Assembly (NCBI RefSeq): GCF_022026155.1
Contig: NZ_CP085041.1
Coordinates: forward strand, 404,306-468,305
Direction: 5' to 3'
Origin: Dissulfurimicrobium hydrothermale
GTDB taxonomy: Bacteria; Desulfobacterota; Dissulfuribacteria; Dissulfuribacterales; Sh68
DNA length: 64,000 nucleotides
The notes under the pieces were generated by a model. The model was given only the letters and a program-made list of their open reading frames with translations, had not been told where the DNA came from and made no database searches. The translations under genes were made by a program, and so were the position numbers. Positions 1-64,000 of this stretch are shown here, piece by piece; positions within the stretch are counted from its first letter, which is position 1; the number at the start of each line of letters is the position of its first letter.

Positions 1-2639
1 CTCAACTTTGCATGGGCCTCGAGAAAAAAACCATCCCCAGTAAGCGGGGCCTTTAAAAGTCTCGCCAGGGCCTCGTTGTCCCCTGGGGCTATGCCGGCTG
101 AAAGCACCACCAACCCAGCCGGGACCTCTATCTCCTCACCAAGAAGCCTATCAAAGACACGGACGCTAACCCAGCCCCTCGTCTTTATAACCTCTGGTCT
201 TCTGTCAGGCTCATATCTCAAAAATATGACGCCCTTTTTGCGGGCCTCTCGGTACAGGTCTTCTGAAAATCCGTATGTGCGGATGTCCCTGTAAAGTATC
301 ATTATCCTCAGTCCGGGCTTAAGCTCCTTGAGCTTCAAGGCATTTTTCACCGCCTGGCCGCAACAGATCCGGCTGCAATAGGAGAGATCCTCTCCCCGAC
401 TTCCGACGCACTGAATCATGACCACGGAATTCACATTCTTCAGCACGGCCTTGCCTTTTTTGAGCCGTTCTTCAAGCTCAAGCTGGGTCATAACCTTATT
501 GCTTTCGCCGTAGAGATAGGATTTAGGCGTATACTGTCTTGCACCGGTTGCTACAACGAGCACGCCATGGTTTATTAGCTCAGCCTGTCCGCCGTGTCTG
601 ATAGTCGAGGTGAAATTGCCTATATATCCGGAAATGCCTTCGAGCTCGGCATCAAAAAGCACGCGTATCCTTGGGTGGAAATTGACCTTTTCTATGAGAC
701 CGCCGACTATCTTTGCCGCATCCTGGCCATCGACAGTCCAAGTCACGCGGCGCAGGTTTCCGCCGAGCTGATCAGTCTTTTCCACCAACAGGCACTCATA
801 GCCCTGATCGGCTATACTAAGGGCTGCTGACATGCCCGCAGCCCCGCCGCCGAGCACTACGGCGCTCGGCGTGACTGATACGGTCTGCTGAGGAAGGGGC
901 TCAAGGAGCCTCGCCTTAGCGACAGCCATCCTCACCAAATCCTTTGCCTTCTGTGTTGCTGCCTCAGGCTCATGGGCATGAACCCATGAACACTGATCCC
1001 TGATATTCGCCATCTCGAAGAACGCAGGATTGACGCCCGCGGTCCTCAATGTCTCCTGGAAGAGCGGCTCATGGGTCCTCGGAGAACAGGCCGAGATGAC
1101 CACTCGATTGAGTCTGTTATTTTTTATCTTTTGAACGAGCAGCTTCAAGGCATCCTGGGAACAGGAATACATAGTATCTTCATATAGGACGACGTTTGGC
1201 AATGTCCCGGCATAGTCCTTAACTGCCTTGACATCCACCACCCCTGCGATGTTTGTCCCACAGTGACAGACAAAGACGCCGATCCTCGGCTCTTCTCTGG
1301 CCAAAGATTCATCTTCATCCGGATATGTCAGGGTTACACTCTGTGTGCCGCGGCCTTCAGCCAGCATCTCTGACACTGCTGCAGCCGCACCTGAGGCCTG
1401 CGTAACGCTTTCAGGTACATCTTTCGGCCCCTGAAACGCACCTGCAACAAAGACTCCGGGGCGGCTCGAAGACAGCGGCGCACCTATATCCGTCTTGCAA
1501 AAATCATAGTGGTTCAGCTCTATCCCCGCAGTCTTCGCTATCTCTTCCGCATCCTCCGGGGCCTCGAGCCCGACGGAAAGCACCACCATGTCAAAGACCT
1601 CCGAATGGTGCTCGCCATCATCCGTAACCCAAGTGAGCACAAGCCGCCCGTCAACCTGATCAACCCTTGGCACCTTGGCCCTAATAATCCTGAGCCCATA
1701 ATTCCTTTCCGCCCTCTCCCTGGAGGCGTCAAAACCCTTTCCCTGGGTCCTTATATCAATAAAAAACAAGGCAATATCCAGATCGGGCTCGTGCTCCTTG
1801 ATGACTGAGGCTTCTTTTATGGCATACATACAGCACACGGATGAGCAATAACCGTTTCCACATGTCTCATCTCTTGAACCAATACACTGCAAGAAGGCGA
1901 TCTTTTTCGGCGCCCGTCCATCTGAAAGTCTAACTATATGACCTTCGGACGGACCTGAAGCGCACATAATCCTCTCCATCTCAAGGCTCGTCACAACATC
2001 CGGGAAACGGCCATAACCAAATCTTGCAAGCACCTCCTGGGCGACCCTGCCAAAACCCGGGGCAAGTACTACAGCCCCTACCTCAAGCGACAACTCCTTC
2101 GGCTTTTGTGTAAAGTCTATGGCCTTGGCCGTACATGTCTGGGCACATAGGTTACAGGTCTCATAATTGACCCTCAGACATGCCATGGGGTCTATATAGT
2201 AACTGGTTGGGACCGCTTGAGGATAATCTTTGTGAGGGGCGTTTGTCATCTCCAGTCTCTCGTTGTAGAGATCCGGTATGGGTCTTGGGCAATACATGGT
2301 GCAGGTCCCACAGGCTGTGCACTTGTCCTCATCTATATAACGAGGCTCCTGACGCACCATCGCCATAAAGTTCCCGGGCGCACCCTCAATGGACTCGAGC
2401 CTTGCATTCGTAAGTATCTCTATGTTGGGAGACCGACCGGCCTCCACCAGCTTGGGCGCAAGTATTCAGAGTGCACAATCATTGGTGGGAAAGGTCTTGT
2501 CGAGCTGGGCCATCATACCACCGATAGAGGCCTTTTTCTCGACCAGATAGACATAATAACCGAGATCAGCCAAGTCCATGGCCGACTGGACACCGGCCAC
2601 ACCGCCTCCGAGCACCAAAACAGCACCTGATTTTTTCAT
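1..2639 (-). CDS. hdrA: HdrA-like FAD/iron-sulfur oxidoreductase, partial, with in-frame UGA (probable selenocysteine)
   Basis: The frame is open from the ATG at 2639-2637 to the window edge (about 879 codons, C-terminus missing) except for one TGA at 2468-2466, codon 58. Residues 8-20 carry an FAD-binding GGGVAG loop. The UGA follows NDCAL and precedes ILAPKLVE, where HdrA proteins normally have the second Cys of a C-x-x-C pair, so C55-x-x-U58 is the natural reading. An inserted ferredoxin-like region follows (C107, C110, C113, C117, then a second Cys group). Next comes an HdrA N-terminal-like domain ([18 protein letters not shown]) and a second FAD module ([13 protein letters not shown]), so the protein is a duplicated HdrA. 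HdrA proteins couple flavin-based electron bifurcation to heterodisulfide or ferredoxin chemistry in the cytoplasm. Its neighbour upstream is cooS, which suggests electron exchange with CODH. The exact partners are inferred. Confidence 0.9.
2436..2451 (-). promoter_or_regulatory. Weak candidate SECIS stem-loop in hdrA
   Basis: Downstream of the UGA, the minus strand can pair GCTGG (2451-2447) with CCGGT (2440-2436) around a TGGAGG loop, 14 bases after the UGA. An alternative 4-bp GGAG/CTCC stem a few bases further on closes a ten-base loop containing GGT. Bacterial SECIS elements lie within about 40 bases of the UGA, so the placement fits, but both stems are short. The Sec call rests on the protein motif more than on this hairpin. 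Confidence 0.3.
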
Positions 2640-2664
2640 ATCATTAATTACTCCGGTCTTTTAG

Positions 2665-2784
2665 CTATCCTGCGAAATCATATAACCAGGGCGTGCAGTA
2701 CACTATCCCGACAACAAGGTCATAAACGACCTTTTCTGGCAGTGGATGCCTTGTCGCATGCCCTTGGAAGGATGACACATCCAT
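2665..2784 (-). CDS. Possible 39-residue protein between cooS and hdrA
   Basis: An ATG at 2784 opens a 39-codon frame ending TAG at 2665, filling most of the spacer between cooS and hdrA on the same strand. The product begins MDVSSFQGHATRHP and ends YCTPWLYDFAG. I do not recognise it. No clear Shine-Dalgarno sequence precedes the ATG, and the frame could be chance. The composition resembles the flanking genes. Confidence 0.3.
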   Translation of the reverse strand: MDVSSFQGHATRHPLPEKVVYDLVVGIVYCTPWLYDFAG

Positions 2785-2809
2785 GCCTGGCAATCGCCAA
2801 GACCTAACT

Positions 2810-4810
2810 CTAACCGGGCCCGTGACACCCCACGTCATGAAGCGCCGCGCCAGGCGAACCTAGTTCACGCCTCATGGCCATGTCAAAGAGCACGCGTTCT
2901 TTTTTCTTGTCAAGCCCCAAGGCCCTGCGCTTTTCGTTTATCTTGTCGATCATCTTGTTTGCGAATTCATTAGGGGTCTGTGCCACATCCCATGTCGCTC
3001 CGTAAAGGTTCTGCATGTCTTTCATGCAGTAGTCCGTTACCACCCTGGACCCGCTAGTCGGGAAGTTGGGACCAAAGACAACGGCTGCGCCGCTTGTTAC
3101 AAAATACTGGCCTATCGCAACAGCCTTCTCGCTCATCCACTGCGGCGCACAGCCTATGGCCGGAAGATCGCTTATATCGCTTCCCAATCCCCCTATCTTC
3201 GCCATCTCTGTAAGGGCAACAAGTATCCGGCTGTTGTCCACGCATGAGCCCATATGGAGTACCGGGGGACAGCCCACTGCCTCTAGGACCTCCCTGAGCC
3301 CCGGACCGGCCATCGTCAAGGCCGTAGGGTTGAGAAGCCCTGCGCGGCCGACGCCAGTCGCGGCACAACCAGTGACCACCACCAAAACGTCGTTAGCTAT
3401 GAGCTCTTTTGCGAGTTCGACATGTATTTCATCAAAGACCCTATAGTTGTCGCATCCCACTATAGCCGCCACGCCTCTGATGCGACCGTTTGCGATGTTG
3501 TCATTAAGCGGCCTGTATGAGGCCCGGAAACGCCCGCCGAGTATGTAATTTATGGTCTCGTGACTGAATCCGGCAACCACATCGGCCTGATAAATCGGTA
3601 TATAATGCTCCCCCCTCCTTGGATAGCGCTCTATGGCACGTCTCAGTATCTCTCTGGCCACATCAAGGGCCCTGTGCTCCTCGAACTGGATGTGCGTGGC
3701 CCCGGCCATCTTCGCCCGCTCAGAGGTGGTTATAAGCTCAGTGTGGTATCTATTGGCTGCAGGAGAGACCCCCTGCATGATGCACTGGACGTCAACTACC
3801 ATGACCTCAACCGCCCCTGTTGCAAGCACCACCTCCTGTTGTATAAAACTTCCGGCTATAGGAAGGCCGCGGCGCATAAGTATCTCATTTCCAGTACAGC
3901 ATACACCTGCCAGGTTTATCCCCCTGGCCCCAACCTTCTTGGCCTCTGCTATGATCTCGGGGTCGTTTGCAGCCATTGCAAGGGCCTCAGCCAGGACAGG
4001 CTCATGGCCGTGTACCGTTACATTGACCTCGTCCTCCTTGAGGACGCCGATATTGACCTTTGTGCGAATGGGCGCCGGCCTTCCAAACATGATGTCCGAA
4101 AGCTCAGTCGCTATCATGGAGGCGCCCCATCCGTCGGCCATAGAGCAACGTGCTGCCTGAAACAGGATATTCCTATAGTCTTGATCCACGCCCATGTGGG
4201 TCCTGTGCATGAGCTCCACTACCTCGCGGTCAATCCCTCTCGGCATAACGCCAAGTCTGGCCCAGAGCTCCTGACGCGGTTTGGGCGCACGCCCGGCAAA
4301 TAAGAGCCGGCCCGACTGCTGTCCAAATTCATTTATAAGCAAGGTGCCAACCTCTATGGCAAGGTCGTTTTTGTCCTTGCCGTTGGGAACTATGCCAAGC
4401 CTCAAGGCAGTTTCCCTGAGCTTGTCTTCGTCTTTTATTGTATACGGAGTCTCACCCTTTGCAGTGGCAAGAAAGGCCATCACAAGCCCTCGGCCGTGAT
4501 CTATGTGTGCGGATGCACCACCGGCTACGATACGGGCAAAGTTACGGGCGGCCACAGTAGATGCGTCGGCCCCACATATCCCTATCATCTGGTCAACGCC
4601 CTCTATAATCTGACATGGCCCCATATTACAGTTGCGGCAGCATGTCCCGCCCTTGCCGAAAAGACAGGGCTCGGTGGCCCTGAGCTCCACCCTGTGGGCC
4701 GCAGTGACCACTCCGGACGCACAGGACTGACACAGCACGTCTATATTGGCCTCACATTGTATCTTAGGGCATCCGCCGTTTCCCTTGTCAAATCGCTTAC
4801 TGGTATCCAT
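2810..4810 (-). CDS. cooS: Anaerobic Ni-containing carbon monoxide dehydrogenase catalytic subunit
   Basis: CooS interconverts CO and CO2 at a Ni-Fe-S C-cluster in the cytoplasm. At 666 residues it is slightly longer than the usual 630-640. The D-cluster cysteines (C49, C57) and the B-cluster set (C58, C61, C66, C79) are present near the N-terminus. C-cluster ligands are recognisable in order: the His of HGHEPVLAEA, then cysteines in AGVCCTGNE, VDVQCIMQG, VGCDNYR, TGCAATGVG and GSCVDNS. An extra N-terminal cysteine group (C14, C19, C27, C30) is present. The gene follows folD by 24 bases on the same strand and precedes hdrA, so it is probably the CO2-to-CO step of the acetyl-CoA pathway. No acsB is in the window, so a purely CO-oxidising role cannot be excluded. 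Confidence 0.96.
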   Translation of the reverse strand: MDTSKRFDKGNGGCPKIQCEANIDVLCQSCASGVVTAAHRVELRATEPCLFGKGGTCCRNCNMGPCQIIEGVDQMIGICGADASTVAARNFARIVAGGASAHIDHGRGLVMAFLATAKGETPYTIKDEDKLRETALRLGIVPNGKDKNDLAIEVGTLLINEFGQQSGRLLFAGRAPKPRQELWARLGVMPRGIDREVVELMHRTHMGVDQDYRNILFQAARCSMADGWGASMIATELSDIMFGRPAPIRTKVNIGVLKEDEVNVTVHGHEPVLAEALAMAANDPEIIAEAKKVGARGINLAGVCCTGNEILMRRGLPIAGSFIQQEVVLATGAVEVMVVDVQCIMQGVSPAANRYHTELITTSERAKMAGATHIQFEEHRALDVAREILRRAIERYPRRGEHYIPIYQADVVAGFSHETINYILGGRFRASYRPLNDNIANGRIRGVAAIVGCDNYRVFDEIHVELAKELIANDVLVVVTGCAATGVGRAGLLNPTALTMAGPGLREVLEAVGCPPVLHMGSCVDNSRILVALTEMAKIGGLGSDISDLPAIGCAPQWMSEKAVAIGQYFVTSGAAVVFGPNFPTSGSRVVTDYCMKDMQNLYGATWDVAQTPNEFANKMIDKINEKRRALGLDKKKERVLFDMAMRRELGSPGAALHDVGCHGPG

Positions 4811-4834
4811 AGTTACTTCTCCTTTATGTCCGCT

Positions 4835-5722
4835 CTATGCCAGTCCAGCGGCCTGCCTAGCGGCCTGAACCGTATTTTTCATAAGCATCGTTATGGTCAT
4901 TGGGCCCACGCCGCCCGGAACAGGGGTGATCGCAAAAGCCTTTTCCTTGACTGCATCGAAATCGACATCCCCACAGAGGATCGCCTTGCCTTCCGCGGTC
5001 TGGCCTATGCGGTTTACACCCACGTCAATCACAACTACACCATCCTTCACCATATCGGCGGTGATTACCTTCGGTCTCCCTGCAGCCACGATCAGTATAT
5101 CGGCCCTCCTAGTATGAAAGGCCATATCTCTCGTCCTTGTATGACATACGGTCACGGTTGCATCGCCGGCAGGCCGCTTCTGAAGCATCAGATTGGCTAT
5201 GGGCTTACCAACGATATTGCTCCTTCCCACAACCACCACCTCAGCACCTTTCGTATCGATGCCTGAACGGACCAACATCTCAAGTATGCCATGCGGGGTA
5301 CACGGCAAGAAGCACTGTTCGCCAATAACCATCTTGCCGACATTTACTGGGTGAAAGCCGTCCACGTCTTTGTCAGGATCTATCGCATAGAGCACCTTGG
5401 TCTCATTTATGCCCTTAGGCAGCGGCAACTGAACAAGTATCCCGTGGATCGCCGGGTCCTTGTTGTATTTCTCAATCAAGGCAAGAAGATCTGTCTCCTT
5501 TATATCTGCCTTTTGATTATCCTGCACCGAATAGAAACCAAGTTCGTGAGCCGTACGCTGCTTGGCCATCACATACGAAACCGACGCTGGATTTTCTCCA
5601 ACCAAAATGGTCACAAGCCCTGGGGTCACTTTGTGTCTTTCCTTGAGCTCGGCCACCTCGGCCTTGAGCTCTTCGCGTATCTGTTTAGCTATCTCCACAC
5701 CGCTTATAATCTTTGCTGCCAT
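4835..5722 (-). CDS. folD: Bifunctional methylenetetrahydrofolate dehydrogenase / methenyl-THF cyclohydrolase
   Basis: FolD (295 residues, normal length) interconverts methylene-, methenyl- and formyl-tetrahydrofolate using NAD(P). The substrate-site lysine lies in SYVMAKQRTAHE. The conserved DVDGFHPVN segment, the Rossmann motif VVVGRSNIVGKP and the C-terminal TPVPGGVGPMT are all intact. It sits between fhs and cooS on the minus strand, giving three consecutive methyl/carbonyl branch enzymes. Spacing to cooS is 24 bases, so they are probably co-transcribed; 213 bases separate it from fhs. Confidence 0.96.
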   Translation of the reverse strand: MAAKIISGVEIAKQIREELKAEVAELKERHKVTPGLVTILVGENPASVSYVMAKQRTAHELGFYSVQDNQKADIKETDLLALIEKYNKDPAIHGILVQLPLPKGINETKVLYAIDPDKDVDGFHPVNVGKMVIGEQCFLPCTPHGILEMLVRSGIDTKGAEVVVVGRSNIVGKPIANLMLQKRPAGDATVTVCHTRTRDMAFHTRRADILIVAAGRPKVITADMVKDGVVVIDVGVNRIGQTAEGKAILCGDVDFDAVKEKAFAITPVPGGVGPMTITMLMKNTVQAARQAAGLA

Positions 5723-5935
5723 CGCGATACACCCTCCGAATCAAATGTCCATAAATAATGCCAAAATCATGCCATATTTTATGCGACGACCATAGCCTTT
5801 TTAAAAAATCATAATTTATTGAATTCAAAGAATTCTTATTAAAGAAAGTGTTACTTTTTTGATATAAATAATATCAATGCCCTGCCCCTGGGGTCTAATG
5901 CCCCAGAGGTGGGGCATTTTCCCCTGTAAAGGACC
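5723..5935 (-). terminator. fhs-folD spacer with a strong hairpin
   Basis: This AT-rich spacer holds a perfect 8-bp hairpin just after fhs (ATGCCCCA paired with TGGGGCAT, loop of four, at 5898-5917). On the minus strand no T-run follows directly; on the plus strand it is followed by TTTT. It may attenuate or process the fhs transcript before folD. A GAATTC-AAA-GAATTC inverted repeat lies at 5821-5835. No gene is seen. Confidence 0.5.
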
Positions 5936-7699
5936 TTAAAACAGACCCTTAACCTTGCCGGTCTCCACATCCACATCTATGCGGCGATAAGCCGGATCTG
6001 AACCTGTGCCTGGCATAAGGCTTATGGCACCAGCCACCGGCACCACAAACCCGGCACCTTTGTAAGTCAGTATATCCCTTACGTGGAGTGACCAGCCCTT
6101 CGGCACGCCCTTAAGGTTCGGGTTATCCGACAGGCTCAAATGGGTCTTCACCATGCAGGTGCCGAGCCCTGAAAGCTCCGGGTCCTTTTCCATGGCCTCG
6201 GCCTTAGCTGCCGCCTCCGGGGTGTATGTAACGCCGTCGCCGCCATAGACCTCTTTGGTTATAAGTTCAATCCTCTTTCTCAGCGGGACATCAAGGTCGT
6301 AAAGGAACTTAAAGTTGTTTGGCTCCTCGCAGGCATCAATGACCGCATCAGCAAATTCAAGCGCGCCGTCTCCGCCCTTCAGCCAATGTTCGGAGAGTGC
6401 GACCCTTGCACCAGCTGACTCACACAACCTCCTGACCGCGGCTATCTCGTCTTTAGTATCGGTATAGAAGGCGTTTATACAAACGACCGGATTTATGCCG
6501 CTCTTCTTAACAGTCTCTATGTGTTTCAGGAGATTTACACAACCCTTTTCCACCCACTCGACATTCTCCTTGTTGTACTCCTCAGGCATCGGACGGCCTG
6601 GCCGCGGTATCGGGGCCCCACCGTGGCATTTCAATGCCCTTATAGTGGCAACAACCACGGCACAATTCGGCTTAAGGCCGCTGAAACGGCACTTCAGGTT
6701 CCAAAACTTCTCAAAACCGATATCGGCGCCGAACCCGCTCTCGGTAACAAGGTAGTCGGCGAGTTTGAGCCCAACCCTGTCTGCAATGACCGATGACTGG
6801 CCGATTGCGATATTGGCGAACGGCCCTGCATGGATCAAACAAGGCTGCCCCTCGATAGTCTGCATGAGGTTGGGATTTACCGCCTCAACCATCCATGCCG
6901 TCATGGCACCCGCCACCTCCAGGTCTTCTGTGGTGATCGGCCGACCCTGCTTATCATAAGCAAGTACAATCCTTCCTATGCGCTCCCTCAAGTCTTTGAG
7001 ATCATTGGCAATGGCCAGAATCGCCATGATCTCTGAGCTTACAGCTATATTAAAACCGCTCTGCATGGTAAAACCATCCATTTTGCCGCCAAGGCCTATC
7101 GTTATATTTCTTAGCGCCTGGGCGCAAAAATCTATAATCCACCTGAACTCTACCATCTTGGGGTGTATGTCAAGACGCTTAAGCCCCCTCTTCGCCAACT
7201 CCTCGTCCGTATAATTGGCCTCATGCTGCATCCTGGAGGTCAAAGCGACCATGCCTAAGTTGTGGGCATTCATTATAGCGTTTATGTCGCCTGTAAGCCC
7301 AAGCGAAAACTTGGAAAGCGGGATCACCTGCGCCAGACCGCCGCCCGCCGCACTGCCTTTTATATTGAATGTAGGACCGCCTGAGGGTTGCCTCAGGGCG
7401 CCGATTACATTCTTTTTTCTCTTGCCCAACCCCTCCATGAGGCCAACCGAACAGGTGCTCTTGCCCTCGCCGAGCGGGGTGGGTGTTATGGCTGTAACAT
7501 CTATATACTTGCCGTCAGACCTGCCCTTGAGCCGATCGAGGACCTTGGCATAGTCTATTTTTGCCACATAATGTCCATATGGCAGAAGCTCATCCTTTTG
7601 AAGCCCCATCTCCTCGCCAAGGGCATAAACGGTCTTCATATTTTCTTCCGCTGCCTCGGCTATCTGCCAATCCTTCATCTTTGTTGGATCGAGTTGCAT
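5936..7699 (-). CDS. fhs: Formate--tetrahydrofolate ligase
   Basis: This enzyme makes 10-formyl-THF from formate, ATP and THF, the ATP-using step of the methyl branch. The P-loop TPLGEGKST, the [14 protein letters not shown] segment and [10 protein letters not shown] are intact. A longer reading frame begins at 7732, but the strong AGGAGG at 7713-7708, eight bases before the ATG at 7699, fixes the start there and gives 587 residues, close to family norms. It is transcribed away from the tRNA-modification gene at 7860 and heads the fhs-folD-cooS-hdrA run. Confidence 0.96.
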
Positions 7700-7859
7700 A
7701 AAATCTTCCTCCTGTATAGAATTGTAGGCCAAAAACCAAGGGCCTGAAGCTTACGGTCTTTAATGAGCCGTGTAATTTTTACTGGTAACTGAATATGGGG
7801 TTGTTTGTCAATTCCGTAATTGCAATCAAGATGCCCAGAACCTGCCGAGGTGATCCGAA

Positions 7860-8465
7860 TTGATCCTTGAAATAGACCCGACAAGGCCTAACCCCAGACA
7901 TATAAACATAGTCGCCGATGCATTAAGGCGCGGCGAAATCGTAGTCTATCCCACTGATACCTGCTATGGGATAGGTGCCGATATCTTGAACAAAAAGGCC
8001 ATAGAACGCATCTATCAAATAAAAGGCACGCCAAGAAACACACCCTTCAGCTTTGTGTGTGCGGATCTGAGCAACATCAGCCGTTACGCACATGTCACAG
8101 ACTGGGCCTACAGGATATTGAAGAGATATCTCCCTGGACCTTACACATTTATCCTCGAAGGATCGCGCGAGGTGCCCAAGATGATGCTTACAAAAAGGCG
8201 CACGGCCGGCATCCGGATACCTGATCACAAGATCTGTCTCGCCATAACCGCCGCACTTGGAAATCCGGTCATCAGCACGTCTGCAAGCACGGGCGCAGGT
8301 CCAATATGGGCCGATCCTTATGAAATAAGGGATGCTATCGGAAGACATATAGCAATCGTCATTGACAGCGGGATAATACATCCTGAGCCTTCAAGCGTAA
8401 TATCACTCATAAACGACGAGGCCAAGGTCTTGAGGGTCGGCAAGGGTGATATATCAGGCTTTTAG
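7860..8465 (+). CDS. YciO/Sua5/YrdC-family threonylcarbamoyl-AMP synthase
   Basis: The 201-residue single-domain protein has the YrdC signature: VVYPTDTCYGIGAD, the KGTPRNTPFSF nucleotide/threonine site, and a C-terminal NPVISTSAS. The family makes threonylcarbamoyl-AMP for the t6A modification of tRNA. It lacks the extra C-terminal Sua5 domain and is closest in layout to YciO/YrdC. The start is TTG, nine bases after GAGG at 7847-7850. It is divergent from fhs and convergent with the IHF/HU-like gene. Whether it or another paralogue is the essential t6A enzyme cannot be seen. Confidence 0.88.
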   Translation: MILEIDPTRPNPRHINIVADALRRGEIVVYPTDTCYGIGADILNKKAIERIYQIKGTPRNTPFSFVCADLSNISRYAHVTDWAYRILKRYLPGPYTFILEGSREVPKMMLTKRRTAGIRIPDHKICLAITAALGNPVISTSASTGAGPIWADPYEIRDAIGRHIAIVIDSGIIHPEPSSVISLINDEAKVLRVGKGDISGF

Positions 8466-8546
8466 AGCTGGTTTGGTTGATCTAGCTGATCCGTGTAACA
8501 GACCGAAATAGACAAGTCGAATCGGCTGACGCCCGGATCGACAGCC

Positions 8547-8846
8547 TCAACCATCGAATGTCTTAGAGACGGCGGATATGGTCTTGCTTGGCTTAAAGAC
8601 GATCCGCCTGTTGGCAGGGCATTCAGTCAAGATGTTATTCTTCGGATTGAGGAAACGGCGCCCTTTTTGTCGATGAACAACAAGGCTGCCGAATCCCCTT
8701 AACTCCACCCTGCGACCCTCTCTTAACGCCTCGGCAATGGAGTTGAAGACGGTATCAACCACCTCGTTCAAGTCCCTTTTTAGGATATCCGGGAAGGCCT
8801 CCTTGAGCCTTGCAGCCAAGTCGCCCTTGAACAACACCCGCTGCAT
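8547..8846 (-). CDS. IHF/HU-family DNA-bending protein
   Basis: About 99 residues with the HU/IHF fold: an N-terminal LFKGDLAARL helix, the EGRRVELRGFGS turn, and the DNA-contacting arm ending NPKNN. HU and IHF proteins bend DNA and organise the nucleoid. The frame is open far upstream inside sppA; starts at 8861 or 8846 fit, and 8846 gives the usual length and almost abuts the sppA stop. Translational coupling to sppA is likely. The arm motif looks more IHF-beta-like than HU-like, but the subtype is uncertain. Confidence 0.88.
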   Translation of the reverse strand: MQRVLFKGDLAARLKEAFPDILKRDLNEVVDTVFNSIAEALREGRRVELRGFGSLVVHRQKGRRFLNPKNNILTECPANRRIVFKPSKTISAVSKTFDG

Positions 8847-8847
8847 C

Positions 8848-9816
8848 TTATCGCTGGCCATTGGGCATGCCAATGGAATACAAAGGTATGGGATCGATGG
8901 ATATAAAAAATCTTTGGATGACCCCTGAAAGGGCCCTTGCCCCGGTTTCTTCAAACATCTCTCTCAATATAGACAAACGGTCCTTAGCAGGATACTCAAG
9001 CTTGGGCTCGCCCTTGATCCCAGCCAACCTCGCAGCCTCCTGCGCAGCTACACTGAAATTGCCGAGCTTATCAACAAGTTTATACTGAAGGGCCTGATTT
9101 CCTGAAAAGATACGCCCGTCAGCCAGGGGCTCGACCTGTTCAATTGTAAGCCCGCGTCCTTCCGCAACCGCTGCGATGAACTGTTTGTGGATGTCATCCA
9201 TGACGCTAGAGATGACCTTGACCTCTTTTGGCGACGGATCACGGTTTATCGGCCCGAGGTCTTTGAGCGCCCCGCTCTGCACCACATTAAGTTTTATACC
9301 CAACTTCTCCATCAAAGGACCAAGGTTCGGCAACTTCATAATGACGCCTATACTGCCAGTAATGGTGCCCGGGTTCGCAATGATCCTGCGGGCACCTACC
9401 GCTACATAATATCCGCCCGAGGCGGCCACTGTGGCGAGGGAGGCCACAACAGGCTTCTTTTTATCGAGCCTTTTTATTTCTTCGTATATCTCTTGAGATG
9501 CACCGACCGCCCCGCCAGGGCTGTCTATCCTGACGACGACCGCCTTTATGTCAGGACGTGCACCCAGCTCCCGCAATAATTTAAGCGTCGGCTCCGATTC
9601 AGTGATCACACCTTTAATCTCGACTACACCTATCTTTTCTCCCGAACCGACTGCAGGTACAGTGACGCCAGGCCTCACCAACCAGAATATCAACAGGACA
9701 AAACCCACCATCGACAATATGGCAAGCCCCCCTATCGTGGCCAAGACCACGAGCAAGGTATTTCGTAGACCGCCAGTGGTCTGAATGGGCCGCTCGCCTT
9801 CCATGCCGAAATCCAC
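8848..9816 (-). CDS. sppA: Signal peptide peptidase SppA, S49 serine protease
   Basis: 322 residues, matching the short bacterial SppA form. A single transmembrane segment lies at about residues 18-46. The catalytic Ser133 is in AASGGYY and the general-base Lys185 in SGALKD. SppA degrades cleaved signal peptides at the cytoplasmic membrane. The gene starts immediately after the rpsA stop and overlaps or abuts the IHF/HU-like gene, giving an rpsA-sppA-IHF operon on the minus strand, an arrangement familiar from many proteobacteria where ihfB follows rpsA. Confidence 0.93.
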   Translation of the reverse strand: MDFGMEGERPIQTTGGLRNTLLVVLATIGGLAILSMVGFVLLIFWLVRPGVTVPAVGSGEKIGVVEIKGVITESEPTLKLLRELGARPDIKAVVVRIDSPGGAVGASQEIYEEIKRLDKKKPVVASLATVAASGGYYVAVGARRIIANPGTITGSIGVIMKLPNLGPLMEKLGIKLNVVQSGALKDLGPINRDPSPKEVKVISSVMDDIHKQFIAAVAEGRGLTIEQVEPLADGRIFSGNQALQYKLVDKLGNFSVAAQEAARLAGIKGEPKLEYPAKDRLSILREMFEETGARALSGVIQRFFISIDPIPLYSIGMPNGQR

Positions 9817-11658
9817 CTAGCCCCTCCGTTCCTCTGACTTGGAACGGACGATGCCCTGCTGTGCAAGTTCTTCCTGAAGAAGGCTGCCGAGGGTTGCAGC
9901 CCCGCGCTTGGAGGCTGTGGCAGATGAATACTCCTCGAAATAAGATCTCTCAGAGTCCTCGTTTATGCGCTTTATAGATAGACCTATGCGCCTTTCAAGC
10001 GGGGCTACATGGATCACCTTTGCCGACACCTCCGAACCGATCTCAAACATACCCATCGGCGTCTTCACCTTGCCTGTGGCAACCTCGGAGACATGTATGA
10101 GGCCTTCAACCCCCTCTTCAAGCTCGACAAAGACGCCGAAGTCGGTCACGTTCGTCACCTTGCCAGTAACGATCCGCCCTACTGGAAAACGCTCGGTTAT
10201 AGTAGTCCACGGATCCGGTTGAAGCTGTTTCACCCCGAGCGAAAACCGCTCCTTCTCTTTATCGACATTCAAGACCACGGCCTGTATGCGGTCACCTTTT
10301 CTATACAGATCCCCCGGATGGTTTATCTTTTTGCTCCATGAAAGATCGGATACATGAACAAGCCCGTCTATCCCTTCTTCTATGCCGATAAAGACGCCGA
10401 AGTCGGTCACGTTCTTGACCGTACCTTCGATGACTGTGCCCACCGGATAGCGTTCCTCTACAAGATCCCATGGATTCGGCTCTATCTGTTTCAAACCCAG
10501 GGATATCCGCTTGGCCTCAGGATCCACCTTAAGCACGACTGCCTCGACCCTTTCGCCTACCTTTAATATCTGAGATGGATGGCGGATACGCTTTGCCCAC
10601 GACATCTCAGAGACATGTATGAGGCCTTCAACCCCCTCTTCAAGCTCGACAAACGCACCATAATCCGTAAGACTCACCACCTTGCCCTTGACCCTTTCGC
10701 CGACAGGATACTTCTCCGCCACACGAAGCCACGGGTCTTCGGTGAGCTGTTTGATACCCAACGAGACCTTTTCATTCTCGGGCGTATAGCTTAAGACCTT
10801 TACCTTGATCTTATCACCCGCCTTGAACTGCTTCGATGGGTGTTCTATACGGCCCCATGATATATCCGTTATGTGCAGGAGGCCGTCTATTCCACCTATA
10901 TCCACAAATACCCCGTAATCAGTGACATTCTTTACGACCCCTTCGATTACCTGACCCTCTGCTAGAGATGAAAGGGTCTGCCTCTTTTTTTCATCCCGCT
11001 CTTTCTCAAGGAGCGCTCTCCTAGACACCACTATATTTTCTCTCTTTCTGTTGCATTTCAAGATCAGGCAGTCGACGGCCTTCCCCATGAAACCATCAGG
11101 ATCGTTGACCGGTCTGATATCTATCTGAGAAAACGGAAGAAAGGCCTTGACACCCGCCCTCTTCTCCCCGATCTGGACCGATAGCCCGCCCTTTACCTTT
11201 GACGATATGATACCCCTGACAGGTGTGCCATTTTCATATGCCTTCAATATATCCTGCCATATCTGGCGACGGAGGGCCTTAGAATATGAGATGGAAAGCC
11301 TCCCATCCACAGGATCCCAATCTTCGAGGAGTATCTCGATCTTATCACCAGGCGATACCATAACCTCTCCATTCTCGCCCAAAAATTCGGAAACCGGTAT
11401 CCTTCCCTCTGATTTGTAACCAACATCCACCATAACATGCTCTTTGTCTATACGAACGACCCTGCCTTCGATGATCTCTCCGGCCTGGAAGGTCTTGAGA
11501 CTCTCTTCAAAAAGGTCTTCAAACTGGCCCATGTCGCCAGTTTCCTCAAAAGACCCTTCTTTTTTTTGTTGCATTTGTCCTGATTGAGTAGGCGCAGCCG
11601 CCTGTTCGGCGGTCGCGGTTGGAGCCTGTTCCTGTGTTGCCTCGGCTACTTTTTCCAT
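9817..11658 (-). CDS. rpsA: 30S ribosomal protein S1
   Basis: 613 residues with six S1 (OB-fold) repeats. Repeats 3-6 share the pattern GTVKNVTDFGVFI..GIDGLVHVSDLSW and give repeated DNA sequence between about 10.1 and 11.0 kb. S1 recruits mRNA to the 30S subunit. A 40-residue Q/A/E-rich N-terminal extension precedes the first domain. It leads the rpsA-sppA-IHF/HU operon and is divergent from queC. A GGGGGA purine run 5' of the ATG serves as ribosome-binding site. Confidence 0.96.
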   Translation of the reverse strand: MEKVAEATQEQAPTATAEQAAAPTQSGQMQQKKEGSFEETGDMGQFEDLFEESLKTFQAGEIIEGRVVRIDKEHVMVDVGYKSEGRIPVSEFLGENGEVMVSPGDKIEILLEDWDPVDGRLSISYSKALRRQIWQDILKAYENGTPVRGIISSKVKGGLSVQIGEKRAGVKAFLPFSQIDIRPVNDPDGFMGKAVDCLILKCNRKRENIVVSRRALLEKERDEKKRQTLSSLAEGQVIEGVVKNVTDYGVFVDIGGIDGLLHITDISWGRIEHPSKQFKAGDKIKVKVLSYTPENEKVSLGIKQLTEDPWLRVAEKYPVGERVKGKVVSLTDYGAFVELEEGVEGLIHVSEMSWAKRIRHPSQILKVGERVEAVVLKVDPEAKRISLGLKQIEPNPWDLVEERYPVGTVIEGTVKNVTDFGVFIGIEEGIDGLVHVSDLSWSKKINHPGDLYRKGDRIQAVVLNVDKEKERFSLGVKQLQPDPWTTITERFPVGRIVTGKVTNVTDFGVFVELEEGVEGLIHVSEVATGKVKTPMGMFEIGSEVSAKVIHVAPLERRIGLSIKRINEDSERSYFEEYSSATASKRGAATLGSLLQEELAQQGIVRSKSEERRG

Positions 11659-11781
11659 TATGGATTCCCCCTGACAAATAAATTAACTATCAAAGATAAC
11701 AGGGCGGGGGACAAAGTTCAATAACAGACTGATTCCCTATGCGTCAAACTATGTCAAAAACCTTCAAAACCACCAGCTGCC

Positions 11782-11799
11782 GCCTCATTCGTTTGAGGC
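11782..11799 (+). promoter_or_regulatory. Hairpin in the rpsA-queC divergent spacer
   Basis: A 6-bp hairpin (GCCTCA / TGAGGC, six-base loop) lies about 90 bases upstream of queC. I looked for a preQ1 riboswitch and did not recognise one. It may be a leader element for queC or the remains of a terminator. The rest of the 228-base spacer must hold the divergent promoters, but no convincing -35/-10 pair was identified. Confidence 0.25.
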
Positions 11800-11886
11800 T
11801 TGTAAAAATCAGCTTAGGACTTATTTTAATCCAGTAAATTAAAAGGCTTTCAAGCGAAAGGCGCAAAAAATCAAAGAGGTAGTGAA

Positions 11887-12576
11887 ATGCAGGTGGAAAT
11901 TATTGGCAAACCCCTTGCCGTCTGCCTTGTAAGCGGCGGGCTTGACAGTTGCGTCACGGCAGCCATCGCCAGGAAGACTTGCAGGCTTGCATTTCTCCAC
12001 GTAAACTATGGCCAATTGACTGAGCGGCGCGAGCTTGAGGCCTTTAATGGGATTGCTAATTATTTCAGAGTTGAAGACCGCCTTGTGGTGGACATTTCAC
12101 ACCTTAAATCAATAGGCGGCTCGGCCCTTACAGACCCGTCGATCCCTGTCCCGCTCGACGCCCATGGGCCTGGGATACCAATGACCTACGTTCCATTCAG
12201 AAACACGCATCTCCTTGCAATCGCCGTATCCTGGGCGGAGGTAATAGGCGCGCGCTACATATTCATCGGGGCCACGGAGGTGGACAGCTCAGGCTACCCT
12301 GATTGCCGGAAGGGCTATTTTGAGGCATTCAACAGACTCATAGAGGAAGGGACCAGGCCTGAGACCAAAATAGAGGTAATCACACCAATCATCCGCTACT
12401 CAAAAAGACAGGTGGTTGAGGAAGGCCTGAGACTTAACGCCCCTCTGCACCTTACCTGGTCATGTTACAAAAACGAGGATGCAGCCTGCGGAAGGTGTGA
12501 CTCTTGTGTTTTGAGGCTTAAGGGCTTTGAGGCCGCAGGCGTTATTGACCCCATTTCTTATGAGGTGCGGCCATGA
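11887..12576 (+). CDS. queC: 7-cyano-7-deazaguanine synthase
   Basis: QueC makes preQ0 from 7-carboxy-7-deazaguanine with ATP and ammonia, for queuosine or deazapurine DNA modification. The PP-loop SGGLDSC lies at residues 17-23, and the C-terminal zinc site at C-YKNEDAAC-GRC-DSC is complete. Length 229 is normal. GAGG lies about eight bases before the ATG. The next gene overlaps by 4 bases (ATGA type), so the pair is translationally coupled. No queD, queE or queF is nearby. Confidence 0.94.
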   Translation: MQVEIIGKPLAVCLVSGGLDSCVTAAIARKTCRLAFLHVNYGQLTERRELEAFNGIANYFRVEDRLVVDISHLKSIGGSALTDPSIPVPLDAHGPGIPMTYVPFRNTHLLAIAVSWAEVIGARYIFIGATEVDSSGYPDCRKGYFEAFNRLIEEGTRPETKIEVITPIIRYSKRQVVEEGLRLNAPLHLTWSCYKNEDAACGRCDSCVLRLKGFEAAGVIDPISYEVRP

Positions 12577-12956
12577 ACGAGGTATTCCGTTGTCAGATGT
12601 GCGGCCACTGCTGTTGCGGCGAGGGCACGGTCTCGCTCTCAGAAGAGGAACAAAAACGGATCGCATCTTATCTTGGCCTGGAACCCAGGGATTTTTTACA
12701 GAAATTATGCACACAAAAAGATAAAAGGGTTGAAATGCTGATAAAAAACGGGCATTGCATCTTCTTGGGCCCTAACAACCTCTGCGCCATCCATCCAGTC
12801 AAGCCGTTTCACTGCCGCCGTTGGCCGCTTCATCCAAGCATACTCAATGACCCTAACGCCTGGGAAGCCATCAAGGCCGACTGCCCCGGCTTTGACAGGG
12901 CCGCCACATATGAGGCTGTATGCGAACTTTTAAGGAGAAACGGCATTGGAAGCTGA
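12573..12956 (+). CDS. YkgJ-type cysteine-cluster protein
   Basis: 127 residues with an N-terminal CQMCGHCCCGEG and a second group CIFLGPNNLCAIHP...FHCRRWP, the pattern of the YkgJ (zinc- or iron-chelating, UPF0153) family. Function is not established for the family. It overlaps queC by 4 bases and the following isomerase-like gene by 11 bases, so all three are one translational unit. The tight coupling hints at a shared role, but I cannot name it. Confidence 0.85.
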   Translation: MNEVFRCQMCGHCCCGEGTVSLSEEEQKRIASYLGLEPRDFLQKLCTQKDKRVEMLIKNGHCIFLGPNNLCAIHPVKPFHCRRWPLHPSILNDPNAWEAIKADCPGFDRAATYEAVCELLRRNGIGS

Positions 12957-13758
12957 ACTTGCAAAAAAGAACGCTTTTGTCTGCTGCCCCTTTAACCTGA
13001 TTGTCAGCGATTATCTGAAAAGGATCATAGCCGAACACATAAACCCTGAGATAGGCCTGAACGGTGGTGTCCTTGACGAATTCAGGTTCCAAAGCTTCAG
13101 GCGAATAGCCCGCATATTCAAGGCCTCTGGAACAAAATGCACGATTCATGCCCAGTTTACAGACCTCTCCATAGGCGCCATCGACAAAAAGATCAGAAGG
13201 GTCTCGGTGGACAGACTCAGGCAGTGCCTTGAGATAGCGGCCATTTATGAGGCAAGATCAATGGTCTTTCATACCGGCTTTGACGAGAGACACTACCTGA
13301 GTTTTGAAGGACGATGGATGGAAAACGCCAGGGCCTCCCTTGAGACCCTTTGCCGCGAGGCAGAATCAGCAGGTATTCCCATCATGCTAGAAAACGTCTT
13401 CGAACCCTCACCAGCCATCCACAAGGCGCTCTTTTCAGCCGCAGACTCGCCTGCCCTGAAATTCTGCTTTGACATGGGGCATCAGCAGGTTTTTTCAAAG
13501 ACAGGGCTTTCCATCTGGCTGGACGAACTTGGGCGCTACATCGGCCAACTCCATCTCCACGACAACCTCGGCCGCAAGGACGACCACCTGGCCATAGGGG
13601 CTGGCATCCTTGACTTTGACGCCCTCTTTTCGTTTCTTACCGCACATAAAATCCATCCCTTACTCACCCTTGAGCCGCACGGCGAGGAGCAGGTAATGCC
13701 GACGTTAAGGGGGCTCGGCGGCCTTCTGAAAAGATTTCCGATATTGACTGAAGACTAA
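12946..13758 (+). CDS. Sugar phosphate isomerase/epimerase-like TIM-barrel protein
   Basis: 270 residues of the AP-endonuclease-2/xylose-isomerase-like superfamily. Likely metal ligands are visible: Glu in IMLENVFEP, Asp and His in CFDMGHQQ, His in QLHLHDN, and Glu in TLEPHGEE. Start is TTG at 12946, eight bases after AAGGAG, inside the previous gene. The substrate is unknown. Its end overlaps the aroE end by 4 bases on the opposite strand. Confidence 0.82.
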   Translation: MEAELAKKNAFVCCPFNLIVSDYLKRIIAEHINPEIGLNGGVLDEFRFQSFRRIARIFKASGTKCTIHAQFTDLSIGAIDKKIRRVSVDRLRQCLEIAAIYEARSMVFHTGFDERHYLSFEGRWMENARASLETLCREAESAGIPIMLENVFEPSPAIHKALFSAADSPALKFCFDMGHQQVFSKTGLSIWLDELGRYIGQLHLHDNLGRKDDHLAIGAGILDFDALFSFLTAHKIHPLLTLEPHGEEQVMPTLRGLGGLLKRFPILTED

Positions 13759-14594
13759 AAATCAGCCAGATCGAGGATGGCCTTCAACGCCCCTTTCATG
13801 GCCTCGTGAGGCGCCTTTTGCCCTGTCCAGAGCTCGAATTGCGCCTCGGCCTGATAAAGGAGCATCTTGAGACCACTAACAACCCTACAACCGTATTCCT
13901 TGGCCTCCTTAAGGAGTCTGGTTTCAGGCGGTGAATAGACGATGTCCATGACCACATCGAACCCCTTCAGCAAGGCCTTATCCACAATGGATTCACCCTC
14001 TCCGGGTCTCATTCCAACCGAGGTAGTGTTTATGAGCACGGATGCCCTGACATCTGCCATCCGATCAAGCCCCGACCATGCGGCACCGACGGCCTCGGCC
14101 AATATCCTTGCCTTCTCGGGACGCCGGTTGGCCACATGAACAACACCCCCCTTCATTACCAGGCCAGCGCAGACAGCCCTGGCCGAACCCCCGGCCCCAA
14201 GGACCAAAAATCTCCTACCCTCTATGGTCACAACCTCCTCCAGGGCCCTTATGGCACCGATCCAATCGGTGTTTGCGCCAAAGAGCCTGCCGGAATGATT
14301 GATCACGGTATTCACGGCGCCGATCCGTTCGGCCGCCGGATCGATTTCGTCCAGAAAGGGTAAAACCGCCTCCTTGTAGGGTATGGTGACCGAAAGACCC
14401 TTTATATCAAGCGCCTTGACCCCTTTTAAGGCTGAAGCAGGGTCGATCACATCAAATGCCAGATATGCGGCGTCGATCCCCATAACCTCAAAGGCCCGAT
14501 TGTGTATGACAGGACTCAACGAATGGGCCACCGGATGACCGATAATGCCATAAAGGGCCGTAGCCGCGCTAGGCCAGGGAAAAGACCTTGCCAT
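13755..14594 (-). CDS. aroE: Shikimate dehydrogenase
   Basis: AroE (279 residues) reduces 3-dehydroshikimate with NADPH in aromatic amino-acid synthesis. The substrate pocket GHPVAHSLSPVIHN, the catalytic Lys in SVTIPYKE, the NTDWIGA segment and the Rossmann loop LGAGGSARA are all present. It shares a base with the aconitase stop region (adjoining at 14594), so the two minus-strand genes are coupled. It converges on the isomerase-like gene. Confidence 0.95.
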   Translation of the reverse strand: MARSFPWPSAATALYGIIGHPVAHSLSPVIHNRAFEVMGIDAAYLAFDVIDPASALKGVKALDIKGLSVTIPYKEAVLPFLDEIDPAAERIGAVNTVINHSGRLFGANTDWIGAIRALEEVVTIEGRRFLVLGAGGSARAVCAGLVMKGGVVHVANRRPEKARILAEAVGAAWSGLDRMADVRASVLINTTSVGMRPGEGESIVDKALLKGFDVVMDIVYSPPETRLLKEAKEYGCRVVSGLKMLLYQAEAQFELWTGQKAPHEAMKGALKAILDLADF

Positions 14595-16525
14595 TACACC
14601 CCCTGGATCCTCGCCCTCGTCCAGTTCAAGAGCCCCCCTGTAGTCAATATTTCCCTATCGCGCCTGCTCAGCTCCAGACGGGCGACAATCAACCGACCGT
14701 CGACCCTCAACTCCACCTCATCCATGCCATCTAGCAAGGCCGCTCTAAGCCCAGGTATCTCCACATGGCCGTCTTGTGCGATATATGCGTAATCATCTGG
14801 ATCCTTGAAGGTCAACGGAACAATACCAAAATTTATCAAATTCGCCCTGTGAATCCTGGCAAAACTCTTGACCAACTTAACCCGCACCCCAAGATATCTA
14901 GGGGCCAATGCAGCATGTTCCCTTGATGAACCCTGGCCATAATTCTCACCACCGACCACCATACACGAGCCCACTTCCCTGGCCCTCATCGCAAAAGAAG
15001 GATCGATGGACGAAAAGACATACTCGCTTATGGCCGGAATGTTGCTTCTGAGGGGAAGGATCTTGCTCCCTGCAGGCATTATGTGGTCGGTGGTGATGTT
15101 GTCGCCCACCTTGAGGATGACCCGACAGGACAGGGTGTCAGGAAGTGGATCAAAGACTGGGAGCGGTTTTATGTTAGGCCCCCGAAGCACCTCGACCCTT
15201 GAGCCGTCTTTGGGTGGAACTATTATGCCGCCGTCATTGACGACGAATCGCTCAGGTAGATGGATGTCGGGCATCTCGCCGAGATCCCTCGGGTCCGTTA
15301 TGGCCCCGGCGACCACAGACGCCACAGCTGTCTCAGGGCTACACAGATAGACCTGATCATCTTTGGTGCCGCTCCTGCCCGGGAAATTCCTGGTGAAGGT
15401 GCGGAGGGAGATGGTGCCTGTGGCAGGGGCCTGGCCCATGCCTATACAGCCAAGACAGCCAGACTGGTGCATCCTTGTACCTGCATGGATGAGCGGTAAA
15501 AGAAGACCGTTGATCTCCAAGTTCTCCAAGACCTGGAGGCTGCCAGGATTGACCTCGAAACTCACATCTTTATGAATGGCCCGATCCTTCAATACAAGTG
15601 AGGCCAGGGCCAGATCTCTGTATGAGGAGTTGGCACATGAGCCGATTATCACCTGCGAAACAGCCCTGCCCGCCACTTCGCGCACTGGCACCACATTGTC
15701 AGGCGATGAAGGACAGGCGATCATGGGCTCAAGCCTCGCAAGATCCATCTCGATCACCTCATCATAACAGGCATCCGCATCCGCCTCGAGCGGCCGCCAG
15801 AGCCCTTCACGACCCTGGGCCTTCAAGAAGGCCCTTGTCATCTCATCAGAAGGAAAAACCGAACTAGTCGCCCCCAATTCGGTACCCAGATTTGCAATGA
15901 CCGCCCTATCAGGAACAGTCAAGGTCATAACCCCCGGACCAAAGTATTCAATCACCTTACCTACACCACCTTTTATAGTCAGGCGATGCAACAGCTCCAA
16001 GATTACGTCTCTAGCCGAGACCCATGGTTGGAGTCGTCCTACGAGATTTACGCCCACAACCCTCGGCATGCGCAGATAAAAAGGTTGACCAGCCATGGCC
16101 ATGGCCACATCAAGACCGCCAGCGCCTATAGCCAACATGGACGCACCGCCCGCCGTCGGTGTGTGGCTGTCTGAACCAAGGAGTGTCTTTCCTGGTTCGG
16201 AAAAACGCTCAAGGTGTACCTGATGACATATGCCGTTTCCAGGCCGTGAGAAGAGAACGCCGAAACGGGCCGCTACGGTACGCAGAAAACGATGGTCGTC
16301 AGCATTTCTAAAGTCTGACTGTAGGAGGTTGTGGTCAACATAACTCACAGAGAGATCGGTCCTGACCCGCGGGATGCCTATAGCCTCAAATTCGAGATAC
16401 GCCATGGTGCCAGTGGCATCCTGGGTAAGAGTCTGATCTATTCGCACGGCTATCTCAGATCCAGGGGTCATTTCGCCTTCAACCAAATGCCCGGCTATGA
16501 TCTTTTCGGTGACTGTAAGGCCCAT
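14594..16525 (-). CDS. Aconitate hydratase, short single-chain type
   Basis: 643 residues, shorter than AcnA/AcnB (about 850-900) and matching the Aquifex-type aconitase group related to isopropylmalate isomerase. [4Fe-4S] ligands are seen in IGSCANSSYRD and GCLGCIGMG. The swivel domain has GSSREHAAL. It isomerises citrate and isocitrate in an oxidative or reductive TCA cycle. A homoaconitase or isopropylmalate role cannot be fully ruled out, but fused large and small domains in this order favour aconitase. It is divergent from argS across a 161-base AT-rich spacer. Confidence 0.88.
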   Translation of the reverse strand: MGLTVTEKIIAGHLVEGEMTPGSEIAVRIDQTLTQDATGTMAYLEFEAIGIPRVRTDLSVSYVDHNLLQSDFRNADDHRFLRTVAARFGVLFSRPGNGICHQVHLERFSEPGKTLLGSDSHTPTAGGASMLAIGAGGLDVAMAMAGQPFYLRMPRVVGVNLVGRLQPWVSARDVILELLHRLTIKGGVGKVIEYFGPGVMTLTVPDRAVIANLGTELGATSSVFPSDEMTRAFLKAQGREGLWRPLEADADACYDEVIEMDLARLEPMIACPSSPDNVVPVREVAGRAVSQVIIGSCANSSYRDLALASLVLKDRAIHKDVSFEVNPGSLQVLENLEINGLLLPLIHAGTRMHQSGCLGCIGMGQAPATGTISLRTFTRNFPGRSGTKDDQVYLCSPETAVASVVAGAITDPRDLGEMPDIHLPERFVVNDGGIIVPPKDGSRVEVLRGPNIKPLPVFDPLPDTLSCRVILKVGDNITTDHIMPAGSKILPLRSNIPAISEYVFSSIDPSFAMRAREVGSCMVVGGENYGQGSSREHAALAPRYLGVRVKLVKSFARIHRANLINFGIVPLTFKDPDDYAYIAQDGHVEIPGLRAALLDGMDEVELRVDGRLIVARLELSRRDREILTTGGLLNWTRARIQGV

Positions 16526-16686
16526 TTTTACTCCTTAGTTTATGGAATCAACGTCTGGAGACAATTATATGGATCTTGACACACACAGACAACCCAAAAA
16601 AACAACATAAATGCGATTGCTAAAATACCTCAAATTAACTATTATAAAATTTTTATACAGTTATCATAATACCAAAGGTCTAAAAT

Positions 16687-18351
16687 ATGCGCGAAAAGGT
16701 CTTATCCGCGCTCATCAGCGCATTTGATAATTTGAAGTCAAAAAAGAAACTGCCCGCCCTCCCAGTCCCGGCCTCACACCAAGTGGTAAGGCCCAAAGAA
16801 AGGGGGTACGGGGACTTCGCAAGCAATCTGGCACTGGCCGTAGCGCCCTCCATGAAGCTCAAGCCAAGGGATATAGCCACGGCTATTGTACAGGAGCTCG
16901 AAGGCGACTTATTTTTTGAAAAAATTGAGGTCGCTGGCCCTGGTTTTATAAATTTTTTCATCTCACCTGATCAGTGGCAAAAAAGACTCCTTGATATCCA
17001 TAGGGCCGGGGAGTCCTTTGGTGAATCCAATGCCGGAGAGGGTAAAAGGGTGCTCGTCGAATTTGTAAGCGCAAACCCGACCGGGCCCCTACATGTCGGA
17101 CACGGCAGAGGGGCGGCCGTCGGCGATTCGCTCGCAAGGATCATGAAGGCCGCCGGATTCGATGTGGAAAAGGAATACTACATAAACGACGTGGGCAATC
17201 AAATGAATACCCTTGGGGCCTCAGTATATCTCCGCTATCAAGGACTTCTAGGGCGAAAGGCCCTCTTCCCCAAGGAATATTATCAGGGGGATTATATCAT
17301 CGACATCGCAAAAAAAATTATCGCGTCAAGAGGGAAGGATTTCCTTGATCAACCCATGGAGTCTTGCCTGCCTTTTTTTGTAAAGACAGCTGTTGACGAC
17401 ATCTCGGCAGGCATCAAAAAGGATCTCGATGACTTCGGTGTAAGTTTTGATACATGGTTCAGCGAAAAGATCATACATGACTCAGGGCTTGTGGAAAGGA
17501 CTATTGAAAAGCTGAAACAGGCAGGACACATATATGAAGAGGATGGGGCACTGTGGTTTAAAACCACTGCATTCGGCGACGAAAAGGACCGGGTGGTCAG
17601 ACGTTCAAACGGGGTCCTTACCTATTTTGCGGCGGATATGGCATACCACCTACACAAGCTCGAGAGAGGTTATGATCTCCTTGTCAACATCTGGGGGGCG
17701 GATCATCACGGCTATGTGCCCAGAGTAAAGGCAGCAATCATGGCCCTTGGCTATCCTGAAGACAGGTTAAGGGTCCTGCTCGTCCAGTTTGTGAGTCTGC
17801 TCGAAGGCGGCAAGACCAAGTCAATGTCCACAAGGTCGGGTGAATTCGTAACACTGAGAGAAGTCCTTGAGGAGGTAGGTAGAGATGCAGCAAGGTTTGT
17901 ATTTCTTACAAGAAAATCAGACAGCCAACTGGATTTCGACCTCGAACTAGCTAAAAGACAGGGACAGGAAAATCCTGTTTATTATGTACAATATGCCCAT
18001 GCGAGATTGTCAAGCATCCTTAAAAATGCAGAGGATCTCGGCCTTTGGCCAGCATGTCTCGACGAGGCTGACCCAAAACTCCTGGGATCCGAAGAAGACC
18101 TGGACATCCTGAAACATCTCGACGCATTCCCTCAGGTGGTCAAAGAAGGCGCATTAGCCCTTGAACCACACAGGATCAGCTACTATCTCACAGAACTTGC
18201 AGGACTGTTTCACAATTATTATACAAAAAACAGATTCATAGGCGAGGACAGGCATCTTACGTGCGCAAGGCTTCTCCTGGCTGACACTATAAGACAGGTG
18301 TTGAAAAAGGCCTTGGGTCTCATAGGGGTCTCGGCCCCAAAACAGATGTAG
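16687..18351 (+). CDS. argS: Arginyl-tRNA synthetase
   Basis: 554 residues, a normal class I ArgRS. The HIGH box appears as HVGHGR in the segment ANPTGPLHVGHGRG; the KMSK-like loop is KSMSTR. The N-terminal Add1 domain is at about 1-110 and the C-terminal DALR anticodon-binding domain follows about 430. It opens a six-gene plus-strand run of argS, SPOR protein, N-acetyltransferase, secA, argJ and NifA-like regulator. Three of these serve arginine metabolism. Confidence 0.96.
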   Translation: MREKVLSALISAFDNLKSKKKLPALPVPASHQVVRPKERGYGDFASNLALAVAPSMKLKPRDIATAIVQELEGDLFFEKIEVAGPGFINFFISPDQWQKRLLDIHRAGESFGESNAGEGKRVLVEFVSANPTGPLHVGHGRGAAVGDSLARIMKAAGFDVEKEYYINDVGNQMNTLGASVYLRYQGLLGRKALFPKEYYQGDYIIDIAKKIIASRGKDFLDQPMESCLPFFVKTAVDDISAGIKKDLDDFGVSFDTWFSEKIIHDSGLVERTIEKLKQAGHIYEEDGALWFKTTAFGDEKDRVVRRSNGVLTYFAADMAYHLHKLERGYDLLVNIWGADHHGYVPRVKAAIMALGYPEDRLRVLLVQFVSLLEGGKTKSMSTRSGEFVTLREVLEEVGRDAARFVFLTRKSDSQLDFDLELAKRQGQENPVYYVQYAHARLSSILKNAEDLGLWPACLDEADPKLLGSEEDLDILKHLDAFPQVVKEGALALEPHRISYYLTELAGLFHNYYTKNRFIGEDRHLTCARLLLADTIRQVLKKALGLIGVSAPKQM

Positions 18352-18365
18352 GGGGATTTGCAATT

Positions 18366-19322
18366 ATGGCGCGGACAGAAAGGACTGGGAAAAAGATACA
18401 GTTTCAGCTGAGCTGGGGCGGTTTGGCTGCAGTTGCCATATCCACCATATGTGTGCTTCTTTGGGCGTTCGTACTGGGCTTCTGGAGTGGCAAAAAGGTG
18501 GCTGAGAAAAACGCCGCCCTGATTATGGCGCAACAACCGAAGCAGACAGCTCAGGCCCAGCCTGCAGCACGCGCAAATGAAAATCTGCCACCGCAGGGGC
18601 AGGGACAACAGGAAGCCAGGGAAGCTGGCGGACCTGAAACACAACAGCCTACAACGTTCCAGGCGAATAAAGAGGCACAAGGGCTGAATGCAGCCGCACA
18701 TCTACAGCAGGCATCCGAAAAGGGTCAACCTCAAGGCGCGGCACAACTGCAGCAACCAGCCGCGACACCGGAGGCGGCCTCCTCTTCCCAAACCGGCCAG
18801 GCGGAGAACGGACCCACCACAAAGGCAGCGGCCGGCGAAGGGGCTAAAGAGGCTGGAAAGGCTAAAGAGATCGAAACGCGGCGGCCCGAAAAGGCCGCAA
18901 AACAAGGGTATGAGGTCAAAAAGATCGAGACCACGACAAGACCTAATGGTCACACAAAGGCCGCGGCCGAGACGTCACATGAACGAAACAAGGCGGCTCA
19001 AACTGGTGTGAAAACAGCCCTTGTCAAGCCGCAAAACACGGCACCTACCCATGGAAAAGGTATAAAAGAAGCTGAGGGGGCATATTACGCCCTTCAAATA
19101 GGGGCCTTCAAGGATAAAAAGAATGCCGAACTGGAGCTTGTGCGCCTCGATGCCAAGGGATACAAGGCGCGGATCAAGGTCACGGATACTGGCACACCCA
19201 ACGGAACGCTCCACAGGGTGTATCTGGGTCGTTTCAAGACCCCGGAAGAGGCCAAGGCCTTCGCAAAGACCCTCCACGACAAAGACGGGATCGACTCTTA
19301 TGTGATATTCGTAAAGGAATAA
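18366..19322 (+). CDS. SPOR-domain membrane protein
   Basis: 318 residues: a short basic cytoplasmic N-terminus, one transmembrane helix at about residues 19-41, a long Ala/Gln/Glu/Lys-rich periplasmic linker (about 50-230), and a C-terminal SPOR domain starting near YYALQIGAFKDKKNAE. SPOR domains bind denuded septal peptidoglycan glycan strands, so a division-site role is likely. It follows argS by 14 bases. The argS-SPOR pairing is common in deltaproteobacteria, from general knowledge. No catalytic domain is present. Confidence 0.88.
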   Translation: MARTERTGKKIQFQLSWGGLAAVAISTICVLLWAFVLGFWSGKKVAEKNAALIMAQQPKQTAQAQPAARANENLPPQGQGQQEAREAGGPETQQPTTFQANKEAQGLNAAAHLQQASEKGQPQGAAQLQQPAATPEAASSSQTGQAENGPTTKAAAGEGAKEAGKAKEIETRRPEKAAKQGYEVKKIETTTRPNGHTKAAAETSHERNKAAQTGVKTALVKPQNTAPTHGKGIKEAEGAYYALQIGAFKDKKNAELELVRLDAKGYKARIKVTDTGTPNGTLHRVYLGRFKTPEEAKAFAKTLHDKDGIDSYVIFVKE

Positions 19323-19341
19323 TACGGCTTTTTATTATTAA

Positions 19342-19794
19342 ATGATACGAAAGGCTGAGATAGGCGATATAAAGGCGATTCATGCCCTACTGTCCCGTTT
19401 TGCAGAAAAGAGTCTACTCCTTCCGCGATCTCTGAGTGAGTTGTATAGCCACCTCAGGGATTATACCGTGTTCGAGGCCAAGGACTGCACAATCAAAGGC
19501 GTCGCCGCCCTTCACATCGTATGGGACGACCTTGCCGAGGTAAGATCGCTGGCGGTCGACGAAGAGTACCAAAAACACGGGATCGGACGCGAACTTGTCA
19601 GGCAGTGCCTCTCCGAGGCCAAGGCGCTTGGCATACACAATGTCTTTACACTCACATATCAGCCTGATTTTTTTGAAAAGCTTGGGTTCAAGCCGGTCGA
19701 CAAGACGATTCTTCCCCACAAGATCTGGGCGGATTGTGTGAGGTGTCCCAAATTTCCAGATTGTGACGAGTCAGCGCTGTTGATAGAACTGTAA
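19342..19794 (+). CDS. argA: GNAT N-acetyltransferase, short N-acetylglutamate synthase type
   Basis: 150 residues with one GNAT domain. The acetyl-CoA pyrophosphate loop is [10 protein letters not shown] after the strand VRSLAVDE. The C-terminal [10 protein letters not shown] cysteine pair is typical of the stand-alone N-acetylglutamate synthases found in place of full-length ArgA. The substrate assignment follows from that family and from argJ three kilobases downstream in the same run. It would make the priming N-acetylglutamate for arginine synthesis, although ArgJ can also do so. Confidence 0.78.
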
Positions 19795-19804
19795 AGGAAT
19801 AACA

Positions 19805-22345
19805 ATGATAAACAAGATACTTACCAAGGTCTTCGGCACCAAACACGACCGCGAGATAAAAAGACTCATGCCCATTGTGGAGCAAATAAATTCGCTTGAA
19901 CGCGAGATCTCGGCACTCTCAGACGACGAACTCAAGGCGAAAACCCCTGCATTCAAAGAAAGACTCAAAAACGGTGAATCCCTGGACAGTCTCCTGCCAG
20001 AGGCATTCGCAGTGGTACGCGAGGCTGCAAAGAGGGTCCTCGGCCTACGGCCTTATGATGTCCAGCTTATAGGAGGCATTGTCCTACATCAGGGAAAGAT
20101 CGCAGAGATGAAGACAGGCGAAGGGAAAACACTGGTCGCGGTCATGCCTGTATATCTGAACGCCCTTACAGGTCGCGGCGTCCACGTGGTGACTGTAAAC
20201 GACTACCTGGCAAAACGCGACTCCGAATGGATGGGCAACATCTATAGATTTCTTGGGCTCGATGTGGGCGTCATAGTGCACGACATGGACGATGCGCAGA
20301 GAAAGGCTGCCTATATGGCCGACGTAACCTATGGCACCAACAACGAATTCGGCTTCGACTATCTCAGGGACAACATGAAATATTCACTGGAAGACATGGT
20401 CCAGCGCGATTTCCATTACGCCATTGTGGATGAGGTAGACAGCATCCTGATAGACGAGGCCAGAACACCGCTCATCATCTCCGGCCCCTCTGAGGAGTCG
20501 ACAGATCTCTACTACAAGGTCAATCAAATCATCCCGTCTCTCAAACGGGATGTCCATTATACAGTAGATGAAAAGGCCCGTTCCGTGATCCTTACCGAAG
20601 AAGGCATAGCCAAGTGCGAAAAGCTCCTGCACGTCAACAACCTCTATGACCCGGCGCAGACAGAGATCCTCCATCACGTCGAGCAGGCGCTCAAGGCGCA
20701 CGCCCTGTTTCAGATAGACAAGGACTACATAGTAAAAGATGGCCAGGTTGTCATTGTAGATGAATTCACCGGCCGCATAATGCCCGGCAGGCGGTACAGC
20801 GACGGGCTTCATCAGGCCCTCGAGGCCAAGGAAGGTGTCAAGATCGAGAACGAAAACCAGACCCTTGCATCCATCACCTTCCAAAACTATTTCCGTATGT
20901 ATGAAAAACTTGCGGGCATGACAGGTACAGCCGAGACCGAGGCCGCCGAGTTTTATAAGATATACAGGCTTGATGTGGTGGTCATACCCACCCACAAGCC
21001 AATGATCCGCCAGGACTATTCTGACCTGGTGTTTAAGACCGTGAGAGAAAAATTCCTTGCGGCCGCAAAAGAGATCAAACGGCTCCACGAGGAAGGGCGC
21101 CCAGTACTGGTCGGAACAACCAGTGTCGAGAAATCCGAACAACTCTCGCAACTCTTAAAAAAGATGGGCATACCGCACGAGGTGTTGAACGCCAAACACC
21201 ATGAGCGCGAAGCTGAAATAGTGGCCCATGCCGGCGAGATGGGACGCGTTACCATCGCCACAAATATGGCCGGGCGGGGGACCGACATAGTGCTTGGCCA
21301 AGGGGTGGCGGAACTCGGCGGTCTGCACATACTCGGGACCGAGCGCCATGAATCGAGACGCATAGACAACCAGCTGCGAGGCCGTTCCGGACGGCAGGGT
21401 GACCCAGGTTCGTCCAGATTCTATCTGTCGCTCGAAGATGATCTATTGCGCATATTCGGCGCCGAACGCATCTCAAGCATTATGGACAAACTAGGCATGG
21501 AGGAAGGGGAACCTATCGAACACCCTATGCTCACAAAGGCCATAGAAAACGCCCAACGCAAGGTTGAGGCCCATAACTTTGAGATAAGAAAACACCTCCT
21601 CGAATACGACGATGTGATGAACAAGCAACGGGAGGTGATCTACAGTCAGAGGAGGCAGATACTTGGGGGCCGGGAATTGAGGGATGACATACTCGATTTC
21701 ATGGAAGAAATTGCATCCTCCCTGGTCGAAACCTATACAAATGAAAAAATACCTCCGGACGAGTGGGAGTGGTCTGCGCTAGAAGAGAGACTCGCTGGCC
21801 AATTCGGCATAAAGCTCGGCCTTACCCAGGAAGAAAGACAAGTTGTCGACACAAAAAACCTTGAGGAAAGGATAGCCTCTGCCCTCAAGGCGGCTTATGA
21901 AAAACAAATCGAACGATTTGGTTCGGAAGAGATGGGGCACATAGAGCGCTTCATCATGCTTCAGACCCTCGACAACCGCTGGAAGGACCACCTCTTAAAC
22001 ATGGACTATCTGCGCGAAGGGATCGGTCTTAGGGGGTACGGCCAGAAAGACCCGCTCCAGGAATACAGGAAAGAGGGCTATGATATGTTCATGGCCATGA
22101 TACAGGCCTTCCGCGAGGAAACCGTAGGCCTCCTGCTCAGGGTAAGGCCAGTTGAAGAGGTCCGTGTAGAGGAGCTTGAGGCACAGCGCAAGAAAAAACA
22201 GGCCGAACTCTCATACAGCCGCAACCAAGGTGATGACAAGCCAGTAACAGTAAGGCGAAAGGAAAAGAAGGTTGGCAGGAACGATCCATGCCCTTGCGGG
22301 AGTGGGAAAAAATACAAAAAATGTTGCGGAAGGGATAAAAATTAA
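19805..22345 (+). CDS. secA: Preprotein translocase ATPase SecA
   Basis: SecA (846 residues) drives protein export through SecYEG. Walker A is [10 protein letters not shown], Walker B lies in [16 protein letters not shown], and the second nucleotide-binding fold has [15 protein letters not shown]. The C-terminal zinc finger [13 protein letters not shown], which also binds SecB, is complete. It starts 10 bases after the acetyltransferase stop and ends two bases before argJ. Confidence 0.97.
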
Positions 22346-22347
22346 TT

Positions 22348-23544
22348 ATGCGGGTAACTGGATTTCTTGGTTCGGCCGTGGAGGCAGGGATAAAACACAA
22401 AGGGCGGCTTGACCTCGGACTGATCCTTTCTGAAAGGCCAGCGGTTGCAGCTGCCGTCTTTACGCGGAACGAAGTAAAGGCAGCGCCGGTCATCGCCGGT
22501 ATCAGACGTATGGCCACAGGCAACCCTTACGTGCGGGCCGTCGTGGTAAACAGCGGAAATGCAAACGCATGTACAGGGTTGAATGGCCTTCAAGATGTAG
22601 AAACCACAAAGCTGCTTGTCGGCCGGGCGCTCAATATCGATCCGGAAGACATCCTGGTATCTTCAACAGGCGTAATCGGGAAACCAATGCCCATGGACAG
22701 GATCACAAATGCAATCCACGCCCTGATAGATGGGCTCGACGAAGATCGGCTTGATCTTGTCGCCCAAGCCATACTTACGACGGACAGTATGAAAAAAACT
22801 GCCGTGAGGGACATCAAGATAGATGGGGTGAAGGTGAGGATTGCGGGTATGGCGAAAGGTGCCGGCATGATAGCCCCAATGCTTGCCCCTCCTCAAGCGA
22901 CCATGCTTGCATTCATCCTGACAGATGCCGACATTACGCCGACCTTTGCCCGCGAAACCCTAAACATGGCGACCAAGGAAAGCTTCAATCGCATACTTAT
23001 AGATGGGGACACAAGTACAAACGACACGGTATTTTTCCTTGCAAACGGTCTAGCTGGGAATCATTCAATAGAAAATGGGCGTTGGGGCGACGCATTCAAT
23101 GCGATATTAAAAGACCTCATGCAGGAACTAGCCCGCCTAATCGTAGCCGACGGCGAGGGTGCAACAAAGCTTGTGACCATTATTGTGAAAGGGGCAAGAA
23201 ACCATGCAGAGGCGGATGTGATAGCAAGGACCATAGCCACATCTCCCCTTGTAAAGACCGCCCTTTTCGGCAACGATCCCAATTGGGGCAGGATATTGGC
23301 CGCTGCCGGTAGGGCTGGCTTCGCCCTTGATCAAGACCGAATTGCGCTTACCATAGGTGGGGTTGAGATTGTAAGGGGTGGTGTGGGCATTGGGGAAGAG
23401 GCCGAGGTTACAGCGAAAGGGGTCATGGCCGGTCGAGAATATGAGATAAGGCTCGACCTCGGCCTCGGAGAGGCCGAGGCTAGGGTCCTCACATCCGACT
23501 TATCGGTTGAATATGTCCGTATAAATGCAGACTACCGTACCTAA
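22348..23544 (+). CDS. argJ: Bifunctional glutamate N-acetyltransferase / amino-acid acetyltransferase ArgJ
   Basis: ArgJ (398 residues) recycles the acetyl group from N-acetylornithine to glutamate. The self-cleavage nucleophile is the Thr in the motif ...[16 protein letters not shown] precedes it. The segment between differs from the common KGSGMI-x-PNMATML form by extra residues (LAPPQ). The C-terminal [10 protein letters not shown] segment is intact. The start is three bases after secA, and the 3' end overlaps the NifA-like gene by 20 bases. Confidence 0.94.
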
Positions 23545-25153
23545 AAAACAAGATGATACTATCCATAACAGCAATCCAGATACCCTTGCCATCGAGATCC
23601 AGGCACTCTATGAAATATCGCTTCTCATCGGCTCAGCGGTATTTTTTGACAAGACGCTCTTGGAGATATTGCGGGTGCTTCACGATACCCTGCATATGGA
23701 GCGAGCCACCCTGGTGCTGCTGGATCATACCGGCGAACGCCTAATAATCAAAGCATCCTACGGCCTGACAAAGGAAGAGGAGCAAAGAGGGGTCTATGGC
23801 CTAGGCGAAGGGATAACTGGGCAAGTATTTCGCACCTGCGCGCCGTTTGTGGTACCCGACATAAAAGCAGAACCACTATTTCTAAACAGGACCAAGGCCA
23901 GGGACCGCATCATCACAAAGGAAAGACTCTCCTTCATTGGGGTCCCGATAATTCTGGCTGGCAAACCCGTAGGCGTGCTTACGGTCGACAGGCTCTTCGG
24001 GCCCGAGATCTCATTTGAAGAAGACGTCCGTTTTCTGACGGTTGTGGCTACACTTGTCGCCCAGTTTTTAAACCTACATCAGGCTATACATAAAAAAGAG
24101 GAAAGCCTCCTGGAGGAAAATCGCTCGCTTCGCGCCGAACTCCATGGGAGATACGCCCGCCACAACATAGTCGGCAGCTCGAAGGCCATGCATGAGGTGC
24201 TTCTTGCCGTAGAAAAAGTGGCCCCCACAAGGGCCACAGTCTTAATTCTTGGCGAATCGGGCACGGGCAAAGAGCTGATCGCAAGGGCCATCCATCAGGC
24301 AAGCCCGAGACATGAACGGCCATTCATTAAGGTGAACTGTGCAGCCCTGCCAGAGACCTTACTTGAAAGCGAGCTCTTTGGCCATGAAAAAGGTGCCTTT
24401 ACCGGCGCCACAGCAAGGAAAAAGGGGCGCTTCGAGCTGGCTGATGGCGGGACCCTCTTCCTTGACGAGATAGGTGAACTCCCACTCTCATTGCAGGCAA
24501 AACTCCTAAGGGTATTGCAAGAACAACAGTTCGAACTCTTGGGTGGAACACAAACCATCACAGTAGACATCAGGTTGATAGCCGCCACAAATAGAGACCT
24601 CAATATGGCCGTGGACAATGGGAGCTTCAGGGCCGATCTCTACTATCGTCTTAACGTCATCCCAATCGTCATCCCACCGCTCAGAAACCGTAAAGAAGAT
24701 ATTCCACTGCTAGCGGAGCACTTCTTGCGGGAAAGTAATAGACAAAACAACCGCAATGTGCGGCTTTCTAAAGAGGTACTGGACCTACTCATGTCTTATG
24801 ACTGGCCAGGAAATGTCCGGGAACTTCAAAACCTCATAGAGCGCCTGGTGATAATGGCTGATGAAAACTATATTCAGCCGTCTGACATCCCGTCATTCAT
24901 GCTGAGGACGCCGGGATTGATCCCGAATACAGAGGCTGTTGAGACACAAACGAACGATGGGCCGAGACAAATTCAACAAATTCAGAAGACGACGCTTTCC
25001 TTGTGCGAGATAGAGCGCCGCGAGCTTGAAGAGGCCCTCAGACAAAACAATTGGATACAGGCCAAGGCTGCGAGGGTCTTAGGTCTCACTCAGCGCCAAA
25101 TAGGATATAAGATCAAAAAACATGGGATAACCATTCCAAAGCACAAGGCTTGA
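23525..25153 (+). CDS. NifA-like sigma54-dependent transcriptional activator
   Basis: 542 residues with three domains. A GAF domain lies at about 20-180. A sigma54-activator AAA+ domain at about 215-450 has Walker A GESGTGKE, the sigma54-contact loop GAFTGA, and Walker [13 protein letters not shown] Fis-type helix-turn-helix is at the C-terminus ([19 protein letters not shown]), which closely follows the NifA pattern. It lacks the Cys linker of oxygen-sensing alphaproteobacterial NifA. The start overlaps argJ by 20 bases; it probably shares the argS-argJ transcript. No nitrogenase genes are in the window, so its targets are unknown. Confidence 0.88.
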
Positions 25154-25330
25154 AGGGTGGTCGTCAATCCATCATCCATACACTATTGCGCGCCACAACC
25201 ATCCAGTATCGTCTGGATATGTATGGGATGTTGACCCGCAATCCCACAAGACAGCGCCGACAAACCCTTCCTTCACTAAACAGACCCTATTGCTACCGAG
25301 TTTTATCATGGCAAATAGTAGGGGATATAA
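25154..25330. other. Spacer between the NifA-like gene and the IS element
   Basis: 177 bases with no recognisable gene, RNA or strong hairpin. It probably contains the terminator region of the argS-to-regulator operon and the target site of the insertion sequence. Confidence 0.4.
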
Positions 25331-25401
25331 TACTCCCCAAATTTTAGACAGAGTAACTTAGTGGTAAAGTAGCCTGCCGAGACTTCAGGAGGTTAGGCAG
25401 G

Positions 25402-25692
25402 ATGAGCAGGTTGCACAGGAATCACGATGCGGTTTTTAAGGCCAGGGTAGCGCTTGAAGCGGTCAAACAGGAAAAAACCATCGCCCAGCTTTCAAGTGAA
25501 TATGGGGTACACGCAAATCAGATAGGACAATGGAAGAAGCATCTTATCGAGGGACTCCCTACGCTTTTTTCTGATAAGAGGAAAAAATCCGAGGAAGAGG
25601 GAGAGGGGCTTAAAGACGAGCTTTACCGGCAGATAGGGCAGCTCAGTGTGGAATTGGAGTGGCTTAAAAAAAAGTCTCGACTGCTCAGTTAA
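25402..25692 (+). CDS. IS3-family transposase OrfA
   Basis: 96 residues with an N-terminal helix-turn-helix (VALEAVKQEKTIAQLSSEYG, then HANQIGQWKKH) and a leucine-rich tail that mediates multimerisation. OrfA alone binds the terminal repeats. Its end contains the slippery A-run at 25666-25673; ribosomes that stay in frame terminate at 25690-25692. Confidence 0.93.
   Translation: MSRLHRNHDAVFKARVALEAVKQEKTIAQLSSEYGVHANQIGQWKKHLIEGLPTLFSDKRKKSEEEGEGLKDELYRQIGQLSVELEWLKKKSRLLS
25666..25674 (+). promoter_or_regulatory. Programmed -1 frameshift site (A8G)
   Basis: Eight A residues followed by G lie in orfA at CTT AAA AAA AAG. OrfB is in the -1 frame relative to orfA, and after the A-run that frame is open straight into the OrfB ATG at 25707; a TAA in the -1 frame at 25665-25667 forces the slip to happen on the A-run itself. 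This is the standard IS3 mechanism for making OrfAB transposase. Confidence 0.85.
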
Positions 25693-25706
25693 ACGAGAAG
25701 CGGGGC

Positions 25707-26540
25707 ATGATAGAGCCGGGGCATTCCATGATACCTGTATGTCGCCAATGTGATTTGCTTGATCTATCAAGGGCGTCTTACTATTACGAGGCGAGGGAAG
25801 AAGACAGATATAACCTTGAGCTTATGAGGCTTATAGACGAGCAGTTTACAGAGACGCCGTTTTATGGGATAGCGAGGATGACGGCGTGGTTAAGGAAAGA
25901 GGGCCATGGAATAAATGGGAAGCGGACACGGCGTTTAATGCGGCTCATGGGCCTTGAGGCTATATACCCCAAGCCTCGGTTAAGTGTCAGCGATCAGGAG
26001 CATAAGAAATATCCCTATCTTTTGAGGGGGTTAACGATTATCCGTCCTGATCAGGTATGGAGCGCGGATATAACATACATAAGGCTTAGACATGGTTTTA
26101 TTTATCTGGTGGCTGTTATTGACTGGTACAGCCGGTATGTCCTGAGTTGGGAGATATCGACTGGGCTGGACAAGGAGTTTTGCATGAACGCCCTTGATCT
26201 GGCCCTTAAGATAGCCTTGCCTGAGATATTCAATACGGATCAGGGTGTCCAGTTTACAAGCATGGATTTTACCTCACGCCTTGAATCATTGGGGGTACGG
26301 GTCAGCATGGATGGCCGGGGCAGGGCGTTGGACAATGTATTTGTTGAGCGTCTCTGGAGGAGTGTTAAATATGAGGAGGTTTATCTTAACGACTATCAGG
26401 ACGTAAGGGCTGCCAGGGATGGCTTAAGACGGTATTTCGATTTTTATAATAATGAACGGCTCCATCAATCCCTCGGTTATGCAACACCGGCTGAGGTTTA
26501 TAAAAAGGGGCTGCCTTTAAAACAAAGACAGGCTGCCTGA
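25707..26540 (+). CDS. IS3-family transposase OrfB (catalytic DDE domain)
   Basis: 277 residues with the retroviral-integrase-like core. The DDE triad is visible: D in WSADITYIR, D in NTDQGVQF, and E in NVFVERLWRSVKYEEVY, 35-type spacing. An HTH_21-like N-terminal part precedes it. It is most likely made as the OrfAB fusion by frameshifting rather than from its own ATG, which lacks a clear ribosome-binding site. Confidence 0.93.
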   Translation: MIEPGHSMIPVCRQCDLLDLSRASYYYEAREEDRYNLELMRLIDEQFTETPFYGIARMTAWLRKEGHGINGKRTRRLMRLMGLEAIYPKPRLSVSDQEHKKYPYLLRGLTIIRPDQVWSADITYIRLRHGFIYLVAVIDWYSRYVLSWEISTGLDKEFCMNALDLALKIALPEIFNTDQGVQFTSMDFTSRLESLGVRVSMDGRGRALDNVFVERLWRSVKYEEVYLNDYQDVRAARDGLRRYFDFYNNERLHQSLGYATPAEVYKKGLPLKQRQAA

Positions 26541-26659
26541 TCCACTAAATACCCCTCGATTTTTTGTCTTGACAATGGGGAGTAGCTTAGGATGTGGTCA
26601 AGCCTCTCCATGACAAATGTCCGACAAAACCACCAACCCATGTAAGCAATGCCATATAT

Positions 26660-27802
26660 TTACCAATGCCCTTTAAACTCGATCCAGGCATCGTCCACAA
26701 AGGCGGTAAATTCCCTCCTGAAACGCCCGGACGAAAACCTCATAGCATTCGCCCTACAGGCATCAGGGGTTATGTGGCATGACTCCCTTTCAAACCTCAT
26801 TACGGCGTCACGGATTGAACCGGCGTCCTGGGCATCAAAAAATACGCCTGTCGGGTTTGGGCTGTCAAGCCCATTTATGGTCTCACGCACCCCGCCCCTT
26901 CCAAAGGCTATGACAGGTGTTCCACAGGCCTGGGCCTCCAGAGGCACGATACCAAAGTCCTCTTGGGCGGCAAAGACAAAGGCCCTGGCGCGCTGCATGT
27001 AATCAATCAATACCGCTTGGTCCACCCAGCCAAGAAACTTTATATTGTGGCCGGCTTTTGCCCTGATTCTGGCCGCCTCAGGCCCATCTCCAATTACCAC
27101 AAGCTCTCTGTCCCTGAGTTCGGAAAATGCCTCGACAATCAAATCCACCCTCTTATATGGCACAAGACGCGATGCTGTGAGATAAAACCCCTCCTTTTGC
27201 CTTTGTCCGCTCAGCAAAAAGGCATCCACATTAACCGGCGGATAAATCACCGTCGCATCCCTGCGGTACGTCTTCTGGATACGCCTTTTTATGAAATGTG
27301 ATATGGCAATGAATCGATCCACCCGGTTCGCTGCGCACACATCCCATAACCTGATCTTATGCAGAAACCATCCGGCGATGGGGGATAGGGGCCATTTAAA
27401 GCCAGATGTCTCAAGATATTGATGCCACATATCCCAGGCGTAACGCATAGGGGAATAACAATATGAAATGTGAAGTTGATTAGGGCCTGTGATAACACCC
27501 TTTGCCACTGCATGGGAGCTTGAGATAACAATATCATACCGGCTGAGGTCAAACTGTTCGACAGCAAAGGGCATAAAGGGCAAAAGTTTACGGTAATAGA
27601 CCCTTACAAACGGCAGACGGTTTATAAAATGGGTGGTAACAGATCTTTGTTGGATAAAATCTCGCTCCTTATTAGGAAGCTGGTCCACCAAGGTAAAGAG
27701 GTCTGCATCAGAATAACAGCGCAAAAGCTCCTCAAGGACCCTTTCCGCCCCGCCTCTTGAAACAAGCCAGTCATGAACTATAGCTATCCGTAGAGATGAC
27801 AT
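26660..27802 (-). CDS. Family-4-type glycosyltransferase
   Basis: About 380 residues from the ATG at 27802 (MSSLRIAIVHDWL). An upstream in-frame start at 27895 lies deep in the ABC gene and is less likely. The GT-B fold shows a RGGAERVLEELL donor-side segment, SSHAVAKGV, and the C-terminal GT4 signature EAQACGTPVIAFGRGG. Such enzymes move sugars onto lipid carriers or polysaccharides at the cytoplasmic membrane. The start overlaps the upstream ABC ATPase end by 19 bases. The acceptor is unknown. Confidence 0.88.
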   Translation of the reverse strand: MSSLRIAIVHDWLVSRGGAERVLEELLRCYSDADLFTLVDQLPNKERDFIQQRSVTTHFINRLPFVRVYYRKLLPFMPFAVEQFDLSRYDIVISSSHAVAKGVITGPNQLHISYCYSPMRYAWDMWHQYLETSGFKWPLSPIAGWFLHKIRLWDVCAANRVDRFIAISHFIKRRIQKTYRRDATVIYPPVNVDAFLLSGQRQKEGFYLTASRLVPYKRVDLIVEAFSELRDRELVVIGDGPEAARIRAKAGHNIKFLGWVDQAVLIDYMQRARAFVFAAQEDFGIVPLEAQACGTPVIAFGRGGVRETINGLDSPNPTGVFFDAQDAGSIRDAVMRFERESCHITPDACRANAMRFSSGRFRREFTAFVDDAWIEFKGHW

Positions 27803-28767
27803 GCCACTTTGTGGGCCCTCCCAGTGCTTACCTCTGTGGGCTCGATCCTCCTGCAGACATCCATCACCTCGCCGCACCTGTCTTGGAACGGACATCCATG
27901 GGGTATGGCTTCAAGTGGTGGGATATTGCCGGGAATGGATTTTAGCCGCCTTTCTCTATCAACCCCACCACTACCATCTTTAAAATAAGGAATGGATTCC
28001 AGGAGTCCTTTTGTATAAGGATGTAGCGGCGAGTCAAACAGGTCAAAAACCCCGGCCTCTTCCACAATCTTTCCTGCATACACAATAATCACCCGCTCTG
28101 CAACCTGAGCCACGACCCCAAGGTTGTGGGTTATAAACAGAAGGGCAAGGCCTGAGCCACGCCTCAACTCCGAGAGCAGACCAAGGATGTGGGCCTGCAA
28201 CGACACATCCAGGGCAGTGGTTGGCTCATCGGCAATCAACATATCAGGATGGCAAGAAAGCGCCATAGCGATCATCGCCCTCTGCCTCAACCCCCCGGAG
28301 AGTTCGTGAGGGTAGGCATTGAACGCCGTTTGGGGATCTGGCATCCCAACCCGTTCCAGTATATCGAGCGTCCGGCGGTTCAACTCCTTTGAGGTGAGCC
28401 TTTCATGGGCGGCTATGCCTTCTTTTATCTGTGATCCTATGGTAAATACAGGATTAAGTGCGGTCATTGGCTCTTGAAAAACCATAGACAGACGCCTCCC
28501 ACGAATCCTGTTTAATTTATTCTGATCCAGGCGTGCAAGCTCAATCCCATCAAATAAGATCGAGCCTGATTTTATTCGAAAAGATAATGGCAAAAGCCCC
28601 ATAATGGCAAGAGCTGTCACCGTCTTGCCACTTCCTGATTCACCAACAAGACAAACAGACTCGCTGCTCCCAACAAAAAAAGAGGTGTTCCGCACCAATG
28701 GCACGAAACACCCGCTCCTTTTTAGCTCTATATCCAGCCCACTTACTGTAAGAATGGAATGGTTCAC
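27784..28767 (-). CDS. OppD/DppD-type ABC transporter ATP-binding protein
   Basis: 327 residues. Walker A GESGSGKT, the Q-loop in VFQEPMTALNP, signature LSGGLRQR, and Walker B MLIADEPTTALD are all intact. The C-terminal oligopeptide extension has the iron-sulfur-type Cys group CPFQDRCGEVMDVC. Such proteins power dipeptide/oligopeptide or nickel uptake. No permease or binding protein is adjacent, so this ATPase is isolated from its transporter here. It lies one base after the RecA-like ATPase. Confidence 0.9.
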   Translation of the reverse strand: MNHSILTVSGLDIELKRSGCFVPLVRNTSFFVGSSESVCLVGESGSGKTVTALAIMGLLPLSFRIKSGSILFDGIELARLDQNKLNRIRGRRLSMVFQEPMTALNPVFTIGSQIKEGIAAHERLTSKELNRRTLDILERVGMPDPQTAFNAYPHELSGGLRQRAMIAMALSCHPDMLIADEPTTALDVSLQAHILGLLSELRRGSGLALLFITHNLGVVAQVAERVIIVYAGKIVEEAGVFDLFDSPLHPYTKGLLESIPYFKDGSGGVDRERRLKSIPGNIPPLEAIPHGCPFQDRCGEVMDVCRRIEPTEVSTGRAHKVACHLYG

Positions 28768-28768
28768 T

Positions 28769-29464
28769 TCATGACTGTTTTATGAGAAATGTTGCAGGAT
28801 CCAGAATTAGATGTGTATCCATCCTACCCTTTTTGCCCTTAAGAAGTTCCACATGAACACCTTTGCCCCTTGACGTAAGCTGTATCATGATATCAAAGAG
28901 ATCTGATGTGTGGGCGACAGACAGCGGGATGCCGTCAGGTTCAATTTCGTCATCTCCATGCGTCTTGACAGCAAACCAAACCGGAAAATGATGATCCCTG
29001 GCGACCAATTTCAGTTCACTCAAAACATCCCTTGTCGCATCATCAAAAAGCAACCCATCTATCAATACCACCTGGGGAAAGAATATACCCTGTTCAATAA
29101 GATCGGCCAACCTCTCCTCGAGGCGCGGTACCTTGAAACGTTCGGCATTAAATGTCATGATAAAACGATGAGGTAATATCTCTTCCCATAACTCATTGTT
29201 ATTCTCCAATTGATACTCACGGCTTATGTTGCGAAATACCTCTTCATACCACAAACAGACCTTTTTTACAGGTTGCCCCAGGCTTATATGAAGGACATTT
29301 TTCCCCCCGAGAAGACTATCAAGCGCAAGCTGAACAAGAAACGAGGTCTTACCTACACCAGCCCTTGCCAACACTGCACCGAACCAGCCTTCTGTAAGCA
29401 TCTGTCCTGTGCTCTCCCCTAGAAGTCTCAATGGGTTCCTAATGATCAAGTCCTTTTTAAGCAT
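28769..29464 (-). CDS. RecA/KaiC-like P-loop ATPase of unknown function
   Basis: From the ATG at 29464 the product is 231 residues; a longer frame starts at 29509, but AAGAGG about nine bases before 29464 favours the shorter one. Walker A is ARAGVGKTS, and a Walker B-like strand FPQVVLIDGLLFD follows. The fold resembles RecA/KaiC/RadA-type ATPases with no DNA-binding extension visible. It directly follows fusA and precedes oppD. I cannot assign a function. Confidence 0.75.
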   Translation of the reverse strand: MLKKDLIIRNPLRLLGESTGQMLTEGWFGAVLARAGVGKTSFLVQLALDSLLGGKNVLHISLGQPVKKVCLWYEEVFRNISREYQLENNNELWEEILPHRFIMTFNAERFKVPRLEERLADLIEQGIFFPQVVLIDGLLFDDATRDVLSELKLVARDHHFPVWFAVKTHGDDEIEPDGIPLSVAHTSDLFDIMIQLTSRGKGVHVELLKGKKGRMDTHLILDPATFLIKQS

Positions 29465-29510
29465 CGCGACAGACCTCTTGTTTAGATAAATAATATTCGC
29501 ACACACCATT

Positions 29511-31598
29511 CTAAGCGGCCTTCTTCTTCTGTTCAGCGGCCTTTTTCATGAGTTCCTCAGCTATATTCCTCGGCACCTGGCGATAGGTTGAAAATTCCAT
29601 GGTGAATTGTGCCTTACCTTGTGTAGCCGATCTCAAAATTGTGGAATAACCAAACATCTCGGCAAGGGGCACCTCGGCCTCAATGATGCACATATCGCCC
29701 TCATCTTGGGTTCCAAGTATTATTCCCCTTCTCTGGTTTAAGGAACCCATGACCGCACCCTGAAATTCAGTCGGTGTCTCAACAACAACCTTCATTATAG
29801 GTTCCAGGATTACAGGTTTTGCCTTCATATATCCCTCTTTGAACGCACCTTTTGCGGCGGCCTGAAAGGCCATATCGGACGAATCGACCGAGTGGGATTG
29901 ACCATCGTTTATAACCACCCTAACTCCAGTCACAGGGAAACCTAGGAGCGGACCCTTTTCCATACCGGCCCTAAAACCCTTTTCACATGAAGATATAAAT
30001 TCGGTAGGAATGGCGCCACCCACTATCTGGTTGTCAAAAACAAACTCCTCGCCATCTTCTGTAGGTTCCATATAACCGGCCACTCGGCCATATTGACCTG
30101 CACCACCTGTTTGTTTCTTGTGTGTATAATTAAAATCTCCGCGTTGGGTAATGGTTTCTCTATAGGCGACCTGTGGCATTCCAGTGGTGACATCGGCTCC
30201 ATACTCACGGCGCATACGTTCTATATAGACTTCAAGATGTAGTTCGCCCATACCAGATATAATAGTGTCACCAGTTTCGTGATTTATATACGCCTTAAAA
30301 GTGGGGTCTTCTTTTGTGAATCTAGCCAAGGCCTTGGATAGATTCGCTTGGGCCTTGCTGTCTTTTGCGGCTATAGCAAGGGAAATAACAGGTTCCGGTA
30401 TGTTCATAGAGGTCATAGTATAGTTTATATCGGGTGAGGTAAAGGTGTCTCCAGAGGCACAATCTATACCAAAAAGTGCGCCTATATAACCTGCAGGAAT
30501 GGAATCTATGTCTTCCATTTGATCGGCATGCATACGCACCACTCTGCCAACCTTTACCTTGCGACCCGTCCTGGAATTCATAATCATATCGCCCCTTGAA
30601 AGGGTGCCCTGATACACCCTGATATATGTAAGCTGGCCATACCTACCCTCCTCGAGCTTAAAGGCGAGGGCCACCAGTGGCTTTTCCTGGTCAGATTCCA
30701 AGATGACAGGGGCTTCATCCCTAGACATATCAAGAGCAACATTTTCCACCTCGGCCGGGCTGGGTAGATAATAAGTAACCGCATCCAAAAGGGGTTGAAC
30801 CCCTTTGTTTTTATAGGCCGACCCCATAAATACAGGGGTAATCTTTCTTTGAAGGGTACCGCGCCTCACGGCGTCCCTTATCATGTCTTCTGTTACATGG
30901 CCTTCAATTGCGGCCTCCATGAGCTCATCAGAAAACATGGATGCCGCATCAATCAATACCTCTCTTTTTGTCTCGGCCTCGGCCCTTAAGGAAGCTGGAA
31001 TATCTTCTATTCTTACCATCTCACCGTTTGCACCATCAAAATATAAGGCCTTCATAGACACAAGGTCGACCACACCTTCAAAACCAGCCTCTGCCCCTAT
31101 AGGTATCTGCATGGCGATTGCGTTATGACCGAGTTTTTCTTTGAGCTGATCAACCACCCGGAGGGGATTGCCGCCACTTCTATCGCATTTATTTACAAAT
31201 GCCAGACAAGGTACTTTATAACGCGCCATTTGACGATCGACTGTAATAGATTGAGATTGCACACCACCAACAGAACAAAGCACAAGGATTGCACCATCAA
31301 GTACCCTCAGAGCCCTTTCTACCTCTATAGTAAAATCGACATGGCCAGGCGTATCGATGATATTGATCTCGTGTCCTTTCCATTCGCAATATGTGGCCGC
31401 AGAGGTAATGGTTATACCCCTTTCTTTTTCAAGCTCCATAAAGTCCATGGTGGCACCTACACCGTCTTTACCTCTCACGTCATGTATCGCGTGTATTCTT
31501 CTGGTATAGTATAAAATACGTTCTGTAAGAGTGGTTTTGCCCGCATCTATATGGGCACTAATGCCTATGTTTCTTAAAAGTCTAGGGTCTTTTTTCAT
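29511..31598 (-). CDS. fusA: Translation elongation factor G
   Basis: EF-G (695 residues) catalyses ribosomal translocation. The G1 loop AHIDAGKT, switch [11 protein letters not shown]3 DTPGHVDF and G4 NKCDR are intact; domains II to V follow at normal length. It stands outside the usual str operon (no rpsL, rpsG or tuf nearby), which suggests either a second EF-G paralogue or a relocated gene. The sequence is canonical and gives no sign of loss of function. Confidence 0.95.
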
Positions 31599-31886
31599 CT
31601 CGTTTCTACTCCAAAAAATGATTCATCTGAAACATACAACCACACACCGTCCGGCGCCACATCAGAATAAAATCACCTGCCAGAATAAAATACCTACAAA
31701 AAAATCAATTTTGATTCTTAATCCTGTGGATGATTTATTCGGTTTGTTTGGATTTGTACCAATCGGGTATGTGTGGATGAAGAATCCTTATTTTTTAGTG
31801 TGAAAAATTCATTAGTTAACAGCAATAAAATCGTTTGTCAAGCCCTCACCAAAAATTGTGAGATCTATATAACAAGACATAAATAT
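31599..31886. other. AT-rich spacer upstream of fusA
   Basis: 288 bases without a gene. Two copies of TGTGGATGA in the same orientation at 31725-31733 and 31772-31780 each differ by one base from the DnaA-box reverse complement. With only two near matches this is weak evidence for an origin. The fusA promoter must lie here. Confidence 0.3.
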
Positions 31887-32225
31887 TTATACCTTTACTT
31901 GCTTCCAAAACAGGTTTGATATCATCTCTCTCAAACGCTTTTCTTGTTCAGTGGTAAGATCGCAAAATTCTAGTCCCATTCTGTACTTAAAACCATCCCT
32001 TTTAATCCAGCGCACAACGCCTTTTACCTTAAGCGGGGGAAACTCACCAAGAGTAAGTGTTAATATATCGTCTTTATTGCAAGGAATGGTCGTTTCCACC
32101 TGTAAACCACCCATACTGACATCCATTACAAACTCGGAATAAAACCTCTTGCCGTCCGAAAAATTTATTTCTATGTGTAAAGGTAAGCGCTGAGACCTTC
32201 TTTTTTCTTTGTCTGTCTTCGACAT
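31887..32225 (-). CDS. PilZ-domain protein
   Basis: 112 residues forming one PilZ domain. The c-di-GMP-binding motifs are RRSQR near residue 9 and DVSMGG about 30 residues later, so ligand binding is likely. It contains no output domain and may act by protein contact in motility or exopolysaccharide control. It lies 79 bases beyond the gyrB stop on the same strand. Confidence 0.88.
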   Translation of the reverse strand: MSKTDKEKRRSQRLPLHIEINFSDGKRFYSEFVMDVSMGGLQVETTIPCNKDDILTLTLGEFPPLKVKGVVRWIKRDGFKYRMGLEFCDLTTEQEKRLREMISNLFWKQVKV

Positions 32226-32304
32226 AGCACCACCCCTCTGCCCTTAGATAGGCCCACAAACAATCAATATTATTCCTCTAATTCAATATTAATCCGTACT
32301 CTTA

Positions 32305-34728
32305 TTATATATCAAGATCATTCGCTTCAAGGGCATGTGTTTGTATAAACTCGCGTCTTGGTTCGATTTTTTCACCCATTAATGTAGTGAACAACCTTTC
32401 GGCTTCACCAATATCTTTTATGGTTACCTGAAGAAGGGTGCGTTTTTCAGGATTCATAGTAGTTTCCCAGAGCTGGTCCGGATTCATTTCGCCAAGCCCC
32501 TTGTATCTCTGGATGGTAAGACCCTTCATACTGAGCGTCTTTATATACATCAATATTTCATGAACATCACTGAAATACTTGTTGACACCATCATCTTCTA
32601 TTCCTTCCGACACCAATATCTCACAACCGTTTTTGATTATAGGCGAAATAATCTTATATATCCTTAAAATTCTGTGAAATTCTGGCATTTTTGCAAAATC
32701 TGGACCGATTGTTGTTTCAAGATAAGCCAATTCATCCATACCAATGCTAATTTCATAACTAAAAGGCACTGAGTTGGATGGTGTTACAGGGCCGACTTTA
32801 TAACCCCTTTTTTTGAGTCCTTCGGCAAGTTTTTTTACAAATTCTATATCTTCAAATTGATGTTCTGTTTCCAGCCCCAGTTCAAGTATATCTTGACATA
32901 ACTCCTTCCAACAGCCCTTTTTTGCCATATCTTCTAATGTTTTACTATAACTAGACAAATCGAATAAAAGCTGTCTAAGTTTTTCTTCTTTATAAGAAGA
33001 ATCCCAACCCTTCGGTCTAATAGATATCTCTTTTGATATCCTTTTGAAAAGAAAATTATTAAGGTCTTCCTCGTCTTTAAGAAATATCTCCTTTCCTTTT
33101 CCAAAGGATACTCTATAAAGTGGCGGCTGGGCTATATACAACATGCCATTTTCAATAAGAGAAATCATTTGGCGATAAAAAAAAGTTAATAGTAGTGTTC
33201 TTATGTGAGCACCATCTACGTCGGCATCGGTCATAATAATTACTTTATGATATCTTAATCTATTAATATCAAATTCGTCCATGCCGATACCAGCTCCAAG
33301 TGAAGATATGAGATTTTTTATTTCCTCACTTGATAACATCTTGTCAAATCTTGCCTTTTCCACATTCATTATCTTACCTTTTAAGGGTAATATCGCCTGA
33401 AATTGTCTATCTCTACCTTGTTTTGCACTTCCTCCCGCCGAATCTCCTTCTACTAAAAATATTTCTCTTCGAGCAGGATCTTTTTCTTGACACTCGGCAA
33501 GCTTACCAGCCATAGACATGTCTTGCCCTAAACTTACCTTTCTGGCAAGTTCTCTTGCCTTTTTAGCAGCCTCTCTTGCACGAGCTGCATCCACAACCTT
33601 TGCCAATATTTTTTTGGATACTACAGGATTTTCTTCAAAAAATGTTGATATACCTTCATATGCAACAGATGCAACAATAGACCTAACTTCGGTATTGCCT
33701 AATTTTGTTTTTGTTTGACCTTCAAATTGTGGATTTGGTACTTTTACAGATATTACACAAGTAAGACCTTCTCTTAAATCATCACCTTCCATTTTTTCCT
33801 TAAGTTTTTTAGGTATAATATCTTCATTAGCATATTTATTAATACATTTTGTCAATGCTAATCTAAAACCAGCTACATGTGTACCACCATCTTTTGTACG
33901 TATATTATTTACGTAACTTAAAAGTTTTTCTGAATAGCCAGTGTTATATTGAAAAGCTATTTCAATTTGAATTAAATCTTTTTCTCCTATTATATAAATT
34001 GGCTTTTCATTTACCAATTCTTTATTATTATTTAAATATTCAACAAATTCTACAATTCCTCCTTCAAAATGATAGTTTACAGAAATATCGTTTTTTTCAT
34101 CTTTTAATTCTATAGTTATTGCTGGATTTAAAAAAGCTAATTCTCTCATTCTAGCTTGTAGAATATCAAATTGAAATTCAGTTGTTTCAAATATTTCTTT
34201 ATCGGGTTTAAATGTTATTTTTGTTCCCTGTTTTTTTGTTTCCCCAATAATTTTTATAGGATTAATTGGATTTCCTTTGCAATAATTTTGTGAATATATT
34301 TTATTATTTCTATAGACTTCAACATTTAAGTATTCCGATAATGCATTTACAACAGAAATACCAACCCCATGAAGTCCACCTGAAACTTTATAGGTTTGAT
34401 GATCAAATTTACCTCCAGCATGTAATCTTGTCATTACCAATTCCAATGCTGAAATACCTTCTGTTGGATGAATATCCACAGGTATTCCTCTACCATTATC
34501 TTCTATAGTTACCATTCCATCTTCATGTATTATAACCTTTATCAAATTACAATAACCAGCTAATGCTTCATCAATGCTATTATCTACAACCTCATATATT
34601 AAATGATGAAGTCCTTCTATTCCCGTATTTCCTATATACATCGCAGGACGTTTTCTAACCGCTGAAAGGCCTGCCAAAACTTTTATTTGATTAGCATTAT
34701 ATTGATTTTGAATATTATTTATATCCAT
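32305..34728 (-). CDS. gyrB: DNA gyrase subunit B
   Basis: 807 residues. The GHKL ATPase has NSIDEALAGYC and EDNGRGIPV; TOPRIM motifs EGDSAGGSAKQGRDR and DADVDGAHI are intact; the C-terminal QRYKGLGEMNPDQLW is the gyrase form. It lies 28 bases beyond dnaN. Composition falls steadily toward its 5' end, where codons become very A/T-rich (Asn, Lys, Ile), unlike fusA a kilobase away. The protein nevertheless looks fully functional. Confidence 0.97.
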   Translation of the reverse strand: MDINNIQNQYNANQIKVLAGLSAVRKRPAMYIGNTGIEGLHHLIYEVVDNSIDEALAGYCNLIKVIIHEDGMVTIEDNGRGIPVDIHPTEGISALELVMTRLHAGGKFDHQTYKVSGGLHGVGISVVNALSEYLNVEVYRNNKIYSQNYCKGNPINPIKIIGETKKQGTKITFKPDKEIFETTEFQFDILQARMRELAFLNPAITIELKDEKNDISVNYHFEGGIVEFVEYLNNNKELVNEKPIYIIGEKDLIQIEIAFQYNTGYSEKLLSYVNNIRTKDGGTHVAGFRLALTKCINKYANEDIIPKKLKEKMEGDDLREGLTCVISVKVPNPQFEGQTKTKLGNTEVRSIVASVAYEGISTFFEENPVVSKKILAKVVDAARAREAAKKARELARKVSLGQDMSMAGKLAECQEKDPARREIFLVEGDSAGGSAKQGRDRQFQAILPLKGKIMNVEKARFDKMLSSEEIKNLISSLGAGIGMDEFDINRLRYHKVIIMTDADVDGAHIRTLLLTFFYRQMISLIENGMLYIAQPPLYRVSFGKGKEIFLKDEEDLNNFLFKRISKEISIRPKGWDSSYKEEKLRQLLFDLSSYSKTLEDMAKKGCWKELCQDILELGLETEHQFEDIEFVKKLAEGLKKRGYKVGPVTPSNSVPFSYEISIGMDELAYLETTIGPDFAKMPEFHRILRIYKIISPIIKNGCEILVSEGIEDDGVNKYFSDVHEILMYIKTLSMKGLTIQRYKGLGEMNPDQLWETTMNPEKRTLLQVTIKDIGEAERLFTTLMGEKIEPRREFIQTHALEANDLDI

Positions 34729-34756
34729 ATATTAAATCAATCCTCACTAATGACTA

Positions 34757-35884
34757 TTAGACAATAGACATTGGCATAATTAAACTTAAAAAACCTTCAT
34801 CATCATCTCCTTTTATAATACACGGAGATTCTGGGGTATTAATGATTAACTTTATTTTTTTTGATTTCATTACCATTAACAAAGTCATTAAAAATTTTGC
34901 ATTTAATGCAATTTCAAAAGGCTCATTATTATATTCTATGTCTAAAAATTCATATACTTCGCCAATTTCTTTAACTATTGATTCTATTTTCATTTTTGAA
35001 TTATAAACTGAAAATTTGACTGCATTAAATTCTGAATCAGATGATAATATAATTACTCTTTTTAATACGTTAAAGAAATAATCTTTATCTATAATTATTG
35101 TATTTATATTTTGTTGTGGTATTATTGATTTATAATTTGGAAATTTAGCATCAATTAATCTTATAGCAAGATATTCATTATCTGCTTTTACAAAACAGAA
35201 CTTTTCATCAATTCCTAAAGAAATTGTATTATGATTTTCTGTTATTTTTTTTATTTCTTGTGCACCCTTTCTTGGAATAATTATCCCTGATTCAATATTT
35301 AAATCAACATCATCATCTATATATTTATCTATTAAACTTAATCTATGTCCATCTGAACTTACCATTCTTAATATATTTTTATTATTTTGTTTAAATTGTT
35401 CTAAATATATACCTGATAAATTAATTTTTTTGTCATCAAGCGATGTAGAAAAAATGGTTTTTTCTATCATTTCCTTTAATAAAGACGTTTCTATTGTTAT
35501 AGAGTTTTCGGTATTTATATATTTAAATTTTGGAAAATCTTCTGCTGGCAATCCTGCAATTTTATATTCAATTTTATCTAAACTTGATATCTTTAACCAA
35601 AGATTGGGTAATTCTTCAATATTTATTTCTTCATCTGGAAATTCTTTTACTATCTCATAAAATTTTTTTGCATTAACTGTTATAGAACCCTCTTCTATAA
35701 CAGAACATAAAATTTTATTTTTATAACTTAATTCTAAATCTGTTGCTTCAATAAACAGTTCATTGTTTTTACTATAGATTAATACATTATTAATAATATT
35801 CATCGTTGTTTTTTTATCTACTATACTTTGTGTGTTATATAATGGATTGAGTAAATTATTTTTTTTAACAATTAATTTTAACAT
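34757..35884 (-). CDS. dnaN: DNA polymerase III beta subunit (sliding clamp)
   Basis: 375 residues, the usual clamp length, with three clamp folds, an NMIxKIIFS-like segment (EMIEKTIFSTSLDD) and the conserved end LIMPMSIV. It forms the ring that tethers polymerase to DNA. It is the most AT-rich gene in the window: hand counts of two 60-base lines give 9 and 12 G+C. AGGA lies about ten bases before the ATG. It is followed by gyrB, as in classic origin clusters, but dnaA and recF are missing. Confidence 0.96.
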   Translation of the reverse strand: MLKLIVKKNNLLNPLYNTQSIVDKKTTMNIINNVLIYSKNNELFIEATDLELSYKNKILCSVIEEGSITVNAKKFYEIVKEFPDEEINIEELPNLWLKISSLDKIEYKIAGLPAEDFPKFKYINTENSITIETSLLKEMIEKTIFSTSLDDKKINLSGIYLEQFKQNNKNILRMVSSDGHRLSLIDKYIDDDVDLNIESGIIIPRKGAQEIKKITENHNTISLGIDEKFCFVKADNEYLAIRLIDAKFPNYKSIIPQQNINTIIIDKDYFFNVLKRVIILSSDSEFNAVKFSVYNSKMKIESIVKEIGEVYEFLDIEYNNEPFEIALNAKFLMTLLMVMKSKKIKLIINTPESPCIIKGDDDEGFLSLIMPMSIV

Positions 35885-36127
35885 AATTTTTTATTCCTTT
35901 TCTTATATTAAAAATATATAATTAAGTTTGTTTATTTTGTTAAAAAATAAATAACTAATTAAAATTAAAAAAATTTTTTAAATTAATTATTGTTGATAAA
36001 GTCAAATAAGTTCAATTTTTGGAGTTTTCTTTTTAAAAAAATGATTTAATAATACTTACAATTTGATCGATTAATTTTGATTATTTTAAGCAAATTAATA
36101 TAACACAAAATAATACTTTAATCCAAT
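35885..36127. other. Extremely AT-rich divergent spacer, weak oriC candidate
   Basis: 243 bases between divergent dnaN and the MidA-like gene, made largely of A and T runs (11 G+C in the line 36001-36060). One near-match to a DnaA box, TGTTGATAA, lies at 35991-35999. The AT-richness would suit an unwinding element, but a cluster of DnaA boxes is not visible, so an origin here is only a possibility. The promoters of both genes must lie in this spacer. Confidence 0.35.
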
Positions 36128-37252
36128 ATGTTATTCAACAAAATACAACAAAAAATCCTTAAAGAAGGTCCTATAACATTTTTTGAATTTATGAAGATGT
36201 GTCTTTATGATCCTGAATTTGGATATTATACTAATACCTATTTCCCTATCGGTGCTTCAGGAGATTATATAACAAGTCCACATACTGGTCATATTTTTGG
36301 TGCATTACTTTCAAGGCAGTTACTGGAATTTTATCAAATATTAAAGACCGACACCTTTTTTATTGTAGAAATGGGTGCTGGGTCGGGTTATTTGGCCCTT
36401 GACATCCTATCTGAACTTAAAAAGGAATATCTTTTTAAAAAGATAACATATATAATAATTGAACCCTATCCAAAAAATATTTTTATCCAGAAAAAAAATC
36501 TTAGAGACCAATTTGATAGTATAAGATGGATAAATTCTATAAATGAATTAGATCTTGGGGTATATTGTTTTATTTCAAACGAGCTTTTAGACGCCTTTCC
36601 TGTTCATGTCGTTCAAAAAGAATCGGGGGTTTTTAAGGAAATATATATAGATTTTGATCATAATCGCGGTTTTATTGAATGTCTTGGCAAATTGAGTTCC
36701 CAAGATTTGAAATTATATGTCAAATTATTACCAAACAATCTCGCAGATCATTACAGGACAGAAATAAATCTTGATATAAAAACTTGGATTAAGGATATAT
36801 CCAAGAAGATGTTAAAAGGTTTTTTGATGACAATTGATTACGGTTATACTTCCAAAGAATATTTCAATCCAACAAGAAATAGGGGTACGCTTTTGGCTTA
36901 TAAAGATCAAAAGGTCTCTGAAGAGCTACTTATAAGACCTGGTGAGCAGGACTTAACCGCCCATATCAACTTTTCAGATCTTTCCAGATGGGGTATGGAA
37001 ATGGGTTTTTATACTATTGGATATACACCACAATGGGCATTTTTAGGCGGATTAGATTTTGAAGAGGTTGTTTATGAAAAAATAGGTACCAAAATAAAAC
37101 CTTTTTCACCGCAATTGGCAGAAATTAAGACCCTTATAATGCCTCAAGGGATGGGGATGTCGCACAAAGTAATGGTTCAGGCAAAGGGACTTGATATTAC
37201 TCAGACATCATTAAAGGGTTTTCGGCTTAAAAATCTTATAAATCGTCTTTGA
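36128..37252 (+). CDS. MidA/NDUFAF7-family SAM-dependent methyltransferase
   Basis: 374 residues. The family signature begins ITFFEFMKMCLYDPEFGYY and continues GDYITSPHTG; the SAM-binding loop is VEMGAGSGYLALD. In mitochondria the homologue NDUFAF7 methylates an arginine of complex I; bacterial substrates are not established. AT-rich like dnaN. It is followed 13 bases later by the HAD gene on the same strand. Confidence 0.88.
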   Translation: MLFNKIQQKILKEGPITFFEFMKMCLYDPEFGYYTNTYFPIGASGDYITSPHTGHIFGALLSRQLLEFYQILKTDTFFIVEMGAGSGYLALDILSELKKEYLFKKITYIIIEPYPKNIFIQKKNLRDQFDSIRWINSINELDLGVYCFISNELLDAFPVHVVQKESGVFKEIYIDFDHNRGFIECLGKLSSQDLKLYVKLLPNNLADHYRTEINLDIKTWIKDISKKMLKGFLMTIDYGYTSKEYFNPTRNRGTLLAYKDQKVSEELLIRPGEQDLTAHINFSDLSRWGMEMGFYTIGYTPQWAFLGGLDFEEVVYEKIGTKIKPFSPQLAEIKTLIMPQGMGMSHKVMVQAKGLDITQTSLKGFRLKNLINRL

Positions 37253-37265
37253 TATCTGATATAAT

Positions 37266-37898
37266 ATGAAAAATTTTGATCTCGTTATATTTGATTGCGA
37301 TGGAGTTCTTGTTGATTCAAAAGAGGCAAATTATAGATATTATAATGATATTTTGGTAAAATTGGGGCTTGGTTCAATAAATAAAGACGAATTAGATTAT
37401 GTACATACTCATACGGCCGAGCAATCGATTTTGTATTTATTTAGGAATAATAAAGAATTATATAATAACGCACTAGAACTTATCAAAAAACTGGATTATT
37501 TAGATTACTTACCTTTTTTAAAGATCGAACCGGATGTCGTTGAGATCTTAAAAGATATAAGACCACCGGTTTTGACTGCCATCTTTACGAACAGAACAAC
37601 AACCATGCCTAAGTTAGTCAAGATGTTTGGTTTTGATCGATTGTTTGATTCTATAATGACCGCCCTTGATGTAGATTTTCCAAAACCCCATCCCCAAGGT
37701 ATCTTAAAAATAATAGACAAGCTTGGCATCGAGCATAAAAAGACAGTATTTGTCGGTGATTCTATCTTGGATGAACAGGCTGCACGAGATGCCGGTATAT
37801 CTTTTATAGCTTATAAAAATGAAAAACTTGAAGCCATGTTTCACGTGAAACATTTTTATGAAATAAAAAAAATAGTTTTATCAAAAAATAGTCCTTGA
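37266..37898 (+). CDS. HAD-family hydrolase, phosphoglycolate-phosphatase-like
   Basis: 210 residues. HAD motif I is FDCDGVLVDS, motif II TAIFTNRT, the motif III lysine lies in the FPKPHPQGI stretch, and motif IV is VGDSILDEQAA. The cap and core match the Gph/PpaX group. A perfect 16-base parS site lies in codons near the 3' end (encoding MFHVKH), so the gene also carries a chromosome-segregation site. The substrate is not certain. Confidence 0.88.
   Translation: MKNFDLVIFDCDGVLVDSKEANYRYYNDILVKLGLGSINKDELDYVHTHTAEQSILYLFRNNKELYNNALELIKKLDYLDYLPFLKIEPDVVEILKDIRPPVLTAIFTNRTTTMPKLVKMFGFDRLFDSIMTALDVDFPKPHPQGILKIIDKLGIEHKKTVFVGDSILDEQAARDAGISFIAYKNEKLEAMFHVKHFYEIKKIVLSKNSP
37837..37852. promoter_or_regulatory. 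parS site 1 (ParB-binding palindrome)
   Basis: The 16-base palindrome TGTTTCACGTGAAACA matches the parS consensus exactly. It is embedded in the coding region of the HAD hydrolase. It lies 16.4 kb from a second identical copy beside parA, and about 2 kb from dnaN. Confidence 0.95.
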
Positions 37899-37914
37899 TT
37901 TCTTGTTTTGGTCT

Positions 37915-39192
37915 TTATGGCCCAGTTATCTTTTCAATTCCACCTATATATGATTTTAATACCTTGGGGACCATAAAACTACCATCCGGCAATTGGTAAT
38001 TTTCTATAATTGCTGCAACAGTTCTCCCTATAGCTAGCCCTGAACCGTTTAATGTATGAACAAAACAAGTTTTTGTCTGCCCTTTTGGACGATAGCGTAT
38101 GTTTGCCCGCCTTGCTTGAAAGTCTTCAAAATTGCTACACGAAGAGATTTCACAAAAACGATTTTGTCCAGGTAACCAAACCTCGATGTCATATGTTTTT
38201 GCAGATGAAAAACCCATATCACCCGTACATAACAGCACCACTCTGTATGGAATTTCAAGGAGCTGCAACACAGTTTCAGCATCAAAGAGAAGCTCTTCGA
38301 GCTCATTATATGATGTTTCAGGTTTTGAGAATTTTACAAGCTCTACCTTATTAAATTGGTGTTGGCGCACTATCCCACGTGTATCTTTGCCATATGAGCC
38401 AGCCTCAGAGCGAAAACATGGTGTATATGCAACATATTTGATTGGTAAGTCATCTTCGTTGATTATTTCATCTCTGTGAATATTTGTTACAGGTACCTCG
38501 GCTGTTGGTATAAGATAGTAATTATTTCCCTCGAGTTTAAAAAGATCTTCTTTAAACCTGGGAAGCTGTCCGGTCCCTACAAGCGAATCTTGATTTACAA
38601 TAAATGGCGGCAGAACTTCTTTATATCCATGTCTTGTTTGATGTAGATCGAGCATAAAATTTATGAGCGCTCTTTCCAATCTTGCCCCATTTCCACAATA
38701 TAAACAAAACCTTGTCCCTGTTATCTTAGCGGCCCTGTTAAAATCAAGTATTCCAATATGCTCTCCAATATCCCAATGTGGAAGGGGTTTGAAGTTAAAA
38801 ACAGGTAATTCTCCCCATTTTTTTACTACAACATTTTCAGAATTATCTTTCCCAATAGGTACAGTTTTATGCGGAATGTTTGGTATTGCCAAGAGAATAT
38901 CTTTGTATCTTTCTTCTTTTTTTGCAAGAATGGAATCTAATTCTTTAATCTTTAATCCAATCTGTCTTACTTTAGATGTAAGTGAATCAGTATCTTTTTC
39001 TTCTTTTTTTAAAAGGCCTATCTGTTCAGATAGGATATTTCTTTGGTTTTTTAATTCTTCTACTTTATGGATAATTTCTCTTCTTTGTGAATCTATATCA
39101 AGCAATTCATCTATATTTAAGTTATAGTTTCTATCTTTTAAGCTTTTTTTTATTAAGTTGATATTTGAACGAATGAATTTTATGTCTAACAT
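37915..39192 (-). CDS. serS: Seryl-tRNA synthetase
   Basis: 425 residues, normal length. The N-terminal coiled-coil arm spans about residues 27-100 (rich in Glu, Lys and Leu). Class II motif 2 is visible as [14 protein letters not shown] and motif 3 as [18 protein letters not shown]. It charges tRNA-Ser and would also supply seryl-tRNA-Sec for selenocysteine. It converges on the HAD gene with a 16-base gap. Still AT-rich compared with distant genes. Confidence 0.96.
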
Positions 39193-39207
39193 TATTATCT
39201 AGCTCCT

Positions 39208-39909
39208 TCAAGATTTTTTATTTCTTCTCTTTAAAAGAATACACTCCGGATTAAGATCAGATAATCTTTCCGCCAAGGTCTTGTATGGTGAACCCATAAC
39301 AATATGCATCCATCCGCCTATATATAAAGATTTTTTATTTGTTTTTAAAATCCTCCTCATTTTTGTTTCAAGTAGTGCCTCTCTTTTTGACCAAGTTTCG
39401 TCATTTAGCCATCGAAGAGGGTTTATGACCTCTGGTATATACATAGGCCTTGAAATAAAATTTAGTGCGTATTGATGGTGCCTTTCAAAATAATCATCAA
39501 TATCAACCGATTGCAATTTTAAGATATTTGAGATGTTTTTTAGCGATAAAAGAGTTTTCTCCCAATAAGGCATATCTTTTTTTGCAATATCGCCGCAATC
39601 TATTGCGATAACAGGAATATTATTATTTTTTCCATAGATATTTGCAACTTCCCATTCAAAGGGTGTAGTGATTTGTAGTTTTAATAACTCCAACCCAGAA
39701 TGCATCCCTTCTTTTTCTGTGAGCGATGATATCCTTTTGTTAAAAATGGTTAACCATTTTTTTTGATTTTTTTGTCTATAACGGACTGAAAATGGGCTTA
39801 TTTCAACCGCTATAATCTCTGGCCTTATCCTTTCGAGCATTAACTGTAGCGACTCATATTCCCCGGCCCTGTCAAGATGAATTGTTCCAAGCAAAATTGG
39901 TTTTGACAT
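39208..39909 (-). CDS. TraB/PrgY-like superfamily protein
   Basis: About 233 residues from the ATG at 39909; a longer frame starts TTG at 39933 inside comM. The N-terminus LLGTIHLDRAGEY followed by RPEIIAVEISP, and the C-terminal YIGGWMHI near a KREALLETKMRRIL segment, follow the TraB/TIKI pattern of conserved His/Glu residues. Function in bacteria is mostly unknown; some members are putative metal-dependent proteases. It follows comM closely and precedes serS by 15 bases. The assignment is by motif memory only. Confidence 0.5.
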   Translation of the reverse strand: MSKPILLGTIHLDRAGEYESLQLMLERIRPEIIAVEISPFSVRYRQKNQKKWLTIFNKRISSLTEKEGMHSGLELLKLQITTPFEWEVANIYGKNNNIPVIAIDCGDIAKKDMPYWEKTLLSLKNISNILKLQSVDIDDYFERHHQYALNFISRPMYIPEVINPLRWLNDETWSKREALLETKMRRILKTNKKSLYIGGWMHIVMGSPYKTLAERLSDLNPECILLKRRNKKS

Positions 39910-39913
39910 TATA

Positions 39914-41446
39914 CTACAACACTTTTCTGTCAAAAGTCCTGTATTGTATGGCCTCAGCCAGGTGTTTTATGGATATTTCTTTGGCACCTTCCAGGTCGGC
40001 TATTGTCCTGGAGACTTTTATAATTCTATGATAGGCCCTTGCACTAAATCCAAGTTTCTGCAGTGCACTAACCAAAAAATCCTTGCATTGTCCATCAAGT
40101 ACACAAAATTTTCTCATCTCTTTTGACGACATCTGTGCGTTACAGTAGATTTCAAGTCCTTCAAAACGTCTTTTTTGTATATCTCTGGCTGCAACAACCC
40201 TATCCCTTATGGTTTTTGAGTCCTCTCCACGCCTTGATTTGATAAGTTCTGAATAGGGAACGGCCGGTACCTCTATATGAATATCTATTCTATCCATAAG
40301 TGGTCCAGACACCTTGTTTTTGTAACGAGCTATTTGTTGTGGAGTGCAAGAGCAGTTTATCTTTGGATCACCCAAATGACCGCATGGACATGGATTTTGG
40401 GCTGCAACAAGGGTTATGCGGGCTGGAAAGGTGATTGTCATATTAACCCTGGCTATCGTTACTATCCCATCTTCAATCGGCTGCCTCATACCCTCGAGCA
40501 CATTTTTCTGAAACTCGGGCAATTCATCAAGAAAAAGGACGCCGTTGTGGGCCAGGCTGATTTGTCCTGGTTTGGGAATGGCGCCACCACCTATAAGTCC
40601 TGCATCTGAAATGGAATGATGGGGTGTACAAAATGGTCTGGTTGAGACAAGGGGGGTTCCGGGAGGGAGGAGCCCTGCAACACTATAGACGGCTGTTGTT
40701 TCAAGCGCCTCTTCAAAAGAAAGTGGTGGAAGTATGGATGGGAGTCTCTTTGCAAGCATGGTCTTTCCAGAACCAGGCGGACCTACCATTAGGATGTTGT
40801 GTCCACCTGCAGCGGCTACCTCAAGGGCCCTTTTGGCGTGTTCTTGTCCTGTCACGTCGCTGAAGTCTTCCTGATTATTGTCTTTGTCCAAAGACAATTT
40901 TTTATGATCAATTTTTTTGGGTTTGATGTCGAGATTGCCAATAAGAAATTCCACTAATTCTGATAGGTGTTTTACTGGATAAACCATTGTTTCTTTAACA
41001 ATGGCGGCCTCTTCAGCGTTTTCTTTGGGTATTATCAGTCCTCCTGAAAGCCCCCAAAATCTTGCCGCAAGAGAGATTGACAAGATACCCCTTGCAGGCC
41101 TGATATTTCCATCAAGAGAGAGTTCGCCAAGGATTGCGAATTCGTTTAATTTTTCTTGCTTGATTATGCCCACCGCACATAGAATGGCCGCTGCAATAGG
41201 GAGGTCCAGGCCTGCCCCCTCCTTTTTTATGTCGGCGGGTGCAAGATTTACGGTTAGTTTTTTGGTTGGAAATATATAACCGCAGTTTTTTATTGCAGCC
41301 CTGACGCGTTCTCTGCTCTCCCTTACCGCTCCTTCTGGGAGTCCTACTATATTAAAACCAGGAAGGCCTGAGGACACATCTACTTGTACATCGACAGGAA
41401 AGGCGTTTATGCCTATTACAGATGCACTTCTTGCTGTCGCCAACAT
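39914..41446 (-). CDS. comM: YifB/ComM-family Mg-chelatase-like AAA+ ATPase
   Basis: 510 residues. N-terminal Lon-like fold (residues 1-160), AAA+ core with Walker A GPPGSGKTML, FLDELPEF as Walker B, and a C-terminal Mg-chelatase region ending KHLAEAIQYR. ComM is a helicase that promotes branch migration during natural transformation; dprA lies at 58.7 kb in the same window. It begins upstream of the groEL terminator hairpin. Its final codons overlap the TraB-like frame only if that gene uses its TTG start. Confidence 0.92.
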   Translation of the reverse strand: MLATARSASVIGINAFPVDVQVDVSSGLPGFNIVGLPEGAVRESRERVRAAIKNCGYIFPTKKLTVNLAPADIKKEGAGLDLPIAAAILCAVGIIKQEKLNEFAILGELSLDGNIRPARGILSISLAARFWGLSGGLIIPKENAEEAAIVKETMVYPVKHLSELVEFLIGNLDIKPKKIDHKKLSLDKDNNQEDFSDVTGQEHAKRALEVAAAGGHNILMVGPPGSGKTMLAKRLPSILPPLSFEEALETTAVYSVAGLLPPGTPLVSTRPFCTPHHSISDAGLIGGGAIPKPGQISLAHNGVLFLDELPEFQKNVLEGMRQPIEDGIVTIARVNMTITFPARITLVAAQNPCPCGHLGDPKINCSCTPQQIARYKNKVSGPLMDRIDIHIEVPAVPYSELIKSRRGEDSKTIRDRVVAARDIQKRRFEGLEIYCNAQMSSKEMRKFCVLDGQCKDFLVSALQKLGFSARAYHRIIKVSRTIADLEGAKEISIKHLAEAIQYRTFDRKVL

Positions 41447-41496
41447 CGTACCGATCCTTTTATTTTTTTGGAAAAGTTTAGGCTGTTGTTAGTATG

Positions 41497-41548
41497 TTGG
41501 CAACAAAAAACCCCTTCTTTTTTGATTGAAGGGGTTTTTTGTTGCCAA
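41497..41548 (-). terminator. Perfect 21-bp inverted repeat terminator after groEL
   Basis: Positions 41497-41517 pair perfectly with 41528-41548 around a ten-base T-rich loop. The stem holds CCCCTTC/GAAGGGG at the top and A6/T6 runs below, so it can act as an intrinsic terminator in both directions. It separates groEL from comM, both on the minus strand. Confidence 0.88.
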
Positions 41549-41565
41549 TTGTCGGTATTAACTTA

Positions 41566-43218
<1,653 letters not shown>

Positions 43219-43276
43219 TTATTGATTTATTGATAATTTTTGATGGTTTTTATTTCTGATTTTTTAGAATAGTGAA

Positions 43277-43567
43277 TTATTCCTCGATGATTCCAAGAAT
43301 GTCATCTTCTCTCATCATTAAAAAGTCTTCACCGTCTATTTTGATCTCTGTACCTGCGTATTTGCCGAACAGGACCTTGTCACCCTCTTTGACGTCAAGC
43401 GGTCTGACCTCGCCATTTTCCATCAATTTACCCTTTCCTACAGCTATCACCTTGCCCTCTATGGGTTTCTCTTTGGCTGTGTCTGGGATGATAATACCAC
43501 CCTTGGTCACCTCTTTTTCTTCGAGGCGCTTTACCAAAACCCTGTCGTTTAATGGACGGATCTTCAT
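43277..43567 (-). CDS. groES: Co-chaperonin GroES (10 kDa)
   Basis: 96 residues from the ATG at 43567 ([12 protein letters not shown]). The frame is open to 43621, but that would pass through the CIRCE operator, and AGGAGA lies about ten bases before 43567. The mobile loop region [13 protein letters not shown] and the conserved [14 protein letters not shown] are intact. It caps GroEL. It is the first gene of the groESL operon. Confidence 0.97.
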
Positions 43568-43614
43568 AGCAACCAATCTCCTTTCTTTATTTTTTTGATT
43601 TTTTGAAAAGGTTG

Positions 43615-43641
43615 TTAGCACTCTCCTGGAACGAGTGCTAA
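43615..43641 (-). promoter_or_regulatory. CIRCE operator (HrcA-binding site)
   Basis: TTAGCACTC, nine bases, GAGTGCTAA: an exact match to the CIRCE consensus, 47 bases upstream of the groES start. It indicates HrcA-type repression of groESL and release on heat shock. hrcA is not in the window. Confidence 0.97.
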
Positions 43642-43667
43642 TATAAATACAAAATTTTGAAATGCAA
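43640..43667 (-). promoter_or_regulatory. groES: Probable sigma70-type groESL promoter
   Basis: On the minus strand TTGCAT (43667-43662) and TATATT (43645-43640) are spaced by 16 bases. The -10 hexamer touches the CIRCE palindrome, which fits repression by promoter occlusion. Inferred by eye from hexamer similarity and position. Confidence 0.65.
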
Positions 43668-43714
43668 TACCCCTACGCCGTTTTGGGGTTGAATTTAAGA
43701 TCCAGAGTTTCGGA

Positions 43715-44248
43715 TTAGGATGATGGTTTGCGCGTGAAATGCCATACCAGCAGCGTCCCCCCTATGGTTATGGCCGAATCCGCTATATTGAAGGCAGGCC
43801 AATGAAGGTTCCCGATATAAAAATCCAGGAAGTCGATGACATGTCTATATCTTACCCTGTCTATTAAATTACCAAGCGCCCCACCAAAGACAAGAGCGCT
43901 TCCCCAAAACAACACCAAGCTTTTGTCTTGAAGGTTTTTGTACAAAAGGACAAGCCCGCAAAGCGCCGTGAAGGCGATGATTTGAAATGTTATGTGGCGC
44001 CATTTCTCTGTCCCGGCCATAAAACCAAACGCAACACCGGTATTGGTTATGTATGTAAGATTAAAAAGGCCGGGTATTAGCTGTTTTGTCTCAAACGGAG
44101 TCATGTGGGCCATTATTATCGCCTTGCTTACTTGGTCTAGAATTACTATTGTAATGCCAATAAGCAAGAGTAACGGGACAGATGGCCTTTTAAACAATCC
44201 CTGTTTCACTTCACTCTCCTGTCTTTTTGGGTGGTTCTTGATTTTCAT
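43715..44248 (-). CDS. lspA: Lipoprotein signal peptidase
   Basis: About 177 residues from 44248; an alternative ATG at 44269 adds seven. Four hydrophobic helices are apparent. Conserved family segments are NTGVAFGF, GNLIDRVRYRHVIDF and FNIADSAI, holding the two catalytic aspartates. It cleaves prolipoprotein signal peptides such as that of the decaheme cytochrome at 63.9 kb. The 5' end overlaps the upstream protease gene by 38 bases. Confidence 0.93.
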   Translation of the reverse strand: MKIKNHPKRQESEVKQGLFKRPSVPLLLLIGITIVILDQVSKAIIMAHMTPFETKQLIPGLFNLTYITNTGVAFGFMAGTEKWRHITFQIIAFTALCGLVLLYKNLQDKSLVLFWGSALVFGGALGNLIDRVRYRHVIDFLDFYIGNLHWPAFNIADSAITIGGTLLVWHFTRKPSS

Positions 44249-45632
44249 CGCCCTCACCCTTGCCTTCATTTTTTAATTCTTCATAAAGGCCACTGTTTAC
44301 CGGCAACTCGGCAATGGCCTTGGCTCGATGATATCTGGCCATTTCTCTATTTCCATTTGCCTTGTAATAGAGATAAAAATAATAATGGGCCTCACCTTTT
44401 TCGTTTAAAGGAACAAGGCATCTACCAAGATTAAAATATAGGGCCGGCCGGTCAGGCCAGACATCTTTCAGTGAGCGGAAGATTGTGGCCGCTTCTTTGT
44501 ATGAGCCTTGTTCTAAATAGGCGCTTGCAAGGTAAAATTTCGCCCTGATGTCTTCTGGGTGGTTTTGACTGTAGGGTGCCAGTGTAGAGATAGCATCTTT
44601 ATATCTGCCCGCCGTGAAATAGGCAATACCAAGATCGACAACAAATCCTTGGTGATCTTTTGCAATCGACACAAGTCGCTTGAATGCTGCAATGGCATCC
44701 TCATATTCTTTAGCAGTTAAGAGTGATTGTGCAAGGCCGTAAAGCAAAAAGATATCGTCGGGATTTGTGCTCAACTCCCTTTTATATCTATTTGCCAAGA
44801 TGTTTGGGTCGTGTTCGTAGATTTTTGTTTTTATTTGTATCTTTTTGAGTTCGAAGTTGTTTTCCTTTGCTGTCTGTTTGCAAGATCTGCTGGCTATGAG
44901 GTCTTCGAGGTAGGTTATTCGCTGGCTGGATGTGGGGTGGGTTTGAAGATAACTTGGGACGGAATCGTTTCCGAGCCAACGGTATTGTTGAATCTTTTTC
45001 ATGACCTCAATAAGTCCTTTTGGGCTATAACCAGCCTTACACAAGTACTGATATGCCCTTCTGTCGGCCTCTTCTTCGTCTTCCCGGCTGTATTTAAGTC
45101 CTATTGTTGCATTTAGCGCCCCTGATGTGGCGAGCACCGCCGACCCAGCCTGTCCACCCCCAAGAAAGAGACCGGCTACAGCCGCCGCAGCGGTTGCTAT
45201 ATTGACCTTTTGCATACTATCCATCCGTCTGGCGATGTGCCTTCCTTGTACGTGCCCCATTTCGTGCGCCAGAACACAGGCAAGCTCATCTTCGTTGTCT
45301 ACCACCTCCAACAGGCCGGAATTGACAAATATCTCTCCCCCGGGTACGGCGAAGGCATTTATCCCACTGTTTTTTATTACAAAGAATCTGTAATTGAAAT
45401 ATTTGTCGTCTATGGATTTAAGTATGCGTTCCCCAACATCCCTTACATATCCCACAACCTCTGGATCATTTATCAGGGTTACCTGGGTTTCGATGGTCTT
45501 TAGAAGTTTTTCTCCAAGCTTACGTTCTTGTTCTATAGACATCATGGCCCAGGATGGTTTTGGTTGTAATGTCGAAACAAAAGAACCTATAAGCATGTAT
45601 ATCAAAAAGACGCAACAGGTCCTTCGGGCCAT
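44211..45632 (-). CDS. BepA-like M48 metalloprotease with TPR repeats
   Basis: About 473 residues from 45632 (MARRTCCVFLIYM), preceded by AAGGTGA at a good distance; an upstream start at 45677 overlaps the neighbouring gene. A signal peptide is seen at residues 1-30. The zinc site HEMGH and a downstream EEEADRRA glutamate form the M48 active centre. Several TPR repeats fill the C-terminal half. BepA-type proteins watch over outer-membrane protein assembly in the periplasm, which suits a genome with large barrel proteins. Confidence 0.9.
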   Translation of the reverse strand: MARRTCCVFLIYMLIGSFVSTLQPKPSWAMMSIEQERKLGEKLLKTIETQVTLINDPEVVGYVRDVGERILKSIDDKYFNYRFFVIKNSGINAFAVPGGEIFVNSGLLEVVDNEDELACVLAHEMGHVQGRHIARRMDSMQKVNIATAAAAVAGLFLGGGQAGSAVLATSGALNATIGLKYSREDEEEADRRAYQYLCKAGYSPKGLIEVMKKIQQYRWLGNDSVPSYLQTHPTSSQRITYLEDLIASRSCKQTAKENNFELKKIQIKTKIYEHDPNILANRYKRELSTNPDDIFLLYGLAQSLLTAKEYEDAIAAFKRLVSIAKDHQGFVVDLGIAYFTAGRYKDAISTLAPYSQNHPEDIRAKFYLASAYLEQGSYKEAATIFRSLKDVWPDRPALYFNLGRCLVPLNEKGEAHYYFYLYYKANGNREMARYHRAKAIAELPVNSGLYEELKNEGKGEGDENQEPPKKTGE

Positions 45633-45640
45633 CGTGGTGG

Positions 45641-46435
45641 TCACCTTTTCTTTTCGATATGTCTTATATGTTTCCATTCCGGATCTTTGTCTCTAAATCG
45701 CCTTTTCTTCTTGTTGTCAAAGAAGGATGGCAATGGCTCGCCTATTTGGGTGTGGAGTTGTTTGTTTAGGGTGTAGCCTCCAATATTTGCTAAGTCTTCA
45801 GGTGTGAGCGGGACAGTCATGCTGTTGGTATGTTTGGGTCCATTTCTGACCCTATCCTTTTTGTTTTTTTGTCTTTGTTTAGTCTTTGGCATGTGCTGTA
45901 GATTCAACCATTCAGGCCTGACAACATCCACAAGAAACAGATTTTCACCAAACCTTTTAAACTCCGTCCCGCTTTTATCGGCCCTTGACGTTAAGACCTC
46001 AAAGACAATGGGTTCATTGTCTTTTCTTTTTCCTATTTTGGCAGCCAGTTCTTTTGAGGCGGAAAGGACGATCCATCTATTGCCGGGCGACGGGAAGAGG
46101 CCGTTTCTTAACACATGTTCATACACCTCATTTTTTGCTGGCAGATAGAGGGTTTCAGGTGGTACCGCCGTTTCTGGGACTGGCAGACCTTGTGGATCTT
46201 TTGCCCGGACAACTATGCCGTCTGTTTCGAATTTTTTGCGGCCAAAGATATTAAAAAACTGTATAAGTGATTGGGTTGTGATGTAGGAAAAGCCATCTTC
46301 CTGATGGAGTGCACTGCGGATTTCTTTTATTTTTATCCATCCTTCATTGTCCGGGACCAATCCGTAAAGGTCGGGGCGTTTTGCCAGCATGGCAAAAAGC
46401 ATCTTGTCAAGTTTTTTGAGCTCATTCTTGTCCAT
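45641..46435 (-). CDS. KptA/Tpt1-like RNA 2'-phosphotransferase-fold protein, active site degenerate
   Basis: 264 residues. The N-terminal half reads like the KptA winged-helix part (LDKMLFAMLAKRPDLYGL, then EGWIKIKEIRSAL). The second half resembles its ADP-ribosyltransferase-like part: VPPETLYLPA in place of the usual PPxxLYHGT, then GLFPSPGNRWIVLSAS, and FGENLFLVDVVRPEWL. The catalytic His of LYHGT and probably other catalytic residues are absent. A basic 60-residue tail (KQRQKNKKDRVRNG) may bind nucleic acid. I infer a non-catalytic or altered RNA-binding relative; the relationship is by motif memory. It is divergent from the HNH gene. Confidence 0.55.
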   Translation of the reverse strand: MDKNELKKLDKMLFAMLAKRPDLYGLVPDNEGWIKIKEIRSALHQEDGFSYITTQSLIQFFNIFGRKKFETDGIVVRAKDPQGLPVPETAVPPETLYLPAKNEVYEHVLRNGLFPSPGNRWIVLSASKELAAKIGKRKDNEPIVFEVLTSRADKSGTEFKRFGENLFLVDVVRPEWLNLQHMPKTKQRQKNKKDRVRNGPKHTNSMTVPLTPEDLANIGGYTLNKQLHTQIGEPLPSFFDNKKKRRFRDKDPEWKHIRHIEKKR

Positions 46436-46496
46436 TTATATAAAATAGGTTAATTTTAATGAAAATCAACCACAAGGTGGTCGGAGGTTGTAAATA

Positions 46497-46802
46497 GTGT
46501 TTTTGTTCGATCTGACCGAAGAGGATGTTCGTAAAGAGAAAAATAAGGCGAAAGAGCTTAGAAACAGCAAGTGGTGGCGCAATAAGCGCGCAAGGGGTGA
46601 ATGCTATTATTGTCGGCGCAATGTGGGGCCGCAGAACCTTACAATGGATCATATTGTTCCTTTGGCGCGCGGGGGCAAGAGTATAAAAGTCAACCTGGTT
46701 CCGGCATGCAGAGAATGCAATAGTAAAAAGAAATATCTCCTTCCAATGGAATGGGAGGGTTATCTTGAGGGGCTCAACAAATCCATTGGCAAGGGGTCTT
46801 GA
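46497..46802 (+). CDS. HNH endonuclease-family protein
   Basis: 101 residues with a compact HNH motif: CYYC, then MDHIVPLARGG with the His pair, then NLVPACRECNSKK. Zinc-binding CxxC pairs flank the core. The start is GTG at 46497, with GGAGG about 12 bases upstream. Small free-standing HNH proteins of this kind are common; no phage or intein context is seen here. Target unknown. Confidence 0.87.
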   Translation: MFLFDLTEEDVRKEKNKAKELRNSKWWRNKRARGECYYCRRNVGPQNLTMDHIVPLARGGKSIKVNLVPACRECNSKKKYLLPMEWEGYLEGLNKSIGKGS

Positions 46803-46810
46803 ACAGGATT

Positions 46811-47281
46811 TTATGTAAAAATCTCAGATATTTCATAGTTTCTAATGCCTGCAGGCGTCTTCAATTCCACCTCATCCCCTTGGCGCCTTCCTATCAGCGC
46901 CTTGCCTAGTGGAGAGGTTACAGACAGTCGGCCTGCTTGTATGTCGGATTCGTCCGGCCCGACAATCTGATAAACAACTTCTTCGTTTGTATCAAGGTTT
47001 ATAAGTCTGACTTTTACTCCAAATACTACCCTCTCGCAATCCTGGTCTGAACAATCGATGATGTCGGCCGATGCAAGTTGGTTGTTGAGGTATTGTATCC
47101 TTGCTTCGATGTGACCCTGGCGTTCTTTGGCGGCATGGTATTCAGCATTTTCAGACAGATCACCGTGCGCCCTTGCCTCTGCGATGGCCTTGATTACAAG
47201 CTGTCTTTCGACCCTTTCTAGTTGTTCCAGTTCTTTTTTTAGTCTTTCATAACCTTCCTTGGTTATTGGTGTACGCTTCAC
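46811..47281 (-). CDS. greA: Transcription elongation factor GreA
   Basis: About 156 residues from the GTG at 47281, which gives the usual GreA length; the longer frame starts TTG at 47320 and lacks a ribosome-binding site, whereas GGGGAG precedes the GTG. The N-terminal coiled coil carries the tip acidic segment GDLSENAEYH; the FKBP-like C-terminal domain has SPLGKALIGRRQGDEVE. It rescues backtracked RNA polymerase. Its end converges on the HNH gene. Confidence 0.94.
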   Translation of the reverse strand: MKRTPITKEGYERLKKELEQLERVERQLVIKAIAEARAHGDLSENAEYHAAKERQGHIEARIQYLNNQLASADIIDCSDQDCERVVFGVKVRLINLDTNEEVVYQIVGPDESDIQAGRLSVTSPLGKALIGRRQGDEVELKTPAGIRNYEISEIFT

Positions 47282-47362
47282 GCCCAACTCCCCTGATCTT
47301 TCAGGTTGAAAAGATTCCAAACGATTAATATATATTAATTATAAAAATACCAGAAGAATGTA

Positions 47363-48712
47363 TTGGCGCAAGGGCTGTCTGGTGAGTTAAAATCGACCTT
47401 GATGAAATTACTGGGGCAGTCGGTGGCTTATGCCACATACAAAAGATGTTCCGCTATGTTATATAGCATAGCCTATCCTTTTCTGGGGGTGTGGTCAAGG
47501 CTTGAGGGGCTGGATGGCCTTCTTGTTGGGCGGCTTGGTAAGATGCCAGGTCTACCCGTTGATACAGGACCATATGATGTCTGGATTCAGGCCGTATCTG
47601 TCGGAGAGGTAGCCGTAGCAGAGGCTATTGTTGCGGCGCTAGATAAAAGGGCACCATATCTCAAAATTGCCGTCTCATCCACAACGCCCGCTGGTCTTGC
47701 GAGGGCCATGTCTTTCTTATCACATCGTTGCCTGGTCATACCATATCCCCTAGACTTTCCACGGGCGGTGCACAGAGTGGCGGTAGCCATAAGGCCGAAG
47801 GTCTATGCACCTATTGAGACAGAGTTGTGGCCCAACATGATCAATGCCGTTCGCGAGACCGGTTCAAGGGTTGTATTGATAAATGGTCGGATATCTACAA
47901 GGTCTTTTGGGAGATATAAAAAGATAAGGTGGTTGATAGGTGGATTGTTGCGTGAGTTTTCGCGGGTTTGTGCCATTTCAGAGGTACATGGGAGGCGCTT
48001 GATCGAATTGGGGGCGCCCGAGACCTTGGTTGAGGTAACCGGCAATGCAAAATTTGAGGGTCTGATCTCAAGGCCTGATAATGAAAGGGCCGAGGCGCTC
48101 CGCTGTCGCATGGGCATAGATGCCTCTGCCCATGTATTTGTGGCTGGCAGTTTGAGGGGAGATGAAGATGGGCTGGTTATAGAGGCATATCGCCTGCTCC
48201 TAAGTTCTTTTTCGGGGCTTATGCTTTTTTTGATACCAAGGCATATAAGAAAGGTGTCTTCTATTGCATCGCGGCTGGAGGCTGCAGGTCTACCTTTTCA
48301 GCTTTGGAGTAGACTGGAGATGGGGGAGAGGCGCACATCCCAGGTGGTTGTTGTAGATGTAGTTGGACCGTTGTTTGATATTTATGGCATCGCCACGGTT
48401 GTGTTTGTTGGCGGCTCACTTGTCCCTAAGGGGGGACAGAACATCATGGAACCTGCGGCATGGGCGCTTCCTGTGATCTATGGGCCATATATGGATAACT
48501 TCGAAGAGGCTAAGGCGGCGCTCGATGCCGGTGGTGGTTTTGAGGTCAGAGATGTTGCCGGGCTTGTATCGATTGTTGAGTCATTGCTTAGGACCCCTGC
48601 ATTCAGAAAGCAGGTTGGTCTGGCAGCTAGAGATGCCTTGATAGGGCTCTCTGGCAATGCTGCAAGCCGTCAGGCCGATGTCATTTTGGAATTGTTGAAT
48701 CCTGCCGGTTAG
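47363..48712 (+). CDS. waaA: 3-deoxy-D-manno-octulosonic acid (Kdo) transferase
   Basis: 449 residues from a TTG start; an ATG at 47402 is an alternative. A membrane-anchoring N-terminal segment (LYSIAYPFLGVW) is followed by a GT-B fold with the family motifs QAVSVGEV, PIETELWPNM, and GGSLVPKGGQNIMEPAAW. It adds Kdo to lipid A on the inner face of the cytoplasmic membrane, which marks a Gram-negative LPS-bearing cell. It overlaps the coaX end by 32 bases on opposite strands. Confidence 0.93.
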   Translation: MAQGLSGELKSTLMKLLGQSVAYATYKRCSAMLYSIAYPFLGVWSRLEGLDGLLVGRLGKMPGLPVDTGPYDVWIQAVSVGEVAVAEAIVAALDKRAPYLKIAVSSTTPAGLARAMSFLSHRCLVIPYPLDFPRAVHRVAVAIRPKVYAPIETELWPNMINAVRETGSRVVLINGRISTRSFGRYKKIRWLIGGLLREFSRVCAISEVHGRRLIELGAPETLVEVTGNAKFEGLISRPDNERAEALRCRMGIDASAHVFVAGSLRGDEDGLVIEAYRLLLSSFSGLMLFLIPRHIRKVSSIASRLEAAGLPFQLWSRLEMGERRTSQVVVVDVVGPLFDIYGIATVVFVGGSLVPKGGQNIMEPAAWALPVIYGPYMDNFEEAKAALDAGGGFEVRDVAGLVSIVESLLRTPAFRKQVGLAARDALIGLSGNAASRQADVILELLNPAG

Positions 48713-49490
48713 CCCGGCTTCTTGTCTTTAGGCCCCTGTAGATAATGGCAAGGCCTTGCAGGGTGAGATCGGGAAGAACTTCTTCTATTGTTGAGCAATA
48801 AGGGGCAATAAGCGATGCTAGGCCGCCGGTTGCTATAACGGTAGGTCTCTTAGGAAATTCTTTGGATAGTCGCTCCACCATCCCGTCTGTAAGACCGGCG
48901 AATCCATATATGACACCTGATTGGATGGCTGAGTTTGTATCCTGGCCTATGGCGGTCTTTGGTTTGGCAAAGAGTTCTACCCTTGGGAGTCTTGATGTGC
49001 CGCGAAACAGTGCCTCTGTCGCAAGCCATATTCCAGGCGCGATTGCGCCACCTAGATATTCGCCTTTCGATGAGACACAGTCGAATGTGATTGCAGTGCC
49101 ATAGTCGATTATAATGAGCGCCCGTCTGTATTTTTTGTAAGCACCAATGGCATTTACGATGCGGTCTGCCCCGACTTCATATGGCCTTTTATATAGAATC
49201 GGCATCCCAAGCGGCATATCTCCTTTTAAGATTATAGCCTCCTTTTTTAAATATTTTGTAGCAAATTCTTCCCAGGGGCGTACAAGAGGCGGCACGACAC
49301 AGGAAATAATAATATCTTCAATATGGAAAATTTTTATCTCTGCTATCTCGCCTAGCTGGATCAGCAAGGCAGCGAGTTCGTCGGCGGTTGTATGTTTGTT
49401 GGTATGGATTCTCCAGTTTCGGACTATTGTTGTACCTTTGATTATCCCTAAGACGGTCTGGGTATTTCCTATATCTACAGCCAAGATCAT
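48681..49490 (-). CDS. coaX: Type III pantothenate kinase
   Basis: 269 residues. The N-terminal DIGNTQTVLG phosphate-binding loop, GADRIVNAIGAY, and DYGTAITFD are the CoaX signature. It performs the first step of coenzyme A synthesis and needs no feedback inhibition by CoA. It is divergent from glmS over a 108-base spacer and convergent with waaA. Confidence 0.94.
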   Translation of the reverse strand: MILAVDIGNTQTVLGIIKGTTIVRNWRIHTNKHTTADELAALLIQLGEIAEIKIFHIEDIIISCVVPPLVRPWEEFATKYLKKEAIILKGDMPLGMPILYKRPYEVGADRIVNAIGAYKKYRRALIIIDYGTAITFDCVSSKGEYLGGAIAPGIWLATEALFRGTSRLPRVELFAKPKTAIGQDTNSAIQSGVIYGFAGLTDGMVERLSKEFPKRPTVIATGGLASLIAPYCSTIEEVLPDLTLQGLAIIYRGLKTRSRANRQDSTIPK

Positions 49491-49598
49491 CTATTAACCC
49501 CTTTTTTTCTTAACCAAAATATAATCTTCAAGTAATAGGTTTGCTAGTTTATAATTGCAAAAATTGATATCATCGCAAGCAGCATTGTAGGAGTTGGT

Positions 49599-51446
49599 AT
49601 GTGTGGAATTGTCGGATATGTTGGTCATCGGGATGTGCGCTCGGTATTGCTTAAGGGTCTTGGAAGCCTTGAATATAGGGGTTACGACTCCGCAGGGGTT
49701 GCCTGGATCGAGGGTGGTGATCTGAGGCTTGTAAGGTGCAAAGGCAAGCTGGATGGTCTTGAAGACAGACTCAGGGGTCACTGTGCCTCGACGGATGGTA
49801 TAGGGGTTGGCCATACCCGCTGGGCTACGCATGGGGAGCCGAATGAGGTTAATGCCCATCCCCATATAGACTGTACTGGTTCGCTGGTGGTGGTCCATAA
49901 CGGGATCATCGAGAATTATTATACCTTGCGGCGGTGTTTGTTGGATGAAGGGCATACCTTCCGTTCCAGCACTGATACAGAGGTTATCGCCCACCTGATC
50001 GAAAAATATCTGACAGACGGTCGAGATCTGATTCAAGCAGTAAGGCGAGCGCTTTTTGATGTAAGGGGTTCCTATGCCCTTGCTGTCATGTGGAAGGGTG
50101 CACCGGACCGACTTGTGGCTGTTCGAAGACAGAGCCCGCTTATCCTAGGGGTTGGAGGGGATGAGGCATTTCTTGCATCCGATATCCCTGCACTCCTGCC
50201 CTATACCCGCGACCTGGTCTTTATGGAGGACGGCGACATGGCTATCCTGTCGAGGGGTGGGATAAGATTCTTTTCTCTCGAGACCGGGGAGCCGGTCGAC
50301 AGGGTGTCACATACCATTTCGTGGGATGCTTCTATGGCTGAAAAGGCAGGATATAAGCATTTTATGTTAAAAGAGATATACGAACAACCCCAGGCGGTCT
50401 TGAATACCTTTCTGGGACGCATCAAACCTGGGGTGAGCGATATAACCCTTCCTGAGATAGATCTTTCTTTTGATGTAATAAAAGGACTTAATCGTATAAT
50501 CTTTCTTGCATGCGGGACATCGTGGCATGCAGGCCTTGTTGCGAGGTATTGGATAGAGAAGTGGGTTGGGATCCCTGTTGAGGTGGAGTTGGCATCCGAG
50601 TTTCGCTATAGGCATCCAATCCTTAATGATAAGGTGCTGGTCGTCCCGATCTCGCAGTCAGGAGAGACCGCCGATACCCTTGCGGGGATCAGGATGGTAA
50701 AGGCCATGGGATCGCCCGTGCTTTCGATCTGTAATGTTGTCGGCAGTACCATAACCAGGGAAGCTGATGCCACTATTTATACACATGCGGGCCCTGAGAT
50801 AGGGGTTGCATCAACCAAGGCCTTTACAAGCCAGCTCGCCGCCTTGTTTATATTGGGGTTGTACCTCAGCAAAATAAGAGGGACAATCGCCCGTGATGAA
50901 CTTGCAACAAAGATTGATGCCCTCGCAGGGCTTCCTGGTCTATTGGAAGGTTACCTTACCTTGTGGCACAAAGAGGCCATGGGTCTTGCAGATGAATTTT
51001 ATAAGAAGCAGGATTTCCTCTTTCTTGGCCGTGGTTTCATGTTCCCTATAGCCCTTGAGGGCGCATTGAAACTCAAGGAGATATCATATATACATGCCGA
51101 AGGTTATGCCGCTGGCGAGATGAAGCACGGGCCCATAGCCTTGATAGATAGGGACATGCCGGTTGTGGCCCTGGCGCCAATGGATCATGTGTATGAAAAG
51201 ATGATCAGCAATATAGAAGAGGTAAGGTCAAGGCGTGGGATTGTGATAGCCTTTGGTGAAGATGGCGATACCCGTCTTGCGGAGATGGCCAAATATGTGG
51301 TATCTGTCCCAAGGCCATCAGATGGTGATATAAATCCATTTCTTTATGTAGTACCTTTACAGCTCATGGCCTATGAGATAGCAGCAGCCAGGGGTTGTGA
51401 TGTTGATCAGCCGAGGAATCTGGCAAAGAGTGTTACAGTTGAATGA
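49599..51446 (+). CDS. glmS: Glutamine--fructose-6-phosphate aminotransferase (isomerising)
   Basis: 615 residues, normal length. The N-terminal nucleophile Cys2 follows Met in MCGIVGYVG; two SIS domains have ACGTSWHAG and SQSGETADT; the C-terminus ends NLAKSVTVE. It makes glucosamine-6-phosphate for peptidoglycan and LPS. The following epimerase starts 32 bases later. No glmS ribozyme was seen in the upstream 108 bases. Confidence 0.96.
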   Translation: MCGIVGYVGHRDVRSVLLKGLGSLEYRGYDSAGVAWIEGGDLRLVRCKGKLDGLEDRLRGHCASTDGIGVGHTRWATHGEPNEVNAHPHIDCTGSLVVVHNGIIENYYTLRRCLLDEGHTFRSSTDTEVIAHLIEKYLTDGRDLIQAVRRALFDVRGSYALAVMWKGAPDRLVAVRRQSPLILGVGGDEAFLASDIPALLPYTRDLVFMEDGDMAILSRGGIRFFSLETGEPVDRVSHTISWDASMAEKAGYKHFMLKEIYEQPQAVLNTFLGRIKPGVSDITLPEIDLSFDVIKGLNRIIFLACGTSWHAGLVARYWIEKWVGIPVEVELASEFRYRHPILNDKVLVVPISQSGETADTLAGIRMVKAMGSPVLSICNVVGSTITREADATIYTHAGPEIGVASTKAFTSQLAALFILGLYLSKIRGTIARDELATKIDALAGLPGLLEGYLTLWHKEAMGLADEFYKKQDFLFLGRGFMFPIALEGALKLKEISYIHAEGYAAGEMKHGPIALIDRDMPVVALAPMDHVYEKMISNIEEVRSRRGIVIAFGEDGDTRLAEMAKYVVSVPRPSDGDINPFLYVVPLQLMAYEIAAARGCDVDQPRNLAKSVTVE

Positions 51447-51478
51447 TAAGTTTGTCTGTAGCAGGGTCTTAATGAAAG

Positions 51479-52528
51479 ATGGGGTGTATGATACAGAAAG
51501 ATACAGTGCGTTTTAAAAAAATCTTGGTTACAGGCGCGGCTGGGTTTATAGGTTTCCATCTTTCAAAGCGGCTTTTGCAAGAAGGCAGGGAGGTTATTGG
51601 GTTCGACAATTTTAATGACTATTACCCCCCATCCATAAAAGAAGACAGGGCGAGAGAGCTTATCCCGTTTCCTAAATTTAAGATGGTCCGTGCAGATCTC
51701 TCCGATAGAGAGGCCATGGCAACCCTCTTTGAATCGGAACGCTTTGATGCAGTGGTAAATCTGGCCGCACAAGCCGGGGTACGCTATTCCGTTGAAAATC
51801 CATATTCATATGTTGACACAAATCTCGTTGGTTTTGCAAACGTCCTTGAAGGGTGCCGTCATACCGGTGTGAAACACCTGATCTTTGCATCCTCCAGCTC
51901 GGTCTATGGTGCAAATACCAGGCTGCCATTTTCAGTCCATGATAACGTCGATCATCCAATTTCACTCTATGCAGCAACAAAAAAGGCTAACGAGCTTATG
52001 GCCCACACATACGCCCATCTCTATGGCCTTCCATCAACCGGCCTGCGTTTTTTTACAGTGTACGGTCCATGGGGGCGACCTGATATGGCGCTTTTTTTGT
52101 TCACCAAGGCCATCCTTGAAGATAGACCGATAGACGTCTTTAATTTTGGCAAGATGCGGCGTGATTTTACTTACATAGATGATATAATCGAGGGCGTGAT
52201 AAGGATTGTGGACAAGGTGCCCGATCCAAACCCAGAATGGAACGGGGCGGCCCCTGATCCGGCAACAAGCTACGCCCCATACAGGATATACAACATAGGG
52301 AACAACAAACCGGTTGAGTTGATGTATTTCATAGAGGTTGTTGAACGGTGCCTTGGAAAAAAGGCAAAGAAAAATCTCCTTCCTTTACAACCAGGTGATG
52401 TGTCTGTAACCTATGCGGACATATCGGACCTGGAAAGGGATATAGGCTTTAAGCCACAGATACCCCTTGAGGATGGTATTCCAAGGTTTATAGATTGGTA
52501 CAAAAAATACTACGAGATTGGCGGGTGA
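51479..52528 (+). CDS. NAD-dependent epimerase, UDP-glucuronate 4-epimerase type
   Basis: 349 residues of an extended short-chain dehydrogenase. TGAAGFIG binds NAD; the catalytic Tyr-x-x-x-Lys is in [10 protein letters not shown]. The early [16 protein letters not shown] and late [18 protein letters not shown] segments are typical of UDP-GlcA/UDP-GalA epimerases. The next gene is ugd, which makes its substrate, so the pair would supply UDP-galacturonate for surface polysaccharide. An ATG nine bases inside (51488) is an alternative start. Confidence 0.88.
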
Positions 52529-52537
52529 TTGATCGAG

Positions 52538-53872
52538 ATGCATATTACAGTAATTGGTACGGGGTATGTAGGTCTGGTGGCGGGCGCCGGACTCGCCGAT
52601 TTCGGGATGCACGTCATCTGTGTGGATAAGGACAAAGATAAGATAGATAAGCTTATTGCTGGTGAAATGCCATTTTATGAACCCGGTCTCAAGGAGTTGG
52701 TGGATAGGAATGTTGCAAACAAAAGGCTTTCGTTTTCCATTGAGCTCGCACCGGCGGTTGAACAATCACTAGTTATTTTTTTGGGTGTTGGTACCCCATC
52801 CGATGGACGTGGCGGGGTTGATTTGTCTGCCGTCAAGTCGGCGGCGCTTGAGCTTGCATCGGCGGTGAATGATTATAAGGTGGTAGTCACAAAGAGCACG
52901 GTCCCTGTGGGCACCAACCGATGGATCAAGGCCCTTATAGATGAGAATAAAAAGCAGCCGGTCGAGGTGGATATTGTTTCAAATCCGGAATTTTTGAGGG
53001 AGGGGGCTGCGGTTGAGGACTTTATGCGCCCAAATCGCGTTGTCTTGGGCTCTGATAGCCCAAGGGCGCTTGCTATTGTGAAAGACATATACAGACCCCT
53101 GTATCTCATTGAGACACCGTTTGTAGTTACTGGCCTTGAGACCGCTGAAATCATAAAATATGCATCAAATGCCTTTCTCGCCACCAAGATATCCTTCATC
53201 AATGAGGTGGCAAACCTGTGCGAAAAGGCCGGCGCGGATGTCCACGATGTTGCAAGGGCGATGGGGCTTGATAGGCGCATCGGCCCTAAATTCCTTCACC
53301 CTGGTCCTGGCTTCGGCGGTTCATGTTTTCCAAAGGATACAGAGGCATTTGTCAAGATGGGGAGGGATCTTGGGTCTCCATTGAGGATTGTTGAGGCGGT
53401 CATGGATGTGAATGCCGCACAGAAAGACCGTATGGTTGAAAAGACCGAGGCGATACTTGGCGGAGAGCTTGGCGGTAGAAAGATAGCGGTCCTGGGTCTT
53501 TCTTTTAAACCCAATACAAGCGATATACGTGAGGCGCCGGCCATTCATCTGGTAGATGCCTTTATCAAAAAGGGGGCGAGGGTATCTGCCTATGATCCAG
53601 CGGCAATGAATGAATTCAAGCGCATATTCAGCGTTGACCAGGTCGCCTATACCTCTGACCCATATGAGGCCGTAGAGGGGGCGGATGTCATGGTGCTGGT
53701 CACGGAATGGAATGAGTTTAGAAATCTCGATCTGATGAAGGTCAAGGAGCTTATGGCGACCCCTGCGATTGTGGACCTGAGAAACGTATATGACCCGTTC
53801 AAGGTAAGGGAGATCGGGTTCTGTTACAGCTGTGTTGGAAGGGGCGTGTCTTCGTCGGGATTGTGTCAATAA
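52538..53872 (+). CDS. ugd: UDP-glucose 6-dehydrogenase
   Basis: About 444 residues from the ATG at 52538; a TTG at 52529 is the alternative. N-terminal Rossmann IGTGYVGLVAG; the catalytic Cys lies in GFGGSCFPKDTEAF; the C-terminal UDP-binding domain includes LSFKPNTSDIREAP. It oxidises UDP-glucose to UDP-glucuronate with two NAD. It starts nine bases after the epimerase stop. The two enzymes are sequential. Confidence 0.94.
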   Translation: MHITVIGTGYVGLVAGAGLADFGMHVICVDKDKDKIDKLIAGEMPFYEPGLKELVDRNVANKRLSFSIELAPAVEQSLVIFLGVGTPSDGRGGVDLSAVKSAALELASAVNDYKVVVTKSTVPVGTNRWIKALIDENKKQPVEVDIVSNPEFLREGAAVEDFMRPNRVVLGSDSPRALAIVKDIYRPLYLIETPFVVTGLETAEIIKYASNAFLATKISFINEVANLCEKAGADVHDVARAMGLDRRIGPKFLHPGPGFGGSCFPKDTEAFVKMGRDLGSPLRIVEAVMDVNAAQKDRMVEKTEAILGGELGGRKIAVLGLSFKPNTSDIREAPAIHLVDAFIKKGARVSAYDPAAMNEFKRIFSVDQVAYTSDPYEAVEGADVMVLVTEWNEFRNLDLMKVKELMATPAIVDLRNVYDPFKVREIGFCYSCVGRGVSSSGLCQ

Positions 53873-54217
53873 CGATCGTGGGGTACCAAAAAAATCTGTT
53901 GCAAAATTACGCCATCCCTACATACCTTTTGTTTTTTTGAGGGGGACAACTGGAATCTGGCTTTACAAAGACAGTAAGTCAGGCGAATCCGTGATAAACC
54001 TTTCCAGGTCGGACGGATTGTCAATATCTGGAATCCACATAGAAGAGAGCGATTTTAACTGAGGCCAAGGGAATCCCGGGGTCCATATCAACGACATCAA
54101 AATGTCATAGTCACCCTTGAGAGACCGATGTTTCGGCAATTAATGATCGCTGGTAAAGATATCAAAAAATATCAATCGTCATACCCCCTTGCTCTCTGGA
54201 AATATGAATGAACCGGC
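53873..54217. other. Spacer between ugd and parA with a degraded gene fragment
   Basis: 345 bases. On the minus strand a frame ending TAA near 53986 and open for about 54 codons to near 54147 reads ...SLSSMWIPDIDNPSDLERF, which resembles the C-terminal IDTPEDL end of MobA-like or DUF2064-type nucleotidyl/glycosyltransferases. It has no start and is cut by a stop upstream, so I treat it as a possible remnant. No plus-strand gene is convincing. Confidence 0.3.
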
Positions 54218-55033
54218 ATGAATTATGTTTCACGTGAAACAATGACAAACCTATCTTCCCAAAGGACATCCATTATAGCAATAGCAAATCAGAAGGGCGG
54301 CGTAGGAAAAACTACGACCGCTGTCAATCTGGCCGCAGGCCTTGCCATGCTCGGACAGTCAGTGTTGCTTGTGGACTGTGACGCACAGGGAAACGCCACC
54401 AGTGGTATGGGTCTTTCATCGCGCCAAATTGATCCGCATCTGTATCACATGCTTGTTGGGACCTCTGGCTCGGCCGGTGTGGTGCGTCATACGGCCGTGG
54501 CGAATCTAGACATCCTGCCTTCCAATACCGACCTTGTCGGAATAGAACTTGATCTGGCCGAGAGGCAGGAGAGGGAAGGTGTATTAAAGAATGCACTCAG
54601 TGGTCTCGATCATTACGATTTTATTATCCTAGATTGCCCACCTTCGTTGGGGCTTATGACCATAAATGCCCTTGTTGCATCAAATGCAGTACTCATACCA
54701 CTCCAGTGCGAATACTTCGCCCTTGAAGGCCTTAGCCAGCTGGTTCAGACCATCCGTCTTGTAAAACACAATTTTAATCCGATGTTGCACATAGAAGGGA
54801 TATTGCTTACGATGTATGATCACCGTATCCGCCTTGGCTATCAGGTTGCCATGGAGGTCAGGACCCATTTTAGGGATTTGGTCTATAGAGCGACTATTCC
54901 CAGAAATATAAGGCTTAGTGAGAGCCCAAGCCACGGACAGCCCATATTTTTGTATGATCCGAGATCCAAAGGCGCAGAGGCATATCTTTCGTTTGCCAGG
55001 GAGTTTCTTTCAAGACATAGGAGGGGTTTATGA
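54218..55033 (+). CDS. parA: Chromosome-partitioning ATPase ParA/Soj
   Basis: 271 residues from 54218 or 263 from the ATG at 54242. The deviant Walker A KGGVGKTTT, switch VLLVDCDAQGNAT and LDCPPSLGLMT are intact. ParA moves ParB-parS complexes and so segregates replication origins. A perfect parS site lies between the two candidate ATGs; neither has a clear ribosome-binding site. parB follows with a 4-base overlap (ATGA). Confidence 0.96.
   Translation: MNYVSRETMTNLSSQRTSIIAIANQKGGVGKTTTAVNLAAGLAMLGQSVLLVDCDAQGNATSGMGLSSRQIDPHLYHMLVGTSGSAGVVRHTAVANLDILPSNTDLVGIELDLAERQEREGVLKNALSGLDHYDFIILDCPPSLGLMTINALVASNAVLIPLQCEYFALEGLSQLVQTIRLVKHNFNPMLHIEGILLTMYDHRIRLGYQVAMEVRTHFRDLVYRATIPRNIRLSESPSHGQPIFLYDPRSKGAEAYLSFAREFLSRHRRGL
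54226..54241. promoter_or_regulatory. parS site 2, at the start of parA
   Basis: TGTTTCACGTGAAACA, identical to the copy in the HAD gene. It ends directly before the ATG at 54242 and lies within the first eight codons if translation begins at 54218. ParB binding here could feed back on parAB expression; that is inference. Confidence 0.96.
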
Positions 55034-55890
55034 AGTTTAAAGGGGGACTTGGTAAGGGGCTCGGCGCCCTTATTGCTGAAGGTGATATTTATGACGCAGG
55101 CAGCCCTGGTTTTTTCCAGTGTCCGATAGAAAAGATCCATCCCAACCCGAATCAGCCGAGGAAGGAGATGAATGGCGCCGCCCTTGAAGGCCTTGCGGCA
55201 TCCATAAAAGAGAAAGGGGTGCTTCAGCCGCTTGTTGTAAGGGAGGTCTCATCCGGTCGGTATGAGATCGTTGCTGGAGAGAGGCGATGGCGGGCTGCCC
55301 AGATGGCCGGGTTAAAGACCATCCCTGTGGTGATAAAAGATGTAAGTCCCAACGAGGTCTTGGAGCTTGCGCTTATCGAGAACATCCAGAGGCAGGATTT
55401 GAACCCGCTTGAGGAGGCGATGGCCTATAAGAGGCTTGTGGATGAAGTGGGGCTTACACAGGCCCAGGTTGCCTCGAGGGTGGGTCGAGATAGGGCTACA
55501 GTCGCCAATTTTTTGAGGCTGTTGCAGCTTCCGGACTATGCACAGAGGGATCTTGTGGAGGGTAGGCTCACTATGGGGCATGCTCGTACACTCTTGATGG
55601 CAAACGATGCAGATACCATGCGCATGATGAGGGATCAGATCGTCTCAAAAGGGCTTTCGGTGAGACAGGCAGAGGACCTTGCTAGAAGGCTTTTATTGCG
55701 TGGCGCTGGAAGGAAGGCAAGACAACCTTCTATTTCTGACCCTGACATAGAAGGTATTGCAAAGGAACTTAGTGCCTCCCTTGGCCTTACCGTGAAGATA
55801 TCCCATGGACAAAAAGGTGGCCGTATAGAGATACGCTACAAGGACCTCGATGAGTTTGAACGGATCAGATACATTTTAAAGGCCGTATAA
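55030..55890 (+). CDS. parB: Chromosome-partitioning CTPase ParB/Spo0J
   Basis: 286 residues. The N-terminal ParB/Srx-like domain has the CTP-binding boxes IHPNPNQPRK and AGERRWRAAQ; the central helix-turn-helix contains TQAQVASRVGRDRATVANFL; a C-terminal dimerisation domain follows. It loads on parS and slides along flanking DNA. Translationally coupled to parA. Confidence 0.96.
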   Translation: MKFKGGLGKGLGALIAEGDIYDAGSPGFFQCPIEKIHPNPNQPRKEMNGAALEGLAASIKEKGVLQPLVVREVSSGRYEIVAGERRWRAAQMAGLKTIPVVIKDVSPNEVLELALIENIQRQDLNPLEEAMAYKRLVDEVGLTQAQVASRVGRDRATVANFLRLLQLPDYAQRDLVEGRLTMGHARTLLMANDADTMRMMRDQIVSKGLSVRQAEDLARRLLLRGAGRKARQPSISDPDIEGIAKELSASLGLTVKISHGQKGGRIEIRYKDLDEFERIRYILKAV

Positions 55891-56122
55891 ACAGCTATAA
55901 TTTCTTGGAAAGATTCCAAATTGCCCCTTCCATGGTGTTTAATCCATCCTGTCAAGGTATGGAAGGGAGATTTAAATCCATTTCCAAATCCTTTCTCCAA
56001 AGGGGTAAAAGACAACTTCCGATGTAGGATAAAAATTAATCCCCTTGATGTGGAGAGGGACAGATTGATGGTGGTTATCTCGCGCCTTACTGTCGAACAA
56101 AATCGTTAATCTTGGAGATTTT
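55891..56122. other. Spacer after parB
   Basis: 232 bases. A 9-bp inverted repeat (CCCTTCCAT at 55925-55933, ATGGAAGGG at 55959-55967) could act as a weak terminator, and a smaller TTGGAA-AGA-TTCCAA hairpin lies at 55905-55919. A frame open to 56109 ends IKINPLDVERDRLMVVISRL..., which is reminiscent of a PilZ C-terminus but has no convincing start; possibly a remnant. Confidence 0.3.
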
Positions 56123-56439
56123 TTAAAATGTCAGCACCCTATCGCTTTCGGCGATCAACCGGTACAGGTCGGCCTGTTTGGCCCTTTTGTGATATCCTTC
56201 CTCCACGCCGTGGAGGTCAAGGAGCTTGCCTCAGGAAGCAAGGCGCCTTCGGATAGAGTGAACAGTTTGGCGAGATTGGTCAGGGGGTATCTTTCCGAGG
56301 CCAATATCTGGTAGTTGACAGACGGGCCATTAAGAAAGATGGTGACATCATCCATCTGCTCGAGCATTAGATTTCCCATGCGAAAGGCATTCCAGAGGAT
56401 CTCAGGATCACCACTGCATGCCATCAATGTTACTTTCAT
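56123..56439 (-). pseudogene. DsrE-like sulfur-relay protein gene, frameshifted, with a candidate selenocysteine UGA
   Basis: The first 69 or so codons from the ATG at 56439 encode a clear DsrE-like protein (KVTLMACSGDP, MDDVTIFLNGPSVNYQ, LAKLFTLSEG). The frame then ends in unrelated residues at 56155. In the -1 frame the family ending continues: LAS, a TGA at 56233-56231, then GKLLDLHGVEEGYHKR and RLIAESDRVLTF to TAA at 56123. One base is therefore missing near 56242-56246, or the sequence has an error. The TGA occupies the position of the conserved Cys of the family, and a strong hairpin follows it. DsrE-type proteins carry persulfide sulfur on that residue. GGAG lies before the ATG. Selenium-containing DsrE-like proteins are known from sulfate-reducing relatives. 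Confidence 0.7.
56196..56222 (-). promoter_or_regulatory. Candidate SECIS hairpin after the UGA in the DsrE-like gene
   Basis: Eight bases after the UGA the minus strand forms CCTT, a GA bulge, CCTCCAC, loop GGC, GTGGAGG, AAGG: eleven base pairs in total. The loop starts 22 bases past the UGA, within the range of bacterial SECIS elements, and is G-rich. It is inside the coding region. SelB recognition is not shown. Confidence 0.55.
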
Positions 56440-56457
56440 GACAGCTCCTCCTTTTTG

Positions 56458-58728
56458 TTATTGTGCCTCTTTTTTATAGCCGCAGCCTTTAACTGGGCAC
56501 CTCAGCGTCCTTTTCCCGTCCCTCCCGATCTTTGCGACCAATATGGGCGAGCCACAGTTAGGGCATTTTTCATTAACCGGTTCATCCCAACTTACATATT
56601 GGCACTCTGGATATCTGTTACAGCTATAAAAGGTGCGGCCAGTCTTAGATCTCTTTTTTACTATCTGTCCGCTGCATCCTGGATTTGGACATGGCACACC
56701 GGTTGTTAGGGGTTTTGTGTTTTTGCATTCAGGATAGCCTGAACAGGCGATGAATTCACCAAATCTTCCCTTTTTCACCACCATCGGACGCCCGCATTTT
56801 TCGCATATTCCAGCCGATGGATGGGATGTCTCCTTGCCTATTGGTTTTATTTGACCCCTTTCATCCCTTGTGAAGTCGCTTGTATTTTTACAGACAGGAT
56901 AGGCTGAGCAAGCAAGAAATTCCCCTGTCTTCCCATATTTAATGACCATCGGGGCACCGCATTTGTCGCACTTAATGGCGGTTTCTATGCCGACCCACTT
57001 TATTGACTTCATCTCGGTCTTTGCAGTATCAAGGCTCTCTTTAAATGGGGCGTAAAACCCCTTTAGGACCTCAAGCCATGACAATTTTCCCTCTTCGATC
57101 TCATCGAGCTGTCTTTCCATATCGGCCGTAAATCCTGTATCGAGTATGCCTGAGAAATGTCCAACCAGGAGGTCTGTAACTATAAAACCAAGCTCCGTCG
57201 GCAAAAGATGCCCTTGTTCCATGCGGACATATTCCTTTTCTTGAATGGTCGAAAGGATTGTTGCATATGTGCTTGGCCTGCCTATACCCTTTTCTTCGAG
57301 GGTTTTGATAAGGCTTGCCTCTGTGTATCTGGGCGGAGGCTGGGTGAAGTGTTGCTTTGGAATGATATCTATGAGGTCCAGATTTTCACCTTCGGAAAGG
57401 GGTGGGAGATCAACCGGACCTGTATCGTCATCGGCACCTACCTGTTCATCTTTTTTCTCCGAGTACATGGCGGTAAAACCGAGAAATCTCATTATTGAGC
57501 CAGTAATTTTCAGCATATAGGGCCCTGCCTCTATGTCCACTTGTGTTTGGTCCAATATTGCAGGGGCCATTTGGGACGCTACAAATCTCTTCCAGATGAG
57601 TTCGTAGAGTGCGAGGGCATCCTTGGAAAGGTATGTAGTCATGGCCTCGGGTGTCCTTAAGATAGATGTGGGTCTTATGGCCTCATGGGCGTCCTGGGCC
57701 AATCTGCCTGTTTTGTAGCTCGGCGCCTTGGGCGGCACATAATCCTTTCCAAACATCTCTTTTATGAAGTCCCTGGCTGCATCGACGGCTTCACTAGCAA
57801 GTCTTGTAGAGTCTGTCCTCATGTAGGTGATAAGACCTACAGGGCCTTCTTCGCCGATGTCTATGCCCTCATATAGCATCTGCGCGATGGTCATGGTCTT
57901 CTTCGCCGAAAACCTGAGTCTTCTGGCTGCCTCTTGCTGAAGCGTGCTGGTTATAAATGGAGGGGCAGGCTGACGCCTCTTTTCTTTTTTTTGTATCTTT
58001 AAGACCTTGAACGCGGCGTTTTTTAGAAAGTCCGCTATTTCTCTTGCGGCATCTTCGTTGTTGATGATAAGCTTTTTGCCATTTTTTGCCGTTACCCTTG
58101 CAACAAATTCAGGTGGATGTCCGGCTTTGAGTTTCACCTGGATGGTCCAGTATTCCTCAGGGACAAATGTACGTATCTCTCTTTCCCTGTCGCACACAAT
58201 CCTTACAGCCACTGACTGGACCCTGCCGGCCGAAAGACCTCTTTTTACCTTGTCCCAGAGTATCGGGGATATCTGGTAACCAACCAGTCTGTCAAGTATG
58301 CGCCTTGCCTGCTGTGATTCGAATTTGTTTTTGTTCAATTCTACAGGGGCACTTATGGCCTCCTTTATCCCCTTTTCTGTGAGCTCTCTGAATAGCACTC
58401 TGTGGAATTTCACCGGTTTTTTGCCGTTTCCTGCAAGTTCGTCAGCTATATGCCACGCTATCGCCTCTCCTTCACGGTCAGGATCAGGTGCCAAGTATAT
58501 ATCCTGTACGCCTGAGGCGGCTGCCTTGAGTTCCTTTAAGACCTTGGCCTTGCCCCGAATCGTCTCATAATGCGGGGTAAAGTCGTTTTCGATATCAACG
58601 CCGAGCGACTTGGCTGGAAGATCCTTGATATGACCAAGGGATGCCCTTACATCAAAACCATTTCCGAGGTATCGTTTTATTGTTCGGACCTTTGTCGGAG
58701 ATTCAACGATAATAAGACTCTTGCCCAT
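56458..58728 (-). CDS. topA: DNA topoisomerase I
   Basis: 756 residues. TOPRIM (IIVESPTKVRTI, DPDREGEAIAWH), the catalytic Tyr in TYMRTDSTR, then four C-terminal zinc ribbons, each with C-x-x-C pairs (starting CDKCGAP, CEKCGRP, CPNPGCSG, CPNCGSP). It relaxes negative supercoils. It lies 14 bases after the dprA stop on the same strand, a common dprA-topA arrangement. Confidence 0.96.
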   Translation of the reverse strand: MGKSLIIVESPTKVRTIKRYLGNGFDVRASLGHIKDLPAKSLGVDIENDFTPHYETIRGKAKVLKELKAAASGVQDIYLAPDPDREGEAIAWHIADELAGNGKKPVKFHRVLFRELTEKGIKEAISAPVELNKNKFESQQARRILDRLVGYQISPILWDKVKRGLSAGRVQSVAVRIVCDREREIRTFVPEEYWTIQVKLKAGHPPEFVARVTAKNGKKLIINNEDAAREIADFLKNAAFKVLKIQKKEKRRQPAPPFITSTLQQEAARRLRFSAKKTMTIAQMLYEGIDIGEEGPVGLITYMRTDSTRLASEAVDAARDFIKEMFGKDYVPPKAPSYKTGRLAQDAHEAIRPTSILRTPEAMTTYLSKDALALYELIWKRFVASQMAPAILDQTQVDIEAGPYMLKITGSIMRFLGFTAMYSEKKDEQVGADDDTGPVDLPPLSEGENLDLIDIIPKQHFTQPPPRYTEASLIKTLEEKGIGRPSTYATILSTIQEKEYVRMEQGHLLPTELGFIVTDLLVGHFSGILDTGFTADMERQLDEIEEGKLSWLEVLKGFYAPFKESLDTAKTEMKSIKWVGIETAIKCDKCGAPMVIKYGKTGEFLACSAYPVCKNTSDFTRDERGQIKPIGKETSHPSAGICEKCGRPMVVKKGRFGEFIACSGYPECKNTKPLTTGVPCPNPGCSGQIVKKRSKTGRTFYSCNRYPECQYVSWDEPVNEKCPNCGSPILVAKIGRDGKRTLRCPVKGCGYKKEAQ

Positions 58729-58742
58729 TATATTTTTAGTCC

Positions 58743-59900
58743 TTATTTTTTTTGATACATTTGGCCAGGCAGGACCTGGATGAGGTCTTTCAGCTCCATC
58801 TGTAGCAATATGCCGTTTACCTGGGCGACCGGAAGGCCGCTTGAATGTACAATTTCATCTATGTGTACCGGATAAGCGTCGAGCATATTATATAAAAGCC
58901 TCTCTTCCGGCCCTAGAGACATAATATTGGGCCTGTTCGGCACATCGGGTTCTGCATGGCCGGTCTGAAAGATACAGAAACCATCGAGTATATCTGTTGC
59001 ATTTTCAACTAATCGTGCACCTTGCTTTATAAGCCAATGGCTTCCTGTGCTCCCGTTTGAGTAAATACTGCCTGGAACCGCCATCACCTCTCGGCCCTGT
59101 TCGAGTGCGCAGGATGCAGTGATCAGGGAGCCGCTCTTAAGGCCTGCCTCGATTACTACAACTGCCAGACAGAGTCCGCTTATTATTCTGTTCCGTATAG
59201 GGAAGTTTTTCGGCTCCGGCGCTGTACCGGGCGGAAATTCGGTTATGATAGCGCCACTTGATGTTATGCGCTTAATAAAGGCCTTGTCGTGCCTGGGATA
59301 TGGCACATCTATACCGCATCCCTTTACAGCTATGGTGACGCCACCTGATTTGAGTGTGGCCTCATGGGCCGCAAAGTCTATGCCAGGGGCAAGTCCAGAG
59401 ACCACCGTAATTCCTTTTTCGGCAAGCCCGGATGCGATCTCGCTGGCCGCCTTGATGCCATATGCACTGGCCTTCCTGGAGCCGATTACTGCAACAGCCT
59501 TGCCGTTGAGGACATTGCGGTCTCCAAGCCCATATAGTATGGCCGGTGGATCAGGTATCTGCCCCAGGGGTTTTGGGTATTCTTTATCGCGATAGGTTAT
59601 CGTCCAAACCCCAAGCCCTTCAATCGTCTCCATGCAACGTTTGTGGAGACGCCAATCCGGACCAGCCAAAATGGCATTTTTGAGTCTGATAGAGAGCCAC
59701 CCGGTAGCGTCGAGTTCAGAGGTCTGTGCCTTCAGCACAGCCTCTGGCGAGCCGAAATGGTCCACCAATCTCCTGAGGGTAATGCTCCCTATGCCGGGCA
59801 CAATCTGCAGAGCCACCCATGGACTAATTGCGTTGGATTGATATTTGAGCATTTTGACCGCTGCAGTATTTGTGGAAGGATCTGGTGGTATGTATGACAT
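58743..59900 (-). CDS. dprA: DNA-processing protein DprA/Smf
   Basis: About 385 residues from the ATG at 59900; a TTG at 59936 and an ATG at 59852 are alternatives, none with a strong ribosome-binding site. A short helix-hairpin-helix region (IVPGIGSITLRRL) is followed by the Rossmann-like DprA core with VIGSRKASAYG and SGLAPGIDFAAHE, and a C-terminal winged helix. DprA loads RecA on incoming single-stranded DNA in transformation; comM at 40 kb fits the same process. Confidence 0.93.
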   Translation of the reverse strand: MSYIPPDPSTNTAAVKMLKYQSNAISPWVALQIVPGIGSITLRRLVDHFGSPEAVLKAQTSELDATGWLSIRLKNAILAGPDWRLHKRCMETIEGLGVWTITYRDKEYPKPLGQIPDPPAILYGLGDRNVLNGKAVAVIGSRKASAYGIKAASEIASGLAEKGITVVSGLAPGIDFAAHEATLKSGGVTIAVKGCGIDVPYPRHDKAFIKRITSSGAIITEFPPGTAPEPKNFPIRNRIISGLCLAVVVIEAGLKSGSLITASCALEQGREVMAVPGSIYSNGSTGSHWLIKQGARLVENATDILDGFCIFQTGHAEPDVPNRPNIMSLGPEERLLYNMLDAYPVHIDEIVHSSGLPVAQVNGILLQMELKDLIQVLPGQMYQKK

Positions 59901-59935
59901 GCGAGAGACTAAAAAAGAGTTTTTATCTCGCGTCA

Positions 59936-59999
59936 AGCAGATATCACCAACCAGGTCATTTTAATGGATTCAGCAGGTCGTAGCAGATATCACCAACCA
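59936..59999. repeat. 18-base direct repeat, two copies
   Basis: AGCAGATATCACCAACCA occurs at 59936-59953 and again at 59982-59999, 46 bases apart. The first copy touches the possible TTG start of dprA. Purpose unknown; it could be an operator pair or a simple duplication. Confidence 0.75.
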
Positions 60000-60015
60000 T
60001 CGTTAATTTGGTTTG

Positions 60016-60210
60016 TTATATTGTAGGTTTTACAACTCGCCCCGAACGAATACACTGAGTACAAACGCGGATGTGCCGCGTCTGGCCATTTACAAGGGCC
60101 TTGACGCGTTGCAGGTTTGGAAGCCAACGCCTTAGGGTGCGGTTGTTGGCATGGCTTACCTTGCAGCCTATTCCAGGTCTTTTACCGCATATTTCGCATG
60201 TCTTGGACAT
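60016..60210 (-). CDS. rpmB: 50S ribosomal protein L28
   Basis: 64 residues. It starts MSKTCEICGKRPGIG and contains SHANNRTLRRWLPNLQ, the L28 signature. Both CxxC pairs (near residues 5-8 and 51-54) are present, which is the zinc-binding C+ form. The gene stands alone, not next to rpmG. Confidence 0.95.
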   Translation of the reverse strand: MSKTCEICGKRPGIGCKVSHANNRTLRRWLPNLQRVKALVNGQTRHIRVCTQCIRSGRVVKPTI

Positions 60211-60539
60211 AGAGACCTCTTAAAAATAGGGATTTTGATTTTAGGCTATATAAACCGATCAGATCCTAAATGCAAGCATTTCCATTATCTTAAAACAATT
60301 TGGCGGCGACAAACCGCTGTTGCGATTAAATCCTGTTCCTGATTACAAGACCGATATTGTGCGCACATTCCGTCGTCCATCACATGATCGGGCCAGAGGG
60401 CCGCAATTTATTTAAATCGCGAAAGGCGGATATCTTCAAAAAGATAACCAATTATTTCTTGCGGGCGGTTAGATGTCTATGCGTCTATAGGGCTGGATAA
60501 GAGGGGCGGACGATCCGCCCCTCTTGGGGCAAGAAAGAC
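60211..60539. other. Spacer between rpmB and the outer-membrane barrel gene
   Basis: 329 bases without a recognised gene or RNA. It must hold the rpmB promoter. Apart from the terminator hairpin at 60499-60525, no structure is evident. Confidence 0.5.
60499..60525 (-). terminator. 12-bp perfect hairpin after the barrel gene
   Basis: AAGAGGGGCGGA (60499-60510) and TCCGCCCCTCTT (60514-60525) form a perfect GC-rich stem with a three-base loop, 14 bases beyond the barrel stop codon. There is no long T-run after it on the minus strand, so termination is probable but not classic. Confidence 0.75.
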
Positions 60540-62890
60540 TCAGAACCTGTAGGTCAGGACCCCTAGAACGGACTGGACCTCAGTGCCTTGATCGCCATAA
60601 ACGTATGGTTCTTTGTCTGTAAATTTGTCATAGAAATAGTGCAACCCCAGCCCAATGGTATTTGTAAGGCGATAGGTTGCACCAAATGTGAAATCGAATT
60701 CTGAGAAGTCGAGATTTGAATAGTTTTGTATGCCGTTTATGTATGCAACATCATAGAGATATGGCATGTTGGGATTGAGAGAACTGACATTATAATCAAG
60801 CTTTACATCCCCTGTTGGATACATGCTTGCAAAGAAGAAGTCCTTAATGCTGCCCATGCCTTTTGTGTAGCTCAGGGTGGCGTTTAGGCCGATCTTCGGC
60901 GCCGGTTTGATGTCTGTACCAACCATAAAGGTGTGTGCCTCTGTCCTGTAGTTCATATTAGTGTGTTCAGAGCCAAACTGGCTCGATGTTATGAGGTTCC
61001 CTCACCCGTCATAGACGGCTATGCAATACATGGACTCGTATTTGTCGTAGAAATAGTTATAGCCTGCACTGAAGGCCATCTTTTCGTTCGGAGCCAGCAC
61101 CAGGTTCAATCCGCCGGTGAAGAGATTCTGATGCCAATCTCTGCCGTCTACCTCGTTATTGTTTCCTATGCGGTATTTTGCATAGAGGTTTGTAAAGAGT
61201 ATTTGGATGGGCGACCACCCTGCCTTGAGCCCTATTTCATGAAGCCTGTTGGGCATATTGCTCCTTGTCCCAGTTCTTGCATCATAGATATTGGGTGCAT
61301 AGGTTCTGTAATAATTCCAGTTGTCTGTGGCCGGACCAGCATAGGTGGCAAATTGTCCGCTAGGGGCGCACACTGCCTTGTAAAGGGCATAGACATCGTT
61401 TGCAAGCATAAGCTTATATCCAAGGTTGAACCTGGGCCCATTGTTTAACTGCCAGTCCCCGGCAAGTCTAAATATGTGTTCATCTGTGTCGTGCGGTACA
61501 TTGTGCTCCTTATTGTTTTCTCTTTCTTCCCGACGATATTCATAGCCGCCCATGATTGCAATCGTGCAGCTGAGCTTGTAGGTCAGATCAACGCCGCCTG
61601 TATAGAGGTTCAGGTCATAGCCCGATTTTCTTGTAAAATCGTATGTTGAAAAGGGTTCGTTTTTAAATGCATCAATCTGTCTCTGGTCGTTTACGTTTAT
61701 GAAGACGTTGTCGTTGTTGAGTGTTTGATATCTTACTTGCGCAGTCAAGGACAATTTTTTGGTTATGCGGCTATGTATCTTGGCGAAGAGCGAGCCGCTC
61801 TTAAGATCAAGGTCTTTGCCGTAATTGCCCAGGAGTGCATTGTATGATGAATCTGTGCCTCGGTTTGTGCTCACAGAATATACAGCCCCGGCCATTACGG
61901 TATTCTTCTTGTCTATATCGTAGCGTAGTTTTAGGCTGTGGCTGTCTTTGGTAGACTCTGGCGTGCGGTCGAATGGAAGCGCACCGTATGTCCCGTCGAA
62001 CTGGAGTTTCGGGCCGAAGGGTGCAACGTGTGCACTTGCTAACTTATTATAATTATTATACATTTTGTCGCCGCTGTCATCAAATTCCCTGTGCATATAT
62101 GAATAGTCTATTACAAGGGCCTCAAGTCTCAGAGAGAGTTTGGGTATGAAATCATTCGTGAGTTCATTTATATCTTTTGAATAGGCCTCTATATGACATG
62201 CTGAACACTTGCTCATGGTGCGCGACTGGACACAGCCTGTCCTTTTTTCCATTCTGTGATCAAAACCGAGTTTCAGTTCTGGTATCTGGGGTATATTGAA
62301 GACTATGCGGCTGTTCCACTCGGAGCGGGTAACCGAATAGTCATCTCCTGGTCCGTGATCCGTGTAATATACGGCGGCGGCCCCTATTATGCTCTGTCCG
62401 GCGGTTATGGCTGTGCCGTCAGGATTTTTCCCGGGGATTGGGCTTGAAAAAGGTAATCCTACAGGGGCGCCTGGCGTGCCTGCCCCTTTAAATATGTGTG
62501 CTTCAAGATTTTCCAGTTTGTCATGGTCTAGGCGGTGCATGAATTTGTTGTAGTCGGTCTTGTAAAGGATTATTCGATTAAGCGAGAGATCGCCCCTATA
62601 CTCCTGGTCTTCCGAATCTTGATATCTTGCAGAGCCATCCAGGTCAAGATTGCCCCCCTATATTTGAATCTGCCGTTAAGGTCCCAGTTCGAACCTTTAT
62701 CATAGATGCTTTGATATTCAGCGGCGCCCTTGGCCCCCTGCTCCTTTCCTTTCAGTTTGTCGTTTAAAGAGCCGCCGACCGTTATTTCACCCTCGATCGG
62801 TTTTTCATCATCCGCCAAGACCGGCGTGAAACAGATAAACAAAAGACCGACAGCGATTATCAAGTAAAGATAAACATTACTCATGTTCAT
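60540..62890 (-). pseudogene. MtrB/PioB-type outer-membrane beta-barrel, interrupted by a frameshift and a UGA
   Basis: Three frames on the minus strand form one protein of about 780 residues. It begins with a signal peptide (MSNVYLYLIIAVGLLFICF... ending VLADDE). The first frame breaks at a G6 run (62653-62658); adding one G continues as GNLDLDGSARYQDS. The second frame stops at a TGA (61004-61002) and resumes in the same frame as GNLITSSQFGSEH. Alternating aromatic beta strands and a terminal Phe (GVLTYRF) indicate an outer-membrane barrel, like MtrB/PioB, which encloses a decaheme cytochrome. A CSACH heme motif lies at 62193-62207. It starts 16 bases after the cytochrome gene. It may be a true pseudogene or carry sequencing errors. 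Confidence 0.75.
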
Positions 62891-62906
62891 GTCCTTATCC
62901 CCCTTA

Positions 62907-63905
62907 TCATCTTGTAAGGCCCTTGCCCTGGCCGGCTACAGATTGTGATGGCATATCGGAGCCGTGGACCCTTGGGTGACACTGCGTGCATTTGGTCATG
63001 AACGATTTTTGGAAGCCGCGATCGGTCGCAGCGATCTGATTTGTTGGATCGCCAGGCACGGTTACGGGGAATTGGCTGTTCGAGGCCCTTGCTGCATGAA
63101 AGTGCGCCTCGTGACACTGCAGACAGAGGAATGGTTCCTGCTGCCTTAAGAGATTGTTGGCTACAGAGCCGTGCGGTTCATGACAAATCAGGCAGTTTTC
63201 CACTACAGGGTCGTGTTCAAAGACGAACGGTCCTTGATATCTTGTATGACACTTTAGACACAGGTCATTTACTCGTTCGTCCGTCCTGAGCATACCCTTT
63301 TCCATATTTTCACCGCCATGCGGGTTATGGCAGTCTGTACATCCCATTTTCCCCTCTTTGATAGGGTGGTGTGATGCAAAGTAGGTCTGTGCGTTTACAT
63401 CTTGATGGCACGACGCACATAATTCCTTCTCATCTTTTATTAAAAAGGATTTTTTTGAATTTGAGTGGATCTTATGGCATGATGTGCAATGGACTCCGTT
63501 TTCTTGGTGGGTTGAGCCTGGCCAGTTCATGCAAGATCCGTTTTGGTGACATGATACACATATCCCTGCGACACCTTCAGGGTTCGAGTCATTCTTGTCT
63601 TTTTTTGGGCCCAATATCTTGGTCGGATCGCCGCCTGACTCGATATGGACTGAACCAGGCCCGTGACAGGATTCGCAGCCTGTCTTGTAGCCGTCAGGCA
63701 CCTCAAAAGAGGCTATCCTCATATGGACGTTTTCTTTCTCGGCTACAAGCCCCTCATGACACCCTCTGCATGTCTCTGTCCCTACATAGACTGCTTCCGG
63801 CACTGGTTTTGGTGTTTTTATTACGGCCGAGCGTTTCTGAAGTCCACCAGTGCAGCCCATGATGAATCCCAACCCTACAACTACAAAAAGGATTTTTTTG
63901 TGCAT
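62907..63905 (-). CDS. Decaheme c-type cytochrome, MtrA/DmsE-like lipoprotein
   Basis: 332 residues with ten CxxCH motifs, beginning CRGCH, CESCH, CVSCH, CTSCH and ending CTQCH, so ten covalent hemes are expected. The signal region LGFIMGC is a probable lipobox with the lipidated Cys at residue 18. Length and heme number match the DmsE/MtrA/PioA family, which passes electrons from periplasm to the outside through an MtrB-type porin. The barrel gene follows at once. It is probably the first gene of a two-gene operon. Confidence 0.92.
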   Translation of the reverse strand: MHKKILFVVVGLGFIMGCTGGLQKRSAVIKTPKPVPEAVYVGTETCRGCHEGLVAEKENVHMRIASFEVPDGYKTGCESCHGPGSVHIESGGDPTKILGPKKDKNDSNPEGVAGICVSCHQNGSCMNWPGSTHQENGVHCTSCHKIHSNSKKSFLIKDEKELCASCHQDVNAQTYFASHHPIKEGKMGCTDCHNPHGGENMEKGMLRTDERVNDLCLKCHTRYQGPFVFEHDPVVENCLICHEPHGSVANNLLRQQEPFLCLQCHEAHFHAARASNSQFPVTVPGDPTNQIAATDRGFQKSFMTKCTQCHPRVHGSDMPSQSVAGQGKGLTR

Positions 63906-64000
63906 CTCTCCCTCCTGATCTGACCCTTTATGGTCAATTTAAATCGATGAGACACGCGACAGCTTGTAATTACCCCCTTCGGTTTATCAGACTTCAAATA
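63906..64000. other. Upstream region of the cytochrome operon
   Basis: 95 bases to the window edge. A GGGAGG-type ribosome-binding site lies just before the cytochrome ATG. No other feature is seen. Confidence 0.4.

Follow-up and report, generated by a model that had tools for sequence, protein, structure and literature searches.

A probable DsrE-like selenoprotein gene broken by a one-base lesion in the Dissulfurimicrobium hydrothermale genome assembly

Introduction

Dissulfurimicrobium hydrothermale Sh68T is a thermophilic member of the Desulfobacterota that disproportionates sulfur (PMC8780430). Its genome is a single contig of 2,025,450 bp, from which a stretch of 64,000 nt (hereafter the window) was analyzed. 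One short locus on the minus strand of the window raises two questions: does it encode a selenoprotein, and why is its reading frame interrupted next to the UGA codon? A first-pass annotation had proposed a DsrE-like gene that is probably a selenoprotein gene, with a TGA at a conserved Cys, and had offered decay, sequencing error or recoding as explanations of the frameshift.

Gene structure and homologues

The DsrE-like gene occupies 56123–56439 (minus strand) and is 317 nt long, one short of 106 codons; relatives have 105 codons plus TAA. It starts with an ATG at 56439, preceded by a GGAGG Shine-Dalgarno sequence. From this ATG, frame 0 encodes MKVTLMACSGDPEILWNAFRMGNLMLEQMDDVTIFLNGPSVNYQILASERYPLTNLAKLFTLSEGALL. 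Homology to DsrE-like proteins in frame 0 runs to codon 68 (56236–56439, minus strand; MKVTLMACSG...FTLSEGALL) and resumes in the −1 frame as UGA-GKLLDLHGVEEGYHKRAKQADLYRLIAESDRVLTF-TAA, ending at 56123. The selenocysteine UGA lies at 56231–56233 (minus strand), the position of the DsrE active-site Cys. It is followed by 35 conserved C-terminal codons (GKLLDLHGV...DRVLTF) and TAA at 56123–56230 (minus strand, −1 frame). As sequenced, the frame-0 ORF (56155–56439, minus strand) encodes 94 aa, misses the active site and adds an unrelated tail; no Pfam match was found for this product.

The upstream neighbour on the same strand is topA, separated by 18 nt, and a parB/parA pair is convergent with the gene. 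A sigma-70 promoter scan at the gene found nothing, and the gene is probably transcribed together with topA. No conserved neighbourhood or partner gene was found among relatives. Only one related group, of the Desulfobulbus type, had a convergent selB about 1 kb downstream; at six loci an ArsR-family gene lay upstream or nearby.

Homologues were collected from one genome per species with peptide patterns upstream of the UGA, the site itself being excluded, which gave 59 loci. Two of them were set apart: L082 has a frameshift at another place, and L088 is interrupted by Ns. The first-pass annotation had suggested asking homologues whether the codon is TGA or TGC and whether the missing base is present. 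In all 57 unbroken Desulfobacterota homologues spanning the site, this codon is TGA and lies within one continuous frame, unlike in the window copy. Six genomes among 60 relatives carry a full-length gene, 56–72% identical, with exactly one TGA each. A search across 395 genomes from the phylum agreed with this and added one homologue with Cys. This protein, L141, has Cys exactly at the UGA position (LLACGKCLGFRGLEG, ACGKC) and shares 46% identity with the window protein. In more distant DsrE proteins, the same column is occupied by Cys or Sec. Homologues with neither residue, named beforehand as counter-evidence, did not turn up in these searches. A new detail is that Sec is nearly invariant in this subfamily.

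The window protein reads UGKL, with Leu replacing the second Cys of UxxC. The tree, built on a small protein and with many weak forks, requires two switches between UxxC and Uxx(L/I). As a further new detail, this suggests two probable losses of the second, resolving Cys (UxxL), leaving a lone-Sec DsrE. The nearest copies to the window gene (up to 86%) are L053, L063 and L065 of a Desulfobulbus-like clade, and copies from its own order are 72% identical or less, hinting at horizontal transfer. A second damaged copy is the frameshifted L082:6001-6295 of a Desulfonauticus MAG; a third damaged-looking one, L136:1501-1818, has TAG at codon 16.

The DsrE-like assignment is supported by these homologues and by structure modeling. 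The read-through window protein, as a single sequence, scored 15.2 bits against the Pfam DsrE model, whose gathering score is 22.7. The same family matched 28 of 31 relatives at E ≤ 0.1, with a best value of 1.8e-9, and no NCBIfam model for this subfamily was found. For relative L013, AlphaFold2 gave a model with a DsrE fold (pLDDT 97.7), and Foldseek matched it to 3pnx, 3mc3 and 2qs7. In this model, the Sec position is located at a strand end, before a short helix.

The hairpin behind the UGA

A bacterial SECIS hairpin was located at 56195–56223 (minus strand). It has 12 pairs and a 2-nt bulge, with a UGA-to-loop spacing of 21 nt and a folding energy of −15.7 kcal/mol (z −2.6; 5 of 200 shuffles as good). 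The 11-bp hairpin with a G-rich loop that had been described here is indeed supported as a SECIS by covariation, but its size needs revision: only the top 7 bp and the GGC loop (56200–56216) are evolutionarily conserved, and the lower five pairs are poorly conserved among relatives.

Covariation was analyzed in a gap-free alignment of 53 distinct segments, each the UGA plus 45 nt. Their consensus fold was a 7-bp helix with a GGN loop. Both-sided changes occurred at column pairs 18-34, 19-33 and 21-31 in 3, 4 and 10 sequences, respectively, and two of the helix pairs were invariant. The covariation score (0.219) exceeded those of 500 out of 500 shuffles and of all slid controls. In one exchange, CTC..GAG to CTT..AAG, a silent third-base change is coupled to a Glu-to-Lys change, and the Val in this segment is always encoded as GTG. 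Protein constraint alone would make both the coupling and the constant GTG hard to explain. The bSECIS model requires a loop of 3–9 nt, an upper stem of 4–16 bp, a G in the first two loop positions, a location 16–37 nt from the UGA and an MFE ≤ −7.5 kcal/mol (PMC13188914). The window hairpin agrees with it throughout (loop GGC, 7 bp, 21 nt, −15.7 kcal/mol). An Rfam search with the hairpin gave no meaningful match.

Position and origin of the lesion

All close relatives have FTLSEGxLxA (rarely G) right in front of the UGA, typically within FTLSEGxLLA-U-GK, and window frame 0 retains SEGALL. The missing base was therefore assigned to codon 69, which has two bases (56234–56235, minus strand) where the alignment with 57 relatives has an Ala or Gly codon. 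On this sequence comparison, the lesion is best placed immediately before the UGA. The first-pass annotation had seen correctly that the assembly contains a one-base frameshift, but had put it a few bases too far upstream, in AAGGCGCCTT (56251–56242). A lesion there would yield SEGALAS-U, and Ser precedes U in no relative. The same frameshift was not found among relatives with an otherwise intact gene.

Relaxed constraint downstream of the lesion was looked for by pN/pS against the nearest relative, L053. The values were 0.13 before the lesion and 0.18 after it, within the range of intact control pairs. Both halves of the gene thus look constrained, indicating that the lesion is recent or artefactual. 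Decay and error are kept from the original list of explanations and recoding is disfavoured: the frameshift either arose very recently or is a consensus error.

The window has another Sec gene, encoding an MtrB/PioB-type outer-membrane barrel (about 62890–60542, minus strand) with an in-frame UGA at 61004–61002. Searching 60 genomes gave matches to it in 34, with one TGA in nearly all of them, and its family is among the selenoproteins already listed (PMC13188914). This gene also has a one-base-type frameshift, at about 62650–62665 (minus strand): relatives' residues ~6–80 and ~83–811 match in different frames, which meet at ~62655 beside GGGGGG.

A recent loss-of-function mutation (pseudogenisation) in strain Sh68, leaving an inactive 94-aa product, stands at about even odds. 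The assembly is a hybrid one, and the genome paper gives 1875 CDSs, 1824 of them protein-coding (PMC8780430), implying about 51 apparently broken CDSs, in our judgement a usual number. Other DsrE paralogues in the genome could make the loss tolerable (PMC8780430), and the copy in the Desulfonauticus MAG is also broken. However, the gene has no further lesion, its Shine-Dalgarno sequence and SECIS are intact, and the assembly itself invites doubt.

The alternative is a consensus error, with the gene intact in the cell and one base lost during hybrid assembly. We rate this somewhat below even odds. The assembly was built from Nanopore R9 data and a small Illumina run (PMC8780430). The similar lesion in the MtrB/PioB gene, only 6.4 kb away and beside a G6 run, makes an error a serious possibility, and the freedom of the DsrE-like gene from other decay, with constraint on both halves, points the same way. 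Against it, about 50x Illumina coverage in a hybrid assembly should clear most such errors, and the lesion site is not a homopolymer. Moreover, a codon-model scan of the long genes of the window showed no other clear shift. This HMM scan for frameshifts gave no direct switch in the window; it has little power on short genes, and the mtrB shift escaped its first filter.

Decoding of the UGA

The genome encodes canonical tRNA-Sec(UCA), SelA, SelB and SelD. Its selD (C1:578294-579217, L150) has an in-frame TGA of its own, and SelD is probably itself a selenoprotein. With TGA in 57 of 57 homologues, Cys in L141, covariation in the hairpin and this machinery, the earlier call of a probable selenoprotein with TGA at a conserved Cys held up. 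We conclude, with a probability of roughly 0.9, that the DsrE-like gene is a genuine bacterial selenoprotein gene, broken by a one-base lesion in this assembly.

A different decoding was considered, in which the UGA is read as Cys by a tRNA-Cys/SelB* pair. Such selC*/selB* pairs (tRNA-Cys plus SelB*) have been described in delta-proteobacteria (PMC7609411). In the region C1:1455000-1470000 (L098), the genome does have a second selB (C1:1461339-1463225), 36 nt behind a tRNA-Sec-like tRNA-Cys (C1:1461214-1461302), alongside the canonical selC and selB. The anticodon of this tRNA is GCA, which should not read UGA, and canonical tRNA-Sec(UCA), SelA and SelD are in the genome, so Cys decoding is very unlikely.

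Selenocysteine insertion might also be coupled to a programmed −1 frameshift immediately upstream of the UGA. The shift would precede the UGA by 1–2 nt and the loop of a strong hairpin by 23 nt, and the C-terminal part is conserved. One mRNA hairpin driving both the −1 slip and Sec insertion would be a double recoding, which we find scarcely credible. No slippery heptamer is present, and a slip at codons 65–69 would restore pairing at no more than one of three positions. Slipping at the single CCC run (codon 52) would disrupt the conserved NLAKLFTLSEG. Since the slippery site is absent and the relatives are all single-frame, none having a split frame, programmed frameshifting was rejected as highly improbable. 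That a TGA and a hairpin met here by chance, with no selenoprotein, has next to no probability: the single-sequence hairpin z-score is modest (−2.6), but 57 of 57 relatives with TGA, the covariation and the Cys homologue all speak against it.

Discussion

The preferred reading is a selenoprotein gene broken by one base. In relatives with an intact gene, SelB on the hairpin behind the UGA would deliver Sec-tRNA-Sec, giving a DsrE-fold protein of ~105 aa. Its selenolate would be placed where DsrE/TusD proteins carry a persulfide, and the protein would probably transfer sulfane sulfur (or selenium) or take part in thiol redox reactions in the sulfur-metabolising cell. In Allochromatium, DsrE-Cys78 binds sulfane sulfur and hands the sulfur to DsrC (PMC3397948). 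From this chemistry and the fold, a role as a selenium-based sulfur carrier or in thiol redox is our best inference. In the Sh68 assembly, codon 69 is short of one base, so the UGA would be out of frame for ribosomes, which would make the 94-aa product without an active site.

Two conserved Sec genes with one-base lesions in a published 'complete' type-strain genome call for caution before metabolism or recoding is inferred from it. About 60 members were seen of a well-supported selenoprotein subfamily that is easily mis-annotated in sulfur-cycling Desulfobacterota.

DsrE-like selenoproteins were reported in 2005 from a Sargasso Sea set and in 2006 from Desulfovibrio vulgaris (PMC1088965, PMC1794560), and are listed with the motif UxxC (PMC13188914, PMC9312934). 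By its sequence, the window gene is assigned to this known family (PF02635, UxxC), as a UxxL-type member that is broken as sequenced. It shares the sequence family, the UGA position and the SECIS, and members from Nitratidesulfovibrio and others of the Desulfovibrio group (L074–L081) fall in the same alignment. The difference is that the window copy is frameshifted and reads UGKL.

A second DsrE-like Sec group occurs in other Desulfobacterota (L022, L024–L029; YVUGVCxKSHGLEGSS). Like the window gene, it has Sec in the same active-site column and a hairpin behind the UGA, but its identity is 28–30%, it retains UGVC as well as a third Cys, and it is a separate DsrE lineage.

Among characterized structures, 3pnx (Syntrophomonas), 3mc3 and 2qs7 (both Sulfolobus) aligned with the query at TM 0.71–0.76 and 10–13% identity. 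The only sequence match in the PDB was 1jx7 (YchN), and it was weak (E 0.14). None of these four is a selenoprotein as far as the analysis shows.

The DsrE/TusD sulfurtransferases (DsrEFH, TusBCD) have the fold class and active-site region in common with the window protein. Sequence similarity is distant (Pfam 15–17 bits), and the TusBCD chain 2d1p_C ranked low in the fold search. Unlike the genes of these complexes, the window gene stands alone without adjacent dsrF or dsrH, and Sec replaces Cys in its product. By analogy, the sulfane-sulfur chemistry at the Sec/Cys position is probably the same.
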